Assembly: GCA_947446595.1 (NCBI GenBank)
Contig: CANFGS010000005.1
Span: forward strand, 20,419-84,418
Direction of reading: 5' to 3'
Length of the DNA: 64,000 bases
Origin: Neisseriaceae bacterium
GTDB taxonomy: Bacteria > Pseudomonadota > Gammaproteobacteria > Burkholderiales > UBA11063
Part shown: one piece after another, positions 1 to 64,000 of the stretch
How the letters are laid out: the number at the start of each line of letters is the position of its first letter
Position numbering within the stretch: the first letter of the stretch is position 1
Program-made: the position numbers and the translations under genes
Notes under the pieces: model-generated
Database searches by the model: none
What the model saw: only the letters and a program-made list of their open reading frames with translations
What the model was told of the DNA's origin: nothing

Positions 1-1542
1 AAGAGTTGTTAAACCAAAGTCGTTACTATTAAGATTATATCCAGCTATGTATAGATTCCCAACTCCGTCAGTTGTCACTGTTGTTGCATTTCCTGTTATA
101 GGGGAAGTGCTACTACTTGTTGTTGGTCCACAAGTAAAAGGACTGCTAGTGTTACAATTGTATACACTACTTTCAGTACTACCAACCACCCCAAAATATA
201 GGGCATTATTAGTATATCTAAGTCCACCAATCCTGTTTCCAGAAGATTCGATTACAGGTGATTCTGTAGAAGTAGTCCATGATGAAAAGCTAGAGTTTAT
301 TGATGATACACCAAGAGTATTATTGCTGTATGAGCTACCAGTGTATAGATTACCAAGATCATCAACGTCAGCTGAATTAGTGAAGAAACTATTTGGTGGT
401 GTTCCTGATGGATTATTAGTTATAGTACATGATTCAGTGGCATTACCATTTACAGAGCAGTTATATACTTTAGACTCAGAAAATGCATATATGGTATTAT
501 TTGTAATATATCCTTTTAGTCCTATTAGGCTACTAGCAGATGTAATATTGTTATTATTATCAGTCATTGGTAGCCAAGTCGCATTACTTGATTCTATATT
601 ATAAACCCACATTCCATTACCATTTGTAGCGGCATAAATATTGCTATTATTATCAAAAGCAAGAGATGTTACTTGAGCAGATAAACTAGTACCAACTGGA
701 TTTATGCTAATACCATTATAAGAGTATATAGTTGATGATGTAGCTGATAATGAAACAAAATATATCACACCATAAGCATTTTCAATAACGTAATTTACAG
801 TGCCACTTGATGGCGAACCTGTCAAACCATTTTGCCAAGATGCAAGTATACTACCACTACTCGTGCCTGTAGACATAATATTAGTTGGAACATAGTATAA
901 TCCTGGGCTCCTAGTATCACCACCATATAAATAAACCCTCTGGTTTAGCGTTGCATTCACATTATAATTTTGGTTACCATTGGTGTAGTTATAGCTTATA
1001 TAATACGGATATACGCCAACTGGATTTGCTTCATTAAGTATTTCCAGATAAAAAGTACAGCTTCCACCCCCGGATGCTAGAGTTTGAACATTAGCACCTG
1101 TAGTAGTAGCGCAGTTATTCGGGTCAAATAAGACAACATTGTTTATATTTTGTGTAGGACCAGATATTGTAACTCCTGCTGCGACTGTATCATATAAAGC
1201 TGCTGTAGTACTAGTTGTACTTCCTGGTAATGTGGTGCTTACTTGTAAACCATTATTAATTATCTGAATATTATTAGCATTTAAGCCTGAGTTGTTATTT
1301 TGTATGGTAACTGAAGTGCAATATGGTGTTGTAGTGCTTGGGTTATTTATTAGAAGAGTATAATAACTCTCATAAGTAGACTCTAAATTAGTTAATTGTG
1401 CACTTGAATATTGTGATGGCAGTGCACAGCTTCCTTGATTTAGGGCGATTGAAACATTATTTGGAGTATTTGAACATGCAGCTACAAATAACGCTACACT
1501 AAACAATACAAAAAAAGATATATAATTTTGTAATTTAAGCAT
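1..1542 (-). CDS. Surface lipoprotein, Ser/Thr/Asn-rich, possible beta-propeller-like repeats; C-terminus runs off the window
   Basis: Minus-strand reading frame open from ATG at 1542 to the window edge (514 codons): MLKLQNYISFFVLFSVALFVAACSNTPNN..., signal peptide with lipobox (FVAAC). Missing from the ORF track because it has no stop in the window. Confidence 0.8.
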   Translation of the reverse strand, partial: MLKLQNYISFFVLFSVALFVAACSNTPNNVSIALNQGSCALPSQYSSAQLTNLESTYESYYTLLINNPSTTTPYCTSVTIQNNNSGLNANNIQIINNGLQVSTTLPGSTTSTTAALYDTVAAGVTISGPTQNINNVVLFDPNNCATTTGANVQTLASGGGSCTFYLEILNEANPVGVYPYYISYNYTNGNQNYNVNATLNQRVYLYGGDTRSPGLYYVPTNIMSTGTSSGSILASWQNGLTGSPSSGTVNYVIENAYGVIYFVSLSATSSTIYSYNGISINPVGTSLSAQVTSLAFDNNSNIYAATNGNGMWVYNIESSNATWLPMTDNNNNITSASSLIGLKGYITNNTIYAFSESKVYNCSVNGNATESCTITNNPSGTPPNSFFTNSADVDDLGNLYTGSSYSNNTLGVSSINSSFSSWTTSTESPVIESSGNRIGGLRYTNNALYFGVVGSTESSVYNCNTSSPFTCGPTTSSSTSPITGNATTVTTDGVGNLYIAGYNLNSNDFGLTTL

Positions 1543-1567
1543 TTTTTCTATAATCCTTACAGTCTAA

Positions 1568-2977
1568 TTAGAAATTTGCACTTTTACTTGTTCTAGGGAA
1601 TGGAATAATATCCCGTACATTTTGAACTCCAGTAATATAACTTACCAAACGCTCTAACCCTACACCAAAACCAGCATGTTTTGCTGTTCCAAAACGTCTA
1701 AGGTCTAAATACCAATAGAGTGTTTCTTCACTTACATTCATTTCTTTAATGCGTTTTACAAGCACGTCATAGCGCTCTTCACGTTGTGCTCCACCTATTA
1801 TCTCGCCAACCCCAGGGGCTAGGATATCCATAGCCGCTACAGTTTTACCGTCGTCATTTTGACGCATATAAAATGCTTTAATATCTTTAGGGTAGTTTGT
1901 GACAATTGTAGGGCGCCCAACTAACTCTTCACAAATCCATCTTTCGTGTTCTGATGCTAGATCAATACCCCAAGATACTTGATTCTCAAAGGTTTTATTT
2001 GATTTAAGTAGTTTATCAATTGCTTCAGTATAAGTAATCATCTCAAAATCCTGATTAACTAACTGTGTTAAGCGAGTAACTACGTCTTTATTTATATATT
2101 CTGCAAAAAATGCCATATCATCAGGGTTTTTGTTAAGTACTGCTTTAAACACGTGTTTAAGCAAATTTTGAGCAAGACTGGCATTATCCATTAGATCAGC
2201 AAAAGCTATTTCTGGTTCTATCATCCAAAACTCTGCTAGATGACGAGTAGTGTTGGAGTTTTCCGCCCTAAATGTTGGGCCAAAGGTATATACTTTTGAT
2301 AAGCTCATACAGTATGCTTCAGCATTTAATTGTCCTGATACTGTTAGAAATGTTTCACGTCCAAAGAAATCTTTTTTATAATCAATTTTACCTGCGGCAT
2401 CTCTTGGTAATTGGTTTAGGTCAAAATTAGTCACCTGAAATAACTCTCCTGCACCCTCAGCATCAGCACCAGTTATTAGTGGAGTATGAATCCAATAAAA
2501 GCCATTATTTTGTAAATACTCATGAACAGCGAATGATGCCGTATTTCTAATTCTGGTAGCTGCTGCAATTAAATTAGTCCTTGGACGTAAGTGTGCTACT
2601 TCACGTAGATGTTCTACAGTATGTCGTTTTGGTGATACTGGGTAGGTATCTGGGTTTTCTACCCATCCAATAACTTCGATGCTACTAGCTACAATTTCAA
2701 ATTTTTGTCCAGCACCAAGAGATGGCACTATTTTACCTTTGATGTTTATCGAACAGTCCTTAGTTAGGCGTAAAATTTCAGTTTCGTAATTACTAAGTTT
2801 ATTTTCAGCAACAATTTGGATACCATCAAAACAAGACCCGTCTCCTAGTGATATAAAAGAAATTCCAGCTTTTGAATCACGTCTACTCTTTACCCATCCG
2901 TTTAGTTCAACAGGTGTATCAACTGCTAGAGCTCCATTAAGTAGCTCTTTTACTGATAATGTTTGTGTGTGCTTCAT
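1568..2977 (-). CDS. asnS: Asparaginyl-tRNA synthetase
   Basis: 469 aa class II synthetase; motifs such as [21 protein letters not shown] and [15 protein letters not shown]. Confidence 0.97.
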
Positions 2978-4146
2978 GCTCTATCCTCAAATAATTTAAT
3001 GGCTGGTAATTTTTTGCCTTCAAGGTATTCTAGTAATGCGCCGCCAGCAGTTGATACATAACTGATTTTATCCATAAGGTTAAATTTATTTATTGCAGCA
3101 ATAGTATCGCCACCACCAGCTAAACTAAAAGCATTACTAGTAGCAATTGCATTAGCAAGTATTTTGGTACCATTTGCAAATTGATCAAACTCAAAAACGC
3201 CAACTGGACCGTTCCAAATAATAGTACCAGCTTTGTTGATTATGTCGGCTAATTGATTAGCAAATTTAGTACCGATATCTAAAATCATATCATCATCTTT
3301 AACGTCATTGATGTTTTTTTGGATAGCTATTTCATCTCTACTAAAGTGTTTCGCGGTAACCACATCTTCTGGTAGTGCAACACTTGCACCACGAGCTGCC
3401 ATTTTTTGCATAATGTCATTAGCTTTATTAATTAGTTCGGCTTCAACTAATGATTTCCCAATATGAAATCCTTTAGCAAGTAAAAAGGTATTTAAAATCC
3501 CACCACCAACAATTAGATAATCAACTTTATCTGCTAGATTTTCTAAAATACTTAGTTTGGTAGAAACTTTGGAACCTGCAACAATAGCAACTACTGGAGC
3601 TTTGGGGTGAGCTGCTGCCATATTAAGAGCATCAAGCTCACTACTCATTAGCATCCCAGCACATACTTCAGAGGCGGCATATCCTATTGCATCAGTTGAT
3701 GCTTCACTTCTATGTGCTGTTGCAAAAGCATCATGTACAAATATATCGCACAAATTAGCATATTTTTTACCCAAAATTGGATCGTTTTTCTTTTCCCCGA
3801 CATTTAAGCGAACGTTTTCAAGCATAACTATATTTGAAGTGCCAAAATCAATTTTATCTGGAACCCCAGCTACAACTTTTATATTTTGATGTAATAATTC
3901 ACCTAAAAGTGCTGCTATTGGCAAAACACTCTCATTAGTATCATTGCTACCCTCAACTGGGCGTCCTAAATGAGTAGCTACGATAACATTTGCACCATTT
4001 TTAATTGCATACTCAATAGTTTTTAGTGACGCTCTAATGCGAGTATCATCACTAATATGACCTTTTTCAATAGGCACATTCATATCGGTTCTAATAAATA
4101 CAGTTTTATTTTTAAGAGTTAAATTGGTAATTTTTTTGAATTTCAT
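2974..4146 (-). CDS. pgk: Phosphoglycerate kinase
   Basis: [49 protein letters not shown] motifs. Confidence 0.98.
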
Positions 4147-4212
4147 CTTATTCTCAGTAAATATTAAATTTTAGTTATTCTAAGATAACATTTTAACATA
4201 TTTAGCTTAGTA

Positions 4213-5058
4213 TCATTGATTAATATGACGGTGCCGTGTGATAGTTTTGTAGTTGTCGATTTTTATATTTTGAGCTAATTTCTCTGCGATATAAACCGAT
4301 CTATGCTTACCACCAGTACAGCCTATGGAGATAGTAAGATAATTTCTGTTATCAAGACTAAATTCTTTAATCCAAGGTGAAACCATATTATAAATATCGT
4401 CTATCATTTTTTTGACTTTATCTTCTTTTTTTAGAAAGTCAATGATAGGTTCATCAAGTCCATTAAAGTGTCGAATCTCTTTATCATAATGTGGATTTGG
4501 TAAACAGCGTACATCAAAAACGAAGTCTGAATCAATTGGTAGTCCATATTTAAACCCAAATGATTGTATTACGATATTTAGTTGTGAGTAATCGGCTTCC
4601 ACGAATTGTTTGACGATACTTCTTAGGTTATTAGCAGATAAATCACTAGTATCAATTCGATGTGCCATAAGACTTATCGAGGACAAAACTTCCTGTTCTT
4701 CATATATGCAGTCAGAAATAGTTTTTTTATCGTCAGACAATGGGTGGCGTCTACGTGTTTCTGAAAATCGTTTTATTAAAACATCTTCATGTGCTTCCAA
4801 AAAAATTATTTTGGTTTGGATGCCAAGTTGTTTTAGGTTTGCGATAGCAGATGGTAATTGTCTTAGTAGTATTAATGAACGAGTATCAAGACTTACAGCA
4901 ATCTTTTTACTATTATAGATTAAACTATACATTTCTACTAATTGTGGTAGCATAGTAGGCGGCAAATTATCCACGCAATTATAGCCGCTATCTTCAAGTA
5001 TTCGAAGAGCCGTAGATTTGCCAGCACCAGCTAAGCCGCTAATTAGAATTAGTTGCAT
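4213..5058 (-). CDS. rapZ: RNase adapter protein RapZ / P-loop nucleotide-binding protein
   Basis: ISGLAGAGKSTALRILEDSGYNCVDNLPP; SIGCTGGKHRSVYIAEKLA. Confidence 0.95.
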   Translation of the reverse strand: MQLILISGLAGAGKSTALRILEDSGYNCVDNLPPTMLPQLVEMYSLIYNSKKIAVSLDTRSLILLRQLPSAIANLKQLGIQTKIIFLEAHEDVLIKRFSETRRRHPLSDDKKTISDCIYEEQEVLSSISLMAHRIDTSDLSANNLRSIVKQFVEADYSQLNIVIQSFGFKYGLPIDSDFVFDVRCLPNPHYDKEIRHFNGLDEPIIDFLKKEDKVKKMIDDIYNMVSPWIKEFSLDNRNYLTISIGCTGGKHRSVYIAEKLAQNIKIDNYKTITRHRHINQ

Positions 5059-5570
5059 GAAGCATTTTCCCTAATCAACTGAGATTGATAATTTATAAAA
5101 TCTTGATGAGAGTTAACACCATTATTTAGTTGTTTATAGTGTTTTGTGATGGTTTCTATAATTATAGCTAGTGGTTTATTTATCCCTGTAGATATAGTGT
5201 ATTGTGTAATTTCATGCCCTAGAATAATTTGCTTATCTTTTGGCTCTAAAAAGGATTCATTGGGCATATCTTTGGTTAAATTTACAATCAAATCTATCCT
5301 AGATAAAGCTAGGGTATTCTCAATGCCAAAAATAGAACTAACATCAATAAAACCAATATCTCTAATATGCATGAAAGACTTCTTCTGCGGGTTTACTATA
5401 GTTAGCTCTTTATTAACTACTTTGAGATTAAGCATATCATCTGCTATAAATTTATGGCCACGAGATAAAAGTTCTAGTGCAAGTTCGCTTTTACCAATTT
5501 TACTATCACCTGTTAGGATAATACCAGCACCAAATATATTAAGACCTACTCCATGCATAGTATGCATCAT
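5049..5570 (-). CDS. hprK: HPr kinase/phosphorylase, short form (kinase domain only)
   Basis: MHGVGLNIFGAGIILTGDSKIGKSELALELLSRGHKFIADD; only 173 aa, no N-terminal domain. Confidence 0.88.
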   Translation of the reverse strand: MMHTMHGVGLNIFGAGIILTGDSKIGKSELALELLSRGHKFIADDMLNLKVVNKELTIVNPQKKSFMHIRDIGFIDVSSIFGIENTLALSRIDLIVNLTKDMPNESFLEPKDKQIILGHEITQYTISTGINKPLAIIIETITKHYKQLNNGVNSHQDFINYQSQLIRENASCN

Positions 5571-5576
5571 TGCTAT

Positions 5577-5909
5577 TTATCCCTGATCTTCCCGATTCCA
5601 AAGTGCTTCAATAGAATAATACTCACGTACTTTTGGTAGCATTATGTGTACAACCACGTCCCCTGCATCAACAAGTACCCATTCGCCACCGCGTTTTCCT
5701 TCAGTGCCAATTATATTGATTCCATTGGTTTTTAGATCTTCAATAACGTTATGTGCTAACGCTGCTATCTGACGACTTGAGGTTCCAGAGCAAACAACTA
5801 TTGCATTAAACATAGATGAAATATGGCCAGTGTTTATAACGACGATATTATCACCTTTTACATCTTCTAGAGCATTTATCACTACCCCGGTAATTTGTTC
5901 AGTATTCAC
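5577..5909 (-). CDS. rsfS: Ribosomal silencing factor RsfS
   Basis: 110 aa; GTSSRQIAALAHNV, GEWVLVDAGDVVVHIMLPKVREYYSIEALW. Confidence 0.96.
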   Translation of the reverse strand: MNTEQITGVVINALEDVKGDNIVVINTGHISSMFNAIVVCSGTSSRQIAALAHNVIEDLKTNGINIIGTEGKRGGEWVLVDAGDVVVHIMLPKVREYYSIEALWNREDQG

Positions 5910-5955
5910 AAGACTCCTTTTTAATTATTTGTTATACAAGCTATATTTTAGCAGA

Positions 5956-6627
5956 TTAGGACAAATAGAGGTGGTGTTTCTCTATATAACGTGCCACAGA
6001 TTGTGTGACATACGGGTTTATATCCTCATGATTCTTTACTTTATTCCTAATTGTTGTTGAGGATATATTTGTAGGGGTAAAGTTAAGCATATAAAATCCC
6101 CCGCTATTTTGAAGCTCTTTCAAATCAGAGCTTTGGCGGTTTTTAAACAATAGTTTTAGTTCAGGTGATTTTATATCATTAGTACTATAGCCGCTACGAT
6201 TTGCAACTACAAAATGAGTGATGTCAGGTAATTTATCCCAGTAATCCCAAGTATCTAGACTTTGGAGTGAATCACCCCCAATTAAGAAATATAATGGAAT
6301 ATCATATCCAATTTCACTACGAATTTCTGATAGCGTTTGATAAGTAGGACAATAATTTGGAGCTTCAATTTCTCGGGTATCAATCTGAAAATCAGGCTGT
6401 CCGTCAAGAGCTAGTTTTAGCATATTTAGCCTATCGGTATTATTTGCTTTGGGTGGTTCTTTATAGTTTGGAATACTTGTGGGCATAAAAGTGATTTTGG
6501 TATTAAATATTGAGAGTAGATGATTGGCCATTTCTAAATGCCCAATATGTATTGGGTCAAATGTACCACCTATAATCACGACTTTATCAAGATTGTTGTA
6601 TAAGGAGTGCTTAGCCATTAAAATCAA
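5956..6627 (-). CDS. nadD: Nicotinate-nucleotide adenylyltransferase
   Basis: IIGGTFDPIHIGHLEMA and ISSTTIRNKV motifs; an internal ATG at 6618 is an alternative start. Confidence 0.95.
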   Translation of the reverse strand: MILMAKHSLYNNLDKVVIIGGTFDPIHIGHLEMANHLLSIFNTKITFMPTSIPNYKEPPKANNTDRLNMLKLALDGQPDFQIDTREIEAPNYCPTYQTLSEIRSEIGYDIPLYFLIGGDSLQSLDTWDYWDKLPDITHFVVANRSGYSTNDIKSPELKLLFKNRQSSDLKELQNSGGFYMLNFTPTNISSTTIRNKVKNHEDINPYVTQSVARYIEKHHLYLS

Positions 6628-8065
6628 CTGAAACTAATGAATCAAGGTATTTTTTACTTACATCGCCTGTGACATAGATACCATCAAAGCACGAGGCATC
6701 AAACTTAGTAAGTTTGCTATTTACATCGGTTATTGATTTTTTGAGGTTATCTAAATTCTGGAAAATCACTTTATCAGCACCGATTATTTTGGTTATTTCA
6801 TCATCAGTTCTGTTATAGGCAACTAGTTCTGCATGGGTTGGCATATCTATACCATATACATTTGGGAAGCGAACTTGTGGTGCAGCTGAGGCAAGATAGA
6901 CTTTTTTAGCGCCACATTGTCTTACAATATTTATGATTTCTTTAGAAGTTGTACCACGAACTATAGAGTCGTCAACTAGTAAGACGTTTTTATCCTTAAA
7001 TTCAATTGAAACAGGACTTAGTTTACTTCTAACGGCAGATTTTCTTTGATCTTGGTTAGCAAGCATAAAGGTTCGACCCATAAAATGGTTCTTTACAAAA
7101 CCTTCCCGATAAGGTATTTTTAGAGACTCAGCTACCTCTATTGCAGGGACTCTAGATGTATCAGGTATAGGTATTACTACATCTATATCAAGTTTAAGGT
7201 CTTTTAAAGTTTGGGCTAGGTATCTCCCCATATTGCGTCTTGCTAGTTGTACTGATACCTCTTCAATTACAGAGTCTGGTCGTGATAAATACACAAATTC
7301 GAATAAACATATATTTAGTTGTGGATCAGGATGACAAATTCGGTTTTCCAAAGTACCATCAAGTTTTATGATAACTGCTTCACCTGGCTTAATAGTTCTA
7401 ACAAGCTCAAAACCATTTATATCAATAGCACAAGTTTCAGATGATACCATATGCGTAACTTGATGTTCTATTGTTTTTCTGCCGATTACTAATGGGCGTA
7501 TTCCATTTGGATCACGAAAAGCGACAAGTCCATAGTTGGCAATTAAGCTAACTACAGCATAACCACCCTTGATTCTTTGGTTTAGATTGGTAATAGCATC
7601 AAATATTTTATCATTAGTTAAATCTTTGTGAACGGTTAGCTGCTCAAGTTCAAAAGCAAAAACATTAGTAAGAATTTCAGAGTCAGAGTGAGTACGCACA
7701 TGTCTATGGTTTTTTGTAAGTACATCATCACGAAGTTTATTTGCATTAACAAGATTACCATTATGAGCAAGCATTATTCCAAAAGGGGAGTTTACATAAA
7801 AAGGGTGAGCTTCATCAGGGTTATTAGCCGCTCCTGCTGTTGGGTAACGAACATGACCAATACCAGCATTACCTTTAAGGTACGCCATATCTTGTTCGGT
7901 AATAACCTCTTTAACGAGGCCTAAGTCCTTCTTAAGGTGCATTAGGTTCCCATCCATAGTTGCAACTCCTGCAGCTTGCTGCCCGCGATGCTGAAGGCTT
8001 TTTAGACTATTAACTAGAGCATAGTTAATCGGGGATGACGATACAATACCTATAATTCCGCACAT
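6611..8065 (-). CDS. purF: Amidophosphoribosyltransferase
   Basis: MCGIIGIV N-terminal Cys nucleophile; VLLVDDSIVRGTTSKEI PRPP-binding motif. Confidence 0.98.
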   Translation of the reverse strand: MCGIIGIVSSSPINYALVNSLKSLQHRGQQAAGVATMDGNLMHLKKDLGLVKEVITEQDMAYLKGNAGIGHVRYPTAGAANNPDEAHPFYVNSPFGIMLAHNGNLVNANKLRDDVLTKNHRHVRTHSDSEILTNVFAFELEQLTVHKDLTNDKIFDAITNLNQRIKGGYAVVSLIANYGLVAFRDPNGIRPLVIGRKTIEHQVTHMVSSETCAIDINGFELVRTIKPGEAVIIKLDGTLENRICHPDPQLNICLFEFVYLSRPDSVIEEVSVQLARRNMGRYLAQTLKDLKLDIDVVIPIPDTSRVPAIEVAESLKIPYREGFVKNHFMGRTFMLANQDQRKSAVRSKLSPVSIEFKDKNVLLVDDSIVRGTTSKEIINIVRQCGAKKVYLASAAPQVRFPNVYGIDMPTHAELVAYNRTDDEITKIIGADKVIFQNLDNLKKSITDVNSKLTKFDASCFDGIYVTGDVSKKYLDSLVSVDFNG

Positions 8066-8100
8066 AGAAGATCCTTAAAAACTTATAGAATTATACCACA

Positions 8101-8613
8101 CTAAACAGGTGCTATTATGGGTGGTTTTGGTAATTCATTAATATGGTTTGAGATTGATTTAGTAATCCAAGTAACAGTTGGGGTTAGAATAAAGTTGAGG
8201 CGCGATTTTTGCCAAGAATGGTCTTTATCAATTTGGAATGTTTCAACTATAAATACAATGATGGCACAAATTAGTATTCCACGGATAGCCCCAAACAAAG
8301 CCCCCAGTAGATAGTTTAGACCACCTAAGCCAATACTTTTTATTATTGAAGAACATAGTTTTTTGATTATTGCAATTAAAATAGCAACCAGTATAAAAGC
8401 AACAACAAATACAATAAAGCCTCTAAGAAGAGTATTAGTAATGCTACTTGGTATTTTAGCTTCTATGAAATTTCCAAAATGTTGCATTACTGCAAAAGCA
8501 ATAAACCAAACACTTAGAGATAATAACTCATTGATTGCCCCTCTAAAAAGAGCAATTACCGTTGAAACCGCTATTATGCATAGAAAAATTGCATCATAAT
8601 TAGCACTAAGCAT
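8101..8613 (-). CDS. cvpA: CvpA family membrane protein
   Basis: Four hydrophobic segments; position upstream of purF. Confidence 0.9.
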   Translation of the reverse strand: MLSANYDAIFLCIIAVSTVIALFRGAINELLSLSVWFIAFAVMQHFGNFIEAKIPSSITNTLLRGFIVFVVAFILVAILIAIIKKLCSSIIKSIGLGGLNYLLGALFGAIRGILICAIIVFIVETFQIDKDHSWQKSRLNFILTPTVTWITKSISNHINELPKPPIIAPV

Positions 8614-8615
8614 CT

Positions 8616-9317
8616 TTAGTCATCACTTGAATTTATATCTTTCAACATACGCTCTGCATCGGTTTGGTTGTTAAAAGGACCACTGCGTAAACGATAAACT
8701 GTTCCTTTTGGCGTATCAACGCTTTGGATAATTGTTTTAATACCTTTATTTGCAAAAGTATCTTGCATCTGAATTAATTTATTTTTGTCACTACTAGCTA
8801 TTAGTTGAACATAATAGCGCGGTTTTACACTAGCTTTACTTTGGCCATTCAAAATATCTTCAGGAGATAGCGTTGTTTTTGGAGTATCTGTTATGATTCT
8901 TGGTTTCAAAGCTTGAACCTCTGTATTTTTAGTCTCAGTGTTTAAAATCTTAACTGGTTGGTTAGATCTACTTGGGGTCGAAGCAATAACGGGGCTAGAA
9001 GCTTTTATAGGCATAGCAACTGGTGTAGAGGATCTCATTTTAGATGGAGCAGATGCGGCTATAATAGGAGCCGATGCTGCGACTACTTGAATTGCTATAG
9101 GTTTTGATGCAACAGGGCTAGTATTTTTTATTTCAACACTAACTGGTTTTTTTACTTGATCAATTGGTGTCACACGACTAGTAACTTTAACTAGGATAAT
9201 AAGAGCAATTATCAACAAAAACACGCTACCAATTAGGCGGCGTCTGGCTTTGGTTTTTTTGTTTTCAGTTAGTTTTATTAGATGGCTTTTATTTTTATCA
9301 GAAAAATTAGCTTGCAT
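8616..9317 (-). CDS. SPOR-domain cell-division protein (DedD-like)
   Basis: N-terminal TM helix and C-terminal SPOR motif YYVQLIASSDKNKL...VYRLRSGPFNNQTDAERML; located between folC and cvpA. Confidence 0.85.
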   Translation of the reverse strand: MQANFSDKNKSHLIKLTENKKTKARRRLIGSVFLLIIALIILVKVTSRVTPIDQVKKPVSVEIKNTSPVASKPIAIQVVAASAPIIAASAPSKMRSSTPVAMPIKASSPVIASTPSRSNQPVKILNTETKNTEVQALKPRIITDTPKTTLSPEDILNGQSKASVKPRYYVQLIASSDKNKLIQMQDTFANKGIKTIIQSVDTPKGTVYRLRSGPFNNQTDAERMLKDINSSDD

Positions 9318-9327
9318 TAGCGTATCC

Positions 9328-10572
9328 TTATTGTCTTAATTGTTCAATCATTTTATAAGCTTCTTCAACAACCAGAAATGATCCAAAGCATATGATTCTG
9401 GCGTTCTCAACTTGGGAAGCATTTTGGTATGCTATAGCTATACTATCACATTCTATAATTTTTTGGTTATTTATACCTTGATCTATTAATATTTTTGCGA
9501 TACTATTAGTGTCCATTGCCCGAGCTGTATTTGTTTTAGCAATAAACCATTTATCAAATTTATCAGCACAAAGTTTGATAACTTCAACTGCATCTTTATC
9601 TTTGGCAATTCCAAATACTGCCTCATTCTGTGGTGCAAACGGTAATTTTAGCATATTTGAGAGCATGGTGGTTACAGAGTGCGGGTTATGGGCAACATCA
9701 AGGATTATTTGGGGGCTACCTGGCAAAACCTGAAAACGCCCAATTAGAGTTGTTTTAAGTAGGCCAGTTTTTATCATTCCACTACTTATTGGGAAGCTAT
9801 TCTTAAGTTCATGTAAGATTGATAAACTAAGAGCTACGTTATTAGCTTGTGTATCACCACGAAGTGATGGGTAGGGTAGGCTATAAAATGTTTTATCCTT
9901 ACACCATACATCAAAACTAAGTTCATGACGATTTACTCCAAAATTAGTGCCAAATATTTGAAGATTGGCACCAATTGCTTTAGCATTATTAATAAGGCTT
10001 GAGGGAGGGTTATCACTCCCAAAAAAAGCTGATTTGTTATGTCTATATATGCCAGATTTTTGGTAACCAATCGCGTCAATTGTATCTCCTAGTATGTCCA
10101 TATGATCAAAATCTACATTAGTAACTGCACTAATAGTTGGTTCAAATAAATTGGTTATATCATTAAGCCCGCCGATACCAACCTCAATTATTGCAATATC
10201 GATATTGTGTTTTATAAAGATTTTGTGGGCTGCTAAGGTGAAAGTCTTAAATAAGCCAATACTATCAGTGTGGCTAATTATTTCAGATATCGTGCTACCA
10301 AGTGTTTCATCATCAATAGGCTTATTGTTTATGCAAATACGTTCATTGTAATTAAATACATGTGGTGAAGTGAAAGTGCCAACATTAAATCCTGCAATAG
10401 TTAGGATTGTAGTTAAATAAGCACATACTGAGCCTTTACCATTAGTGCCACCAACTAATATTATTGGATAGGTAGGAGCAATGTTGAGTTTTTTAATAAG
10501 GTTTGTGATATCAATATCATCATTGATGATGGGGTATTGTAATAACTTAGCTATTAGATTATTTAATTCCAT
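9328..10572 (-). CDS. folC: Bifunctional folylpolyglutamate/dihydrofolate synthase
   Basis: VGGTNGKGSVCAYL, FTSPHVFNYNERI, LDVAHNPHS. Confidence 0.96.
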   Translation of the reverse strand: MELNNLIAKLLQYPIINDDIDITNLIKKLNIAPTYPIILVGGTNGKGSVCAYLTTILTIAGFNVGTFTSPHVFNYNERICINNKPIDDETLGSTISEIISHTDSIGLFKTFTLAAHKIFIKHNIDIAIIEVGIGGLNDITNLFEPTISAVTNVDFDHMDILGDTIDAIGYQKSGIYRHNKSAFFGSDNPPSSLINNAKAIGANLQIFGTNFGVNRHELSFDVWCKDKTFYSLPYPSLRGDTQANNVALSLSILHELKNSFPISSGMIKTGLLKTTLIGRFQVLPGSPQIILDVAHNPHSVTTMLSNMLKLPFAPQNEAVFGIAKDKDAVEVIKLCADKFDKWFIAKTNTARAMDTNSIAKILIDQGINNQKIIECDSIAIAYQNASQVENARIICFGSFLVVEEAYKMIEQLRQ

Positions 10573-10943
10573 TGTAAAAACATCCGTAAATTTTTATATT
10601 CATTAATTGGGACACTGTCTAAATATATCGGTATGGTAATTTTGGAGTCGTCATATTTAAGAGTAATCATAGTTAATAAGAAAGTTATTTGGTGGCAATT
10701 AATAAGTAGTGCTTCATATGCTTTATTGTTTTTATATAAGGTGAATTTTGAGTTTTCGGTATCTATGTCTAGTTGATATTTGGCTCGTAGAGAAAATGCT
10801 AGAAAATATAATGCAATAAAAATAAATCCTAGATAACTAGCAAAAAAAATTGAAATAGAGATAATAATCAAACTAATTAATAATGTAACAAATAACCATA
10901 TTTTGGACAGGCGAGGTTTTATATTAATTAGTTTGGTTTGCAT
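10563..10943 (-). CDS. Hypothetical membrane protein, two TM helices
   Basis: 126 aa, hydrophobic N-terminal half; overlaps folC start. Confidence 0.65.
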   Translation of the reverse strand: MQTKLINIKPRLSKIWLFVTLLISLIIISISIFFASYLGFIFIALYFLAFSLRAKYQLDIDTENSKFTLYKNNKAYEALLINCHQITFLLTMITLKYDDSKITIPIYLDSVPINEYKNLRMFLQWN

Positions 10944-10951
10944 GTACTTAA

Positions 10952-11302
10952 TTAATGTAAGGTATTCTCAGGCTCATCATTAGTAATATCTACCATTGTT
11001 GGGTAAATTTCTACATCAAACCATTCCCAAAACTTTTTAAGTGTCAGTTCAACTGGCCAAGTGTTTTCATCTTCAGTCCAAGATGCTAGTTCTAGGGCAA
11101 ATAAATCAGCAAATTTTTCATCTACAAAGTTAATGCCATCTTCAATTTCTTCAACTTCTGGGATCAAATAAGAATTGCAATCAATTCTGATACTTTCTAG
11201 GGTGATTTCTTGGTTTAAATCATCAAATGAATTATTAATCCAATCTAAAAATGGTTGGCGGGGTTTAAGTATGGCAACTGATCGTTCAACAAAGTAATAC
11301 AT
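10952..11302 (-). CDS. Conserved-type hypothetical protein, acidic
   Basis: 116 aa ORF with codon usage like its neighbours. Confidence 0.65.
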   Translation of the reverse strand: MYYFVERSVAILKPRQPFLDWINNSFDDLNQEITLESIRIDCNSYLIPEVEEIEDGINFVDEKFADLFALELASWTEDENTWPVELTLKKFWEWFDVEIYPTMVDITNDEPENTLH

Positions 11303-11454
11303 GACTAATCCTAAAAAACTCTAAGTATAATATTATATCCTATTTCTACTGTTGTACACACATAATTACTTTAGGGCATAAGTGGATTCGAGCATCAATT
11401 GATGGTTTAAAATTTTTAGATCTATTATATTTAACTTATTGCAAATAACTGTTT

Positions 11455-11476
11455 ATAACCACGCTTGTGTGGTTAT
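11455..11476. other. Hairpin, 8-bp perfect stem ATAACCAC/GTGGTTAT
   Basis: Perfect inverted repeat downstream of the lipoprotein pseudogene; no strong T-tract. Confidence 0.4.
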
Positions 11477-11508
11477 TATAGCTCAATCACTAGATAGTGT
11501 AGATTTAG

Positions 11509-11751
11509 TTAAATGCTATTCCATATGGATAATCTAATTCATCTGATAATCTTGGTATATTAACACATGATCCAGATTCAATTCCCCTGCTTCCTACACT
11601 GCATTGTCTATAAGTGTTCTTGCCATGGTTAGTAAAGTACGCATATTTAGTAGAGTAGTTAGTAGACCCACTGCTCCCATCGTTGCATGCAACTATACTT
11701 AAGCTAAATAGTAGTATACCAAATGATTTTATTTGACAGGGTTTTATTCAT
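11509..11751 (-). pseudogene. Small lipoprotein gene, probably frameshifted in an A-run
   Basis: ATG at 11751 gives MNKTLSNKI..., then a stop; dropping one base of the TTTT run (11727-11730) gives MNKTLSNKSFGILLFSLSIVACNDGSSGSTNYSTKYAYFTNHGKNTYRQCSVGSRGIESGSCVNIPRLSDELDYPYGIAFN* with a lipobox. Confidence 0.6.
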
Positions 11752-11872
11752 TATAAATTACTCCTATTAATAAATTAATAGTTTTTTTCTTCATAGATAT
11801 TATTATAACATATTTACTACTGTTAATCATATGTTTCCTATATTACAACTATATGCTGCGTTACTGCCTGCA

Positions 11873-11930
11873 AGTCATCCCCAACCAAAACTTGATGCTG
11901 TTTGTATAGAGTTTGGGATCCATGCCCTAA
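11873..11930. repeat. Dispersed intergenic repeat, partial copy
   Basis: GTCATCC...CTTGATGCTGTTTGTATAGAGTTTGGGATCCATGCCCTAA. Confidence 0.75.
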
Positions 11931-11948
11931 ATGTTGCACTTGTACTAA

Positions 11949-12605
11949 TTAAAATATCATTTCTTTTACGTTATCAGGTATGATTAGTTTTGCTTTAGTG
12001 GATTTTATAATATCTTCAACTGAGACGCCTGGAGCGTGTTCTAGTAGTTTTAGTCCAGCTTTAGTCACTTCTATTACTGCTAGTTCAGTGACAATCAAAT
12101 TAACTACTCCAGTACCAGTTAGTGGTAGAGCGCATTTAGGTAGTATTTTACTGGAGCCGTCTTTTGCTACATGTTGCATTACTACAATTACATGTTTAGC
12201 TCCAGCAACAAGATCCATAGCTCCACCCATACCTTTTAGCATTTTCCCAGGTATCATCCAGTTGGCAATATCGCCATTTTCATCAACTTCCATAGCACCT
12301 AAGATTGTGAGATCAACTTTACCGCCTCTAATCATAGCGAAAGAGTCAGCTGCGGAGAAATAAGAAGAACCAGGCATTTCAGTGATAGTTTGTTTTCCAG
12401 CATTAATTAGGTCAGGATCAATTTCATCCTCAGTTGGAAATGGTCCAATACCTAGCATCCCATTTTCACTTTGAAGTATAACGTCCATATCTTTAGGGAT
12501 ATAGTTTGCAACTAAAGTTGGAATCCCAATGCCTAAGTTTACATAATATCCATCTTGAATTTCTTTGGCAATGCGCGATGCCATTTGTTCTCTAGTTAAA
12601 GCCAT
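11949..12605 (-). CDS. scoB: 3-oxoacid CoA-transferase subunit B
   Basis: [50 protein letters not shown]. Confidence 0.95.
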
Positions 12606-13300
12606 TAGTTACTCCTTGTTGTACGGTTTTCAATTCGTTTTTCATAATTACTACCTTGAAATATACGTTTTACATATATACCTGGTGTATGTACCATATC
12701 AGGGTCAATTGAACCAACTGGAACAAGCTCTTCAACTTCAGCGATAGTTATTCGTCCGGCAGTAGCTGCTATAGGGTTAAAGTTACGAGCGGTCTTACGA
12801 AATACTAGGTTTCCTAGAGCATCACCTTTCCACGCTTTTACTATAGCAAAATCGGTCGTGATAGATTCTTCTAAGATATAGTTGTGCCCATTATAAACTC
12901 TAACTTCTTTACCAGTAGCAACTACAGTACCTACTCCAGTTGGAGTGAAGAAAGCAGGGATTCCTGCACCTCCAGCACGAAGTTTTTCAGCTAATGTACC
13001 TTGAGGGGTAGCTTCTAGCTCAACCTCTCCTGATAAAACTAATTGCTCAAATAGTTTGTTTTCTCCAACATAACTTGAAATCATCTTTTTAATCTGCCGT
13101 TTTTGGAGAAGTAAACCAAGCCCAAAATCATCAACGCCAGCATTATTAGATACGCAGGTTAAGTTCTTAACTCCCAATTTTACAAGTGCGGCTATACAGT
13201 TTTCAGGAATACCGCAAACTCCAAAACCACCCAAGGTAATAGTTGCTCCGTCAAAAACATCCTGTACTGCAATATCAGCATTTGCTACGATTTTATTCAT
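12605..13300 (-). CDS. scoA: 3-oxoacid CoA-transferase subunit A
   Basis: [39 protein letters not shown]. Confidence 0.95.
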
Positions 13301-13341
13301 TTTTGCTCCATGTATAATAGATTGTGTCAGTTATTGTAACA

Positions 13342-13370
13342 CAAAAAACCCGCAATAGATGCGGGCTTTT
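13342..13370 (-). terminator. Rho-independent terminator after rpsI
   Basis: Minus strand AAAAGCCCGCATCTATTGCGGGTTTTTT: 6-bp GC stem plus T-tract. Confidence 0.85.
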
Positions 13371-13394
13371 ATATGAGCTAGTATAAGTATCAGA

Positions 13395-13787
13395 TTAACG
13401 TTTAGAGAATTGTTTTCTTCTACGTGCTTTTCTGAAACCACATTTTTTACGTTCAACTTCACGAGCATCGCGAGTTACAAAACCGGCTTTACTTAGAATT
13501 GGTTTTAATTCTGGGTTAAAGTCAAGTAATGCACGTGTAATACCGTGTTTAACGGCTCCAGCTTGACCAGACTCACCGCCACCTTCAACATTAACCATAA
13601 TGTTGAAAGAAGATAAGTGTTCTGTTAGTTCTAGTGGTTGACGAACTATCATGCAGTTAGTAGGGCGTGAGAAATATTCTTCATAACCTTTATGATTAAC
13701 TACAATCTTGCCATCACCTTTAGCTAGAAATACACGAGCTACAGAGCTTTTACGACGTCCGGTACCGTAGTAGTATTGTCCATTCAT
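13395..13787 (-). CDS. rpsI: 30S ribosomal protein S9
   Basis: [17 protein letters not shown] ... [17 protein letters not shown]. Confidence 0.99.
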
Positions 13788-13798
13788 ATCAAAATCCT

Positions 13799-14230
13799 TT
13801 ATTCAACTACTAATTGTTTTGGTTGTTGTGCAGTGTGTGGATGGCTAGCATCAGCATACACTTTTAGTTTTTTAAGCATTGCATATCCTAAAGGACCTTT
13901 AGGTAGCATACCTTTAACTGCATTGATTAGAACTTTTTCTGGAGCTTTAGTCAACATTTCATTAAATGTACGTGAATAAATACCACCAGGGTAGCCAGTA
14001 TGACGGTAATAAATTTTTTGTAAAGTCTTACTACCTGTAACAACTAATTTATCTGCATTAGTAACAACTACAAAGTCACCAGTGTCCATATGAGGAGTAT
14101 AGATTGCTTTGTGTTTGCCACGTAAAACGTGAGCTATTTTTGCTGCTAGTCGACCAAGCACTTTGTCCTTAGCGTCAACTTCAAACCATTCGTGATTGAT
14201 ATCAGAGGGTTTGGCTGAGAATGTTTTCAT
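13799..14230 (-). CDS. rplM: 50S ribosomal protein L13
   Basis: [32 protein letters not shown]. Confidence 0.99.
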
Positions 14231-14261
14231 AATACAATTCCTAAAATTCTATTTCTAATAT

Positions 14262-14282
14262 AAAAAGGCGCAAAACGCCAAC
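14262..14282 (-). promoter_or_regulatory. Small GC hairpin with T-tract in the rplM leader region (terminator or attenuator-like)
   Basis: Minus strand TTGGCGTTTTGCGCCTTTTTA; only a 4-bp core stem. Confidence 0.35.
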
Positions 14283-14339
14283 GTATGTAAACGGTTTATT
14301 AGTGGTAGGGGAAGATTATAGCATAACTATATTCTTTTA

Positions 14340-14615
14340 TCACATATTATTTATAAACATCTTTCGGTGCCCAATTTTTACTACCATTATTGTTAATTTG
14401 TTGTCAGTGATTTTGCATAATATTCTATAATCACCTAGTCGATATCTCCAAAACTCTCCGAATTTTTCCCCTTTTAAAGCCCGTCCAAGTTCTCTTGGGT
14501 ATTTTGATGTAGCAATGCTATCTTCAATAAAGTTTTTTATTCGCAATCTGGTTTGAACATCTAGTTTTTTGACATCTTTCTTTACGGATGCTAGATATTC
14601 AACTTTCCAAATCAT
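14340..14615 (-). CDS. RelE/ParE-family toxin
   Basis: WKVEYLASVKKDVKKLDVQTRLRIKNFIED...LGRALKGEKFGEFWRYRLGDYRILCKI...VVKIGHRK. Confidence 0.92.
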   Translation of the reverse strand: MIWKVEYLASVKKDVKKLDVQTRLRIKNFIEDSIATSKYPRELGRALKGEKFGEFWRYRLGDYRILCKITDNKLTIMVVKIGHRKMFINNM

Positions 14616-14820
14616 TCCAGAAATCCTTTGAATTTAGAATTTTATCTTTTCCTACTTTTAGATTTTCAAGTCTACTTTCTGCCAAATAAATATCTTCAAA
14701 ATCATCAATATAGCTTAGTAATGCTTCTTTTACATAAAATGATTTTGTTCTATGCGTTTGTAGTGACAGATTTTCTAACTTTTTGCCAATTGACTCATTA
14801 ACTCTAACTGATAATAACAT
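14599..14820 (-). CDS. Ribbon-helix-helix (CopG/RelB-type) antitoxin
   Basis: 73 aa MLLSVRVNESIGKKLENLSLQTHRTKSFYVKEALLSYID; overlaps toxin by 17 nt. Confidence 0.88.
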   Translation of the reverse strand: MLLSVRVNESIGKKLENLSLQTHRTKSFYVKEALLSYIDDFEDIYLAESRLENLKVGKDKILNSKDFWNDLES

Positions 14821-14878
14821 AATTACCTCCTCATGTTTACATGTATGACAAAATTATAACTCAATTATATTGAATTTG

Positions 14879-16255
14879 TTAATTCTTATCTAATTTATCT
14901 AAAAGCTTTGTTACAAAACTATTAAATCTATTCATTTGAGCAGAGCTATTAGTGTTTATATTATTAGCTATTACAACTACTATATATTTGCTACCGTGGC
15001 GACTTAAGAAGTATCCTGAGTATGCATGAGTATCGTTTAGAGTTCCGGTTTTAAATTTAGCTCTATGCCCAAACTTGGTGAAATTGTTTTTGAGACTTCC
15101 TTCTAATCCTGATTGTGGTAGAGTTTTTTCAAAAATAGTTGCATATTGTGAATTATTTTCATATTTAAGTAAGTTTGCCATCCCCGTAGCGGTTACTGAT
15201 TCAGTACGCGATAAGCCAGCACCATTTTCAAGTCTAAAGTTTGGGTTTAACATATTTAACTTTTTCATAAATGAATAATATATGTCTTTACTGTTTTTGT
15301 TAGTGTTTTCATTATTAGTAGTAAATGCTCCAAGACTCAAGAATACTGTCTCAGCAATGATATTGACACTGTAGTGATTCATATATACCATCGCATCTTC
15401 AAGTGTTTGTGAGCTATAATCATAGATAAGAATAGCTTTATCATGCATGTTTTGGTAGACTATATTACCTTTTAATTCAATTGATAAATTATTCAATGTG
15501 CGACTTAGTGCCATCTTGGTATAACTTTTAGTATCTATCATGTTAAATTCGAGCTTTTGATTATTACACGCCCGAGAAATTTTACCGCTAAAAGTAACTG
15601 TACTTTCTTTGAAAGATACTTGGTGACTTAAATCACTGCATGTATTTTGGTTAGGGTCTACATTTAGTTGATTATTTATATTATAGCCATATAAGTTACT
15701 ATCTATATTTGTAGTATTAGCTTTGACATGGATATTAAATATTGTTTTATTGGCATCCACAATTAATCCGTCAGGAAATACGGTATCAATATCATAGTTT
15801 TCGACTTTAAGCATGGAGTATGTAGGTAGGCTATTAAAGATAGTATTATCAATAACTAAATTTCCAGAGATTTTTTTAATCCCAAGTTTGTAGAGATTAC
15901 TAAATATTTCGTTTAATGCTCTATCATCAAGGGTCGGATCGCCCCCACCTAATATATATAAATCACCCTCTAATACCCCGTTATTAATTGAGCCTTTGTA
16001 AAATAGCTTAGTATGCCATTTAAAATCAGGGTGGAGCTGTTCTAATCCAACAGCTGTGGTGATTAATTTCATGTTTGATGCAATTAAGCGAGGTGTGTTT
16101 GGTAGATGTTCATAGACGACTTTAGTGGTTTTGGTATCAATTACCATTACCGACATATTATTTTGTAGACTTTTTGGAATTGTTAGATTCATACCATAAG
16201 TAGAATTAACTAAAAAAACCCCTAAAACTCCTAATTTAATAAGTTTACGAATCAT
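14879..16255 (-). CDS. dacB: D-alanyl-D-alanine carboxypeptidase / PBP4 (S13)
   Basis: PRLIASNMKLITTAVGLEQL (SxxK), LENGAGLSR, FKTGTLN. Confidence 0.93.
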   Translation of the reverse strand: MIRKLIKLGVLGVFLVNSTYGMNLTIPKSLQNNMSVMVIDTKTTKVVYEHLPNTPRLIASNMKLITTAVGLEQLHPDFKWHTKLFYKGSINNGVLEGDLYILGGGDPTLDDRALNEIFSNLYKLGIKKISGNLVIDNTIFNSLPTYSMLKVENYDIDTVFPDGLIVDANKTIFNIHVKANTTNIDSNLYGYNINNQLNVDPNQNTCSDLSHQVSFKESTVTFSGKISRACNNQKLEFNMIDTKSYTKMALSRTLNNLSIELKGNIVYQNMHDKAILIYDYSSQTLEDAMVYMNHYSVNIIAETVFLSLGAFTTNNENTNKNSKDIYYSFMKKLNMLNPNFRLENGAGLSRTESVTATGMANLLKYENNSQYATIFEKTLPQSGLEGSLKNNFTKFGHRAKFKTGTLNDTHAYSGYFLSRHGSKYIVVVIANNINTNSSAQMNRFNSFVTKLLDKLDKN

Positions 16256-16274
16256 CTGTAGAACTCCAGCTGTA

Positions 16275-16841
16275 TTATGCTCTAGGTAATGTTACGCCAA
16301 CTTGTCCCATATATTTACCGTTTCTATCTTTATATGAAGTTTCGCAATTTTCATCAGATTCAAAAAACAGTACCTGAGCTACACCTTCATTAGCATAAAT
16401 TTTGGCTGGTAATGGAGTGGTATTACTAAATTCAAGAGTAACATATCCTTCCCATTCAGGTTCAAAGGGAGTTACATTAACTATAATCCCACATCTAGCA
16501 TAAGTTGATTTGCCAAGACATACTGTCAAAACATTCCTAGGGATTTTGAAATATTCAACAGTTCTAGCTAATGCAAAAGAATTTGGTGGAATTATACAAA
16601 AATCATTATTTACTCCAACGAAATTCTTAGGATCGAAGTTTTTAGGGTCAACAATAGTACTATTAATATTGGTAAATATTTTAAATTCATTAGCACATCT
16701 AATATCATAACCATAGCTTGATGTACCATATGAAATTACTTTGTGATCATCAACAAAACGTACTTGATTTGCTTCAAATGGTGATATCATGCCATGTTCT
16801 TCTGACATTTTACGTATCCATTTATCTGATTTTATTGCCAT
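16275..16841 (-). CDS. dcd: dCTP deaminase
   Basis: [40 protein letters not shown]. Confidence 0.97.
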
Positions 16842-16864
16842 AATATTTCCTTTTCTATATTATT

Positions 16865-17800
16865 TTATGTTCCAGCGATAGTTAGTCCAAAACTTTGCAT
16901 GACTTCAGCTACTTCTATTTCGGTTAGTTCATAATACTGCCCACGTTTTAGGCGTGGTGGTAGACTTATCGGACCAAAACGAGTCCGAATTAGACGACTA
17001 ACTGTCAGATCAAAATATTCAAACATCCGCCTTACTTCGCGATTACGCCCTTCTTTTAGAATAATTCGATACCAGTAATTTTTGCTCTCAGTTCCTTGGT
17101 CTGGTTGTTTTATAATAGCTGCTAGTTGTGCCATCCCGTCATCAAGTTTGATACCCGTTTTTAGTTGGTCTAATTGTGCTTGGGTTAATTCCTCACCATA
17201 AATACGTACCGCATACTCACGCTCGATTTCATATTTAGGATGGGTGAAATGCTGGGCTAAATCACCAGAAGTAGTAAAAATAAGTAATCCACTAGTATTA
17301 AAATCTAGTCGCCCAATTGCGATAAAACGTTTATTTTTTAAAGCAGGTATTCGTTCAAAAACAGTTTGACGACTTTTAGGGTCATCACGAGATATAATTT
17401 CACCTTCTGGTTTATGATAAATAATAATCCTTGCTAACCTATCTTGCCATTTAATAACAATAGGTTTACCCAAGGCTTCAACTCTATCGCCATGAGCTAG
17501 TTTTTGCCCAACAACTGCAACTTGTCCATTAACTAATACCTTACCATTTTGGATTAGTTCATCACAATGCCTACGACTTCCAACTCCAGACATAGCAAGA
17601 GCTCGACTTAAGCGAACATTTTCATCATCAGGTAGGTCAATTCTTTCATCCCGAATTCGTCGATTGGTGATTTGTTCTTGTTTATTGGGGCGGTCTAATT
17701 TAACGCGACGAGCTTTTTGAACGGGAGCTTTTTCATTGTCAGCGTTTTTAGGCTTATCAGTCATTAATTTTTTTAAACTGTCTTTTAAATTAAAGCGCAT
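16865..17800 (-). CDS. rluB: 23S rRNA pseudouridine synthase B
   Basis: S4-like domain; [36 protein letters not shown]. Confidence 0.93.
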
Positions 17801-18755
17801 GGAATTCCTTAACTAGAGTAATTAATTGTTTATTTTCCCAAAATCTATAGCAACCAGACAAAAATCCTGTTCCTTGACGTAATTGTATAGTATTTTCGCG
17901 TTCAGGAACTAAAATATCGAGAGTATTTTTATCTTTAAGCCATTTTTCTAAACTAGGGAGTAATGTAGAGTTTAGTTTATTTAATGTATCAACAAAACCA
18001 TAGCTATCGCGATAATAGCATGGGTAAAATAGATTATCAATAATAATTAGATTGTTATTGTCAAATACAGTATCTATGGGGTTTGGTATTGGTAACATGC
18101 CTTTTATGTTGGAGGCATAAATGTTTTGGTACGGCATTTGCACTTTGACAGTCTTATCCCAAACCCAAATACTATTAACAGTTAGTGAGCCTTCATCATT
18201 ACGAAGTTTATTTTCTTCACTAGTATATAATAGCATCTGAATTTCATTAAGAAGTTTATTTATTTGAATATCAGGTAGATAATCGTCGATATTTTCTCCA
18301 ATAATATCCAGAATAGAATAATAATCTGTATTTGGCAGCGATAGATTGTGTCCCATTAACCACATGTGTTCATTTACATAGTAGAGTTTAATCTCAGCTG
18401 CAAAATGGGAGTTGATAGTATCAATAATGCTTTTTGCACTCTCGCTATCTAATTGTAATAGTTCTGATTCTGAAATTAGTAGTCTATCACGATCTAGGCG
18501 TAAGTGAGTTGGTTCTGCAACCAAGAAGTGTTGATATGCTTTATTGACCCCTAGTTTTTCTGCAATATTATTAGCAACGGTACCATCTTTATACATAGAT
18601 GAATATACCAAGTCACTATAACTATAATTAAAGGTACTAATTTTACTATGTTTTAGTATTTTATTGAATTTATCAAGATTGGCATTGTTGTAGATATAGT
18701 CTAAATCTCCAATATCTTGCCAAAATAGTCCTGGTAGAGCGATAGTTAAATGCAT
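17790..18755 (-). CDS. RpfE-type regulatory / phosphoglycerate mutase-like protein
   Basis: 321 aa [12 protein letters not shown]...; resembles betaproteobacterial RpfE-type proteins by recall. Confidence 0.55.
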
Positions 18756-19570
18756 ATTTCACCATCAAAAACATGTATGGCATCACCAGTCATAATAATT
18801 TGATTTATGGAATCTTTTTGTATATTTAATTTACCACCAAGCATTTCAACTGTTACATTTGTGGATACTTGATTTTTATCCATAGCATAACAAGCTGTAG
18901 CTGTAGCACCAGTACCACAAGCTTCAGTAAAGCCACAGCCACGCTCATAGGTTAATAATTTTATTTGTGACTCATTAATAACTACATAAAAATTAACATT
19001 CACACTATTTGGGAAGAGCAGCGAATTTTGTAATAACTTAGCTATGTGTTCGAGATTGTTATCTAATTCATGCGTTGAATTTAGTCGAATCATTACATGT
19101 GGATTACCTACAGAACAAATTCCAAAGTTGATTTTTGTGCCATCTATATCGAGATGATATTCATTATTGTTTTGTTCTTGGTGGTTAAATGGCAGGGATT
19201 GTGGATTGAAATTTGGCATTCCCATATTGATAGAAATAGTATCATCTTGATTTTTATAACCAGTAATACTTTGGTTTTGCATTTTAAGCGTAATTTGGGG
19301 CTTATTAAGTTTATTCCATAAATATGCTATTACTGAGCGTGCTCCATTGCCACAGTGGCTTGCACTGCTTCCATCAGCATTAAATATTTTATAGTTAACA
19401 TCGCTATCGTTGGAGGGTTCGAGAAGCAATACTTGATCGCAACCAATACCAAGGCGTCGATTGGCGATAAATTTTATTTGTTCGCTACTTAGTAGGACAG
19501 GCAAAATAGTGCAATCAAATAAGACAAAATCATTCCCAAGAGCTTGCATTTTAGTAAATTTAATTTTCAT
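18746..19570 (-). CDS. dapF: Diaminopimelate epimerase
   Basis: MKIKFTKMQALGNDFVLFD, NADGSSASHCGNGARS, ERGCGFTEACGTGATA; start trimmed from the ORF at 19642, whose 24 N-terminal codons reach into the intergenic repeat. Confidence 0.95.
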   Translation of the reverse strand: MKIKFTKMQALGNDFVLFDCTILPVLLSSEQIKFIANRRLGIGCDQVLLLEPSNDSDVNYKIFNADGSSASHCGNGARSVIAYLWNKLNKPQITLKMQNQSITGYKNQDDTISINMGMPNFNPQSLPFNHQEQNNNEYHLDIDGTKINFGICSVGNPHVMIRLNSTHELDNNLEHIAKLLQNSLLFPNSVNVNFYVVINESQIKLLTYERGCGFTEACGTGATATACYAMDKNQVSTNVTVEMLGGKLNIQKDSINQIIMTGDAIHVFDGEICI

Positions 19571-19600
19571 AATTCCAGTACCAAATTTTTTATCATTTTT

Positions 19601-19850
19601 TAGAGCATGGATCCCAAACTCGTGACAAAACAGCAACGTCATCCGTCATTCCAGCGGAGGCTGGAATCCATGCCATTGCCCTAAATAACGATGATTAGAG
19701 CATGGATCCCAAACTCTATACGAACAGCAAAAAGTTCGTGTTTGGAATGACAGAAAATCCGTCATTCCAGCACCGATATTTCGTCATCCCAGTGCCGATA
19801 TTTCGTCATCCCAGCGGAGGCTGGGATCCATGCTCTTGCACTTGCCCTAA
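19601..19850. repeat. Dispersed intergenic repeat, multi-unit copy
   Basis: TAGAGCATGGATCCCAAACTCG...GTCATTCCAGCGGAGGCTGGAATCCATGCC...; two GAGCATGGATCCCAAACTC units plus tandem CCGATATTTCGTCATCCCAG. Confidence 0.88.
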
Positions 19851-20459
19851 ATTATACACAGCAGTTGCTATATGATTAGCTAAACTAAGCCCTGTATTTT
19901 CCAAATTATCTATAGTTATAAAGTCTTTTAACTGTACTACCTTAAGCCCAGAGTAGCCACAAACATTTATATAATTAAAAGGAGTAGTATCCATATTAGC
20001 ATTAAAACTAATCCCGTGGTAGGTACAGTTTTTACGTACTTTTAGTCCAATTGAGGCAATTTTTTTACCTTCAATATACACCCCAGGAGCACATCTATCA
20101 CCATTAGCTGTTATCCCGTGACTCGCCAAAAAATCTATAATTCCATTTTCAAGTCTTTCAACCAGTTCCCTAATAGATAAGCTATAGCGTTTTAGGTCAA
20201 TTAAAGTATAGATAACAATTTGTCCAGGGCCATGGTAAGTAACTTGGCCTCCGCGGTCAGTTCTAACTATTGGTATATCATGGTCTTTAAATAAAACATG
20301 TTCGGGTTTTCCAGCCAAACCAAGAGTAAATACTGGCTTATGCTCTAATACCCAGAACTCATCAGGAGTATCAGCATTTCTAGTCTCAGTAAACTCTTTC
20401 ATCTTATCCCAAGAGTTTTGGTAATCAACCATCCCTAGTGGTTTAACTATATATGTCAT
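19806..20459 (-). CDS. lipB: Octanoyltransferase
   Basis: TDRGGQVTYHGPGQIVIYTLIDL, CAPGVYIEGKKIASIGLKVRKNCTYHGISFN; C-terminus read through repeat sequence. Confidence 0.96.
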   Translation of the reverse strand: MTYIVKPLGMVDYQNSWDKMKEFTETRNADTPDEFWVLEHKPVFTLGLAGKPEHVLFKDHDIPIVRTDRGGQVTYHGPGQIVIYTLIDLKRYSLSIRELVERLENGIIDFLASHGITANGDRCAPGVYIEGKKIASIGLKVRKNCTYHGISFNANMDTTPFNYINVCGYSGLKVVQLKDFITIDNLENTGLSLANHIATAVYNLGQVQEHGSQPPLG

Positions 20460-20460
20460 A

Positions 20461-20733
20461 CTATAATGTTACCTTAACAAGAGCGTGTTTATTAAGTTCG
20501 GTATATATATTGTCTAGTTGCTGCTGTGAAGTTGCTGTAATTGTTGCACTTATAGATAGATAATTACCTTTAGTACTTTGTTTGGTAGCTATATCAGCTT
20601 CTGGGTTAAATGTATCACTATGACTAGCTATAATTGCACAAACTTCAGGTACTAGATCAATATGATTTGTACCCATTATTTTGATAGTAAAAGAAGATGG
20701 GAATTTTAATAATTTATCCATAATAATCCTCAT
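20461..20733 (-). CDS. ybeD: YbeD/DUF493 family protein
   Basis: 90 aa FPSSFTIKIMGTNHIDL..., adjacent to lipB. Confidence 0.88.
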   Translation of the reverse strand: MRIIMDKLLKFPSSFTIKIMGTNHIDLVPEVCAIIASHSDTFNPEADIATKQSTKGNYLSISATITATSQQQLDNIYTELNKHALVKVTL

Positions 20734-21271
20734 TTAATAATGATTTTTGTGTATTACTATTTGGTAACATTTCAATCGAATCAATACCCAAATCTTCTAG
20801 GAGTTTCTTTGTTGTTGCAAGTAGTTCAGGTTTTCCTGGGATTTGTTTATATCCTATTATTTCAATCCATCCACGCTCAGTTAATGTCTGTATTATATTA
20901 CTATTTACCGCTACACCACGGATTTCTTCTATATCACCACGAGTAACTGGCTGTTTATAAGCTATTATCGCTAAAGTTTCCATAATGCTTCTTGAGTATT
21001 TAGGTGGTTTTACTTGATTTAATTTATTAATATAATGTTGAAATTCGATGCGGGAGCGAAAGCGATAACCATTAGTAGTAGTTATAAGCTCAATGCCAGA
21101 ATTTGTATATTTTTCGGTAAGAATGATAATGATTTTCTTGATTTCAGATTCATTAATTTGATTATCAAATAATTCAACTAACTGTATAGATGTAATTGTG
21201 GTACTCGCGGTTAATAAACACGCTTCAATTACTTTAGTTACATAATCTAATTGCAAATTTGATGTATTCAT
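20714..21271 (-). CDS. scpB: Segregation and condensation protein B
   Basis: SRSIMETLAIIAYKQPVTRGDIEEIRGVAVNSNIIQTLTERGWIEIIGYKQIPGKPELLATT. Confidence 0.96.
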   Translation of the reverse strand: MNTSNLQLDYVTKVIEACLLTASTTITSIQLVELFDNQINESEIKKIIIILTEKYTNSGIELITTTNGYRFRSRIEFQHYINKLNQVKPPKYSRSIMETLAIIAYKQPVTRGDIEEIRGVAVNSNIIQTLTERGWIEIIGYKQIPGKPELLATTKKLLEDLGIDSIEMLPNSNTQKSLLNEDYYG

Positions 21272-22035
21272 AATAACCTAATTCTAATAGATGAGTTATC
21301 ACTAGTTTCTATTCCTAGTAGTCCTTCTTTGGTAAGCTCGAGTATGGCGATAAAGTTTACTACCAATACTGCTACAGTGTAATTACCATCAAATAGCTCT
21401 TCAAATGATGCAACAGTTACCTTAGATAAATAGCGTAATATATTTGCCATATATTCTCTAATTGATAATTCATCACGTTTAATCTGATGTTCAGTAGGTA
21501 TAGTAGCTTTTTGTAATAGTTTTTGCCAAGCACGAACCAAATCAGTCACTACAACATTTGGAATTATATCACTAACTTCGTCAATCTTTACATTTAACCA
21601 TAGAAAATCACGTTCAACTCTTGGGATGCTGTCAATTTGTTCTGCTCCTTCTTTGATCTTTTCGTATTCAAGAAGGCGATTAATTAGTTCTTGTCTTGGG
21701 TCTTCTATCTTATCGCCATCATCTATTTTTTCAGGTTTTGGTAGTAGCATTCTTGATTTAATAGCCATTAACATTGCTGCCATTAGAAGGTATTCAGCAG
21801 CAAGATCCATTTTCATAGTCTTCATACTATTTATGTATAGTATATATTGGTCAGTTATTTTAGCTATTGGAATTGTTAATATGTCGAGATTTTGTTTACG
21901 TATTAGATAGAGTAGTAAATCAAGCGGCCCTTCGAAACGCTCCAAAAAAACTCTTAGAGCATCAGGATCAATGTATAAATCTTTGGGTAGTTCGGTATAG
22001 TCTTTTTGATCTACCCTAGCAATTAATTGATTAAT
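21268..22035 (-). CDS. scpA: Segregation and condensation protein A
   Basis: FEGPLDLLLYLIRKQNLDILTIPIAKITDQY; open frame extends upstream of the called TTG (21945) to ATT directly after the eda stop, encoding INQLIARVDQKDYTELPKDLYIDPDALRVF. Start uncertain. Confidence 0.85.
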   Translation of the reverse strand: MNQLIARVDQKDYTELPKDLYIDPDALRVFLERFEGPLDLLLYLIRKQNLDILTIPIAKITDQYILYINSMKTMKMDLAAEYLLMAAMLMAIKSRMLLPKPEKIDDGDKIEDPRQELINRLLEYEKIKEGAEQIDSIPRVERDFLWLNVKIDEVSDIIPNVVVTDLVRAWQKLLQKATIPTEHQIKRDELSIREYMANILRYLSKVTVASFEELFDGNYTVAVLVVNFIAILELTKEGLLGIETSDNSSIRIRLL

Positions 22036-22677
22036 TTAAAACACACCTACTGATAATAAAGTCTCTTTGGCAGTGGCTGTTATTTTGGCATAATTGCCAC
22101 TAGCGACTTGTTCTTCTTTGATTAAAAACGAACAACCAACCCCAACTACATTAGGTAGAGCTAGGTATTTACGAGCATTGTCGAGATTAATTCCGCCAGT
22201 TGGGCAAAATTTAACCATAGATAACGGGGAAGATAGAGCTTTTAATACTTCATATCCGTTATAACTTTCAGCGGGAAAGAATTTAAGATAATTAAAGCCA
22301 TAAAGTAATGCTTGCATGATTTCAGTTGGAGTAATAGCTCCAGGTAAAAAAGGTGCATCGTATTGACTTGCTACTTTAGCAAGCTCTGGAGTTAGACCGG
22401 GAGATACGATAAATTGAGATCCGTGTTTTATAGCTTTATGATAGTGATCATCATTTAAAATAGTACCAGCTCCAGTTATCATTTCAGGCACTTCTTTAGT
22501 AAGTTTTTCGATAATAGCTAAGGCATTTGGGGTGCGAAGGGTAACTTCCATTACCGAAATACCACCTTCTAAGAGTGCGTGAGCTATGGGAACAGCCTTA
22601 TCGATATCGTTTAGTATTACAACAGGTACGATTTTATTTTTTTGAAATAGTTGTTCACAAGTAAGTTTGTTTGACAT
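22036..22677 (-). CDS. eda: KHG/KDPG aldolase
   Basis: VPVVILNDIDKAVPIAHALLEGGISVMEVTLRTPNAL, GAGTILND, LKFFPAES, CPTGGI. Confidence 0.97.
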   Translation of the reverse strand: MSNKLTCEQLFQKNKIVPVVILNDIDKAVPIAHALLEGGISVMEVTLRTPNALAIIEKLTKEVPEMITGAGTILNDDHYHKAIKHGSQFIVSPGLTPELAKVASQYDAPFLPGAITPTEIMQALLYGFNYLKFFPAESYNGYEVLKALSSPLSMVKFCPTGGINLDNARKYLALPNVVGVGCSFLIKEEQVASGNYAKITATAKETLLSVGVF

Positions 22678-22698
22678 TTTATAACCCTTTTAAAATTT

Positions 22699-22887
22699 TA
22701 GGGCATGGATCCCAAACTCGTGACGAAACAGCAGCGTTAGTCGTCATTCCAGCGGAGGCTGGAATCCATGCTCTTACCCTAAATAACGATGATTAGAGCA
22801 TGGATCCCAAACTCTATACGAACAGCAAAGTGTTTTTGTTTGGGATGACAGGATATTAATAGGCTTTGATCCATGCCCTTGCCTTAA
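22699..22887. repeat. Dispersed intergenic repeat, two-unit copy
   Basis: TAGGGCATGGATCCCAAACTCGTGACG...GTCATTCCAGCGGAGGCTGGAATCCATGCTCTTACCCTAAATAACGATGATTAGAGCATGGATCCCAAACTCTATACGAACAGCAAAG...TTTGGGATGACAGG. Confidence 0.9.
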
Positions 22888-22902
22888 TATACATTATTTT
22901 AC

Positions 22903-22929
22903 TTGAGTTTGATACTATTATGTGATAAT
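22903..22929 (+). promoter_or_regulatory. Candidate clpB promoter with extended -10
   Basis: TTGAGT - 15 nt - GATAAT preceded by TGT; short spacer, no clear sigma32 -10. Confidence 0.35.
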
Positions 22930-22994
22930 ATTTGAAAATTCATTATTAATACCCATATAATGAGTAAGGTATATTTTACCTAGGAGGAATTAAA

Positions 22995-25562
22995 ATGAGA
23001 TTTGATAAATTAACTACAAAATTTCAAACAGCGTTAGCTGATGCACAGGGTTTGGCACTTAAGAATGACAATGCTTATATAGAGCCATGTCATTTGCTTG
23101 TTGCTATGTTAAATGAAGATAACTCAACTATAGCTAGTGTTTTAGCTAAAGTTGGGGTTACGGTTAATAACCTAAAACAAGAGCTAAATAATTTAATTTC
23201 GCAATTACCAAAAATATCTGGTAATGACGGTGAAATTACAGTATCAAGAGATCTTAATAATCTACTAAATATTACCGAAAAAATAGCTCTTAAACTAAAT
23301 GATGAGTATATAGCTTCAGAGTTGTTTTTATTGTCATGCCTTGAGGACAAAGGATCAGTTGGTAAACTACTCAAACAACATAATATAAAACATGCGGATG
23401 TAAATAAAGTAATTATGGATATTCGTGGTGGACAGGCTGTTAATAATCAAGATACCGAAAACCAAAGAGAAGCTCTAAAGAAATATACGGTAGATTTGAC
23501 TGAAAGAGCGAGACTAGGTAAGCTAGACCCGGTTATTGGGCGTGATGATGAAATTAGACGCACCATTCAAGTTCTTCAAAGACGTACCAAAAATAATCCA
23601 GTATTAATTGGCGAACCAGGTGTTGGTAAGACAGCTATTGTTGAAGGTCTAGCACAGAGAATTATTAACGGTGAAGTGCCTGAGGGACTTAAAAATAAAC
23701 GGTTACTTATTTTAGATTTGGCGTCCCTTCTAGCAGGTGCTAAATACCGCGGAGATTTTGAAGAACGCTTAAAATCAGTGCTTAATGAATTATCAGCGGA
23801 CGAGGGTAGTTCTATTATCTTTATTGATGAGATACATACTTTGGTTGGGGCGGGGAAGGCTGATGGAGCAATGGATGCTGGTAATATGCTAAAACCAGCA
23901 CTTGCTCGTGGGGAGCTTCATTGTATTGGTGCAACAACACTTGATGAATACCGTAAAAATATCGAGAAAGATCCAGCATTAGAGCGTAGATTCCAAAAAG
24001 TATTGGTTCAGGAGCCATCTGTTGAAGATACTATCGCGATTTTACGTGGTTTACAAGAAAAATACGAAATTCATCATGGCGTAGAGATTACTGACCCAGC
24101 AATAGTTGCCGCAGCTGAATTGTCACATCGTTATATAACTGATCGATTTTTACCTGATAAGGCAATTGATCTAATAGATGAAGCTGCTTCAAGAATTAAG
24201 ATGGAGATTGACTCTAAACCTGAGGTTATGGATAAGCTAGAGCGTAGGCTTATTCAGTTAAAGATAGAGCGAGAGGCTGTTAGAAAAGAATCTGATGAAG
24301 CAAGTAAAAAGCGTTTCGAACATATTGAGGACGAAATAGCTAAGCTTGGCAAAGAATATGCTGATTTGGAAGAAATCTGGAATAGCGAAAAAGCTGTAGT
24401 TCAGGGTTCACAAAGTATTCGTGATGAGTTAGATAAAATCAAAAATGAAATCGAAACTTATAAACGTAGTGGGGATTGGCAAAAGGCGGCTGAATTACAA
24501 TACGGTCGTCAACCAGAGCTGGAATCACGCTTAAAACAAGCTGAAAAAGGTAACCATAAAGAATTGCAGTTATTAAGAACTGAGGTTGGGGCTGAAGAAA
24601 TAGCCGAGGTGGTATCAAGAAGTACTGGTATTCCAGTTAGTAAGATGCTAGAAGGTGAACGTGATAAACTTCTTAAAATGGAAGATTTCTTGCATTCTAG
24701 AGTAATTGGCCAAAACGAGGCTGTTGTTGCAGTGTCGGATGCTATTAGGCGTTCTAGAACAGGGTTGTCAGATCCGGATAGGCCATATGGGTCGTTCTTA
24801 TTTTTGGGGCCAACAGGGGTTGGAAAAACCGAGCTATGTAAGGCACTTGCTAATTTCTTATTTGATAGTGAAGAACATTTAATCAGAATAGATATGTCAG
24901 AGTACATGGAAAAACATAGTGTGTCAAGACTAGTTGGTGCGCCTCCAGGATATGTTGGTTATGATGAAGGTGGCTATCTAACCGAGGCGGTTAGACGAAA
25001 ACCATATAGTGTGATATTACTCGATGAAATCGAAAAAGCACATCCAGATGTATTTAATATCTTGTTACAAGTACTAGATGATGGGCGCTTGACTGATGGT
25101 CAAGGTCGGACTGTTGATTTTAAAAATACTGTAATTGTTATGACGTCAAATATAGGTAGTTCACAAATTCAGGCTATGAGTACTAGTCCTTATGAAGATA
25201 TCAAATTAGTAGTGATGGAAGATATAAAATCATATTTCAAACCAGAGTTTATCAATAGGATTGATGAGATTGTGGTATTTCATGGTTTGGATAAAGACGA
25301 GATTAAGCAAATAGCAAGGATTCAGTTGTCAATTTTAGCTAAACGTTTGGCAAAATTAGATATTAATTGGCAAATTAGTGAGGAAGCCTTAAGTCATATA
25401 GCAGGGGTTGGCTTTGATCCAGTATATGGAGCTAGACCTCTAAAACGAGCGATTCAACAAGAGATTGAAAATCCACTTGCTAAAGATTTACTGGTAGGTA
25501 AGTATATTGTTGGGCAAACTGTATTAGTAGAACTAAAAGATCACAAAATCTGCTTTAGTTAA
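22995..25562 (+). CDS. clpB: ATP-dependent chaperone ClpB
   Basis: Two AAA+ modules ([33 protein letters not shown]) plus coiled-coil middle domain. Confidence 0.99.
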
Positions 25563-25590
25563 ATATAAGTATGAGAGCAAGTATCATATT

Positions 25591-25701
25591 GTCTGTCATC
25601 CAAAAAAATAACTATTTGCTGTCTCGTGACTGCAGCGCGTCATTCTAGACATGAACTTGATGCTGTTCGTATAGAATCTGGGATCCATGCACTTGGCCTA
25701 A
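25591..25701. repeat. Dispersed intergenic repeat, diverged copy
   Basis: GTCATTCTAGACATGAACTTGATGCTGTTCGTATAGAATCTGGGATCCATGCACTTGGCCTAA. Confidence 0.78.
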
Positions 25702-25717
25702 ATTTGAAGGAAAAAAT

Positions 25718-26632
25718 ATGGAATTATTAGTAAATATAACGGTGACAGAATTAAAATATATACTTGCAGTTGAGAAAGAAATGCACTTTGGACGTGCAGC
25801 AGCTACTTGTTTTGTAAGTCAACCGACTTTAAGTATCGCTATTCGTAAACTGGAAGAAAATCTGGGTGTTACGATTTTTGAGCGCTCTAAGACTACTCTT
25901 TTAATAACTGAAATTGGACGGCAGATCCTAGATAAAGCAAAGATAGTTGTAGAACAAATCTCTGAGATAAAAGCGATTGCAAAAGAAAGTAAGGCTACTT
26001 TTTCTACACCTCTTAAGGTTGGAGCTATACATACTATTGGTCCCTACTTATTTCCAGGGCTAATTAATGAATTGAATAATAACGATTCACCAATAAATAT
26101 AATTATTGAAGAGGGCTATACTGAGAATTTACATAAGAAATTAAATTCTGGTGAATTAGATGCTATTATTGTTGCTAGCCCTTTTGACTATTCGGGGATC
26201 ACTACAGAACTACTTTATACTGAAGCACTCGAAATCATTATTCCAAATAATCATAAGTGGAGTGGTAAAACTAAAATTAAACCTGAGGACTTATACGCTG
26301 AGACGTTATTATTATTAGGCAAGGGTAATTGCTTTCGAGATGAGGTGTTACAAATTTGTCCTAAGTGTATCGATAATAATAAAGATAATACATCCAAGAT
26401 GATTGTTACTACATCTCTTGAAACTATAAAATATATGGTTGCAAGGGGGCTTGGTATTAGTATTATGCCAAGTACTGCACTAAAAAATGATGATAATAAA
26501 TTATATATTACTAAAAAATTTGCTAATCTTACCCCAACGCGTAAAGTATTAATTGCATATAGAAGTAGCTATTTTAGAACTTCTATCATTCAAAAGCTTA
26601 TAAACACTATCCAAAACCTCTCTAATAGCTAA
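25718..26632 (+). CDS. oxyR: LysR-family peroxide regulator OxyR
   Basis: N-terminal LysR HTH; GKGNCFRDEVLQIC has the two cysteines at the same spacing as E. coli OxyR C199/C208; adjacent to ahpC/ahpD. Confidence 0.9.
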   Translation: MELLVNITVTELKYILAVEKEMHFGRAAATCFVSQPTLSIAIRKLEENLGVTIFERSKTTLLITEIGRQILDKAKIVVEQISEIKAIAKESKATFSTPLKVGAIHTIGPYLFPGLINELNNNDSPINIIIEEGYTENLHKKLNSGELDAIIVASPFDYSGITTELLYTEALEIIIPNNHKWSGKTKIKPEDLYAETLLLLGKGNCFRDEVLQICPKCIDNNKDNTSKMIVTTSLETIKYMVARGLGISIMPSTALKNDDNKLYITKKFANLTPTRKVLIAYRSSYFRTSIIQKLINTIQNLSNS

Positions 26633-26654
26633 TAACTATCAAATACATAATTTT

Positions 26655-26684
26655 AATCAATTGGATTTATTAAGCTGATTGATT
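26655..26684. promoter_or_regulatory. Candidate regulator-binding inverted repeat upstream of ahpC
   Basis: AATCAAT (26655-26661) ... ATTGATT (26678-26684), perfect 7-bp arms. Confidence 0.4.
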
Positions 26685-26746
26685 TAAAATATCTCCTAGA
26701 AGTAAAAGATACTTCATTTAAACAATATTTTTAGGAGTTAATAATC

Positions 26747-27277
26747 ATGTTAAAAGTAGGTAATAAATTTCCAGAGTTCAATCTAACTGCTGTAGTTGGT
26801 GCAAATTATGAATCTGACTTCAGGGAGGTGTCTCTTGATACTTATGCTAAACAATGGAAAATTATTTTCTTTTGGCCAAAAGATTTTACATTTGTGTGTC
26901 CAACTGAAATTAGTGGCTTTGGTAAGTTAGAGCAAGACTTTAAAGATCGTGATGCAGTTTTAATTGGTGCATCAACTGATAGTGACTTTGTGCATTCTGC
27001 ATGGAGGCGTGACCATAATGATCTTCGTACTCTTACATTTCCATGGCTTTCCGATATCAAAAAAGAACTATCATTAGCACTAGGTATTTTAAACGAAGAA
27101 GCTGGTGTTGCTAATAGAGCTACATTTATAGTGGATCCAGATAATATAATTCGTTATGTTGAAATGACTGATATGAGTGTTGGGCGGAATCCACAAGAAG
27201 CACTACGTATTTTGGACGCTCTACAAACTGATGAACTTTGTCCATGTAACTGGCATAAAGGTGAAGAAACATTATAA
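26747..27277 (+). CDS. ahpC: Peroxiredoxin (AhpC/TSA family)
   Basis: FFWPKDFTFVCPTEISGFG peroxidatic Cys; DELCPCNW resolving Cys. Confidence 0.95.
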   Translation: MLKVGNKFPEFNLTAVVGANYESDFREVSLDTYAKQWKIIFFWPKDFTFVCPTEISGFGKLEQDFKDRDAVLIGASTDSDFVHSAWRRDHNDLRTLTFPWLSDIKKELSLALGILNEEAGVANRATFIVDPDNIIRYVEMTDMSVGRNPQEALRILDALQTDELCPCNWHKGEETL

Positions 27278-27299
27278 AATAATTTAAAAGGACATAATA

Positions 27300-27821
27300 A
27301 TGTTAAACAATATATTAGAAAAACTACCGGAATATGCTAAGGATATCAAACTCAATTATTCAAGCATTGTTAATAACCACAGTGGCTTAAGTGATGAGCA
27401 GTTTTATGGAGTGGTTCTTAGCTCTGCAATAGCAAGTCGCAACAACAATTTGGTAAGTAGTATAAAATCCCAGTGTTCTGAGTTTTTTAAAGCAAGTACG
27501 CTAAATGGTATTAATGCCGCAGTAGCTATGATGTCGATGACAAATATTTACTATCGTTTTGCTCATATAATCGAAAATGAGAGCTATATCAAGATGAATG
27601 CAGGACTTCGTATGAATATTATGCGAGATCCAGGAGTTGATAAAGTTGATTTTGAGATATATAGCCTAGCAGTATCTATTGTGAATGGTTGTGGTATGTG
27701 TATTACAGCTCATGAAAAACAACTAGTTAGTCATCATGGTATAAGCCCTGAAACTATACAGTTAGTTGCAAAAATAGCTGCGATTATTCATAGTTTGGCT
27801 GTAATAACAGAAACACTGTAG
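27300..27821 (+). CDS. ahpD: Alkyl hydroperoxidase AhpD
   Basis: NGCGMCITAHEKQL (CxxCxxxH) motif; follows ahpC. Confidence 0.92.
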   Translation: MLNNILEKLPEYAKDIKLNYSSIVNNHSGLSDEQFYGVVLSSAIASRNNNLVSSIKSQCSEFFKASTLNGINAAVAMMSMTNIYYRFAHIIENESYIKMNAGLRMNIMRDPGVDKVDFEIYSLAVSIVNGCGMCITAHEKQLVSHHGISPETIQLVAKIAAIIHSLAVITETL

Positions 27822-27828
27822 GCTTTTT

Positions 27829-28004
27829 ACGTAATTCCAGCAGAGGCTTTGATCCATGCTCTTGCACTAAGTAACGATATTAGAGCATGGATCCCAAACT
27901 CTTTGCGAGACAGCAAATAGTTCGTGTTTGGGATGACCGAAATAAACGAAGCAGTATCTATATGTGTCATTCCATCGAAGGATGGAATCCATGCTCTTGC
28001 ACTA
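27829..28004. repeat. Dispersed intergenic repeat
   Basis: TAATTCCAGCAGAGGCTTTGATCCATGCTCTTGCAC...TAGAGCATGGATCCCAAACTCTTTGCGAGACAGCAAATAG...TTTGGGATGACC...GTCATTCCATCGAAGGATGGAATCCATGCTCTTGCAC. Confidence 0.88.
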
Positions 28005-28020
28005 GAATAAAGAAGAAAAA

Positions 28021-29364
28021 TTATGAAGAAATATTTATTTCATCAACCAACATTGAGCCACATTGCATTGAACTATTTGGCGAATAATCATTGCTTATAT
28101 AGCGAATGTTTTTATAAATGTCTTTTAAATTTCCTGACATAGTTAGATTATCAACAAAAAATTGAATCTCACCATTTTCTACCCATAATCCACTAGCACC
28201 AACAGAGAAGTCACCAGTTACCATATTTAGTCCATGCCCAATAGTTTCGATAATTATAAGACCAGTAGTTAATTTTTTGGCAAATTCATAAATGTCATCA
28301 GAAAAGTTACTAGTAACAGCTATATTGTGATTACCACCAGCATTACCAGTAGTTGTTAAGCCAAGTTTACGCGCAGAGTAGCAGTTTAGTAAATAGCCAT
28401 TGACGCTACCGTTTTTTACTAATTCACGAGCTTGAACCATAACGCCTTCATTATCAAAATAGCAGCTGCGGCTACTTTTTTTAATAAATGGATCTTCATA
28501 TATATTAAGCCATTTAGGAAATACTTCTGTATTTAGAGAATTATCTAGGAATGTAAGGTGACGAAATAAATTACTACCGCTAATTGCACCTAGAAAATTC
28601 CCTATAAATGATTTGGCAATGCCTGATTCAAAGATTACTGAATAAGATCCAGATTTGATAGTGCCTTTATTTAGGCGGCGAACTGTTCTTTCAATTGCCT
28701 TTTGTGCCAAACTTTGATTACTTATTAAAGTATCAAAATCAAGGCTTGAATCATACCATGAGTCAGTTTGCATACCCTCAGGTGTATCGCCAATTAGCGA
28801 TAGACTTTTATTATACCGTGTCATTTGATAGCCTTGGTTAAAGCCATTAGTATTAGCTAACACAAAACTGTATTGACTGTAACCTATAGATGCTCCATCG
28901 GAAGTTTGAATTTTATTATTTAAAGTAGTACCAAAATGTTCAATTTCTTTGGCATTATTTATTAAATCATGATGACTTAATACTTTGGGATTAAATAATT
29001 CTAGATCGCCTTTAATAGATTTACATAGTAATGACGCCTCAGGAACTCCATTAAATGGGTCGGGCTTAGTATGTTTGGCAATATCTATTGCACGAGTAAT
29101 TATTTCATCTAAATTTTGCGGATTTATTTTACTAACACTCACAGCACCACGGTTGTAGCCGTTGTATACTTGAAGCGATAAGCTACTACCATAGCTAGTT
29201 TCAAAGTTTTCTATATTACCGTTTAGGATATCAACACCACCGGCAATATTTTCATTAATTTCAATTTGAGCACTAGTTGCTCCAAGCTGTAATGCTCGTT
29301 CTAAAACATTATTAGCAATTTTTTGTAGATTGTCAGTAGTATATTCAAAATTTAGTTGAGACAT
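28021..29364 (-). CDS. pmbA: TldD/PmbA-family metalloprotease component (PmbA-like)
   Basis: VYNGYNRGAVSVSKINPQNLDEIITRAIDIAKHTKPDPFNG; HNIAVTSNFSDD; VTGDFSVGASGLWVENGEI. Confidence 0.93.
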   Translation of the reverse strand: MSQLNFEYTTDNLQKIANNVLERALQLGATSAQIEINENIAGGVDILNGNIENFETSYGSSLSLQVYNGYNRGAVSVSKINPQNLDEIITRAIDIAKHTKPDPFNGVPEASLLCKSIKGDLELFNPKVLSHHDLINNAKEIEHFGTTLNNKIQTSDGASIGYSQYSFVLANTNGFNQGYQMTRYNKSLSLIGDTPEGMQTDSWYDSSLDFDTLISNQSLAQKAIERTVRRLNKGTIKSGSYSVIFESGIAKSFIGNFLGAISGSNLFRHLTFLDNSLNTEVFPKWLNIYEDPFIKKSSRSCYFDNEGVMVQARELVKNGSVNGYLLNCYSARKLGLTTTGNAGGNHNIAVTSNFSDDIYEFAKKLTTGLIIIETIGHGLNMVTGDFSVGASGLWVENGEIQFFVDNLTMSGNLKDIYKNIRYISNDYSPNSSMQCGSMLVDEINISS

Positions 29365-29500
29365 AATATTCCTTAATAGTATCTATTATTTCAAGATTTT
29401 ACACTATATTATAAGTCTAGATGGCGGTTTTTCATACTTCTGTGGTGCAAAAAAGTTCTAAATGTAGTAACATTATGCTTTAGTTAACTATATAAAAAGA

Positions 29501-30037
29501 TTGATATCCTATATGCCAAATACAAATATACTTGATAATGATTCGGAAATTGAAGAATTACCACCAAGTAAAACAAAACGCAAACAACATATGGATTATT
29601 TGCAAAATTTAGGTATGGAGCTTGTAGAGCTAAGTAAACAAAAGTTAGCAAAGATAGAATTACCTGATAACTTAATTGAAGCAATCAAATTATCCCAAAA
29701 GATAACAGCTAATGGTGCAACAAGGCGTCAAAGTCAGTATATTGGTAAATTGATGCGAAATGTAGATGCAGTATATATAGAAAATAAGCTACACGAGTTA
29801 AATTCAGATTCGGTAAAAAGCACCAAGTTACTTCATGATTGTGAAATGTGGCGTGAACGTTTGATAAAAGAAGATAAAGAGCTTGATATTTTTGTTAATA
29901 CATTCGCTACTTCCGATATCGGGCAACTTCGTGGCTTGATACGACTATGCCGTAAAGAACAAGCTGTTAATGAGATTAAAACTTATCGTAAACTATTTAA
30001 ATTTATTCGTGATGTAATAGAAATGGAGAAAGAATGA
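29501..30037 (+). CDS. darP: Ribosome-associated protein YjgA/DarP (DUF615)
   Basis: PPSKTKRKQHMDYLQNLGMELVEL...RQSQYIGKLMRNVD...WRERLI. Confidence 0.93.
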   Translation: MISYMPNTNILDNDSEIEELPPSKTKRKQHMDYLQNLGMELVELSKQKLAKIELPDNLIEAIKLSQKITANGATRRQSQYIGKLMRNVDAVYIENKLHELNSDSVKSTKLLHDCEMWRERLIKEDKELDIFVNTFATSDIGQLRGLIRLCRKEQAVNEIKTYRKLFKFIRDVIEMEKE

Positions 30038-31173
30038 ACCCAATTCAAATAGCTATTATTGCATTTGTTGTTATAGTAATCTTATTAACTCTGGGTTATT
30101 ATTGGTATGATGATGCACGTTTTAAAAAACGTGTCGAAAATAATTTTAATCAAGCAACGAAAGATATTTTGATTGATGAAAATAAGGCAACCGTATTAGA
30201 TAGTATAGATTCTAATTCTAATCCAATTGATAAGCCAAAAGAGTTTATGCCAAAAGATATTTTTGATGACGAAATGCCTAAGTTTGATCCACTTATGGAT
30301 GATCATATAACTCATCAAGTTGTTGAGGAAGTACCTGAAGATAGCGTTGAAGCTTTCTTTGTAAAGTTTGATAGTATTGATTTTAGTTATGCAGATTATG
30401 TGAATAAAAACCTTGATTTGGTTGTTGATATTATTTTTGAAGAAACTAAAAAGTTAAAAGTTCTACCTGAAATTGGACAATTTACTCATAAACAGTTTGT
30501 GTTTTATGTACTTGATAAAGATAATCAATGGCAAGTATTTGAAAAAGGAAATAAATACTACGCTAAAGCATTAAAATTAGTGGTACAGATAGTTGATAAG
30601 GACGGGATTATTAGTCAGGCACAAATAGCCAATATTTATCAAGAATTACATAAGTTTGTACTTAATAATGATGCTCATATTCGCTTAAGTGATTACGAAC
30701 AGGTTATTAATGATATACAAGAGCAGATTAAGGGTTTAAATAGTATTGAGCTTGTTTTGGAGTTGTATTTACTTACTAAAACTAAAGAGCATTATTCAGT
30801 ACTATCTGAATTTTTTACCTCTAATGGATTACAAAGTAATTCGGGGTTATTTAGTCTAGTAGAAGATAATCAGATTTTGTTTACTATAGGTAATGAGAGC
30901 CAAAACTCTCTCGATACACATGATGAATTTTCTACATTATCAATAGTAGCACCGCTTCATTTACATGAAAATCCTTTATATATAGTTGATAAGATTTTTG
31001 ATTTGGGTGAACGCTTTATGGCTAAATTCGAGTCCCGGATTCTAACTTCTAATAAGCAAGTACTTGGGCAACGAGAATATGACCAATTACTAACTTTTAT
31101 TAAGAACTATGTCGATTCGGCTAAGAAAAAACAAATTAAGCTAGGTGGCGAATTAATCCGTAGATTATTTTAG
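30034..31173 (+). CDS. ZipA-like cell division protein
   Basis: N-terminal TM (IAIIAFVVIVILLTLGYYWYD), acidic linker, C-terminal globular domain; ZipA-like by architecture only. Confidence 0.5.
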   Translation: MNPIQIAIIAFVVIVILLTLGYYWYDDARFKKRVENNFNQATKDILIDENKATVLDSIDSNSNPIDKPKEFMPKDIFDDEMPKFDPLMDDHITHQVVEEVPEDSVEAFFVKFDSIDFSYADYVNKNLDLVVDIIFEETKKLKVLPEIGQFTHKQFVFYVLDKDNQWQVFEKGNKYYAKALKLVVQIVDKDGIISQAQIANIYQELHKFVLNNDAHIRLSDYEQVINDIQEQIKGLNSIELVLELYLLTKTKEHYSVLSEFFTSNGLQSNSGLFSLVEDNQILFTIGNESQNSLDTHDEFSTLSIVAPLHLHENPLYIVDKIFDLGERFMAKFESRILTSNKQVLGQREYDQLLTFIKNYVDSAKKKQIKLGGELIRRLF

Positions 31174-31520
31174 TAGAATATAAGAGCATGGTTTTTACTG
31201 TTTGCGCTAAAATTGCAGGGTATGCGCATTCCCAGCTCTTAATGAAATGGCAAGATTCTTAAATTTAAAAATGGTGGAAAATATTGTCATTCAATGTAAA
31301 GGGTTTACATTCCTAGTAATCCACCATGAACACGTTCATCTAACATTTTATCCCTCAATATTCTATTTAGAAACTTAGATACCTCTCCTTACATCTTTAA
31401 CCATGCTGCATATCTTTATCTATTTTGTTCTTCTCTAGTTTTATAAATAATATAGAATAATAATTATCGGCATGGTATAATAATATATACATAATTTCAA
31501 TGTATATAGGAGAAAATATC

Positions 31521-32492
31521 ATGAGAAATTTTAAATTAAAAAGTTTTTTATTTTCAATTATAGTTTTAACAGGGCTGTTATTATCAGCCTGTAATGGTAG
31601 CAGTGGTAGTAGTGGTGGTGGTACACCAACGCCAACGCCAACGCCAACGCCAAGAGGGATAATATCAGTATTATCTGTTATCCCGTTATTGGAGTCAGCT
31701 AGCATTTAATCTAATGGTGCAACCTATGCGCTTATAAGCCGAAGTGGTAGTTTGTCTAGTCCAGTAACAATAGCATTACAAAGTAACAGCCCATCAATGA
31801 GTGTTGATAAAACTAGCGTTACCCTTAGTGCGAATGAGGATCATACTTATGTCAAACTAAATGGTGTAACAATTGGTAATGCGGAACTAACAGCTACTGC
31901 TAGTGGCTATATTGAATCCTCTGTAGGATTTAGTATAACATCTGCTCCTTTATTTAGCTGTGTAGCAGATATTTCCAATTCAGCATCTCCGACTCTATGT
32001 GGCTGTCTGAAGGAAAATGATGGCAGTGGCTTAACATGGTACCGTGATGGAAGTCAGATTGGTCCATGGACAAATTGGTGTTCAGGTTCAGGTGGGGCGG
32101 AGTCAGATCCAAGGTGTACTGCTTTCAACAGTAGTACCCAAGGTAACAACGGAGAATCTCTAAATGCGTTTAACACAAAAAACCATTGTGGTTATACCGA
32201 TTGGCATTTACCTACTACTACAAATTCTGGAGCTTATGTTGCAGACTTGGGGGGTGACTGGGGTGCTATAGGTACTTATGCGATTAATAATAATTATGTT
32301 GATCAAACTAACTTCGGCGATTGGCTGAATACTAATAATTTCATTAATATTGTCAATAACAGCTATTATTGGGACAGCACGTCGTACACTACTACTAAAG
32401 CGTATGCCCTGTTGATGAGCTTTGGCCAAGATATGTTTACTAGCTATGACGACTATCCTATTCGTGTCCTCGTGGTTCGTGGTAGCCAGTAG
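31521..32492 (+). pseudogene. DUF1566 (Lcl C-terminal)-type lipoprotein interrupted by one in-frame TAA at 31707-31709
   Basis: 31521 ATG: MRNFKLKSFLFSIIVLTGLLLSACNGSSGSSGGG(TP)n...ESASI* then same frame SNGATYALISRSGSLSSPVTIALQ... to 32492. Confidence 0.75.
31622..31651 (+). repeat. Hexanucleotide repeat (acgcca/ccaacg) encoding Thr-Pro linker
   Basis: acaccaacgccaacgccaacgccaacgcca. Confidence 0.85.
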
Positions 32493-32542
32493 TTATTTGA
32501 ACATTTGGCATTTTCTACTTGCACTTTTGTAAAGCGTCAATA

Positions 32543-32575
32543 TCACAGGGATGGGTTTAATACCCGTCCCTGTGA
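32543..32575. terminator. Strong hairpin between the lipoprotein and potA
   Basis: TCACAGGGATGGGTTTAATACCCGTCCCTGTGA long stem; no following T-tract. Confidence 0.5.
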
Positions 32576-32739
32576 CGATATATAAACGTGGAGGAATTTA
32601 GTTATAAAACTGTAATAAAGCAGTTTTTTATGTGCCATAATTTTAAATGTAAAAAATAAAAAAACCCCTAAGATTTTCTATTTTTGTTACAATAATTTTC
32701 TCAAAAAAATTAAGTAACATTTTTTGTAAGGGCGATGTT

Positions 32740-33843
32740 TTGGCAATACTTGAAATTAAAAGCGTCACGAAGCAATTTGGTGATAATCTAGTTGTAGATA
32801 ATATAAGCATTGATATCCAAAAAGGTGAGTTTTTTACACTTTTAGGACCGTCTGGTTGTGGTAAAACAACCCTACTTCGTATGATAGCTGGATTAGTGAC
32901 TCCTGATAGCGGTCAAATATTACTTGATGGTGTTGATATCACGAATCTTCCCCCAGAAAAACGTCCTTTACATACTATATTTCAAAGCTATGCACTATTT
33001 CCTCATATGACAGTTGCTGACAATATAGCCTTTCCACTAAAGATGGCAAAATGGGATAAGAGCAAAATTGATGCCCAAGTAAATGAATTGCTTGAAGATG
33101 TCCAATTAAGCCAATTCAAAGATCGCTACCCGCATGAAATATCAGGTGGGCAAAAACAACGCGTTGCAATTGCAAGATCATTAGTTGATAGACCAAAGCT
33201 ATTACTTTTAGATGAACCATTATCGGCTCTTGATGCAAGATTGCGAGAGCATATGCATATGGAGCTTGTGAAATTACAAGAAGAAACAGGCGTTACATTT
33301 GTTTATGTCACGCATGACCAACATGAAGCTCTTGCACTATCAAGTCGTATTGCGGTACTAAATCATGGAACAATTGAACAACTTGATAAACCAGATATTA
33401 TTTATTCTAAACCAAAAACTCATTTTGTTGCTGATTTCTTGGGTAAATGTAATCTACTAAAAGCTGAAGTGCTAGCAACCACCGGTGATACAGTAAAACT
33501 AAGAGTTGCCGATAGTATAGAGCTTTCTATAAAAGATCCAGCTAGTAGTAGCTATCATGTTGGTCAAATAGGATGGTATTCATTACGTCCTGAAAAACTT
33601 AAATTAAGCTCAGAGAATAATTTTGATGCTACCAATCTTAGCGTCATAAAATCTAAGGTAAATGGTTATTATTACTATGGTAATGGGACATTGTATGAAT
33701 TAGACTTAGGTAATAATACTAAACTACAGGTAATGGCACCAAACCATACTAGTGATGGGGTTAAGTTCTTTGTGGATAATAGTGAAATATATGTAGCTTT
33801 TGATCCGGAAGCCGGTAATTTCTTGGATACAAGTTCATGTTAA
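32740..33843 (+). CDS. potA: Spermidine/putrescine ABC transporter ATP-binding protein (TTG start)
   Basis: LGPSGCGKTTLLRMIAGL, EISGGQKQRVAIARSL, LLLDEPLSALD. Confidence 0.96.
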   Translation: MAILEIKSVTKQFGDNLVVDNISIDIQKGEFFTLLGPSGCGKTTLLRMIAGLVTPDSGQILLDGVDITNLPPEKRPLHTIFQSYALFPHMTVADNIAFPLKMAKWDKSKIDAQVNELLEDVQLSQFKDRYPHEISGGQKQRVAIARSLVDRPKLLLLDEPLSALDARLREHMHMELVKLQEETGVTFVYVTHDQHEALALSSRIAVLNHGTIEQLDKPDIIYSKPKTHFVADFLGKCNLLKAEVLATTGDTVKLRVADSIELSIKDPASSSYHVGQIGWYSLRPEKLKLSSENNFDATNLSVIKSKVNGYYYYGNGTLYELDLGNNTKLQVMAPNHTSDGVKFFVDNSEIYVAFDPEAGNFLDTSSC

Positions 33844-34736
33844 GGTTAAACGAAAAAAGAGCATTATCATTTATACCATCACTATATTTGGTGTGCTTAT
33901 TTTTAATACCAACCTTGATAATGATTTTTATAGCATTTCGAGAGCCAGGTGACTACGGAGGTGTAGCACCATTGATTACGCATATAAATAATTCTACCCA
34001 GCTAAATTTGACACTAGATAGCTTCAAATTTGCTTCTACTAGCTCTTTTATTTGGCAGTTATTTTTACGTTCAATGGCGTTTTCGATTATTACCACTATT
34101 TTTTGTCTGGTTCTTGGTTATCCATTAGCTATGATGATTGCTAAAAGTGGCAAAAAATATCGCGATATATTATTATTAATGGTAATTATACCGTTTTGGA
34201 GTAGTTTTTTAGTTAGGGTTTATGCTTGGATGATAATCCTTGGCCCTGATTCTGGGGTTAATTATTTGATAAATAAGATTATGGGTGTATTGGGGTTTTC
34301 CTCAGTAAATTTATTATATTCTTCATTTGCTGTAGTAATTTGTCTTATATATATCAATCTACCTTTTATGGTTTTGCCATTATATGCTAATTTACAAAAG
34401 CATGACGACACTCTAATAGAAGCAAGTCGTGATTTGGGAGCTACACGCTTACAGTCTTTCTTAAAAGTAACTTTGCCGCTTAGTTTACCAGGGGTGTTAG
34501 CTGGGAGTGCTTTGGTATTTATCCCAAGTATTGGGATGTTTGTAGTACCAGAATTAGTTGGGAATAATTGTTCACTGATGATAGGTAATTTAATCAAGCA
34601 GCAGTTTTTACAAACTGAAAATTGGCCATTGGGTAGTGTAACATCCATCATAATGACTTTAGCGGTACTAGGTATTTCATTATTTGTTGGTGTTTTTGCC
34701 TCACGCTTAAAAGGACTAAAATATGCAAACAAATAA
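33837..34736 (+). CDS. potB: Spermidine/putrescine ABC transporter permease
   Basis: EASRDLGATRLQSFLKVTLPLSLPGVLAGSALVFIPSIGMFVVPELVG. Confidence 0.95.
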   Translation: MLRLNEKRALSFIPSLYLVCLFLIPTLIMIFIAFREPGDYGGVAPLITHINNSTQLNLTLDSFKFASTSSFIWQLFLRSMAFSIITTIFCLVLGYPLAMMIAKSGKKYRDILLLMVIIPFWSSFLVRVYAWMIILGPDSGVNYLINKIMGVLGFSSVNLLYSSFAVVICLIYINLPFMVLPLYANLQKHDDTLIEASRDLGATRLQSFLKVTLPLSLPGVLAGSALVFIPSIGMFVVPELVGNNCSLMIGNLIKQQFLQTENWPLGSVTSIIMTLAVLGISLFVGVFASRLKGLKYANK

Positions 34737-35496
34737 GATGTCAAAAGTTTTTTTATTTGGTGGAATATTTTCTTTTTTATTCTTGTACATACCGCTTATA
34801 GTACTTATTTTATATTCGTTTAATAATTCGAAGATTAACGTTGGTTGGGTAGGGTTTACCCTAAAATGGTATAAAGTATTATTTGCTGATAAAGAGATTA
34901 TTCACGCTGGAGTTAATTCATTATTAATAGCTTTTACCTCTAGTAGTATCTCTGTAGTACTAGGAACCCTCGGAGGTGTCGCGCTTCATAGATATAAAAT
35001 CCCGCTACTATCAGCTTTGGTTATGGTGCCAGTTGCTGCTCCGGAATTACTTGTTGGGGTATCGCTATTATTATTTTTCTTAATGATTAATTTTACTCTA
35101 GGATATGCTTCTATTATTTTAGCTCATACTGCTTTTTCGATTAGCTTTGTAGCCATTGCAGTTAAATCAAGGATGTTTGGGATGGATGATAGTATTATTG
35201 ATGCCGCACGTGATTTGGGTGCGAGTCCTTTTAAAGCTTTTTGGTTGATTTTAATTCCAACTATACTACCAGGGATTATTGCTGGTGGTTTAATGGCATT
35301 TACTTTATCAGTTGATGATTTTGTAATTACGTTTTTTACAGCTGGAGTAGGTTCTACAACATTACCTCTAGCTATTTATTCGATGCTAAAGATGGGTGTT
35401 ACGCCTGAAGTGAATGCAGCTTCAACTATTATTATCCTCTTTACTTTATGTTTAGCCTCTATAGCGACTAAACTATCTCCACAAATTTTTAAATAA
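34723..35496 (+). CDS. potC: Spermidine/putrescine ABC transporter permease
   Basis: DAARDLGASPFKAFWLILIPTILPGIIAGGLMAFTLSVDDFVITFF. Confidence 0.96.
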   Translation: MQTNKMSKVFLFGGIFSFLFLYIPLIVLILYSFNNSKINVGWVGFTLKWYKVLFADKEIIHAGVNSLLIAFTSSSISVVLGTLGGVALHRYKIPLLSALVMVPVAAPELLVGVSLLLFFLMINFTLGYASIILAHTAFSISFVAIAVKSRMFGMDDSIIDAARDLGASPFKAFWLILIPTILPGIIAGGLMAFTLSVDDFVITFFTAGVGSTTLPLAIYSMLKMGVTPEVNAASTIIILFTLCLASIATKLSPQIFK

Positions 35497-35505
35497 GAGT
35501 TTGTT

Positions 35506-36606
35506 ATGACTAAATACCTCATTAATAAATTTGTATTATCTATTATTATAGTTTTATTATCTGCTACAAGCTTCGCCGATAAAGACCTAAACGTATTTAT
35601 CGGCTCTAATTATATAGCAGACCCAACTATTGCTAGACTTGAATCTAGTTGTAAATGTCATTTGGTACAAAATTATTTTAATGATAATGGCGAAATGCTA
35701 GCCAAAATGGCAGCAGGTGCCACTGGTTATAATGTAATTGTTGCAACAAGCTATGCTGTGACAGAGTTAGCTAAAATGGGTAAAATTGAGCCTCTTGATT
35801 TGAAACGGCTACCAAACTTAGCGTATGTTGATAAAAATTTTATGAACCAGGTTTATGATGTGGGCAATAAATATTCAGTACCATATGCGTATACGCCAGT
35901 ATTTTTGGCTTATAATGCCGATAAAATGAAATTGCTGGGTATTACCCCAAATACTTGGAGCGTAGTTTTTGATCCCAAATACTTAGAAAAGCTCAAAGGT
36001 CATGTGACTATGTTTAATTCTTCGCGTAATGTATTTGCTGCAGCTCTTCTATATCTGGGTAAGGATCCCAATTCAACCAATCTTGAAGATCTGAAGTTAG
36101 CACGTGAGGTAATTGACAGAGCTTCTCCTTATTGGGCAAAGTTTGATAGTGATAGCTATTATCGTGGACTACTTAGGGGTGACATTTGGATAGCTATGAG
36201 TTATTCTATAGATATCTATAGAGCAATAGCTGATGCTAAAGCTTCACATTCACCAATAAAGATTGAGGCTATGCTTCAAAAAGAAGGGGATATGTATGAG
36301 CTTGATAATATGGTAATACCAGCCTCAACTCCTGACCTTGATTTATCATATGCTTTTATCAATAATGCTCTTTTGACAAAAAGTGAGTATGAGTTATCTA
36401 ACCTAACAGGATCTAGTGTTCCAAATAAAGTGGCAATTAAAATGTTAAGCCCAGATATTGCTAATAATCCATGGATTTATCCACCAGATATGAAAAAAAT
36501 GTATGTATTTAATGAATACGCTCCAAAAATTCGTAATCTAATAAACGAAATGTGGACTGAAATTCAGATGCGGTGCCATGAAATTTGTAACACTTGCAGT
36601 TATTAA
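35506..36606 (+). CDS. potD: Polyamine-binding periplasmic protein
   Basis: Signal peptide, DLNVFIGSNYIADPTIARLE..., last gene of the pot operon. Confidence 0.9.
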   Translation: MTKYLINKFVLSIIIVLLSATSFADKDLNVFIGSNYIADPTIARLESSCKCHLVQNYFNDNGEMLAKMAAGATGYNVIVATSYAVTELAKMGKIEPLDLKRLPNLAYVDKNFMNQVYDVGNKYSVPYAYTPVFLAYNADKMKLLGITPNTWSVVFDPKYLEKLKGHVTMFNSSRNVFAAALLYLGKDPNSTNLEDLKLAREVIDRASPYWAKFDSDSYYRGLLRGDIWIAMSYSIDIYRAIADAKASHSPIKIEAMLQKEGDMYELDNMVIPASTPDLDLSYAFINNALLTKSEYELSNLTGSSVPNKVAIKMLSPDIANNPWIYPPDMKKMYVFNEYAPKIRNLINEMWTEIQMRCHEICNTCSY

Positions 36607-36624
36607 TCGTATTTATGGTATAAT
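36594..36624 (+). promoter_or_regulatory. Candidate sigma70-like promoter
   Basis: TTGCAG - 19 nt - TATAAT. Confidence 0.45.
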
Positions 36625-36631
36625 ATCTCGC

Positions 36632-36737
36632 TATCAAAACTGGATTTGAAATCTCCAGCTTGCGCAGTTTTGATATTTGTAATGCATGCTAAAACGGAGG
36701 AGTTTATAATCAAATCAATATATTCCCCCATTTTTTA
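36632..36737 (+). ncRNA. Candidate structured leader or small RNA, family unknown
   Basis: 11-bp perfect stem TATCAAAACTG (36632-36642)/CAGTTTTGATA (36665-36675), then GGAGGAG and a C5/T6 tract (CCCCCATTTTTT). Confidence 0.4.
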
Positions 36738-36782
36738 ACCTGTAAAATATGAATACTTGTTGTTGCTAGTATTACTAATAAT

Positions 36783-36925
36783 CCGTCATACCAACGCTTT
36801 TTTTCTTGTCATCCCAGACACGATTAAGATGCTGTTCGTATAGCATCTGGAATCCATGCTCTATATTAGTGCAAGAGCATGGATTCCAGCCTTCTGCTTC
36901 GATGACGGAAAAAAGCTGGAATTAC
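36783..36925. repeat. Dispersed intergenic repeat
   Basis: GTCATCCCAGACACGATTAAGATGCTGTTCGTATAGCATCTGGAATCCATGCTCTATATTAGTGCAAGAGCATGGATTCCAGCC. Confidence 0.85.
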
Positions 36926-36955
36926 GTGAATGATGCACAAGATTAAAGGAATTAT

Positions 36956-38119
36956 ATGTCTTATTACTTATTTACTTCAGAGTCTGTATCTGAAGGTCAT
37001 CCTGATAAAGTTGCAGATCAGATTTCAGATGCAATTTTAGATGCTGTTTTTACTCAAGATAAATACTCACGCGTTGCCGCTGAAACCCTAGTTAATACAG
37101 GTCTAGTAGTATTAGCTGGTGAGATCACGACTTCGGCTCACGTAAACTATGCTCAAGTAGCTCGCGATGTTATTCGCGATATTGGTTATACCAAAAATGA
37201 ATATGGTTTTGCTGCTGATAGCTGTGAGGTTTTGGTTAATTATGACGAGCAGTCTCAGGATATAGCCCAAGGTGTCAATGAAGGGCAAGGCCTTGATCTT
37301 GATCAAGGTGCTGGAGATCAAGGGTTGATGTTTGGATATGCATGTGATGAAACCCCAACTCTAATGCCTTTTTCGATATATTATTCGCACCGCCTAATGG
37401 AGCAACAAGCAAAGCTTCGTAAAAACGGTCAATTATCGTGGTTACGCCCTGATGCCAAAGCACAATTGACAGTTCGTTATGATTCAAAAACAGGACTTCC
37501 TATTGCTATTGATACAGTTGTTTTATCCACACAGCATGATCCCGAGATATCCCACGCCCAAATAGAAGAAGCAGTTATTGAAGAAATTATCAAGCCGATA
37601 CTACCTGCTAATATGGTAAATAGTGATATTAGGTATTTGATTAACCCTACAGGTAAATTTGTGATTGGTGGACCTATGGGGGACTGTGGTCTTACGGGGC
37701 GTAAGATTATTGTAGATACATACGGTGGGGCTGCTCCTCATGGTGGAGGTGCCTTCTCAGGCAAAGATCCATCTAAAGTTGATAGATCTGCTGCATATGC
37801 CGCTCGTTATGTTGCCAAAAATATCGTAAAAAGTAGACTAGCGACGCAAGCTCAGGTGCAAATAGCTTATGCTATAGGTGTAGCTAGACCAGTTGGGATT
37901 AATGTACATACTTTTGGTACCGGTAAAGTTAGTGATAGACGTATCGAAGAATTGGTGAATAAACACTTTGATTTACGTCCTAAAGGTATCATTACCGAAC
38001 TAGATTTACTGCGTCCAATATATAGAAAAACAGCTGCTTATGGCCATTTTGGACGTGAACTTGATACATTTAGTTGGGAAAAAACAGACAAAGCATCAAT
38101 TTTAGCTAGTGAAATATAA
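36956..38119 (+). CDS. metK: S-adenosylmethionine synthetase
   Basis: [49 protein letters not shown]. Confidence 0.99.
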
Positions 38120-38225
38120 TTTATTTACATTTAAATTGACAATTTGATGACTTTGCAATGCATTGATTTGTATGGTTATATATATAAATATGTCGCTTAA
38201 TATTGCGCCGCACTATAAAATCATT

Positions 38226-38252
38226 TTGACTCTTATTTTTTTATGCTACAAT
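38226..38252 (+). promoter_or_regulatory. Candidate promoter for the RRM gene
   Basis: TTGACT - 15 nt - TACAAT with TGC extended -10. Confidence 0.4.
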
Positions 38253-38371
38253 TGTGTCTGGTGTGAGAAAGTTTAAATATGTCCTTTATTACTAATCATT
38301 TTGATTAATTAAAGTTATTTAAAGTATTCTTCTCATATTTTTTTTAATTATCATATACGGAAAAGTAATAA

Positions 38372-38650
38372 ATGGATAATAAATTATTTGTAGCTTCTTT
38401 AAGCTTCAAAATTAGAGATGCAGAATTAACAGAGATTTTTGCATCAGTTGGTGAAGTAGTTTCAGCTAAAGTAATCCTTGATCGCGATGGTCGCAGTAAA
38501 GGTTTTGGTTTTGTTGAAATGGCTACTCAAGAAGATGCTGATCAAGCAATTACTAAACTTAACGGTAGTAATCAATTTGGTCGTGATATTGTTGTTAACA
38601 AACAAAAACCACAAGAACCAAAAACGTTTCGTCCACGCGAACGTTACTAA
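38372..38650 (+). CDS. RRM-type RNA-binding protein
   Basis: KLFVASLSFKIRDAELTEIFASVGEVVSAKVILDRDGRSKGFGFVEM (RNP1/RNP2). Confidence 0.96.
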   Translation: MDNKLFVASLSFKIRDAELTEIFASVGEVVSAKVILDRDGRSKGFGFVEMATQEDADQAITKLNGSNQFGRDIVVNKQKPQEPKTFRPRERY

Positions 38651-38690
38651 TATCTAAGGACTAAAATCCTTAAATATTAAGCTTTTAAAA

Positions 38691-38718
38691 TAGCACACCT
38701 TTGGTGTGCTATTTTTAT
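38691..38718 (+). terminator. Rho-independent terminator
   Basis: TAGCACACCTTTGGTGTGCTATTTTTATT, 9-bp stem plus T-tract. Confidence 0.92.
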
Positions 38719-38729
38719 TAAGGGGTATA

Positions 38730-39422
38730 ATGCAACAACAAACTTTGAGGATTCAGCCACGAGATGTGGAAGTTTTGAAATTTCTTGACCTAGTTGGTTA
38801 TGCTCCTGTTAGTCAAATAGTTGATGCTATTGGTGCTGACATTAGTGAAAAAGCTACATTAGTTCGGCGCTTAAATTTATTATGCAAGTCTAGCTATCTT
38901 AAAACCTTCACTACCCAAAATGGTAATTATTATGCTCTTGCTAGAAAAGGGCGAGGAGACAATAATTTAATTACTAGTATCAAGTTAGATCAGCTTTCTC
39001 ATCATGATTTCTTAACTCAGTTATTTCTTTTAGTTCAAAATAATCCTAAATGTTTTCAATTATTATCCGAGCGTGAGGTCATCAATAGTTATAAAACTGT
39101 TGGTAAGAATGGTAAAGTACCCGATATGATAATTAACGACTGGATTATAGAATATGAGCGCACTAGTAAGAGTGTTAGAGCTTCTCGTGATGTTGTTGAT
39201 TATTGGACATCTCGTGAACGTAAGATGCTATGTGTGATATATGAAACTAATGAAATTAAAAATCGATATAGTGGATTGCTTAACGCACGTGTCAAATTAT
39301 TAGCGCGCGAAGATTTTAATGATATATTTCAGATTTTGGGAAGTAGTATGGTCGAACAGTCAATTGATAATAATAAAGTGGATGATGAATTCTTAAATGC
39401 TATTAGAAGTAAGTATTTATGA
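38730..39422 (+). CDS. Replication-relaxation / MobC-like winged-helix protein
   Basis: QPRDVEVLKFLDLVGYAPVSQIVDAI...VRRLNLLCKSSYLK...GNYYALARKG...HHDFLTQLFL...PDMIINDWIIEYERTSKS; family by recall. Confidence 0.55.
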   Translation: MQQQTLRIQPRDVEVLKFLDLVGYAPVSQIVDAIGADISEKATLVRRLNLLCKSSYLKTFTTQNGNYYALARKGRGDNNLITSIKLDQLSHHDFLTQLFLLVQNNPKCFQLLSEREVINSYKTVGKNGKVPDMIINDWIIEYERTSKSVRASRDVVDYWTSRERKMLCVIYETNEIKNRYSGLLNARVKLLAREDFNDIFQILGSSMVEQSIDNNKVDDEFLNAIRSKYL

Positions 39423-41305
39423 TAATTAAAAAATACATGTATCGTTTGGGACTTGCTAGATTTGACTTATTAGCATTTTTATTTTATGGATCTTTTTTAT
39501 TATTCACCTTGCCAAGTTTGAAATATATTGGTTATATCTGTGCATTTGCAGCATTAATTTATATGGTGGTTTTTGAGTTTAAGGCTTTGATGTATAAAGA
39601 TTTGGAAAGTTTTGAACCAAATTTATCTGAATTAAAGCGGCGTAATAATATTATCGATGCTCTTGGGGTAATAACTTTCATAGTAGTTAGTGCGATATAT
39701 GGCTTAGAGTCATTGCTAGGTGCTATATGTATAATTGGCGCTTTAGTAACAATACGAGCAAATATATTTATTATGATAGCACTTTTCGTTAGCATAATAA
39801 TACTTATAGTTAATTTTTTTCATTTTGATTTAGTGTTGTTTATTGATTACCCGCATCAGTTTTTTGATATGTATCATAGCTATGGTTTAAGCTTTGCAAT
39901 TGACAAATTTATAATAAAAGCCAATCACCCGAATATAGGGCAGTTATATATCTTAGTACCGTATATGTTATTTATGCTAGGCTTAGTAATTGAACATGGG
40001 CGCAATTACAATAAAATGTTGTTGATAAAATCATCTAAACAAGATATGGAGTTAATTACAGATGATGCAATTAGCTTTGGGCATGAAATTACTAGTGGGA
40101 AAGAGATTCAAATAACCTATAAGGAATTAAACACCCATATGTATATTAATGGGGCAAGCGGTTCGGGTAAGACAGTTGCAATGTTAAATTTCGTGATAGA
40201 AGCAGCTATGAAGGAAATTCCGTTAATTTATATAGATGGTAAGGGTGCAACTGACTTGGAGGAGAAAATCTCAAAAATTGCTCGTAATCATGGGCGAACA
40301 TTTAGGGTTTTTACCTTGAGTCCTGATTCTGTCGCTGAGGCAAGTGCTTATGACTTTTTGGGTTCGGGTACATTTACCGAAAAAAAGAATCGCATTATGC
40401 AGTTATTTATACAAGCTGACGGAGCTGGGACTTCGTACTATCAAGATAATTTGGAGAGTTTTATAAATAGAGTATTTATGGTGATTTATCAGCAAGGTTT
40501 GAAGATAGATTTATATAGATTCTTGGTTTTAATTACTGATATCAATGATCTAGTAGAGTTTGCCAAAAAAGATGTGGTTTTGGATGATGGTTCTGTGGTT
40601 AATTGGCAGCGCTACTTTGAAGAAGTTAGGGATATGAAGCCTGAGAATAGCCCAAGAACCAGAATAATCACCAAGTTAGATCCTTTTATTCATAGTAGTT
40701 ATGGGCATTTATTTAATGTAATAGCTAAGGATAATATTATTAGCTTAAGGCAGTCGATTCGAAATGGTGAAATAGTATTATTTTTATTGGATGCTTCAGC
40801 TTTTTCTTTGGATACACAGAGGGTTGCTAAGATGGTAATAAGTGATATAAACGCAACTTTTTCAGAGCTTGGAAAGTTAAAAACACCGCTTAAGACATTT
40901 TGTTGTTTTGATGAGTTTAAAAATTATGAGACTGATGCAATTAGTAAGACTATTAGCCTACATAGGTCAAATGGTATGCATGCTATTATTGGTACACAGT
41001 CATTAGCATTGATTGATAGAGAAATTGGTAATGGGATATTGGCTAATTGTCAGACGCATTTGATTATGGCTTCCGCCGATGAAGATGCTATGCGTTTTAG
41101 TGAAGAATTTGGCAAGATGGATAAGATGGATACAACTACTAGAATAAGGGACGATAAAGTTAGTGAATTGGTGACTAAAACTATCAGAGCTTATAAAATA
41201 GATAAGCAGGATATTAAGGATATAGTAGTAAATACGGGGCAAGGATATTTACATCGTAAGGCAGTAGGTGCCAAACCAGTAAAAATCCAAGTCAAACAAA
41301 ATTAG
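39419..41305 (+). CDS. VirD4/TraD-like conjugative coupling ATPase
   Basis: N-terminal TM segments, Walker A GASGSGKTVAMLNF, CCFDEFKNYE Walker-B-like, GMHAIIGTQSLALID. Confidence 0.8.
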   Translation: MIIKKYMYRLGLARFDLLAFLFYGSFLLFTLPSLKYIGYICAFAALIYMVVFEFKALMYKDLESFEPNLSELKRRNNIIDALGVITFIVVSAIYGLESLLGAICIIGALVTIRANIFIMIALFVSIIILIVNFFHFDLVLFIDYPHQFFDMYHSYGLSFAIDKFIIKANHPNIGQLYILVPYMLFMLGLVIEHGRNYNKMLLIKSSKQDMELITDDAISFGHEITSGKEIQITYKELNTHMYINGASGSGKTVAMLNFVIEAAMKEIPLIYIDGKGATDLEEKISKIARNHGRTFRVFTLSPDSVAEASAYDFLGSGTFTEKKNRIMQLFIQADGAGTSYYQDNLESFINRVFMVIYQQGLKIDLYRFLVLITDINDLVEFAKKDVVLDDGSVVNWQRYFEEVRDMKPENSPRTRIITKLDPFIHSSYGHLFNVIAKDNIISLRQSIRNGEIVLFLLDASAFSLDTQRVAKMVISDINATFSELGKLKTPLKTFCCFDEFKNYETDAISKTISLHRSNGMHAIIGTQSLALIDREIGNGILANCQTHLIMASADEDAMRFSEEFGKMDKMDTTTRIRDDKVSELVTKTIRAYKIDKQDIKDIVVNTGQGYLHRKAVGAKPVKIQVKQN

Positions 41306-41475
41306 CGTGTCCCAAGGGCATCCCAAACAAGAATATTTGCGTGTAATTTAGAGCAAGTACATGGATCCCAGCCTGCTGCTTTGACGACGGATATCGGCGC
41401 TGCTTCGAATAATTGCAGGTCATCCCAAACAAGAATATTTTGCTGTTCGTAGCGAGTTTGGGATCCATGCTCTAA
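41306..41475. repeat. Dispersed intergenic repeat
   Basis: GGCATCCCAAACAAGAATATT...ACATGGATCCCAGCCTGCTGC...GTCATCCCAAACAAGAATATTTTGCTGTTCGTAGCGAGTTTGGGATCCATGCTCTAAAT. Confidence 0.85.
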
Positions 41476-41502
41476 ATTGTAATTTTATAGGAGTTATCAA
41501 TT

Positions 41503-42495
41503 ATGATCTACATAGCTTTAAATGTAATATTTAACGCATTTATTCTAGCGATAATTTTACTTATTGGTGCTGATTTTATGCATATAAAGCCACATATAGC
41601 ATGGTGCTTAGGATATGTAATTGCCGCACTTTTAGCTATTATTGGGTACACAAAGTTTGCGACTTCTACTATTGGACTATTTATACCAAGGCGTAATATG
41701 GTTGGGCGTGAGATTAACAAATTAGAGCCTTTATTTCAAGAGGTAATAAACAAAACGAATAATGAGTATAATACAAATTATAAGCTTGTAGATTTTAATA
41801 TTAAAGTATCAGATAATAAGATAGTTAATACTTTTGCTATTGGTTACAATACAATCATAATAAATCGAGGTGCATTTGAAAAACTTACTAATGAACAATT
41901 ACAAGCAGTTTTAGCTCATAATATGGGGTGTTTATATTACCGTGATAGTGTTAGAAGTACGGCTTTGCTATTTAGCTCTTTAGGTTCACGGGTTATTATG
42001 GGTATTTATGGTATATATTTAGCTTTTGCTACTATTGTGAGTAATAGTTTCAAAGGAAAAAATTCCAAAATATTGGCATTAATTAGTTGGTTGCCGTTAT
42101 TGGTATTTTTACCGGTAATTATCCTTAACTTTATTGGAGCAAAGTTATTTAATATACTAAATCTTAAGGCAAGTCGAGATGCAGAATATAGGGCTGATGC
42201 CTTTGCTATAAATCTAGGGTACAAGGCTGATTTGATTTCAGCTCTTGAAGTATTAGATGCTATCACTATTCATGATAATAGTTTTGTAGCTAAATTAATG
42301 TCATCACATCTACCAACAATGTCTCGCATTGGTGCTATTGAAGATGAAAAAATAGCTACGCCAAACTTAGTTACACCATTTGTAGCAACAAACTCATCAG
42401 ATATAGGCGGAAATAGTGAAGTCCTAAGGCTTGGCGCTATATTATGCCTTGGAGCGGTAATATGGTGTTATTTTGGTATGGTTTGCGTGGGTTAG
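41503..42495 (+). CDS. HtpX-like M48-family membrane protein with degenerate catalytic motif
   Basis: N-terminal TM pair, EQLQAVLAHNMGCLYYRDSVRS at the HExxH position, downstream AEYRADAFAINLG. Confidence 0.82.
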   Translation: MIYIALNVIFNAFILAIILLIGADFMHIKPHIAWCLGYVIAALLAIIGYTKFATSTIGLFIPRRNMVGREINKLEPLFQEVINKTNNEYNTNYKLVDFNIKVSDNKIVNTFAIGYNTIIINRGAFEKLTNEQLQAVLAHNMGCLYYRDSVRSTALLFSSLGSRVIMGIYGIYLAFATIVSNSFKGKNSKILALISWLPLLVFLPVIILNFIGAKLFNILNLKASRDAEYRADAFAINLGYKADLISALEVLDAITIHDNSFVAKLMSSHLPTMSRIGAIEDEKIATPNLVTPFVATNSSDIGGNSEVLRLGAILCLGAVIWCYFGMVCVG

Positions 42496-42589
42496 CTACT
42501 TCAGTATAGGAAATTGAAGCGAGATATGATAAAATATAGTATTATTTGAATAATTTGAATAAATATATGACAATTAAAGAAAGATTATT

Positions 42590-42847
42590 ATGAAAAAAGT
42601 AACAATATATACCAAAGAAACATGCCCATACTGCGTTATGGCAAAAAATCTACTTAAACAAAAAGGTGTTAGTGAATTTGAAGAAATTAGAATTGACCTT
42701 GATCCTGAAGTTCGTCAAAAAATGATCGATATGACAGGTAGAATGACAGTTCCACAAATTTATATAGGTGACACACATGTAGGTGGCTTTGATGATTTAT
42801 CAGCCTTAAACAAAGGTGGCAAATTAGATGAGTTATTAGTGGGGTAA
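42590..42847 (+). CDS. grxC: Glutaredoxin 3
   Basis: KETCPYCVMAKNLL, TVPQIYIGDTHVGGFDDL. Confidence 0.96.
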   Translation: MKKVTIYTKETCPYCVMAKNLLKQKGVSEFEEIRIDLDPEVRQKMIDMTGRMTVPQIYIGDTHVGGFDDLSALNKGGKLDELLVG

Positions 42848-42849
42848 TT

Positions 42850-43245
42850 ATGTCTATTGAGCATTTTGAAGTACGGGACAATGAGTTAGATACCCAAGGT
42901 GTTGTAAATAATGCAAATTATTTTATATATATGGCACATGCAAGGCATAAGTTTGCTGAATCAATAAATATTGATTTTGTAGAAATGGCTCAGAGCAATC
43001 AAAATTTATTTCTTATTAGCTCTCATATAGATTTTAAATATCCACTAAAAAGTGGAGACAAATTTTTTATTGAAACAGTTATAATCCCTGAGGGTAAAAT
43101 TAGATTTGCGTTTGAACAGGTTGTTAAAAAAATGGATGGTACTATTGTTGCTAAAGGTTTAAATATTTGTGTTTGTATTGATGAAAATAATCGAAGACGA
43201 CCGTATCTCCCTAAAAAAATAGCTGATTTATTGAATAACGCCTAG
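42850..43245 (+). CDS. Acyl-CoA thioesterase (4HBT / YbgC-like hotdog fold)
   Basis: EVRDNELDTQGVVNNANYFIYMAHARHKF. Confidence 0.88.
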   Translation: MSIEHFEVRDNELDTQGVVNNANYFIYMAHARHKFAESINIDFVEMAQSNQNLFLISSHIDFKYPLKSGDKFFIETVIIPEGKIRFAFEQVVKKMDGTIVAKGLNICVCIDENNRRRPYLPKKIADLLNNA

Positions 43246-43449
43246 ACTAGATTGGCATCAATTAATTCTATGCTATTTATGATTTGAGCAAATCCAAAAG
43301 CAAGATATCTAGGATATAACTTGTGTTTGAAGTGCTTGGTGGCTTTCAAAACATGATACAATATTGTCTGCTTACATTAAAATTTAATATAATTTGTATC
43401 TATAACCATTTTGAAGTTACTCGGATCTGGCTTGACAAGGAATCTCTTA

Positions 43450-44871
43450 ATGAACCGCTACTTAATTTCTCTGAACTTTTTATTTCTCATTACTCCAGCG
43501 CTTGCAAATGCAACTATAAATAATAATGAGGTTTTTATTGATTCGAACAGTTATTACCAAAATCCATATGGAAACATACCAACTGGTGGAAATACTCAGT
43601 ACCTAACTGAGAGTCAAATAGCTAGTCATAGTGTAGCGCAAAAGCTGTTTCAGGATGGAACATGGAATGTTTTTTCTGCGGCAACTTATAACTACTCTAC
43701 TTTTACAAATCCTAAACCTGGAGTAACAAATAATGCAACATATGGCTATGGTGCGACTTTATTTGGTCAAACTGGGCGAATAAATGGATTTTCTTTTGGT
43801 GGTATGATAACTGTAGATAATCCGTTTTTTAATTCGAGCCTTAATGGTGATCGTCAAAATCAAGGTCCATGGATGACTACTAAGCAATTAACTCAATTAA
43901 ATGAAGCTTATGTTGAGTATCAGTATAAAAATAGATTGCAAGTCGATGCTGGTTGGATTTCAATTAATAATAGTCCATGGCTAACTCCAGCGTATACCCT
44001 AAATAACATGAACCCCGCAGCAACGTATCAAGGTGCTATAGTTAATTTATACGCTGGTGGTGGTTGGCTACTAACTGGTTTAGGTTTTAATGCTGTACAG
44101 CTAGGTGGTGCAACTGGTATGGGTAACTATACTTTTTATAATAAGCAATCTAATGGTATTTTACCAAATCAAGGCGAGTATTCTTCAAGTGGAACTGTAG
44201 CAATTGGAGCTGATTATAAAGCCCTGAATAATAATTATGAGCTACGTTTATGGGGCTACAATTTTGATAATTATGGTAGCTTGGTATATGCTGATAGCAA
44301 AATGAAGATTCCATTAAATGATAATACTAGTATGCTATTTGGTTTGCAAGGTGGTAGTAATAACGGCAATATAAATAGTGCAAATAATGCTTTTGTAAAT
44401 TATCAAAACTCAGCTATTTCTAGTAATTTCGGCGGAGCTTTATTTGAGCTTCATTATGATATTGTTAATTTTGGACTTGCTTACAACAATATTTGGGGGC
44501 CTTCAACTGCTTTTGGACAAGGTGCAATGATAGCTCCGTATAATGTTAATGTTAATGATGATCCCTTATTTGCAGAGGGGTGGTTATATAATATGACAAA
44601 CACTAAAGCCTCTGGGTCGGGTCGTAAGGTATTTACCAAATTTAGTTTTTTGAATGGAAATCTGTGGGTTCAGCCGGTTTATGGAAACTATAGCAGCTCA
44701 GATCCAATTTGGGATGGGACTCAAGAGTACGATCTACAGTTTTTCTATGCAATACCTCAGGTGCGCGGGCTTAGCGTATTTAGTATTTTTGCGTACCAGA
44801 CAAACCCTGATATTAACCCAACTTCATCATCAAGGTTTTTGAATCAAGTATACTTATCATATACTTATTAG
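43450..44871 (+). CDS. OprD-family-like outer membrane porin
   Basis: Signal peptide MNRYLISLNFLFLITPALA, amphipathic beta strands, C-terminal QVYLSYTY; start trimmed from 43411. Confidence 0.75.
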   Translation: MNRYLISLNFLFLITPALANATINNNEVFIDSNSYYQNPYGNIPTGGNTQYLTESQIASHSVAQKLFQDGTWNVFSAATYNYSTFTNPKPGVTNNATYGYGATLFGQTGRINGFSFGGMITVDNPFFNSSLNGDRQNQGPWMTTKQLTQLNEAYVEYQYKNRLQVDAGWISINNSPWLTPAYTLNNMNPAATYQGAIVNLYAGGGWLLTGLGFNAVQLGGATGMGNYTFYNKQSNGILPNQGEYSSSGTVAIGADYKALNNNYELRLWGYNFDNYGSLVYADSKMKIPLNDNTSMLFGLQGGSNNGNINSANNAFVNYQNSAISSNFGGALFELHYDIVNFGLAYNNIWGPSTAFGQGAMIAPYNVNVNDDPLFAEGWLYNMTNTKASGSGRKVFTKFSFLNGNLWVQPVYGNYSSSDPIWDGTQEYDLQFFYAIPQVRGLSVFSIFAYQTNPDINPTSSSRFLNQVYLSYTY

Positions 44872-44917
44872 TTCTATAAGAAACGGTTTAATTATTAATT
44901 TTAGTAAGGATTGTTCA

Positions 44918-45289
44918 ATGAAATTACAAGCTTCATTATTATTGACTTTTTTTTGCTCATTAAATTTTGCATACGCACAAAGTAATGTTAAGTCAGATTA
45001 TATGTGCAATAAGATGATATTAAATTCAGAGCGTTCACCACAGTGGATCAATAAGAATTGCAAGGTTACCAAAGATGTTTTCGAAAAGGAAATAACTGGT
45101 AGTAATGACTCTGAATATGATCCTGAACTTGCAGCAACTGATGCAATAGATACAAATCCACCGCCTAGTATTATTTTAGAAAAAATCACCTTATCTACAG
45201 ATAACAAAGCTGTCGTTAAGTGTGTTTTTGGTGGGGATAAGAAAATCCAATCGTGTACACTACTTAAAGAAGCACCAGCAACTAAATAA
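44918..45289 (+). CDS. Small secreted hypothetical protein
   Basis: Signal peptide MKLQASLLLTFFCSLNFAYA, four cysteines in the mature part. Confidence 0.7.
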   Translation: MKLQASLLLTFFCSLNFAYAQSNVKSDYMCNKMILNSERSPQWINKNCKVTKDVFEKEITGSNDSEYDPELAATDAIDTNPPPSIILEKITLSTDNKAVVKCVFGGDKKIQSCTLLKEAPATK

Positions 45290-45365
45290 ATTCTAAAATC
45301 TTTTGAACGCTATGGTATTGTGGAGTTAAAGAAAGAGAATAAATTATTACGTCCTATTGTAAAAG

Positions 45366-46751
45366 CTACTTTCCGATGCAAAACCTGCTAAAGATTTCAC
45401 CAAGTAGGTCATCAGAGCTAAACTCTCCGGTGATTTCACTAAGACTATTATGAGCATATCTTAGTTCTTCAGCTAGAATTTCTAAATTATTCCAATGGTG
45501 AAACCCGAGGTGTATATGTTCTACACTGCGTCTTATCGCATCTAAATGACGAGTTCTAGCGATAAATACATCGCTATTATTGCTATCAAAGCCAATTGTT
45601 GCCAAAATTTCAGTACGTAGGGTATCAATTCCAGTACCAGATTTTGCAGAAATATATATATGCGTATCTCCCAAGTTTTCATTAGCAGGGGTTGTAGAGT
45701 CCAAAAGATCAACCTTGTTGTGTACAAATATTTTGGGTATGGTTGCTGGCGCAGAGCTAAGCATGCTAGTATCCGAGGCAGTTACACCAATAGTTGCATC
45801 AACTAATACCAAACATATATCAGCACTATTAGCGGCATTAAATGCCCGCTCTATTCCAATTTTTTCAACTATATCAGTAGTATCACGAATTCCTGCCGTA
45901 TCGATGATATTAAAGGCAATGCCATTAATAATGATTTTTTCTTTTACAATATCCCGAGTAGTTCCAGCAATATCGGTAACTATAGCGATATCTTCATTCG
46001 CAAGAGCATTTAATAGGCTAGACTTACCCACATTAGGACGACCAATAATTACGATATTAGCCCCATTATTAAGTAATACGCCTTGAGTTGTATTAGATAA
46101 TAATTTCTCCATTGATTCTACTAAAATAGTTAATTTATCACGTATTTTGGCATTTGCTATAAACTCAATATCTTCTTCAGGAAAATCAAGTGTAGCTTCA
46201 ACAAACATGCGTAAATCAATTAGTTGTTCATTAATAATATTTATTTGGCGCGAAAACTCTCCATGTAGAGATTTGAGAGCTCCTTTGGCAGTTGCTTCAC
46301 TCTCAGCATGAATTAAATCTATAATACTCTCAGCTTGTACTAAATCAATTTTGCCATTAAGATAAGCTCGTCGACTAAATTCACCAGGTTCAGCCATATG
46401 GCATCCTAGCTCTAAACAGCGACGAACAATCATCTGAAGTGCGATAGGGCTACCATGCCCTTGAAGTTCAACTATATCTTCACCCGTGAAAGAATTAGGA
46501 GACTTGAAATAAATAACTAAGCCAGAATCTAATACTTCACCTTTTGAAGAGTAAAATTTTGTATAAGTTGCAAGTCTTGGTGTAAAAGTTTTATGATGTG
46601 TTAGTTGGTAAGCTATCTCAAGGGCATCAATGCCTGAAATACGAATTATGCCAACTCCAGCATAGCCATTTGCAGTTGCAATAGCAACAATATTATGTGA
46701 TTTCAATCGTCTAACCATCCAATTTTTGATATAATATAGGGATTTTAGCAT
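45366..46751 (-). CDS. mnmE: tRNA modification GTPase MnmE
   Basis: IGRPNVGKSSLLNALANEDIAIVTDIAGTTRDIV; C-terminal FCIGK; true start probably internal near MVRRLKSHNIVAIATANG. Confidence 0.97.
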   Translation of the reverse strand: MLKSLYYIKNWMVRRLKSHNIVAIATANGYAGVGIIRISGIDALEIAYQLTHHKTFTPRLATYTKFYSSKGEVLDSGLVIYFKSPNSFTGEDIVELQGHGSPIALQMIVRRCLELGCHMAEPGEFSRRAYLNGKIDLVQAESIIDLIHAESEATAKGALKSLHGEFSRQINIINEQLIDLRMFVEATLDFPEEDIEFIANAKIRDKLTILVESMEKLLSNTTQGVLLNNGANIVIIGRPNVGKSSLLNALANEDIAIVTDIAGTTRDIVKEKIIINGIAFNIIDTAGIRDTTDIVEKIGIERAFNAANSADICLVLVDATIGVTASDTSMLSSAPATIPKIFVHNKVDLLDSTTPANENLGDTHIYISAKSGTGIDTLRTEILATIGFDSNNSDVFIARTRHLDAIRRSVEHIHLGFHHWNNLEILAEELRYAHNSLSEITGEFSSDDLLGEIFSRFCIGK

Positions 46752-46822
46752 AACTTTGAGTGTTTAAATAAAATCCACACAGTATTGTAGCTCTAAAATA
46801 ATTTATATTGGTAAAATAATTA

Positions 46823-49246
46823 ATGATTCATTTGCGTAAGTATTTAAGATTGCTATTAGCTTTTCTCGGCTTTAGCTCTATTTCTTATTTTGCGTATGGA
46901 GCAAATGATAATACCTTTCAACCTCTAGATTCCTTAGTTCCAAATAATACTCCAAATTATCCATCTTGTGATGTGCACGATTATTATTGGTATCAAAAAT
47001 CAGGCCCCGATGCGGTAGCTAGTACTAGAGTGTCAGAGTCAACAGCTATGATTATGAAGGCCGATAGTATAACTGGGCAAAAAGGTGGCACTAGCTTTGC
47101 TAGTGGGCGAGTAGAGGCCTATCGAGGTGGAGATACTATCAATTCAGACTGGCTATCTTTTGATGAACCAACCAAACACACAGTTGCTGGTGGTAATGTT
47201 GTTTTAACTAAAGAATATAGCGTTATTGAGGGTAAATGGGTTGATTATTATATGGATTTAAATACCGGGGTAATTAAACAAGCAACCCTAAAGGATAGTC
47301 AAGACGATATGTACGCAAATGGCGATTCTATTCGCTTAATAAATAAAAAACAGTTGCAAGTTAATAATGGCTTCCTAACTACGTGTGACCCAAATGATCC
47401 AGCGTGGCATATTACTTCGGATTCGACAACTTTCGATTATCAAGATGCTCAAGGTAATGCTCGAAACGCCAAACTTTATGTAGAATCAACTCAGATAGCA
47501 TCATTCCCTTACTTTCAGTTTCCGCTTGGAATGAGGAAATCTGGGTTTTTAGCTCCAGAATTTGGAGTTATGAATAGTCAGTTTGCTAATGGTACGACTG
47601 ATAATTCTGTATTTGTGGGCTTGCCTTATTATTGGAATATGGCACCAAATTATGATATGACAATTGAGGGTAAATTCTATACTGCTGATGGTTTTATGTT
47701 TACAGATCAGTTTCGATATCAAAATACTAATGGTAGTGGGATTTTATATACCGAACAAGTTCCAGAAGATATGACAACAGGTCAATATAGGTACTATAAT
47801 CATTTTGTTGATGATCATAGGATTTTGCAAGACCTACATGTGGGTTATAACTATAATAAAGTTTCAGATAATAACTATTTTGTTAATTTTGGGAATTTTA
47901 ACTCTACAGTTGATAATATAAACTTAAATCAATCTATTTATGCTAATTACACGCCTACTTGGGGTATATTTGGTATCAAGCTGCAAAGTTATCAAACCCT
48001 GCAACCGGTTAATCAGCCAACTGTATCGCCAATTTATGCAGTTGAGCCACAAATTACTCTAGATGTGAAGCCCCAGACTATACTATCAGAAAATGATGGC
48101 TTAATGATGGGTTTACATAGCCAATATACTGATTTTACGAGTGGGCAGTTACAAACTGGTACCAGAAGTGTAATTTACCCAAGCCTAACTTTGCCAATAC
48201 AAAATCAATGGGGTTTTGTTAAGCCTAAATTTGGTTGGAATTATACTAACTATCAACTATCCTCATATCCAGGGGTGCAAAATGCTTCCTCAACAGTTGA
48301 TCGCAATGTCCCAATTAGCTCAATAGATAGCGGTTTGGTTTTTGAGCGTCCCTTAAATTTGGGCAGTAGCTCTTATGCTCAGACACTAGAACCACGCATT
48401 TACTATCTGTATATCCCAGAAGTAAATCAAAATAATTTACCAGTATTTGATACGGCACCAGCGACTTATAATATAAGCCAATTATTTAGCGAAAATAGAT
48501 TTGTAGGGGATGATAGGATAAATATGGCCAATGATATTACGGTTGGTTTAAATTCTAAACTGATAAATGATAATACCGGTGTGGAATTCTCAAACTGGGG
48601 CTTAGGTTACCGTTATTTTCTGACAACTGAGAACAATTTTATTTATGGAAATACTACTCAAAATGCACAGTTATTTCTACCTCAGCCCAATGTGATTGCA
48701 GAATTAGGGAATAAATGGACACCAAGCTTAAATTCGAATCTGAACTTTCAGTATAGTACAGTTTACCAGACTGTCGATGCTTATAACGCAGCATTGAGAT
48801 ATAATCCAGAACCACATAAGGTGTTAAATGCACGTTTTTCTTATCAATATCAACAGCCTTTATTGTATTATGCTTATACGCCAGGGCAGTTATTTCAACC
48901 AATTACTTATGAAAACCAGTATGCACTTGATTTATCGGGTCAGTGGCCAATATTTGGCAAACGTTGGCTAGTTGATGGACGTGCTAATTATGATTTTACC
49001 GCAGGAACAATACTCAATTTATTGAGTGGGTTAGAATATAATGCTGGGTGCTGGAATATGAAAATGTTGTATGAAAATTATATTACCAATGTTACACAAA
49101 GAACAAATGCTTATTTTTTACAATTCCAATTAAAAGGTTTGGCAGATCTAGGGTCTGACCCAACGAGTGATTTACGTTTGAACATTCCGGGTTATATGCC
49201 AGTTAATAATACTCCTGGATTTACACCAATTACCAATATTCATTAG
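46823..49246 (+). CDS. lptD: LPS-assembly protein LptD
   Basis: 807 aa, OstA-like N-domain and beta-barrel (GMRKSGFLAPEFG; ALDLSGQWPIFGKRWLVDGRANYDF), followed by surA. Confidence 0.93.
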   Translation: MIHLRKYLRLLLAFLGFSSISYFAYGANDNTFQPLDSLVPNNTPNYPSCDVHDYYWYQKSGPDAVASTRVSESTAMIMKADSITGQKGGTSFASGRVEAYRGGDTINSDWLSFDEPTKHTVAGGNVVLTKEYSVIEGKWVDYYMDLNTGVIKQATLKDSQDDMYANGDSIRLINKKQLQVNNGFLTTCDPNDPAWHITSDSTTFDYQDAQGNARNAKLYVESTQIASFPYFQFPLGMRKSGFLAPEFGVMNSQFANGTTDNSVFVGLPYYWNMAPNYDMTIEGKFYTADGFMFTDQFRYQNTNGSGILYTEQVPEDMTTGQYRYYNHFVDDHRILQDLHVGYNYNKVSDNNYFVNFGNFNSTVDNINLNQSIYANYTPTWGIFGIKLQSYQTLQPVNQPTVSPIYAVEPQITLDVKPQTILSENDGLMMGLHSQYTDFTSGQLQTGTRSVIYPSLTLPIQNQWGFVKPKFGWNYTNYQLSSYPGVQNASSTVDRNVPISSIDSGLVFERPLNLGSSSYAQTLEPRIYYLYIPEVNQNNLPVFDTAPATYNISQLFSENRFVGDDRINMANDITVGLNSKLINDNTGVEFSNWGLGYRYFLTTENNFIYGNTTQNAQLFLPQPNVIAELGNKWTPSLNSNLNFQYSTVYQTVDAYNAALRYNPEPHKVLNARFSYQYQQPLLYYAYTPGQLFQPITYENQYALDLSGQWPIFGKRWLVDGRANYDFTAGTILNLLSGLEYNAGCWNMKMLYENYITNVTQRTNAYFLQFQLKGLADLGSDPTSDLRLNIPGYMPVNNTPGFTPITNIH

Positions 49247-49259
49247 GATCTATATTTAA

Positions 49260-50714
49260 ATGTACTGCTATATCTATAATTTAATCTTCATCGTTGTTAT
49301 GATGATAGGGCAATTTGCTTTTGCTGATGCAATGCAAAGAGGGTCTACTGCTACGACAACGCCAGTTAGCGCAGGTGCTAAAACTCCAGAATCGCCAGTG
49401 TTAAACGTGCCATTACCAAGTGCTAATACCGCGTATTATGCTAGTTATGAAAGCATAAATCACACCGCAAATTCTCCAATAACAACAGTGGATAAGATTG
49501 TAGCTTTTGTGAATAAGGGGGTTGTAACTACCGTTGAAGTTAATGATCAGATTGCTCAAACTATACAAACTTATAAACAAAAAGGCTTAACTCCTCCAAG
49601 TTCCAGTGATATTCGTAAGAGTGTAATTGATGAATTAATTATGCAAAAAATTGAGTTGGATTTCGCAGCCAGAACCGGAATAAAAACTACTGATATTGAA
49701 GTTTCTGGTGCTATAAATAATATTGCTGGTCAAAACAATATGGATTTAGAACAGTTTAAACAATATATTATGAAGCAAGGCTTCACATTTGACAAATTTA
49801 AAAAACAAATTAATAATCAAATTACGATTGATAAACTAAAACAAAGAGAAGTCGATGGGCGTGTTAGCGTCAATGATCATGAAGTAGATCTGGTTTTAAA
49901 TAGCGAAGCTTATAAAAATAGAGTAGATTATAATTTATCTGATATTATAGTAGTAGTTCCTGATAAGGCAACACCAGATATTATTGAACAGAAGCAAAAT
50001 TTGGCAATAGCCGCTTATAATGAGCTAAAAAGTGGTAATTTATTTTATAAAGTATCAGCTAAATATTCCAATTCTCCAAATGCTCTAACTGGTGGTGAGC
50101 TAGGCTGGAAGAGTAACGCGGTATTGCCTCCTGACATCCTAAAAAGTCTTGATGGTGTACCTATCGGTGGAATTACAAGTATTATTCATTTATCAGTAGG
50201 TTTTTTTATTTTTAAAGTTAATGATATAAAAAAACATGGAGCTCCTCAGATGGTACATCAATATCATGTTCGGCATATCTTAATTAAAGTTAATGATGCA
50301 ACCAGCAATAACGAAGCTTACCAGAAGATTGTTGGAATTCGTAATAAAATTTTACAAAATGCTAAAAACCCACAAGTAGAAAGTGATAGTTTTGCAAGTT
50401 GTGCCAAAAAATACTCCGAAGATACAAGTAGTATTAAAGGTGGTGATCTTGGTTGGGTAAGTCGTGGAGATACAGTACCAGCATTTGAAAGTGCTGTAAT
50501 TAATACGCCTATTGGTGTTATAAGTCAACCAATACATTCACCTTTTGGTTGGCATCTTCTTGAAGTGCTTGAGGTTCGTGACGTAAATTTATCTAATGAC
50601 AGAGAAAAAGCTGAAATACGTCAGGAAATTCATGATAGTAAAGCAAATACTTTATATATTGAGTGGCAAAGAAATATTCGTGATGCTGCTTATGTTAAAA
50701 TGAATGATGAGTAA
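49260..50714 (+). CDS. surA: Peptidyl-prolyl isomerase SurA
   Basis: SurA N-domain and two parvulin domains (LTGGELGWKS; IKGGDLGWVSRGDTVPAFE). Confidence 0.96.
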   Translation: MYCYIYNLIFIVVMMIGQFAFADAMQRGSTATTTPVSAGAKTPESPVLNVPLPSANTAYYASYESINHTANSPITTVDKIVAFVNKGVVTTVEVNDQIAQTIQTYKQKGLTPPSSSDIRKSVIDELIMQKIELDFAARTGIKTTDIEVSGAINNIAGQNNMDLEQFKQYIMKQGFTFDKFKKQINNQITIDKLKQREVDGRVSVNDHEVDLVLNSEAYKNRVDYNLSDIIVVVPDKATPDIIEQKQNLAIAAYNELKSGNLFYKVSAKYSNSPNALTGGELGWKSNAVLPPDILKSLDGVPIGGITSIIHLSVGFFIFKVNDIKKHGAPQMVHQYHVRHILIKVNDATSNNEAYQKIVGIRNKILQNAKNPQVESDSFASCAKKYSEDTSSIKGGDLGWVSRGDTVPAFESAVINTPIGVISQPIHSPFGWHLLEVLEVRDVNLSNDREKAEIRQEIHDSKANTLYIEWQRNIRDAAYVKMNDE

Positions 50715-51690
50715 TAAAATGTATCCTATTTTAGTTACAATGGGAGATCCTGCAGGAATTGGGCCTGATATTTGTCTTGATATTATTAAGTATCAATTTA
50801 GTCAAGAAATAGTTGTTATCGGGGATGCTAATGTCCTAAAATCGCGTACTGAGATTTTAAATAAAGATGTACAGATTGAAGTTATTGTAGTTGATGATTT
50901 ATTAAATTTAAAACCTTCAACAAAGTTAAGGGTGTTACATATAGATTGTCCAAACCCTGTGGTAGCAGGGGTTTTGAACCCGGAGAACTCAGCTTATGTA
51001 TTAAAGACTCTAGATTTGGCGATTGATTTATGTAAGAGAAATTTGGCAAACTCTATAGTTACTGCACCAGTTAATAAAGAAGTAATCAATCAATCAGGGA
51101 TAAAGTTTTTGGGGCATACTGAGTATTTGGCACAGAAATTTGGGATTGATAAAGTTGTGATGATGCTGGCAAATAAGGATATGAAAGTAGCACTACTAAC
51201 TACACATCTACCTTTAAAAAATGTAGCATTACAAGTGACTCACGATAATTTAAATCAAACGCTTAAGATAATTATTGATTATTTTAAAGAGAAATATAAA
51301 ATATCAAATCCAAAGATTGCTGTTTGTGGATTAAATCCTCATGCTGGAGATGGTGGTTATCTTGGGCTAGAAGAAATAGAAATTATTAATCCAGTAATTA
51401 ATGAATGGATAACCAAAGGTCATAATATAAGTGGCAGCCACTCTGCAGATAGCATTTTTTTAGATGCAGGAAAATATGATGTTATTTTGGCGATGTATCA
51501 TGATCAGGGGCTACCGGTGCTAAAATATTCAGGGTTTGAATCTGGAATAAACGTTACCCTTGGCTTACCGATAATTCGTACATCAGTAGATCACGGGACT
51601 GCGGTAAATCTTTCTGGAACTGGCTTAGCTAATAGTGAGAGTTTGATTCACGCAATAGAATTTGCAATAAATATTAATGGAGTTTGTTAA
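50704..51690 (+). CDS. pdxA: 4-hydroxythreonine-4-phosphate dehydrogenase
   Basis: VTMGDPAGIGPDI, GLNPHAGDGGYLG, MYHDQGLPVLKY. Confidence 0.98.
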   Translation: MMSNKMYPILVTMGDPAGIGPDICLDIIKYQFSQEIVVIGDANVLKSRTEILNKDVQIEVIVVDDLLNLKPSTKLRVLHIDCPNPVVAGVLNPENSAYVLKTLDLAIDLCKRNLANSIVTAPVNKEVINQSGIKFLGHTEYLAQKFGIDKVVMMLANKDMKVALLTTHLPLKNVALQVTHDNLNQTLKIIIDYFKEKYKISNPKIAVCGLNPHAGDGGYLGLEEIEIINPVINEWITKGHNISGSHSADSIFLDAGKYDVILAMYHDQGLPVLKYSGFESGINVTLGLPIIRTSVDHGTAVNLSGTGLANSESLIHAIEFAININGVC

Positions 51691-51692
51691 TT

Positions 51693-52943
51693 ATGGCTAA
51701 TGCGATTTATGCTCAATCAGGAGGAGTTACCTCTGTTATTAACGTTTCCGCTGCAGGCGTTATTAATAGTTGGAGAGCTAATAACAAAGGTATTTTATAT
51801 GCCGCTGAAAATGGTATCCTTGGAGTTCTTAATGAAGAACTAATTGATACTACTTCATTAAGTGAATTTGAAGTAAAAAAACTTCGTCAAACTCCTGGTG
51901 GGGTGTTTGGTTCATGCAGATATAAACTAAAAAGTTTGGAGCAAAGTCGTAAAGAATACGAGAGGATTATTGAAGTATTTGCTGCTTATGATATCAAGTA
52001 TTTTTTTTATAATGGTGGCAATGATTCTGCTGATACTTGTCTTAAAGTATCACAAATTGCTGAACAGTTAGGTTATCCAATAAAAGCAGTACATATTCCC
52101 AAAACAATTGATAATGATTTGGTAGTTACTGATAATTGCCCAGGGTTTGGTTCTGTTGCGAAATATGTAGCAACATCTATTAGAGAAGCTGGGATTGATT
52201 TAAAATCAATGTATCCTAGTTCAACTAAGGTATTTATCCTTGAAGTAATGGGTAGAAATGCTGGATGGATTGCTGCGAGCTGTGGCTTAGCAAGCACCGA
52301 TAGTGAGACTCCGCCACATATAATATTGTTTCCTGAGGTTCCTTTTGATGAAGAGAAGTTTTTAAATAAAGTTAAAGCGGTAGTTGATAGTGTAGGCTAT
52401 TGTGTAATTGCTGCTTCTGAAGGGACTCGTGATAAAAATGGAGTGGCTCTTGGAGAAGCAACAAATACGCGGGATGATTTTGGACATGCGAAGTTAGGTG
52501 GGGTTGCTAATATATTATCTAATTTAATTCAAACAAAACTTGGATTAAAACAGCATTTTGCAATTGCTGATTATTTACAACGTTCAGCAAGACACTTAGC
52601 CTCAAGAACTGATGTAGAACAAGCCTATTGTGTTGGTCATGCTGGTGTACAGTTCGCAATTGATGGGCAAAATGCTATAATGGCATATATTAAACGTGTT
52701 TCACAAGAGCCATATTTGTGGGAAGTAAGTCATGCGCCATTACATGATATAGCAAATAAAGAGAAGTTTATGCCACGAGACTTTATAGATGATGAGGGGT
52801 TTAATATAACCAAGAAATGTAGAGAATATATAGAGCCATTAATTAATGGTGAAGATTATCCTGAATATAGTAACGGATTACCTGATTATCTCAGATTATC
52901 TTATACTAAAGTAGCAAAAAAGCTTAATGTGTTTAAAAGTTAA
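51693..52943 (+). CDS. pfp: PPi-dependent 6-phosphofructokinase
   Basis: FFYNGGNDSADT and HIPKTIDNDL (Lys in place of Gly typical of PPi-PFK); start taken as ATG of MANAIYAQSGG. Confidence 0.93.
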   Translation: MANAIYAQSGGVTSVINVSAAGVINSWRANNKGILYAAENGILGVLNEELIDTTSLSEFEVKKLRQTPGGVFGSCRYKLKSLEQSRKEYERIIEVFAAYDIKYFFYNGGNDSADTCLKVSQIAEQLGYPIKAVHIPKTIDNDLVVTDNCPGFGSVAKYVATSIREAGIDLKSMYPSSTKVFILEVMGRNAGWIAASCGLASTDSETPPHIILFPEVPFDEEKFLNKVKAVVDSVGYCVIAASEGTRDKNGVALGEATNTRDDFGHAKLGGVANILSNLIQTKLGLKQHFAIADYLQRSARHLASRTDVEQAYCVGHAGVQFAIDGQNAIMAYIKRVSQEPYLWEVSHAPLHDIANKEKFMPRDFIDDEGFNITKKCREYIEPLINGEDYPEYSNGLPDYLRLSYTKVAKKLNVFKS

Positions 52944-52965
52944 TAGTATTTTTATAGGTGATAAA

Positions 52966-53274
52966 ATGACAGTATTAGAAAAAATCAAACAACAAGTTAC
53001 TGATAATAAAGTTGTACTTTATATGAAGGGCGATCCTAAATTTCCTTTATGTGGATTTTCTGGGCGTGCAGCTAAGATATTATCTTTATGTGGAGTTAAA
53101 GAATATTTAAGTATTAATGTTCTAGCTGATGATGAAATTCGTCAAGGGATAAAGGAATATTCTAATTGGCCAACAGTTCCGCAATTATATATTAATGGTG
53201 AATTAGTTGGTGGCTCTGATATTATGGCTGAAATGTACGAATCAGGTGAATTGCAACAGCTATTAAGTGAGTAG
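52966..53274 (+). CDS. grxD: Monothiol glutaredoxin
   Basis: VLYMKGDPKFPLCGFSGRA, WPTVPQLYINGELVGGSDIM; start trimmed from 52927. Confidence 0.96.
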   Translation: MTVLEKIKQQVTDNKVVLYMKGDPKFPLCGFSGRAAKILSLCGVKEYLSINVLADDEIRQGIKEYSNWPTVPQLYINGELVGGSDIMAEMYESGELQQLLSE

Positions 53275-53280
53275 AAACTC

Positions 53281-54768
53281 ATGCCAAACCGCTTTTTAAG
53301 TATTGCACAAATCCGCCATATCGAAGCTGATGCGATTAATAAGTTCAAATTAAACCTAATGGATATAGCTGGGTCTAAAATTGCGCTGTGGGTTACCAAA
53401 AATCGTCCAAAGAGAGACAGGGTTATAGTATTGGTTGGGCGTGGCAATAATGGTGGTGATGGAGTAATTGCTGCAATTAATTTACTAAAAGCTGGTTATG
53501 CAGTTTCTATACTCCCAGTTGCGAGAAATTTAAACCCTACTACTGAATCATTGATCAATGATTTTGTCGAACTAAAAGGTCGTGTACTTACCAGAGTTCC
53601 AACATCATTAGCTTCATATGATTTAATTATTGATGCGATTATTGGTATTGGTATTACATATCAGCTTGATACTAAACTAAATAATTTAATTGATTTAGTT
53701 AATCAAAGTGGTAGTTTTGTTTTATCAGTTGATACTCCAACAGGTCTTGATCCATTTACTGGTGAAGTTTTTGGTAATGCAATTAGGGCAGGGCATACTA
53801 TTACTTTTATTAGTGATAAACCAGGTTTTTATACGGGAAGCGGTATTGATTTAGTTGGCAAATTATCAATTGAAACCTTAATTAATCTCGATGATTTTGA
53901 TATAGCAAAAGCTATCACGCCTGAGGTATTAGCTAATGATTTAAGTATTATTGATTATTCCATTTTAGTGCGTAAAACATATAATACAAATAAAGGCACT
54001 TTTGGTACCGTGGTAATTGTTGGTGGTAATGTTGGGATGCACGGTGCTTTGTATCTTGCGGGGCGTTCTGCTATGCTTTGTGGCAGTGGGAAAGTTATTT
54101 TATGTCCGTTAGATAAGAGTTTTGCCCCTGATATGGTTATGCCAGAACTGATGCTTAGTAAACCAAAAGACGTACTAAAAAACCTAGAGCAATATTCAGT
54201 GGTTGTGGTTGGCCCTGGGTTTGGAGAGGATCAAGTCGCAATTAATTTCTTACGAAAAATATTAAAACATAAGACACAAAATAAGTTTATTTTTGATGCA
54301 GATGCTCTTAATTTGATAGCCAAAAATCCAGAATTAGAATCGCAGTTTAGAATTCTTCCAAATAAAATTATTACGCCGCATCCAGGTGAGGCTGCACGTT
54401 TACTAAAAACAACTGTAATAGAAATAAATAGTAATCGGTTTAAAGCATTAAATAATATGTATCTCCAATTTAATTCAGTAACCTTGATAAAGGGTGCAGG
54501 ATCATTAATAAAAGATAATGATAATGTGTATTTAAACCAAACGGGTAATATGGCATTATCAAATGCAGGACAAGGTGATACATTATGTGGCATAATAGCG
54601 GCATTTGTAGCCCAAGGTATGGATTTATCTAGTGCTCTTAGGTTGTCAGTCTTTTTACATGGTAATGCAGCAGAATATTTGGTAAATTCAATTGGTTATA
54701 ATGGGATATTGGCTTCGGAAATTGCACTTACTGTTCGAAATTTATTAAATAAATTACTGTACTCATAG
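53281..54768 (+). CDS. nnr: Bifunctional NAD(P)H-hydrate epimerase/dehydratase
   Basis: VGRGNNGGDGVIAA; FDADALNLIAKNPEL, ITPHPGEAARLL, GAGSLI, NAGQGDTLCG. Confidence 0.95.
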   Translation: MPNRFLSIAQIRHIEADAINKFKLNLMDIAGSKIALWVTKNRPKRDRVIVLVGRGNNGGDGVIAAINLLKAGYAVSILPVARNLNPTTESLINDFVELKGRVLTRVPTSLASYDLIIDAIIGIGITYQLDTKLNNLIDLVNQSGSFVLSVDTPTGLDPFTGEVFGNAIRAGHTITFISDKPGFYTGSGIDLVGKLSIETLINLDDFDIAKAITPEVLANDLSIIDYSILVRKTYNTNKGTFGTVVIVGGNVGMHGALYLAGRSAMLCGSGKVILCPLDKSFAPDMVMPELMLSKPKDVLKNLEQYSVVVVGPGFGEDQVAINFLRKILKHKTQNKFIFDADALNLIAKNPELESQFRILPNKIITPHPGEAARLLKTTVIEINSNRFKALNNMYLQFNSVTLIKGAGSLIKDNDNVYLNQTGNMALSNAGQGDTLCGIIAAFVAQGMDLSSALRLSVFLHGNAAEYLVNSIGYNGILASEIALTVRNLLNKLLYS

Positions 54769-54791
54769 CAAGTTTTTTGGAGTTATATTGC

Positions 54792-57710
54792 ATGAAAACT
54801 ATACCAAGTGATATAAATGAAGTTCAGATTCCTATTGCTGCAATAACTGGTACTAATGGTAAGACTACCACTTCAAGAATGGTAGCTCATATATGGAAAT
54901 TATCAGGTAAGACTGTTGGGTTAACTACTACAGATGGGATTTATATCGATGGTAGTATGACTTTTGAAGGTGATACAACAGGCCCTAGATCAGCAAAAAT
55001 GGTCTTAAATAATCCTTTGGTTGAGGTGGCAGTACTTGAAACTGCAAGAGGCGGCTTACTTAGAAGTGGTATAGGTTATAAATATTGTAATGTTGGTGCT
55101 TGTCTTAATGTAACTGCGGATCATCTTGGTTTAGCTGGCATTAATTCTCTTGAAGATTTGGCAAAAATTAAGCGCATGGTGGTTGAGTCGGCACGAGATA
55201 CTGCTGTACTTAATGCTGATGATATAGAATGTCAAAAAATGCCTCCATTTATAACAGCTAGCAATATTTTGTATGTTACGATGGAACAAGATAATCAATT
55301 AGTTAAAGAACATATAAGATTAGGTGGTGGTGCGGTAGTTTTAGAAAAGCACCTAAATGGAGCTATGATTGTTATACATGATAAAAATCAGGAAAAGCAG
55401 GTATTATATGCAAGTTTAATTCCAGCAACAATCAATGGTCTAGCAATGCACAATGTACAAAATGCAATGTTTGCAGTTGCTATTTGTTATAGCATGGGCA
55501 TGAGTTTGGAAAATATTAAAAATGGACTTTTAACTTTCAAAACTGATTTTTCTCAGGTTCCAGGACGCTTAAATATTTATGATGAATACTCATTTAAGGT
55601 ATTGATGGATTACGCTCACAATCCTGCAGCACTTAAAGTAATTGGTGAATTAGCACAAAAAATGGAAGTTAAAGGTAAGCGCACATTGTTTTTATCTGCT
55701 CCGGGAGATAGACGTGATGAAGATATTATGGAGTTTGGGGTCATAGCCGCTAAATATTTTGATAATTATATTATTAAACAAGATGATGAATTACGCGGAC
55801 GTAATAGTGGTGATGTAGCTAAATTACTAAAACAAAGTTTGATTGATAATGGAATCAAAGACGAGAATATTATAGTTATACTTGATGAGGTTGCAGGTAT
55901 AGACTATGCTCTTCAAAATGCAGTAGATGGTGATTTAGTAGTATTATTAGCTGATAAAATAAAACGTAGCTGGGATCAGGTAATTAATTTCAAGCAAGTA
56001 GCAGCTACTAAGAAACCGGATATTTCTGATACTAGGTTGATGGGGCCAAGTATCTATTTTAATGATACTGGTGCGGTTTTAGATATTATTTTGTTTGGTA
56101 AAGATATAGAATATATTCCAGAGATTATAAAACTCTGGGAAATTGAACTAAAAAGAGTAATGTACGCCTTAAACTTACTAGAATATAAAACTGGTATTCG
56201 CATATATAGTCAAGGTTTTAAATATGCTGTATCATTCCCGCCAGATTTATTGAATTGTGGAATGAGTATTTTATGTCAAGTTTGGGCTTCGGTTTATAAT
56301 AAATATATAAATGGTGAATTTGATCCATTACAGAAAATACTTGATACTATTGAACCTGAAATTAGACAAGAACTCAATTTAAAATATCGTGAAATATGCA
56401 AAGAAGCATCTAAGCGCTCCCTAAACGTTTTTTTGAATAAATCTAATATTTGTATAGGTTCTGGTAAATACGGGTTTAGAGCAAATATAAATAATATTTC
56501 TTTAAAAGATATTCCTTGGGATGATATTAAAGAAGTTCCATCAGTACTAGTAACTGGCACTAATGGCAAAACAACTACTGTTCGAATGACAGCTTATATT
56601 GCAAGTCTTATTGGTAAGACGGTTGGATACTGTTCTACAGATTGGGTAATGATAGGGGATAAGGTTGTAGAAGAGGGTGACTTGTCAGGGCCTGCCGGTA
56701 GTTTGGAAGTTATGACTAATCCTGATGTTGAGATTGCAGTATTAGAGGTTGCTCGTGGTGGCTTGGTTAGGCGTGGAATAATTGCTAATTATGTAAAAGG
56801 ATCAACGGTTGTTAATATATCTGAAGATCATATGGGGCAAGATGGTATCGAAAATTTATCGTCTATGGCTGAGACCAAAAGTTTGGTGTATAAAGCAGTA
56901 GAAAATAGTGGTTATTCTATAATTAACTTAGATGATAAAGAAATAGGAAAGATTGTAGATAAAGTACAGGGTAGAAAAATTTTTATTACCAAGCGCACAT
57001 TGTCAGAAATAAGTCCATATATAAAAGATACAGAGCATATATGCTTTATTAAGGATAATGCTTTTTATTGGAAAACTCTTGAACATGAATTTATGATTGC
57101 AACTTTTGCTGATACTCCAATTACGGTTAATGGTAAGGCATTACATAATATTGAAAATGCGATGAATGCAATTTGTTTATCATATGTATTGGGTTTTACT
57201 TGGGAAGAAATTGCTAAAGGCTTAAAAACCTATGAGAATACAGCACAAAATAATCGGGGACGGACTAATGTTTTTAGATATAGCGGTGGCACTATAATTC
57301 TTGATTTTGCACATAATCCATCTGCAATTGGTGCGATTTTGGATATGGGGCGCACGTATTTAGGTGATAATTCAAAATTATATATGTTACTTGGAAATAC
57401 GGGTGATCGTGTTGAACTAACAGATGGTATTTGTCAAAAAGCAATCGATTATAATGTTGATGTAGTACTAATAAAAGAGCTACCACAGTATTTGCGTGGT
57501 GCAAAGCTTGGCGAATTAACTCAAAAGATAGAAACTACATTACTAAAAAAGGGTATGAAAAAAGACCAATTAATTATGATTGGCTCTGAGGAAGAAGCTC
57601 TAGCATATACATTTAAGGCTCTTAAGCTAGGAGATGTATGTGTATTTTTATGTCATTCAAGTACAGCTAAGATTCTTGAAGAGTTAAACAACCGTACAGA
57701 ATTAATTTAA
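54792..57710 (+). CDS. Tandem Mur-ligase protein: CphA M-domain-like ligase fused to a second Mur-ligase-family protein; no ATP-grasp domain
   Basis: Two separate Mur-ligase P-loops: IPIAAITGTNGKTTTSRMVAHIW near the N-terminus and VPSVLVTGTNGKTTTVRMTAYIA in the second half; each followed by ARGGL(L/V)R and LDFAHNP / MDYAHNP. Confidence 0.92.
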   Translation: MKTIPSDINEVQIPIAAITGTNGKTTTSRMVAHIWKLSGKTVGLTTTDGIYIDGSMTFEGDTTGPRSAKMVLNNPLVEVAVLETARGGLLRSGIGYKYCNVGACLNVTADHLGLAGINSLEDLAKIKRMVVESARDTAVLNADDIECQKMPPFITASNILYVTMEQDNQLVKEHIRLGGGAVVLEKHLNGAMIVIHDKNQEKQVLYASLIPATINGLAMHNVQNAMFAVAICYSMGMSLENIKNGLLTFKTDFSQVPGRLNIYDEYSFKVLMDYAHNPAALKVIGELAQKMEVKGKRTLFLSAPGDRRDEDIMEFGVIAAKYFDNYIIKQDDELRGRNSGDVAKLLKQSLIDNGIKDENIIVILDEVAGIDYALQNAVDGDLVVLLADKIKRSWDQVINFKQVAATKKPDISDTRLMGPSIYFNDTGAVLDIILFGKDIEYIPEIIKLWEIELKRVMYALNLLEYKTGIRIYSQGFKYAVSFPPDLLNCGMSILCQVWASVYNKYINGEFDPLQKILDTIEPEIRQELNLKYREICKEASKRSLNVFLNKSNICIGSGKYGFRANINNISLKDIPWDDIKEVPSVLVTGTNGKTTTVRMTAYIASLIGKTVGYCSTDWVMIGDKVVEEGDLSGPAGSLEVMTNPDVEIAVLEVARGGLVRRGIIANYVKGSTVVNISEDHMGQDGIENLSSMAETKSLVYKAVENSGYSIINLDDKEIGKIVDKVQGRKIFITKRTLSEISPYIKDTEHICFIKDNAFYWKTLEHEFMIATFADTPITVNGKALHNIENAMNAICLSYVLGFTWEEIAKGLKTYENTAQNNRGRTNVFRYSGGTIILDFAHNPSAIGAILDMGRTYLGDNSKLYMLLGNTGDRVELTDGICQKAIDYNVDVVLIKELPQYLRGAKLGELTQKIETTLLKKGMKKDQLIMIGSEEEALAYTFKALKLGDVCVFLCHSSTAKILEELNNRTELI

Positions 57711-57731
57711 TACAATTGAAACGAGGTAAAT

Positions 57732-58550
57732 ATGACAGTAGATACAAAAACGAAAAGAGGATATATAATCCCAATTGGGGGACGCGAAAGTAAATTAGCA
57801 AATCCTAAGGTTTTAGAAAAATTTGTTCAGCTATCAGGTGGGAAGAATGCTCATATAGTAATTATTCCAACGGCATCGGAGTTATCCGATACCGGAGAGA
57901 ATTATGTAAATTTATTTAAGACTCTTGGTGTGAAATCAGCTTATAGTTTAGAAATTCAAAAACGAGCTGATACTTCAAAAGCTGATTATTTAGAGAAGAT
58001 TCAAGAAGCAACAGGTATTTTTATGACCGGTGGCAATCAGTTATTATTATCAACTACTTTAGGTGGAACACCGGTTGCACAATTAATTAGACGTAAGAAT
58101 CAAGCTGGTACTCACGTTGCTGGTACTTCTGCTGGTGCAGCATTTATCCCAGAACATATGATAGCTGGTGGGCAACCAGGCTTGATGCCACGAGGAAGTA
58201 TGGTAGTATTAGCCCCAGGTTTGGGCTTAACTAATAAAATTTTGGTTGATCAGCATTTCTCACAAAGAGATCGCTTGGGGCGGTTACTAACGGCTTTATC
58301 GTACAATCCTTTTATAACTGGTATAGGTATTGATGAAGATACTGGAGCATTTTTGGGGCCAGATAATATAATTGAGGTAGTTGGTAGTGGGATGTTAACA
58401 ATTGTAGATATGTCACACCTTGATTATTCTTCAGTTCATAAGGCATCAACGGATGAACCAATTAGTTTGGTTGGTATACGGATGCATACTTTGGTATCAG
58501 GGGCGCGTTATGATGCACTAAACCATATTGCATACCCACATCAAGATTAG
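57732..58550 (+). CDS. cphB: Cyanophycinase
   Basis: YIIPIGGRESK, FMTGGNQL, VAGTSAGAAFIPEHMIAGG (Ser nucleophile), DQHFSQRDRLGRLL, GIGIDEDTG. Confidence 0.95.
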   Translation: MTVDTKTKRGYIIPIGGRESKLANPKVLEKFVQLSGGKNAHIVIIPTASELSDTGENYVNLFKTLGVKSAYSLEIQKRADTSKADYLEKIQEATGIFMTGGNQLLLSTTLGGTPVAQLIRRKNQAGTHVAGTSAGAAFIPEHMIAGGQPGLMPRGSMVVLAPGLGLTNKILVDQHFSQRDRLGRLLTALSYNPFITGIGIDEDTGAFLGPDNIIEVVGSGMLTIVDMSHLDYSSVHKASTDEPISLVGIRMHTLVSGARYDALNHIAYPHQD

Positions 58551-58576
58551 TAGTTAATTAGTTTAGGAGTATAAAT

Positions 58577-59440
58577 ATGACCAAAGCACGTATAATAATT
58601 CATGGTGGTTGTGGGGCCCACGAAGATGCAAATACTACTTTTGCTACTTATCATGAACACTTATTACCAATTATTCAAAAATCTCATGAAAATTTACTAA
58701 AATGTGATGATGCTATAGAAGCGGCACTATTCGCAGCAAATTTATTAGAAGATAACCCTATATTTAATGCAGGTACTGGTTCTAGGTTACAGCAAGATGG
58801 ACAAGTAAGGATGTCAGCTTCAATTATTGATAGCTTAAATAATAAATTTGCTGGAGTGGTAAATATCCAAGATGTGCAGTATCCATCAAGAGTTGCTCAT
58901 CGGTTGATGTCAGAACAGCATAGTATTATGGGTGGTGAAATGGCTACCAAATTCGCTCGAGAAAAATTAAACATTCCATACCATAATCCTATCACGCCTA
59001 AACGCTATAAAGAATATTTGGAATTTAAAAAAGGCTTGACAGGTACTATTGGTGTAATCGCATTAGATGGTAAGGGTGTTATTTGTGCAGTTACTTCAAC
59101 TGGTGGTGTTGGGTTTGAAGTTCCGGGACGTGTGGGTGATAGTGCTACAGTTGCGGGTAATTATGCAACTAGTAGTATGGGGATAGCATGTACTGGTATA
59201 GGTGAACAGATTATTAATCTGGCAGTTGCTGCTAAAACTAATACGCGAGTGGAAGATGACATGGATCTAAATGTTGCGGTTAATAAGGCTATTGCTGAGA
59301 GTAATGAAAGAGGTTACTATGTAGGGTTAATTGCTTTAGATAAATTTGGTAATGTAGCAACTGGTTCAACCTTACAAGCACAGACATTATACGCTTATCA
59401 TGATGGAGATAAATACACAACTTTCTATGATCAAATGTAA
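58577..59440 (+). CDS. iaaA: Isoaspartyl peptidase/L-asparaginase (Ntn hydrolase)
   Basis: IIIHGGCGAHED, NAGTGSRLQQDGQVRMSASIID, LTGTIGVIALD (Thr nucleophile), CTGIGEQI. Confidence 0.93.
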   Translation: MTKARIIIHGGCGAHEDANTTFATYHEHLLPIIQKSHENLLKCDDAIEAALFAANLLEDNPIFNAGTGSRLQQDGQVRMSASIIDSLNNKFAGVVNIQDVQYPSRVAHRLMSEQHSIMGGEMATKFAREKLNIPYHNPITPKRYKEYLEFKKGLTGTIGVIALDGKGVICAVTSTGGVGFEVPGRVGDSATVAGNYATSSMGIACTGIGEQIINLAVAAKTNTRVEDDMDLNVAVNKAIAESNERGYYVGLIALDKFGNVATGSTLQAQTLYAYHDGDKYTTFYDQM

Positions 59441-59576
59441 TTCCCAGCACCATATATTGATGATCGCTTATAAATTCATGGGGTAGATTTTATACATAAA
59501 TTTTACCTTTAATCTTTAGTTGCTCTTGTAAGGGTATAAAGAGTAATATGTATAATAGTCTTAAAGAAAGAAAACC

Positions 59577-60038
59577 ATGAATTTATATGAAAATAAATAT
59601 TGGATAGTTGTTGCCAATGCTAGTAAATTTAAAGTGTTTGCTTGTGATAATAATTTACACAAACCCAATTTAATCTTTATTCGAGAATTAACTCACGAAG
59701 CAAGTCGCCTAAAAGTTCATGATCTAGAAGATCATAGTCCAGGGAGGTATAAAACTTATGCATTTGGTGAAGGTTCTACATATCAGCCAAAAACTGATCC
59801 TAGAGAAGTAACAAAGTATGATTTTGCTAAAGAAATTGCTTTACTATTAAAACATGCCAAAGATACCAATAAATATGAGAATTTAATAATAATTGCTCAT
59901 GATCATTTTTATGGAATTCTAAAGCTACATTTTGATCATACGGTGCAAGAGTCTATCTATATGACAATTCCAAAGGATTATTCATTTTTTTCTACAGAAG
60001 AATTAGAAAAAGCTATTTTAAACGAAGTCCTGAAGTAG
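59577..60038 (+). CDS. Host attachment protein family
   Basis: WIVVANASKFKVFA...ELTHEASRLKVHDLEDHSPGR. Confidence 0.75.
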   Translation: MNLYENKYWIVVANASKFKVFACDNNLHKPNLIFIRELTHEASRLKVHDLEDHSPGRYKTYAFGEGSTYQPKTDPREVTKYDFAKEIALLLKHAKDTNKYENLIIIAHDHFYGILKLHFDHTVQESIYMTIPKDYSFFSTEELEKAILNEVLK

Positions 60039-60139
60039 CGCAAGAGCATGGATTCCAGCCTGCTGTTTTGTATATGCCCCGTGTCATCCCAGACTCAAAC
60101 TTGATGCCGTTCATATAGAGTCTGGGATCCATGACCTAA
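60038..60139. repeat. Dispersed intergenic repeat
   Basis: GCGCAAGAGCATGGATTCCAGCCTGCTG...GTCATCCCAGACTCAAACTTGATGCCGTTCATATAGAGTCTGGGATCCATGACCTAAA. Confidence 0.88.
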
Positions 60140-60837
60140 ACTCCAAATACGAAGACAACCTCTTGCTTATTAATATCAGGCAATTTAGATAAATCCTTCC
60201 ACTTCTTGATAGTATGGCTGATTACTTTTTGTTCGCTATTCATTAGGTTTATCGCTAAACTCAAAATGAAGTTATTGGGTAATCCATGTACTATGATTTC
60301 TAGTAATTGTTGGTTTCTAAAGGGAGCTTCGATAATTATCTGGCTTTGAGAGATTTTATTAACCTGAGATACTAGGTAATCAAGTTTTTGTTTGCGTTCA
60401 AGCTTATCTATTGGTAAATAGCCATTAAAGGCGAATGATTGGCCATTTACACCACTACTCATTAGAGCTAATAATAACGAGCTAGGTCCAATTAATGGGA
60501 CTACCTCGATATTATTTTCATGAGCGAGTCGAACTATCTGATTCCCAGGGTCTGCAACTGCTGGTAGGCCGCAATCGGATAAAATTCCAACATCATTACC
60601 GTTTAGTAACGGATTAATTAATTCTACTAATTCTTGCTGATGCTTATTTAATTCCATAATGGTTAGACTTTGTAATGAATTACTTAGATTTAATTGTTTT
60701 AGGTGTTGGCGTCCGATTTTGGCGGTTTCGACAATAAATATATTTAGATGGTTAATTAGAGTTAATTGTTCATTAGTTAGCACGTGTCCATTAATTGGAT
60801 TAGCTAGTGTTGTTGGAATAAGAAATAGTTTTGCCAT
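60136..60837 (-). CDS. SAM-dependent methyltransferase, RsmI-like (tetrapyrrole methylase fold)
   Basis: KLFLIPTTLANPINGHVL, DVGILSDCGLPAVADPGNQIVRLAHENNIEVVPLIGPSSLLLALMSSG. Confidence 0.88.
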   Translation of the reverse strand: MAKLFLIPTTLANPINGHVLTNEQLTLINHLNIFIVETAKIGRQHLKQLNLSNSLQSLTIMELNKHQQELVELINPLLNGNDVGILSDCGLPAVADPGNQIVRLAHENNIEVVPLIGPSSLLLALMSSGVNGQSFAFNGYLPIDKLERKQKLDYLVSQVNKISQSQIIIEAPFRNQQLLEIIVHGLPNNFILSLAINLMNSEQKVISHTIKKWKDLSKLPDINKQEVVFVFGV

Positions 60838-60861
60838 TATGATTTCCGAAATTTAGGTCTG

Positions 60862-61509
60862 TTAATAATAAATTTGAGATTGGTATTTGCCTAAGATGCT
60901 ATTATCATTTTCATCATATATAACTTCTACATATTTTTGATCAATTATTTTAGTATGATTCTTAAGAATTTTTGATATAGCAAAAGGGTAGATAGTATGT
61001 TCAATTTCAAGAATACGTTGTGACAAAATATCAGGAGTATCATTGGGTAAAATTTTGACTACCCCTTGAGCTATTATAGGGCCATGATCTAGTTGTTCTG
61101 TGACAAAGTGAACTGTAGCTCCACTTACTTTTACTTTTTCTGATATTGCTTGTTCCTGAGCATTTATTCCTACAAATGATGGTAATAAAGATGGGTGAAT
61201 ATTTATTAAGCGATTCAGATAGTGTTTTACAAAGTAGGGGCTTAAAATACGCATAAATCCTGCTAAAACAACAAGTTTTGGATTGTGTTTGTCTATTATT
61301 TTAGCAAGAGCTTGGTCAAATTCGGTTCGGTCGTTATAGAGTTTATGATCGATAACTTCAGTTGGGATATTATATTCTTTGGCAATGTTGAGTCCAAGAG
61401 CAGCAGCTTTATTACTAATAACGCATTTTATTTGGGAAGCTAGCCCATTTTTACAAATAGCAGCTAAATTGCTCCCACGCCCCGAAATAAGAACTACAAT
61501 ACCGTCCAT
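60862..61509 (-). CDS. purN: Phosphoribosylglycinamide formyltransferase
   Basis: VVLISGRGSNLAAI, LAGFMRILSPYFV, NIHPSLLPSF, GATVHFVTEQLDHGPIIAQ. Confidence 0.97.
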   Translation of the reverse strand: MDGIVVLISGRGSNLAAICKNGLASQIKCVISNKAAALGLNIAKEYNIPTEVIDHKLYNDRTEFDQALAKIIDKHNPKLVVLAGFMRILSPYFVKHYLNRLINIHPSLLPSFVGINAQEQAISEKVKVSGATVHFVTEQLDHGPIIAQGVVKILPNDTPDILSQRILEIEHTIYPFAISKILKNHTKIIDQKYVEVIYDENDNSILGKYQSQIYY

Positions 61510-61611
61510 TTTAATTACCTATTTAATAAACTACAGGTGCAATATTACCATGAAATGGTAGATGTAAATATGCGATAATAATGCCTTGTGTATAGACTTT
61601 GTTATAAATAA

Positions 61612-61654
61612 GTCGTCATCGCAGCGAAGGCTGGGATCCATGCACTTGCTCTAA
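61612..61654. repeat. Dispersed intergenic repeat, short half-copy
   Basis: GTCGTCATCGCAGCGAAGGCTGGGATCCATGCACTTGCTCTAA. Confidence 0.75.
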
Positions 61655-61670
61655 TTTTTTAAGGAACATA

Positions 61671-63224
61671 ATGAACAATATTAAACGTGCATTAATTAGC
61701 GTATCAGACAAAAATGGATTATTAGAATTCGCAAGTGGCTTACATAAACTAAATATCGAAATATTATCGACTGGTGGTACCTACAAATTCCTAATTCAAA
61801 ATAATATTCCTGCAATAGAGGTAGCTTCAATCACTGAGTTTCCAGAAATTTTAGATGGTAGGGTTAAAACTCTACATCCTAAAATCCATGGTGGAATATT
61901 AGCTAGACGCGATGATAAAAATCATCTGGAACAATTAAAAACGCATAATATAACTCCAATTGATTTAGTATGCGTAAATTTATATCCATTTGAAGCAACA
62001 ATTGATAAAGATAATTGTACTTTTGAAGATGCAATTGAAAATATTGATATTGGTGGCCCTGCAATGATAAGGGCTAGTAGTAAAAATCACCGTGATGTAA
62101 TTATTATTACAAACCCAAGTGATTATGCTGAAATTCTTAATCAAATAAATATCAATGGCAATGTTGATAGTATTACTAGGCTTAAATTATCTGGGAAGGC
62201 ATTTAGCCATACCGCGTACTATGATAGTTTAATTAGTAATTACCTAGCACGTCAAGTTTCTGAAGAAGTTACTTATCCAGAAGAATTAACTATTCCCGCC
62301 AAGTTAGTTCAAACCTTACGTTATGGTGAAAACTCGCACCAAACAGCGGCTTTTTATAAAGATAGTGGCAAGATTGATGGGTTACTATCCAGTTTTACTC
62401 AATTACAAGGTAAGGAGTTATCTTATAATAACTTAGCTGATTCGGACACTGCATGGGAATGTGTGAAGCAGTTTAGCTTACCTACTTGTGTAATAGTAAA
62501 ACATGCAAATCCTTGTGGAGTTGCTTTGGGTAAGGATGCACTATCTTCATATACTAGGGCTTTTTCTTGTGATCCAACTAGTAGCTTTGGTGGGATTATT
62601 GCATTTAACGTAACTGTAGATTTGGATGTGGCAAATGCTATTAGTAAGCAGTTTGTTGAAGTATTAATAGCACCAAGCTATACAGCTGAAGCTTTGGAAG
62701 TATTTAATAAAAAAGCTAATGTGCGAGTACTTCAGATTAAACTTGATAATAATACCAATAGATTAGACTATAAGAGAATTGGTGGAGGATTGTTGGTGCA
62801 AACTCCAGAGCATAAATCTCTTGATATTAATGATCTAAAAGTAGTAACTAAGAAGATTCCAAATAAAGAAATGTTATTAGATCTACAATTTGCGTGGAGT
62901 GTTGCGAGATTTGTAAAATCAAATGCTATTGTTTTAGTAAAAAATGGTCAGACGATAGGCATTGGGGCGGGGCAAATGTCAAGGATTGATTCTAGTAAAA
63001 TCGCTATGAATAAAGCCAAAGAATTTGGTTTTGAAGTTAGTGGTAGTGTTGGTTCTTCAGATGCGTTTTTCCCTTTTAGAGATAATTTAGATATACTTGC
63101 AACAGGAGGTGTTGTAGCTCTTGTGCAACCTGGTGGTTCAATTAAAGACAATGAAATATTTGCTGCGGCTGATGAACTAGGAATGTCTATGGCATTAACA
63201 GGTTACCGCACCTTTAGACACTAA
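61671..63224 (+). CDS. purH: Bifunctional AICAR transformylase/IMP cyclohydrolase
   Basis: KRALISVSDKNGLLEFA, STGGTYKFL, RVKTLHPKIHGGILARR, FRDNLDILATGGVVALVQPGGS, TGYRTFRH. Confidence 0.98.
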   Translation: MNNIKRALISVSDKNGLLEFASGLHKLNIEILSTGGTYKFLIQNNIPAIEVASITEFPEILDGRVKTLHPKIHGGILARRDDKNHLEQLKTHNITPIDLVCVNLYPFEATIDKDNCTFEDAIENIDIGGPAMIRASSKNHRDVIIITNPSDYAEILNQININGNVDSITRLKLSGKAFSHTAYYDSLISNYLARQVSEEVTYPEELTIPAKLVQTLRYGENSHQTAAFYKDSGKIDGLLSSFTQLQGKELSYNNLADSDTAWECVKQFSLPTCVIVKHANPCGVALGKDALSSYTRAFSCDPTSSFGGIIAFNVTVDLDVANAISKQFVEVLIAPSYTAEALEVFNKKANVRVLQIKLDNNTNRLDYKRIGGGLLVQTPEHKSLDINDLKVVTKKIPNKEMLLDLQFAWSVARFVKSNAIVLVKNGQTIGIGAGQMSRIDSSKIAMNKAKEFGFEVSGSVGSSDAFFPFRDNLDILATGGVVALVQPGGSIKDNEIFAAADELGMSMALTGYRTFRH

Positions 63225-63639
63225 ACAAAATCACTTTACAAATTACGGGATTAGCTCTAGTCATAATGACAAGAGTTTTAGGAATGAAGTAGATGTATCG
63301 GTAGCTCCAGTAGCATCTTCAGCAAATGTGGTGGCAGGTTTCCCAAGTATAATAGATGTCTCAAAGAATAAAACAGGTGAGATCTTTATCTACAATGCAG
63401 GCTCCAAGATAGCAGTGTTACAAGGCATTACTTCCAATGATGCAAAATTAGCAATATCACCAACACAAGGTGGTGATTCATGTGTTGCTGGGATGTCATT
63501 ATCTGCTGGGGCAAGTTGTGCTGTTAAATTTAGTATTAGTGATAAAGGTAATGCTTTCTCTAATATTACGATTAAATATAATGAAGTTGGTAGTACTACA
63601 GAGCAAGAGCGTGTAGTTACACAAAACTATAATGCCTAG
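63225..63639 (+). pseudogene. C-terminal fragment of a surface/secreted protein lacking its 5' part
   Basis: Frame open across the purH stop without a conventional start: NYGISSSHNDKSFRNEVDVSVAPVASSANVVAGFPSIIDVSKNKTGEIFIYNAGSKIAVLQGI... Confidence 0.6.
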
Positions 63640-63769
63640 TGTAATAACTATTGGTAAGCAGGTATTCGATGGTTGCAATCTACTTGAGAGTGTAAAATTT
63701 TCAACTGTAGAATTATGTGAAAATACATTTCCTGATAATAAAAGTATCTGTAAATCACCTCTTAATTAG
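63632..63769 (+). pseudogene. BspA-type (LRR_5-like) leucine-rich repeat fragment
   Basis: MPSVITIGKQVFDGCNLLESVKFSTVELCENTFPDNKSICKSPLN*; one to two LRR units only. Confidence 0.5.
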
Positions 63770-63921
63770 TAACTGATGCCACCCACTTAAGTGTAATAAA
63801 TCTAAAACTTTTAAAAGCTCAGTTTCTTTTGATGCTTGAACCACGAATAATCTTGTAAAAGCTAGAATAGATACTGGAAAATCTTGATAAAATAACTATT
63901 AATTATTTTAGGAGATTTTTT

Positions 63922-64000
63922 ATGTATAGAATTACAGGTCAACCAATTAATTTAAGATATATTGCAACATCAATAAAGCAAGACATTCAATTATCGGAGC
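63922..64000 (+). CDS. 5' part of an unidentified CDS, truncated by the window end
   Basis: SD-like AGGAG then ATG: MYRITGQPINLRYIATSIKQDIQLSE... Confidence 0.5.
   Translation, partial: MYRITGQPINLRYIATSIKQDIQLSE

Follow-up and report, generated by a model that had tools for sequence, protein, structure and literature searches.

The window, the whole 64,000-nucleotide stretch of DNA analysed here, is part of a 1.74-Mb genome of an organism that we take to be an Aquella relative (Neisseriales, Betaproteobacteria). It carries a rearranged operon for cyanophycin, a nitrogen-storage polymer, in which the arginine-adding M domain of a cyanophycin synthase (CphA1) is joined in frame to a second Mur ligase, here called Mur2, and is followed by genes for cyanophycin breakdown. 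The same genome encodes a complete CphA1 at another locus, and we consider it slightly better than an even bet (probability of about 0.55) that the fusion protein serves alongside this CphA1 as a trans-acting accessory side-chain (isopeptide) ligase.

The fusion gene and its operon

The features of the locus, in window coordinates, are as follows (G001 and G010 are two other genomes of the genus).

53281..54768, + strand: yjeF (NAD(P)HX epimerase/dehydratase), upstream neighbour (Pfam)
54792..57710, + strand: fusion gene, CphA1-type M module plus Mur2 (ORF, Pfam, NCBIfam, orthologues in G001 and G010)
54819..55997, + strand: module 1, CphA1 M domain, residues 10-402 (phmmer, identities, tree)
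54849..54872, + strand: P-loop 1, GTNGKTTT (GTNGRTTT in G001)
55998..56039, + strand: linker at the fusion point, residues 403-416 (pLDDT below 50)
56040..56528, + strand: N-terminal region of Mur2, a degenerate CphA1 N domain and then ~50 aa homologous to where the CphA1 G domain begins, with no ATP-grasp core (hhalign against shuffles, HMMER, Foldseek)
56529..57707, + strand: second Mur-ligase module, the M domain of Mur2 (Pfam)
56556..56579, + strand: P-loop 2, GTNGKTTT
57732..58550, + strand: cphB, cyanophycinase, peptidase S51 (TIGR02069)
58577..59440, + strand: iaaA, isoaspartyl peptidase/asparaginase, Ntn (Asparaginase_2)

Read from the ATG at 54792, which has a GGAG ribosome site immediately 5' of it, the fusion protein is 972 aa long, while a TTG at 54777 would give 977 aa; the preliminary description was right about one long frame, and its figure of ~973 aa is replaced by these two. 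Its only Pfam matches are two stretches each of Mur_ligase_M and Mur_ligase_C, and GTNGKTTT P-loops and ARGGL, DH, GR, and AHNP motifs are present in both halves, which bears out the original observation of two complete Mur-ligase modules in one protein lacking an ATP-grasp domain. With TIGR02068 the protein scores 767 bits, summed across two partial matches, against the cut-off of 850. No ATP-grasp was found in the protein by Pfam, in the whole-protein structure model, or by inspection of the linker and the upstream region. The preliminary description had named an ATP-grasp fold in the linker as evidence that would speak against its reading; in the model, residues 403-425 are no more than a linker of low confidence (pLDDT below 50). 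In the same model the first half is good and the packing of the modules is uncertain (pTM 0.47). An N or ATP-grasp segment hidden 5' of the fusion is impossible, because the gap between the yjeF stop and the fusion ATG is just 23 nt.

The two downstream genes are what they had been taken for. The gaps are 21 nt from the fusion to cphB and 26 nt from cphB to iaaA. CphB passes the TIGR02069 equivalog (250 bits, cut-off 126.6) and matches Peptidase_S51 with 83.1 bits; IaaA matches PF01112 (Asparaginase_2) with 222.9 bits over residues 6-282 and is below the narrower equivalog NF007589 (104 vs 567 bits). They are the sole S51 and the sole Asparaginase_2 genes in the genome.

A complete CphA1 at a second locus

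The preliminary description had proposed that an ATP-grasp partner might be encoded elsewhere, as would be needed if the fusion acts in cyanophycin synthesis, and such a partner exists. A 937-aa CphA1 with N, ATP-grasp, and Mur domains is encoded on another contig of the same genome (C10:38411-41224). It passes TIGR02068 with 1122 bits (cut-off 850), and its N and G domains align with those of the Tatumella CphA1 7LGN (E 2.6e-142) and of SuCphA1. The G-domain motif KPLDGNHGRG is present, and the N domain retains HxxEH, the motif of the CphA1 N-domain primer-making site (PMC9262961).

Since this CphA1 is elsewhere and the only cphB and iaaA are in the window, a single cyanophycin system has its synthesis gene at one locus and its breakdown genes at another. 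The fusion gene is found in the breakdown operon, apart from the full-length cphA1. The puzzle of a synthase without ATP-grasp thereby dissolves, as the second locus encodes a complete CphA1. The idea that the operon is an alternative synthase system working without ATP-grasp is not supported, given this ordinary CphA1 and the relatives that have separate cphA1-mur2-cphB-iaaA genes (see below).

The first half is a freed M domain of CphA1

As had been proposed, the first half consists of a CphA M domain that begins almost at its P-loop: residues 10-402 match the Tatumella CphA1 (PDB 7LGN) with a phmmer E of 1.4e-129, and identity to other Aquella CphA1 M domains is 55-64%. Both modules of the window protein keep the P-loop Lys and Thr, the Mg-binding Thr and Glu, the Asp-His pair, and the lid Arg and His. 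In particular, K499, T500, T522, E558, R731, and H748 of TeCphA1 and D585/H586 of SuCphA1, whose roles as M-domain ATP/Mg residues have been described (PMC9427784, PMC9262961), have identical counterparts in both halves.

We also used 96 M-domain columns that are invariant across 13 other CphA1s. Module 1 retains 84 of the 96 in all three orthologues, deviates in all three at seven, none of which is a known catalytic residue, and deviates in some at five. The full CphA1 of the genome itself deviates at 6 of the 96. All ATP/Mg residues of module 1 are intact in the window genome and in G010. In G001, a 58%-complete draft and one of the three orthologues, Arg replaces the P-loop Lys.

The second half belongs to a family of CphA1 derivatives

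The preliminary description assigned the second half to a different ligase family from the first, one that has an N-terminal domain of its own. This part stands; the family is, as judged from profiles and predicted structure, not unrelated to CphA1. The profile of the Mur2 N-terminal region aligned with CphA1 N+G yields an hhalign score of 58, with a maximum of 21.7 among 60 column shuffles. The alignment stops near CphA1 residue 211, ~50 residues into the G domain, and in both proteins the M domain is next. When the region was split, its first part matched the N domain (27.7, shuffle maximum 21.6) and its later part the start of the G domain (30.6, shuffle maximum 20.4); HMMER independently gives a secondary match of the second half to 7LGN 113-189. 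The AlphaFold model of the second half (pLDDT 92.4, pTM 0.91) has CphA1 7WAE as its best Foldseek match, with a TM of 0.83 by query length over 886 columns, that is, all of CphA1, compared to a TM of about 0.55 for MurE. A MurE/MurF-like peptidoglycan enzyme was also considered and rejected, both scores and fold similarity being far below those for CphA1.

Hence, on profile and model evidence, Mur2 is a CphA1 derivative, older than the fusion, from which the ATP-grasp core has been excised. Its N domain is degenerate and lacks the HxxEH peptidase motif. The leftover G start favours a loss of the G domain over a gain in the history of Mur2, the MurE/MurF outgroup being too distant to root the tree. 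Mur2 proteins also share conserved differences from M domains: TDW for TDG, SGPxG for TGPxSA, and EVARGG for ETARGG.

We define the Mur2 family by a degenerate N domain, a G start, and an M domain, a length of about 570-620 aa, and a gene placed directly after cphA1. The second half has these sequence and fold features and is 24-47% identical to separate Mur2 proteins over the full length; here it is joined to a cphA1 M remnant instead of adjoining cphA1. In samples of 274 genomes of the class and 399 of the phylum, Mur2 occurs in nine genomes outside the genus, in all nine directly downstream of full-length cphA1, and many other CphA1-bearing genomes in the samples have no Mur2. Named records with cphA1-mur2, usually preceded by cphB, come from two Acidobacteriota, Lysobacter Root916, Plesiocystis pacifica, Ruegeria, and Shinella, so that the family spans Pseudomonadota, Acidobacteriota, and one myxobacterium. 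NCBI names these proteins only 'Mur ligase family protein' (Ruegeria WP_117873666.1, Shinella WP_160788060.1), and in the literature searched, which did not extend to most papers in subscription journals, we found no description or reaction of Mur2.

Origin of the fusion within Aquella

The fusion is present in three of the 23 genomes of the family, namely, the window genome, G001, and G010. An assembly artefact is excluded, as both of the latter genomes have the same junctions, with identities of 90% and 86%, respectively. In ten other genomes of the genus, cphA1 lies beside an independent Mur2 gene of ~565 aa (complete, or up to the end of the contig), and cphB and iaaA follow Mur2 where the contig extends. 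In G015 the order is yjeF-cphA1-mur2-cphB-iaaA, and the window has this order minus the codons of the cphA1 N and G domains. G010 also has a relocated full-length cphA1; none was found in G001, the draft being 58% complete. A further genome, G017, contains a short Mur2 fragment (62% identity) on a 676-base contig, too short to show its fusion state. Around the stand-alone Mur2 paralogues of Aquella, the neighbouring genes follow no consistent pattern.

An IQ-TREE phylogeny built from Mur modules groups the first half with its sister, the full-length CphA1 of the same genomes (100/99), on a somewhat longer stem branch (0.40 vs 0.23), and places the second half as sister to G015 Mur2 (99/97). 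From these sister groupings and the synteny it follows that cphA1 was duplicated and that one of the copies was shortened and fused to mur2. The gene order of the ancestral locus was yjeF-cphA1-mur2-cphB-iaaA, as fixed by yjeF as the upstream neighbour. Upon duplication of cphA1 in this lineage, the complete copy is now elsewhere, and the operon copy lost the N and ATP-grasp (G) domains, its M domain being joined in frame to Mur2.

Both halves of the fusion are under purifying selection. In pairwise comparisons, module 1 has an omega of 0.11-0.135, the N part of Mur2 one of 0.16-0.20, and its catalytic part one of 0.13-0.18, compared to 0.08 in full CphA1, 0.05-0.10 in cphB and iaaA, and about 0.145 in yjeF. 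A pseudogene is disfavoured by these values and by the three intact orthologues. The preliminary description had also envisaged a CphA1 elsewhere combined with a fusion that is inactive or lacks ATP-binding residues; the former was found and the latter was not, the ATP/Mg residues being kept and the gene being under purifying selection.

Comparison with known systems

CphA1 (PDB 7LG5, 7WAE; Tatumella 7LGN) is the closest reference for both halves: the first is its M domain, and the second has N and M domains at the same relative place (TM 0.83). In contrast to CphA1, neither half of the fusion has an ATP-grasp G domain, the single chain carries two M-type sites, and the N domain of Mur2 has no HxxEH primer-making site. 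Cyanobacterial CphA2 is likewise a CphA1 derivative minus one activity, but the loss is the opposite: CphA2 retains the G domain, and its M domain has lost the P-loop and lid (PMC9427784), whereas the fusion lacks G and has M intact.

The separate Mur2 proteins of Ruegeria and Shinella are in the same family as the second half; Mur2 has its own gene everywhere else seen, and is fused to a cphA1 M domain in the three Aquella genomes only. A G-less CphA from a Legionella adelaidensis plasmid (WP_058462805.1, L143) also has the ATP-grasp core excised, and cyanophycinase and IaaA genes come after it. However, it has an independent origin, grouping with Christiangramia CphA1 in the tree, keeps HxxEH, is not fused, and has no cphA1 in its operon. 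With MurE and other Mur ligases the fusion shares the ATP-dependent amide ligase fold and motifs, but it lacks their UDP-sugar-binding N-terminal domain and scores under the MurE cut-offs.

Possible function of the fusion protein

Judging by gene neighbourhood and homology, the fusion modules are likely to act on cyanophycin. In the reading that we prefer, the intact CphA1 would add Asp (and Arg) to the chain, extending the Asp backbone, and the fusion would supply two side-chain (isopeptide) ligase sites working in trans on that polymer or on fragments of it. Module 1 would probably attach Arg to the Asp beta-carboxylate, as in CphA1. The Mur2 module would do, with its own specificity, the job done elsewhere by a separate enzyme encoded beside cphA1; candidate jobs are the addition of another side-chain amino acid, end modification, and recharging of peptides. 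CphB and IaaA would degrade the product. Several points count against an accessory ligase. Module 1 would be redundant, an M domain being present in the full-length CphA1 as well; it is uncertain whether module 1 is active in trans, as the N domain that it has lost helps to deliver the polymer; and the P-loop Lys is replaced by Arg in G001. A broader proposal, which we put forward tentatively and hold to be rather doubtful, is that Mur2 is a second isopeptide ligase of different specificity, making many bacterial cyanophycins mixed or end-modified, and that in Aquella the CphA1 reactions are partly split over two proteins, a trans-acting double ligase decorating backbones made by CphA1.

The same P-loop replacement would fit a docking or dimerisation role of module 1, which would pair with the full-length CphA1 and recruit Mur2 to it, catalysis being left to Mur2 and CphA1 only. 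Mur2 is otherwise encoded beside cphA1, which suggests joint work, and module 1 lacks N and G, the packing partners of Mcore in CphA1 (PMC9427784). We nevertheless regard docking as unlikely, given that the ATP/Mg residues of module 1 are all intact in the window genome and in G010, that 84 of the 96 invariant columns are kept, and that the seven deviations common to all species are non-catalytic. Nor do we think it probable, and we would give it poor odds, that, in line with the leading idea of the preliminary description, the fusion makes a different isopeptide-linked dipeptide or polymer of its own without CphA1, to be recycled by CphB and IaaA. Two intact ligase sites in one chain beside these two enzymes, and the departures of Mur2 from M domains at conserved positions (TDW, SGPxG, EVARGG), are compatible with such a product; still, a normal and conserved CphA1 is present (omega 0.08), there is no ATP-grasp to extend an Asp backbone, and the CphB of the window passes the ordinary cyanophycinase model. 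Finally, a truncated cphA1 could have been fused by chance to mur2 and be decaying, with selection on mur2 only, as the truncation, the longer stem branch of module 1, and the P-loop change in G001 might indicate. This is very improbable: a frame of ~975 codons has stayed open in three species at 86-90% identity, and omega for module 1 is not above that for Mur2.

Implications

The locus is a real, conserved rearrangement of a known system, and the remaining interest is in the widespread companion of CphA1 and its natural fusion to a freed M domain. The rearrangement brings to light an uncharacterised but conserved companion of cyanophycin synthase that occurs in several phyla, is annotated only as 'Mur ligase family protein', and is CphA1 minus ATP-grasp. 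The natural fusion provides a single gene for testing Mur2, and the detached M domain would reveal whether the two half-reactions of CphA1 can run on separate proteins. Should Mur2 add a residue that is not Arg, or work at the ends of chains, non-cyanobacterial cyanophycin would have a composition different from the one assumed.

CphA variants in other lineages

A plasmid-encoded CphA of Legionella adelaidensis lacks the ATP-grasp (G) domain, and this loss is an independent derivation. The protein, of 622 aa, comprises the N domain with the primer-making HxxEH motif, ~35 aa of G, and M. Cyanophycinase and IaaA are encoded in the same plasmid operon, where no cphA1 adjoins the G-less gene. A full-length CphA in another sampled genome (G241) is 56-60% identical to it.

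L143:5500-9144, G-less CphA operon, L. adelaidensis plasmid NZ_LR134428.1

The tandem pairs of CphA-like genes in Burkholderiales/Nitrosomonas (loci L064, L068, L069, L070, L076, and L108) represent a split of a different kind from that in Aquella: a gene of ~730 aa, with N, G, and a shortened, weakly matching M, is followed by a CphA of ~856 aa.

Mur2 and the cyanophycin operon in Aquella

Several Aquella genomes carry a second, stand-alone Mur2 paralogue, distant from all cyanophycin genes:

L055:6580-8292, stand-alone Mur2
L056:5705-7438, stand-alone Mur2
L057:5475-7310, stand-alone Mur2
L058:1825-3540, stand-alone Mur2
L059:5269-6996, stand-alone Mur2
L060:6464-8103, stand-alone Mur2 with broken frame, A. 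oligotrophica P08 (G016)

No constant neighbour was found across L055-L059, the adjacent genes varying (rmuC, nth, SCFA transporter, sigma-70). The P08 copy, probably a pseudogene, now consists of a 320-aa and a 241-aa frame that overlap.

In the draft genome G001, the module 1 P-loop of the fusion protein reads GTNGRTTT (Arg codon AGG), with Lys in the other two species having the fusion; this is either a true substitution or an error of the draft sequence.

L041:1953-4886, fusion gene of G001

The gene downstream of iaaA has, as far as is known, no tie to cyanophycin.

Window 59577-60038, Host_attach / baeRF family 12 (release-factor-like) protein

According to PMC10206079, only 2.8% of betaproteobacterial genomes with CphA1 have a recognisable cyanophycinase. 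Aquella is an exception to this scarcity, with cphB and iaaA at window positions 57732-59440, and in the tree its CphA1 clusters not with the Burkholderiales type, but with CphA1 of Ruegeria, Shinella, Lysobacter, Plesiocystis, and Acidobacteriota.
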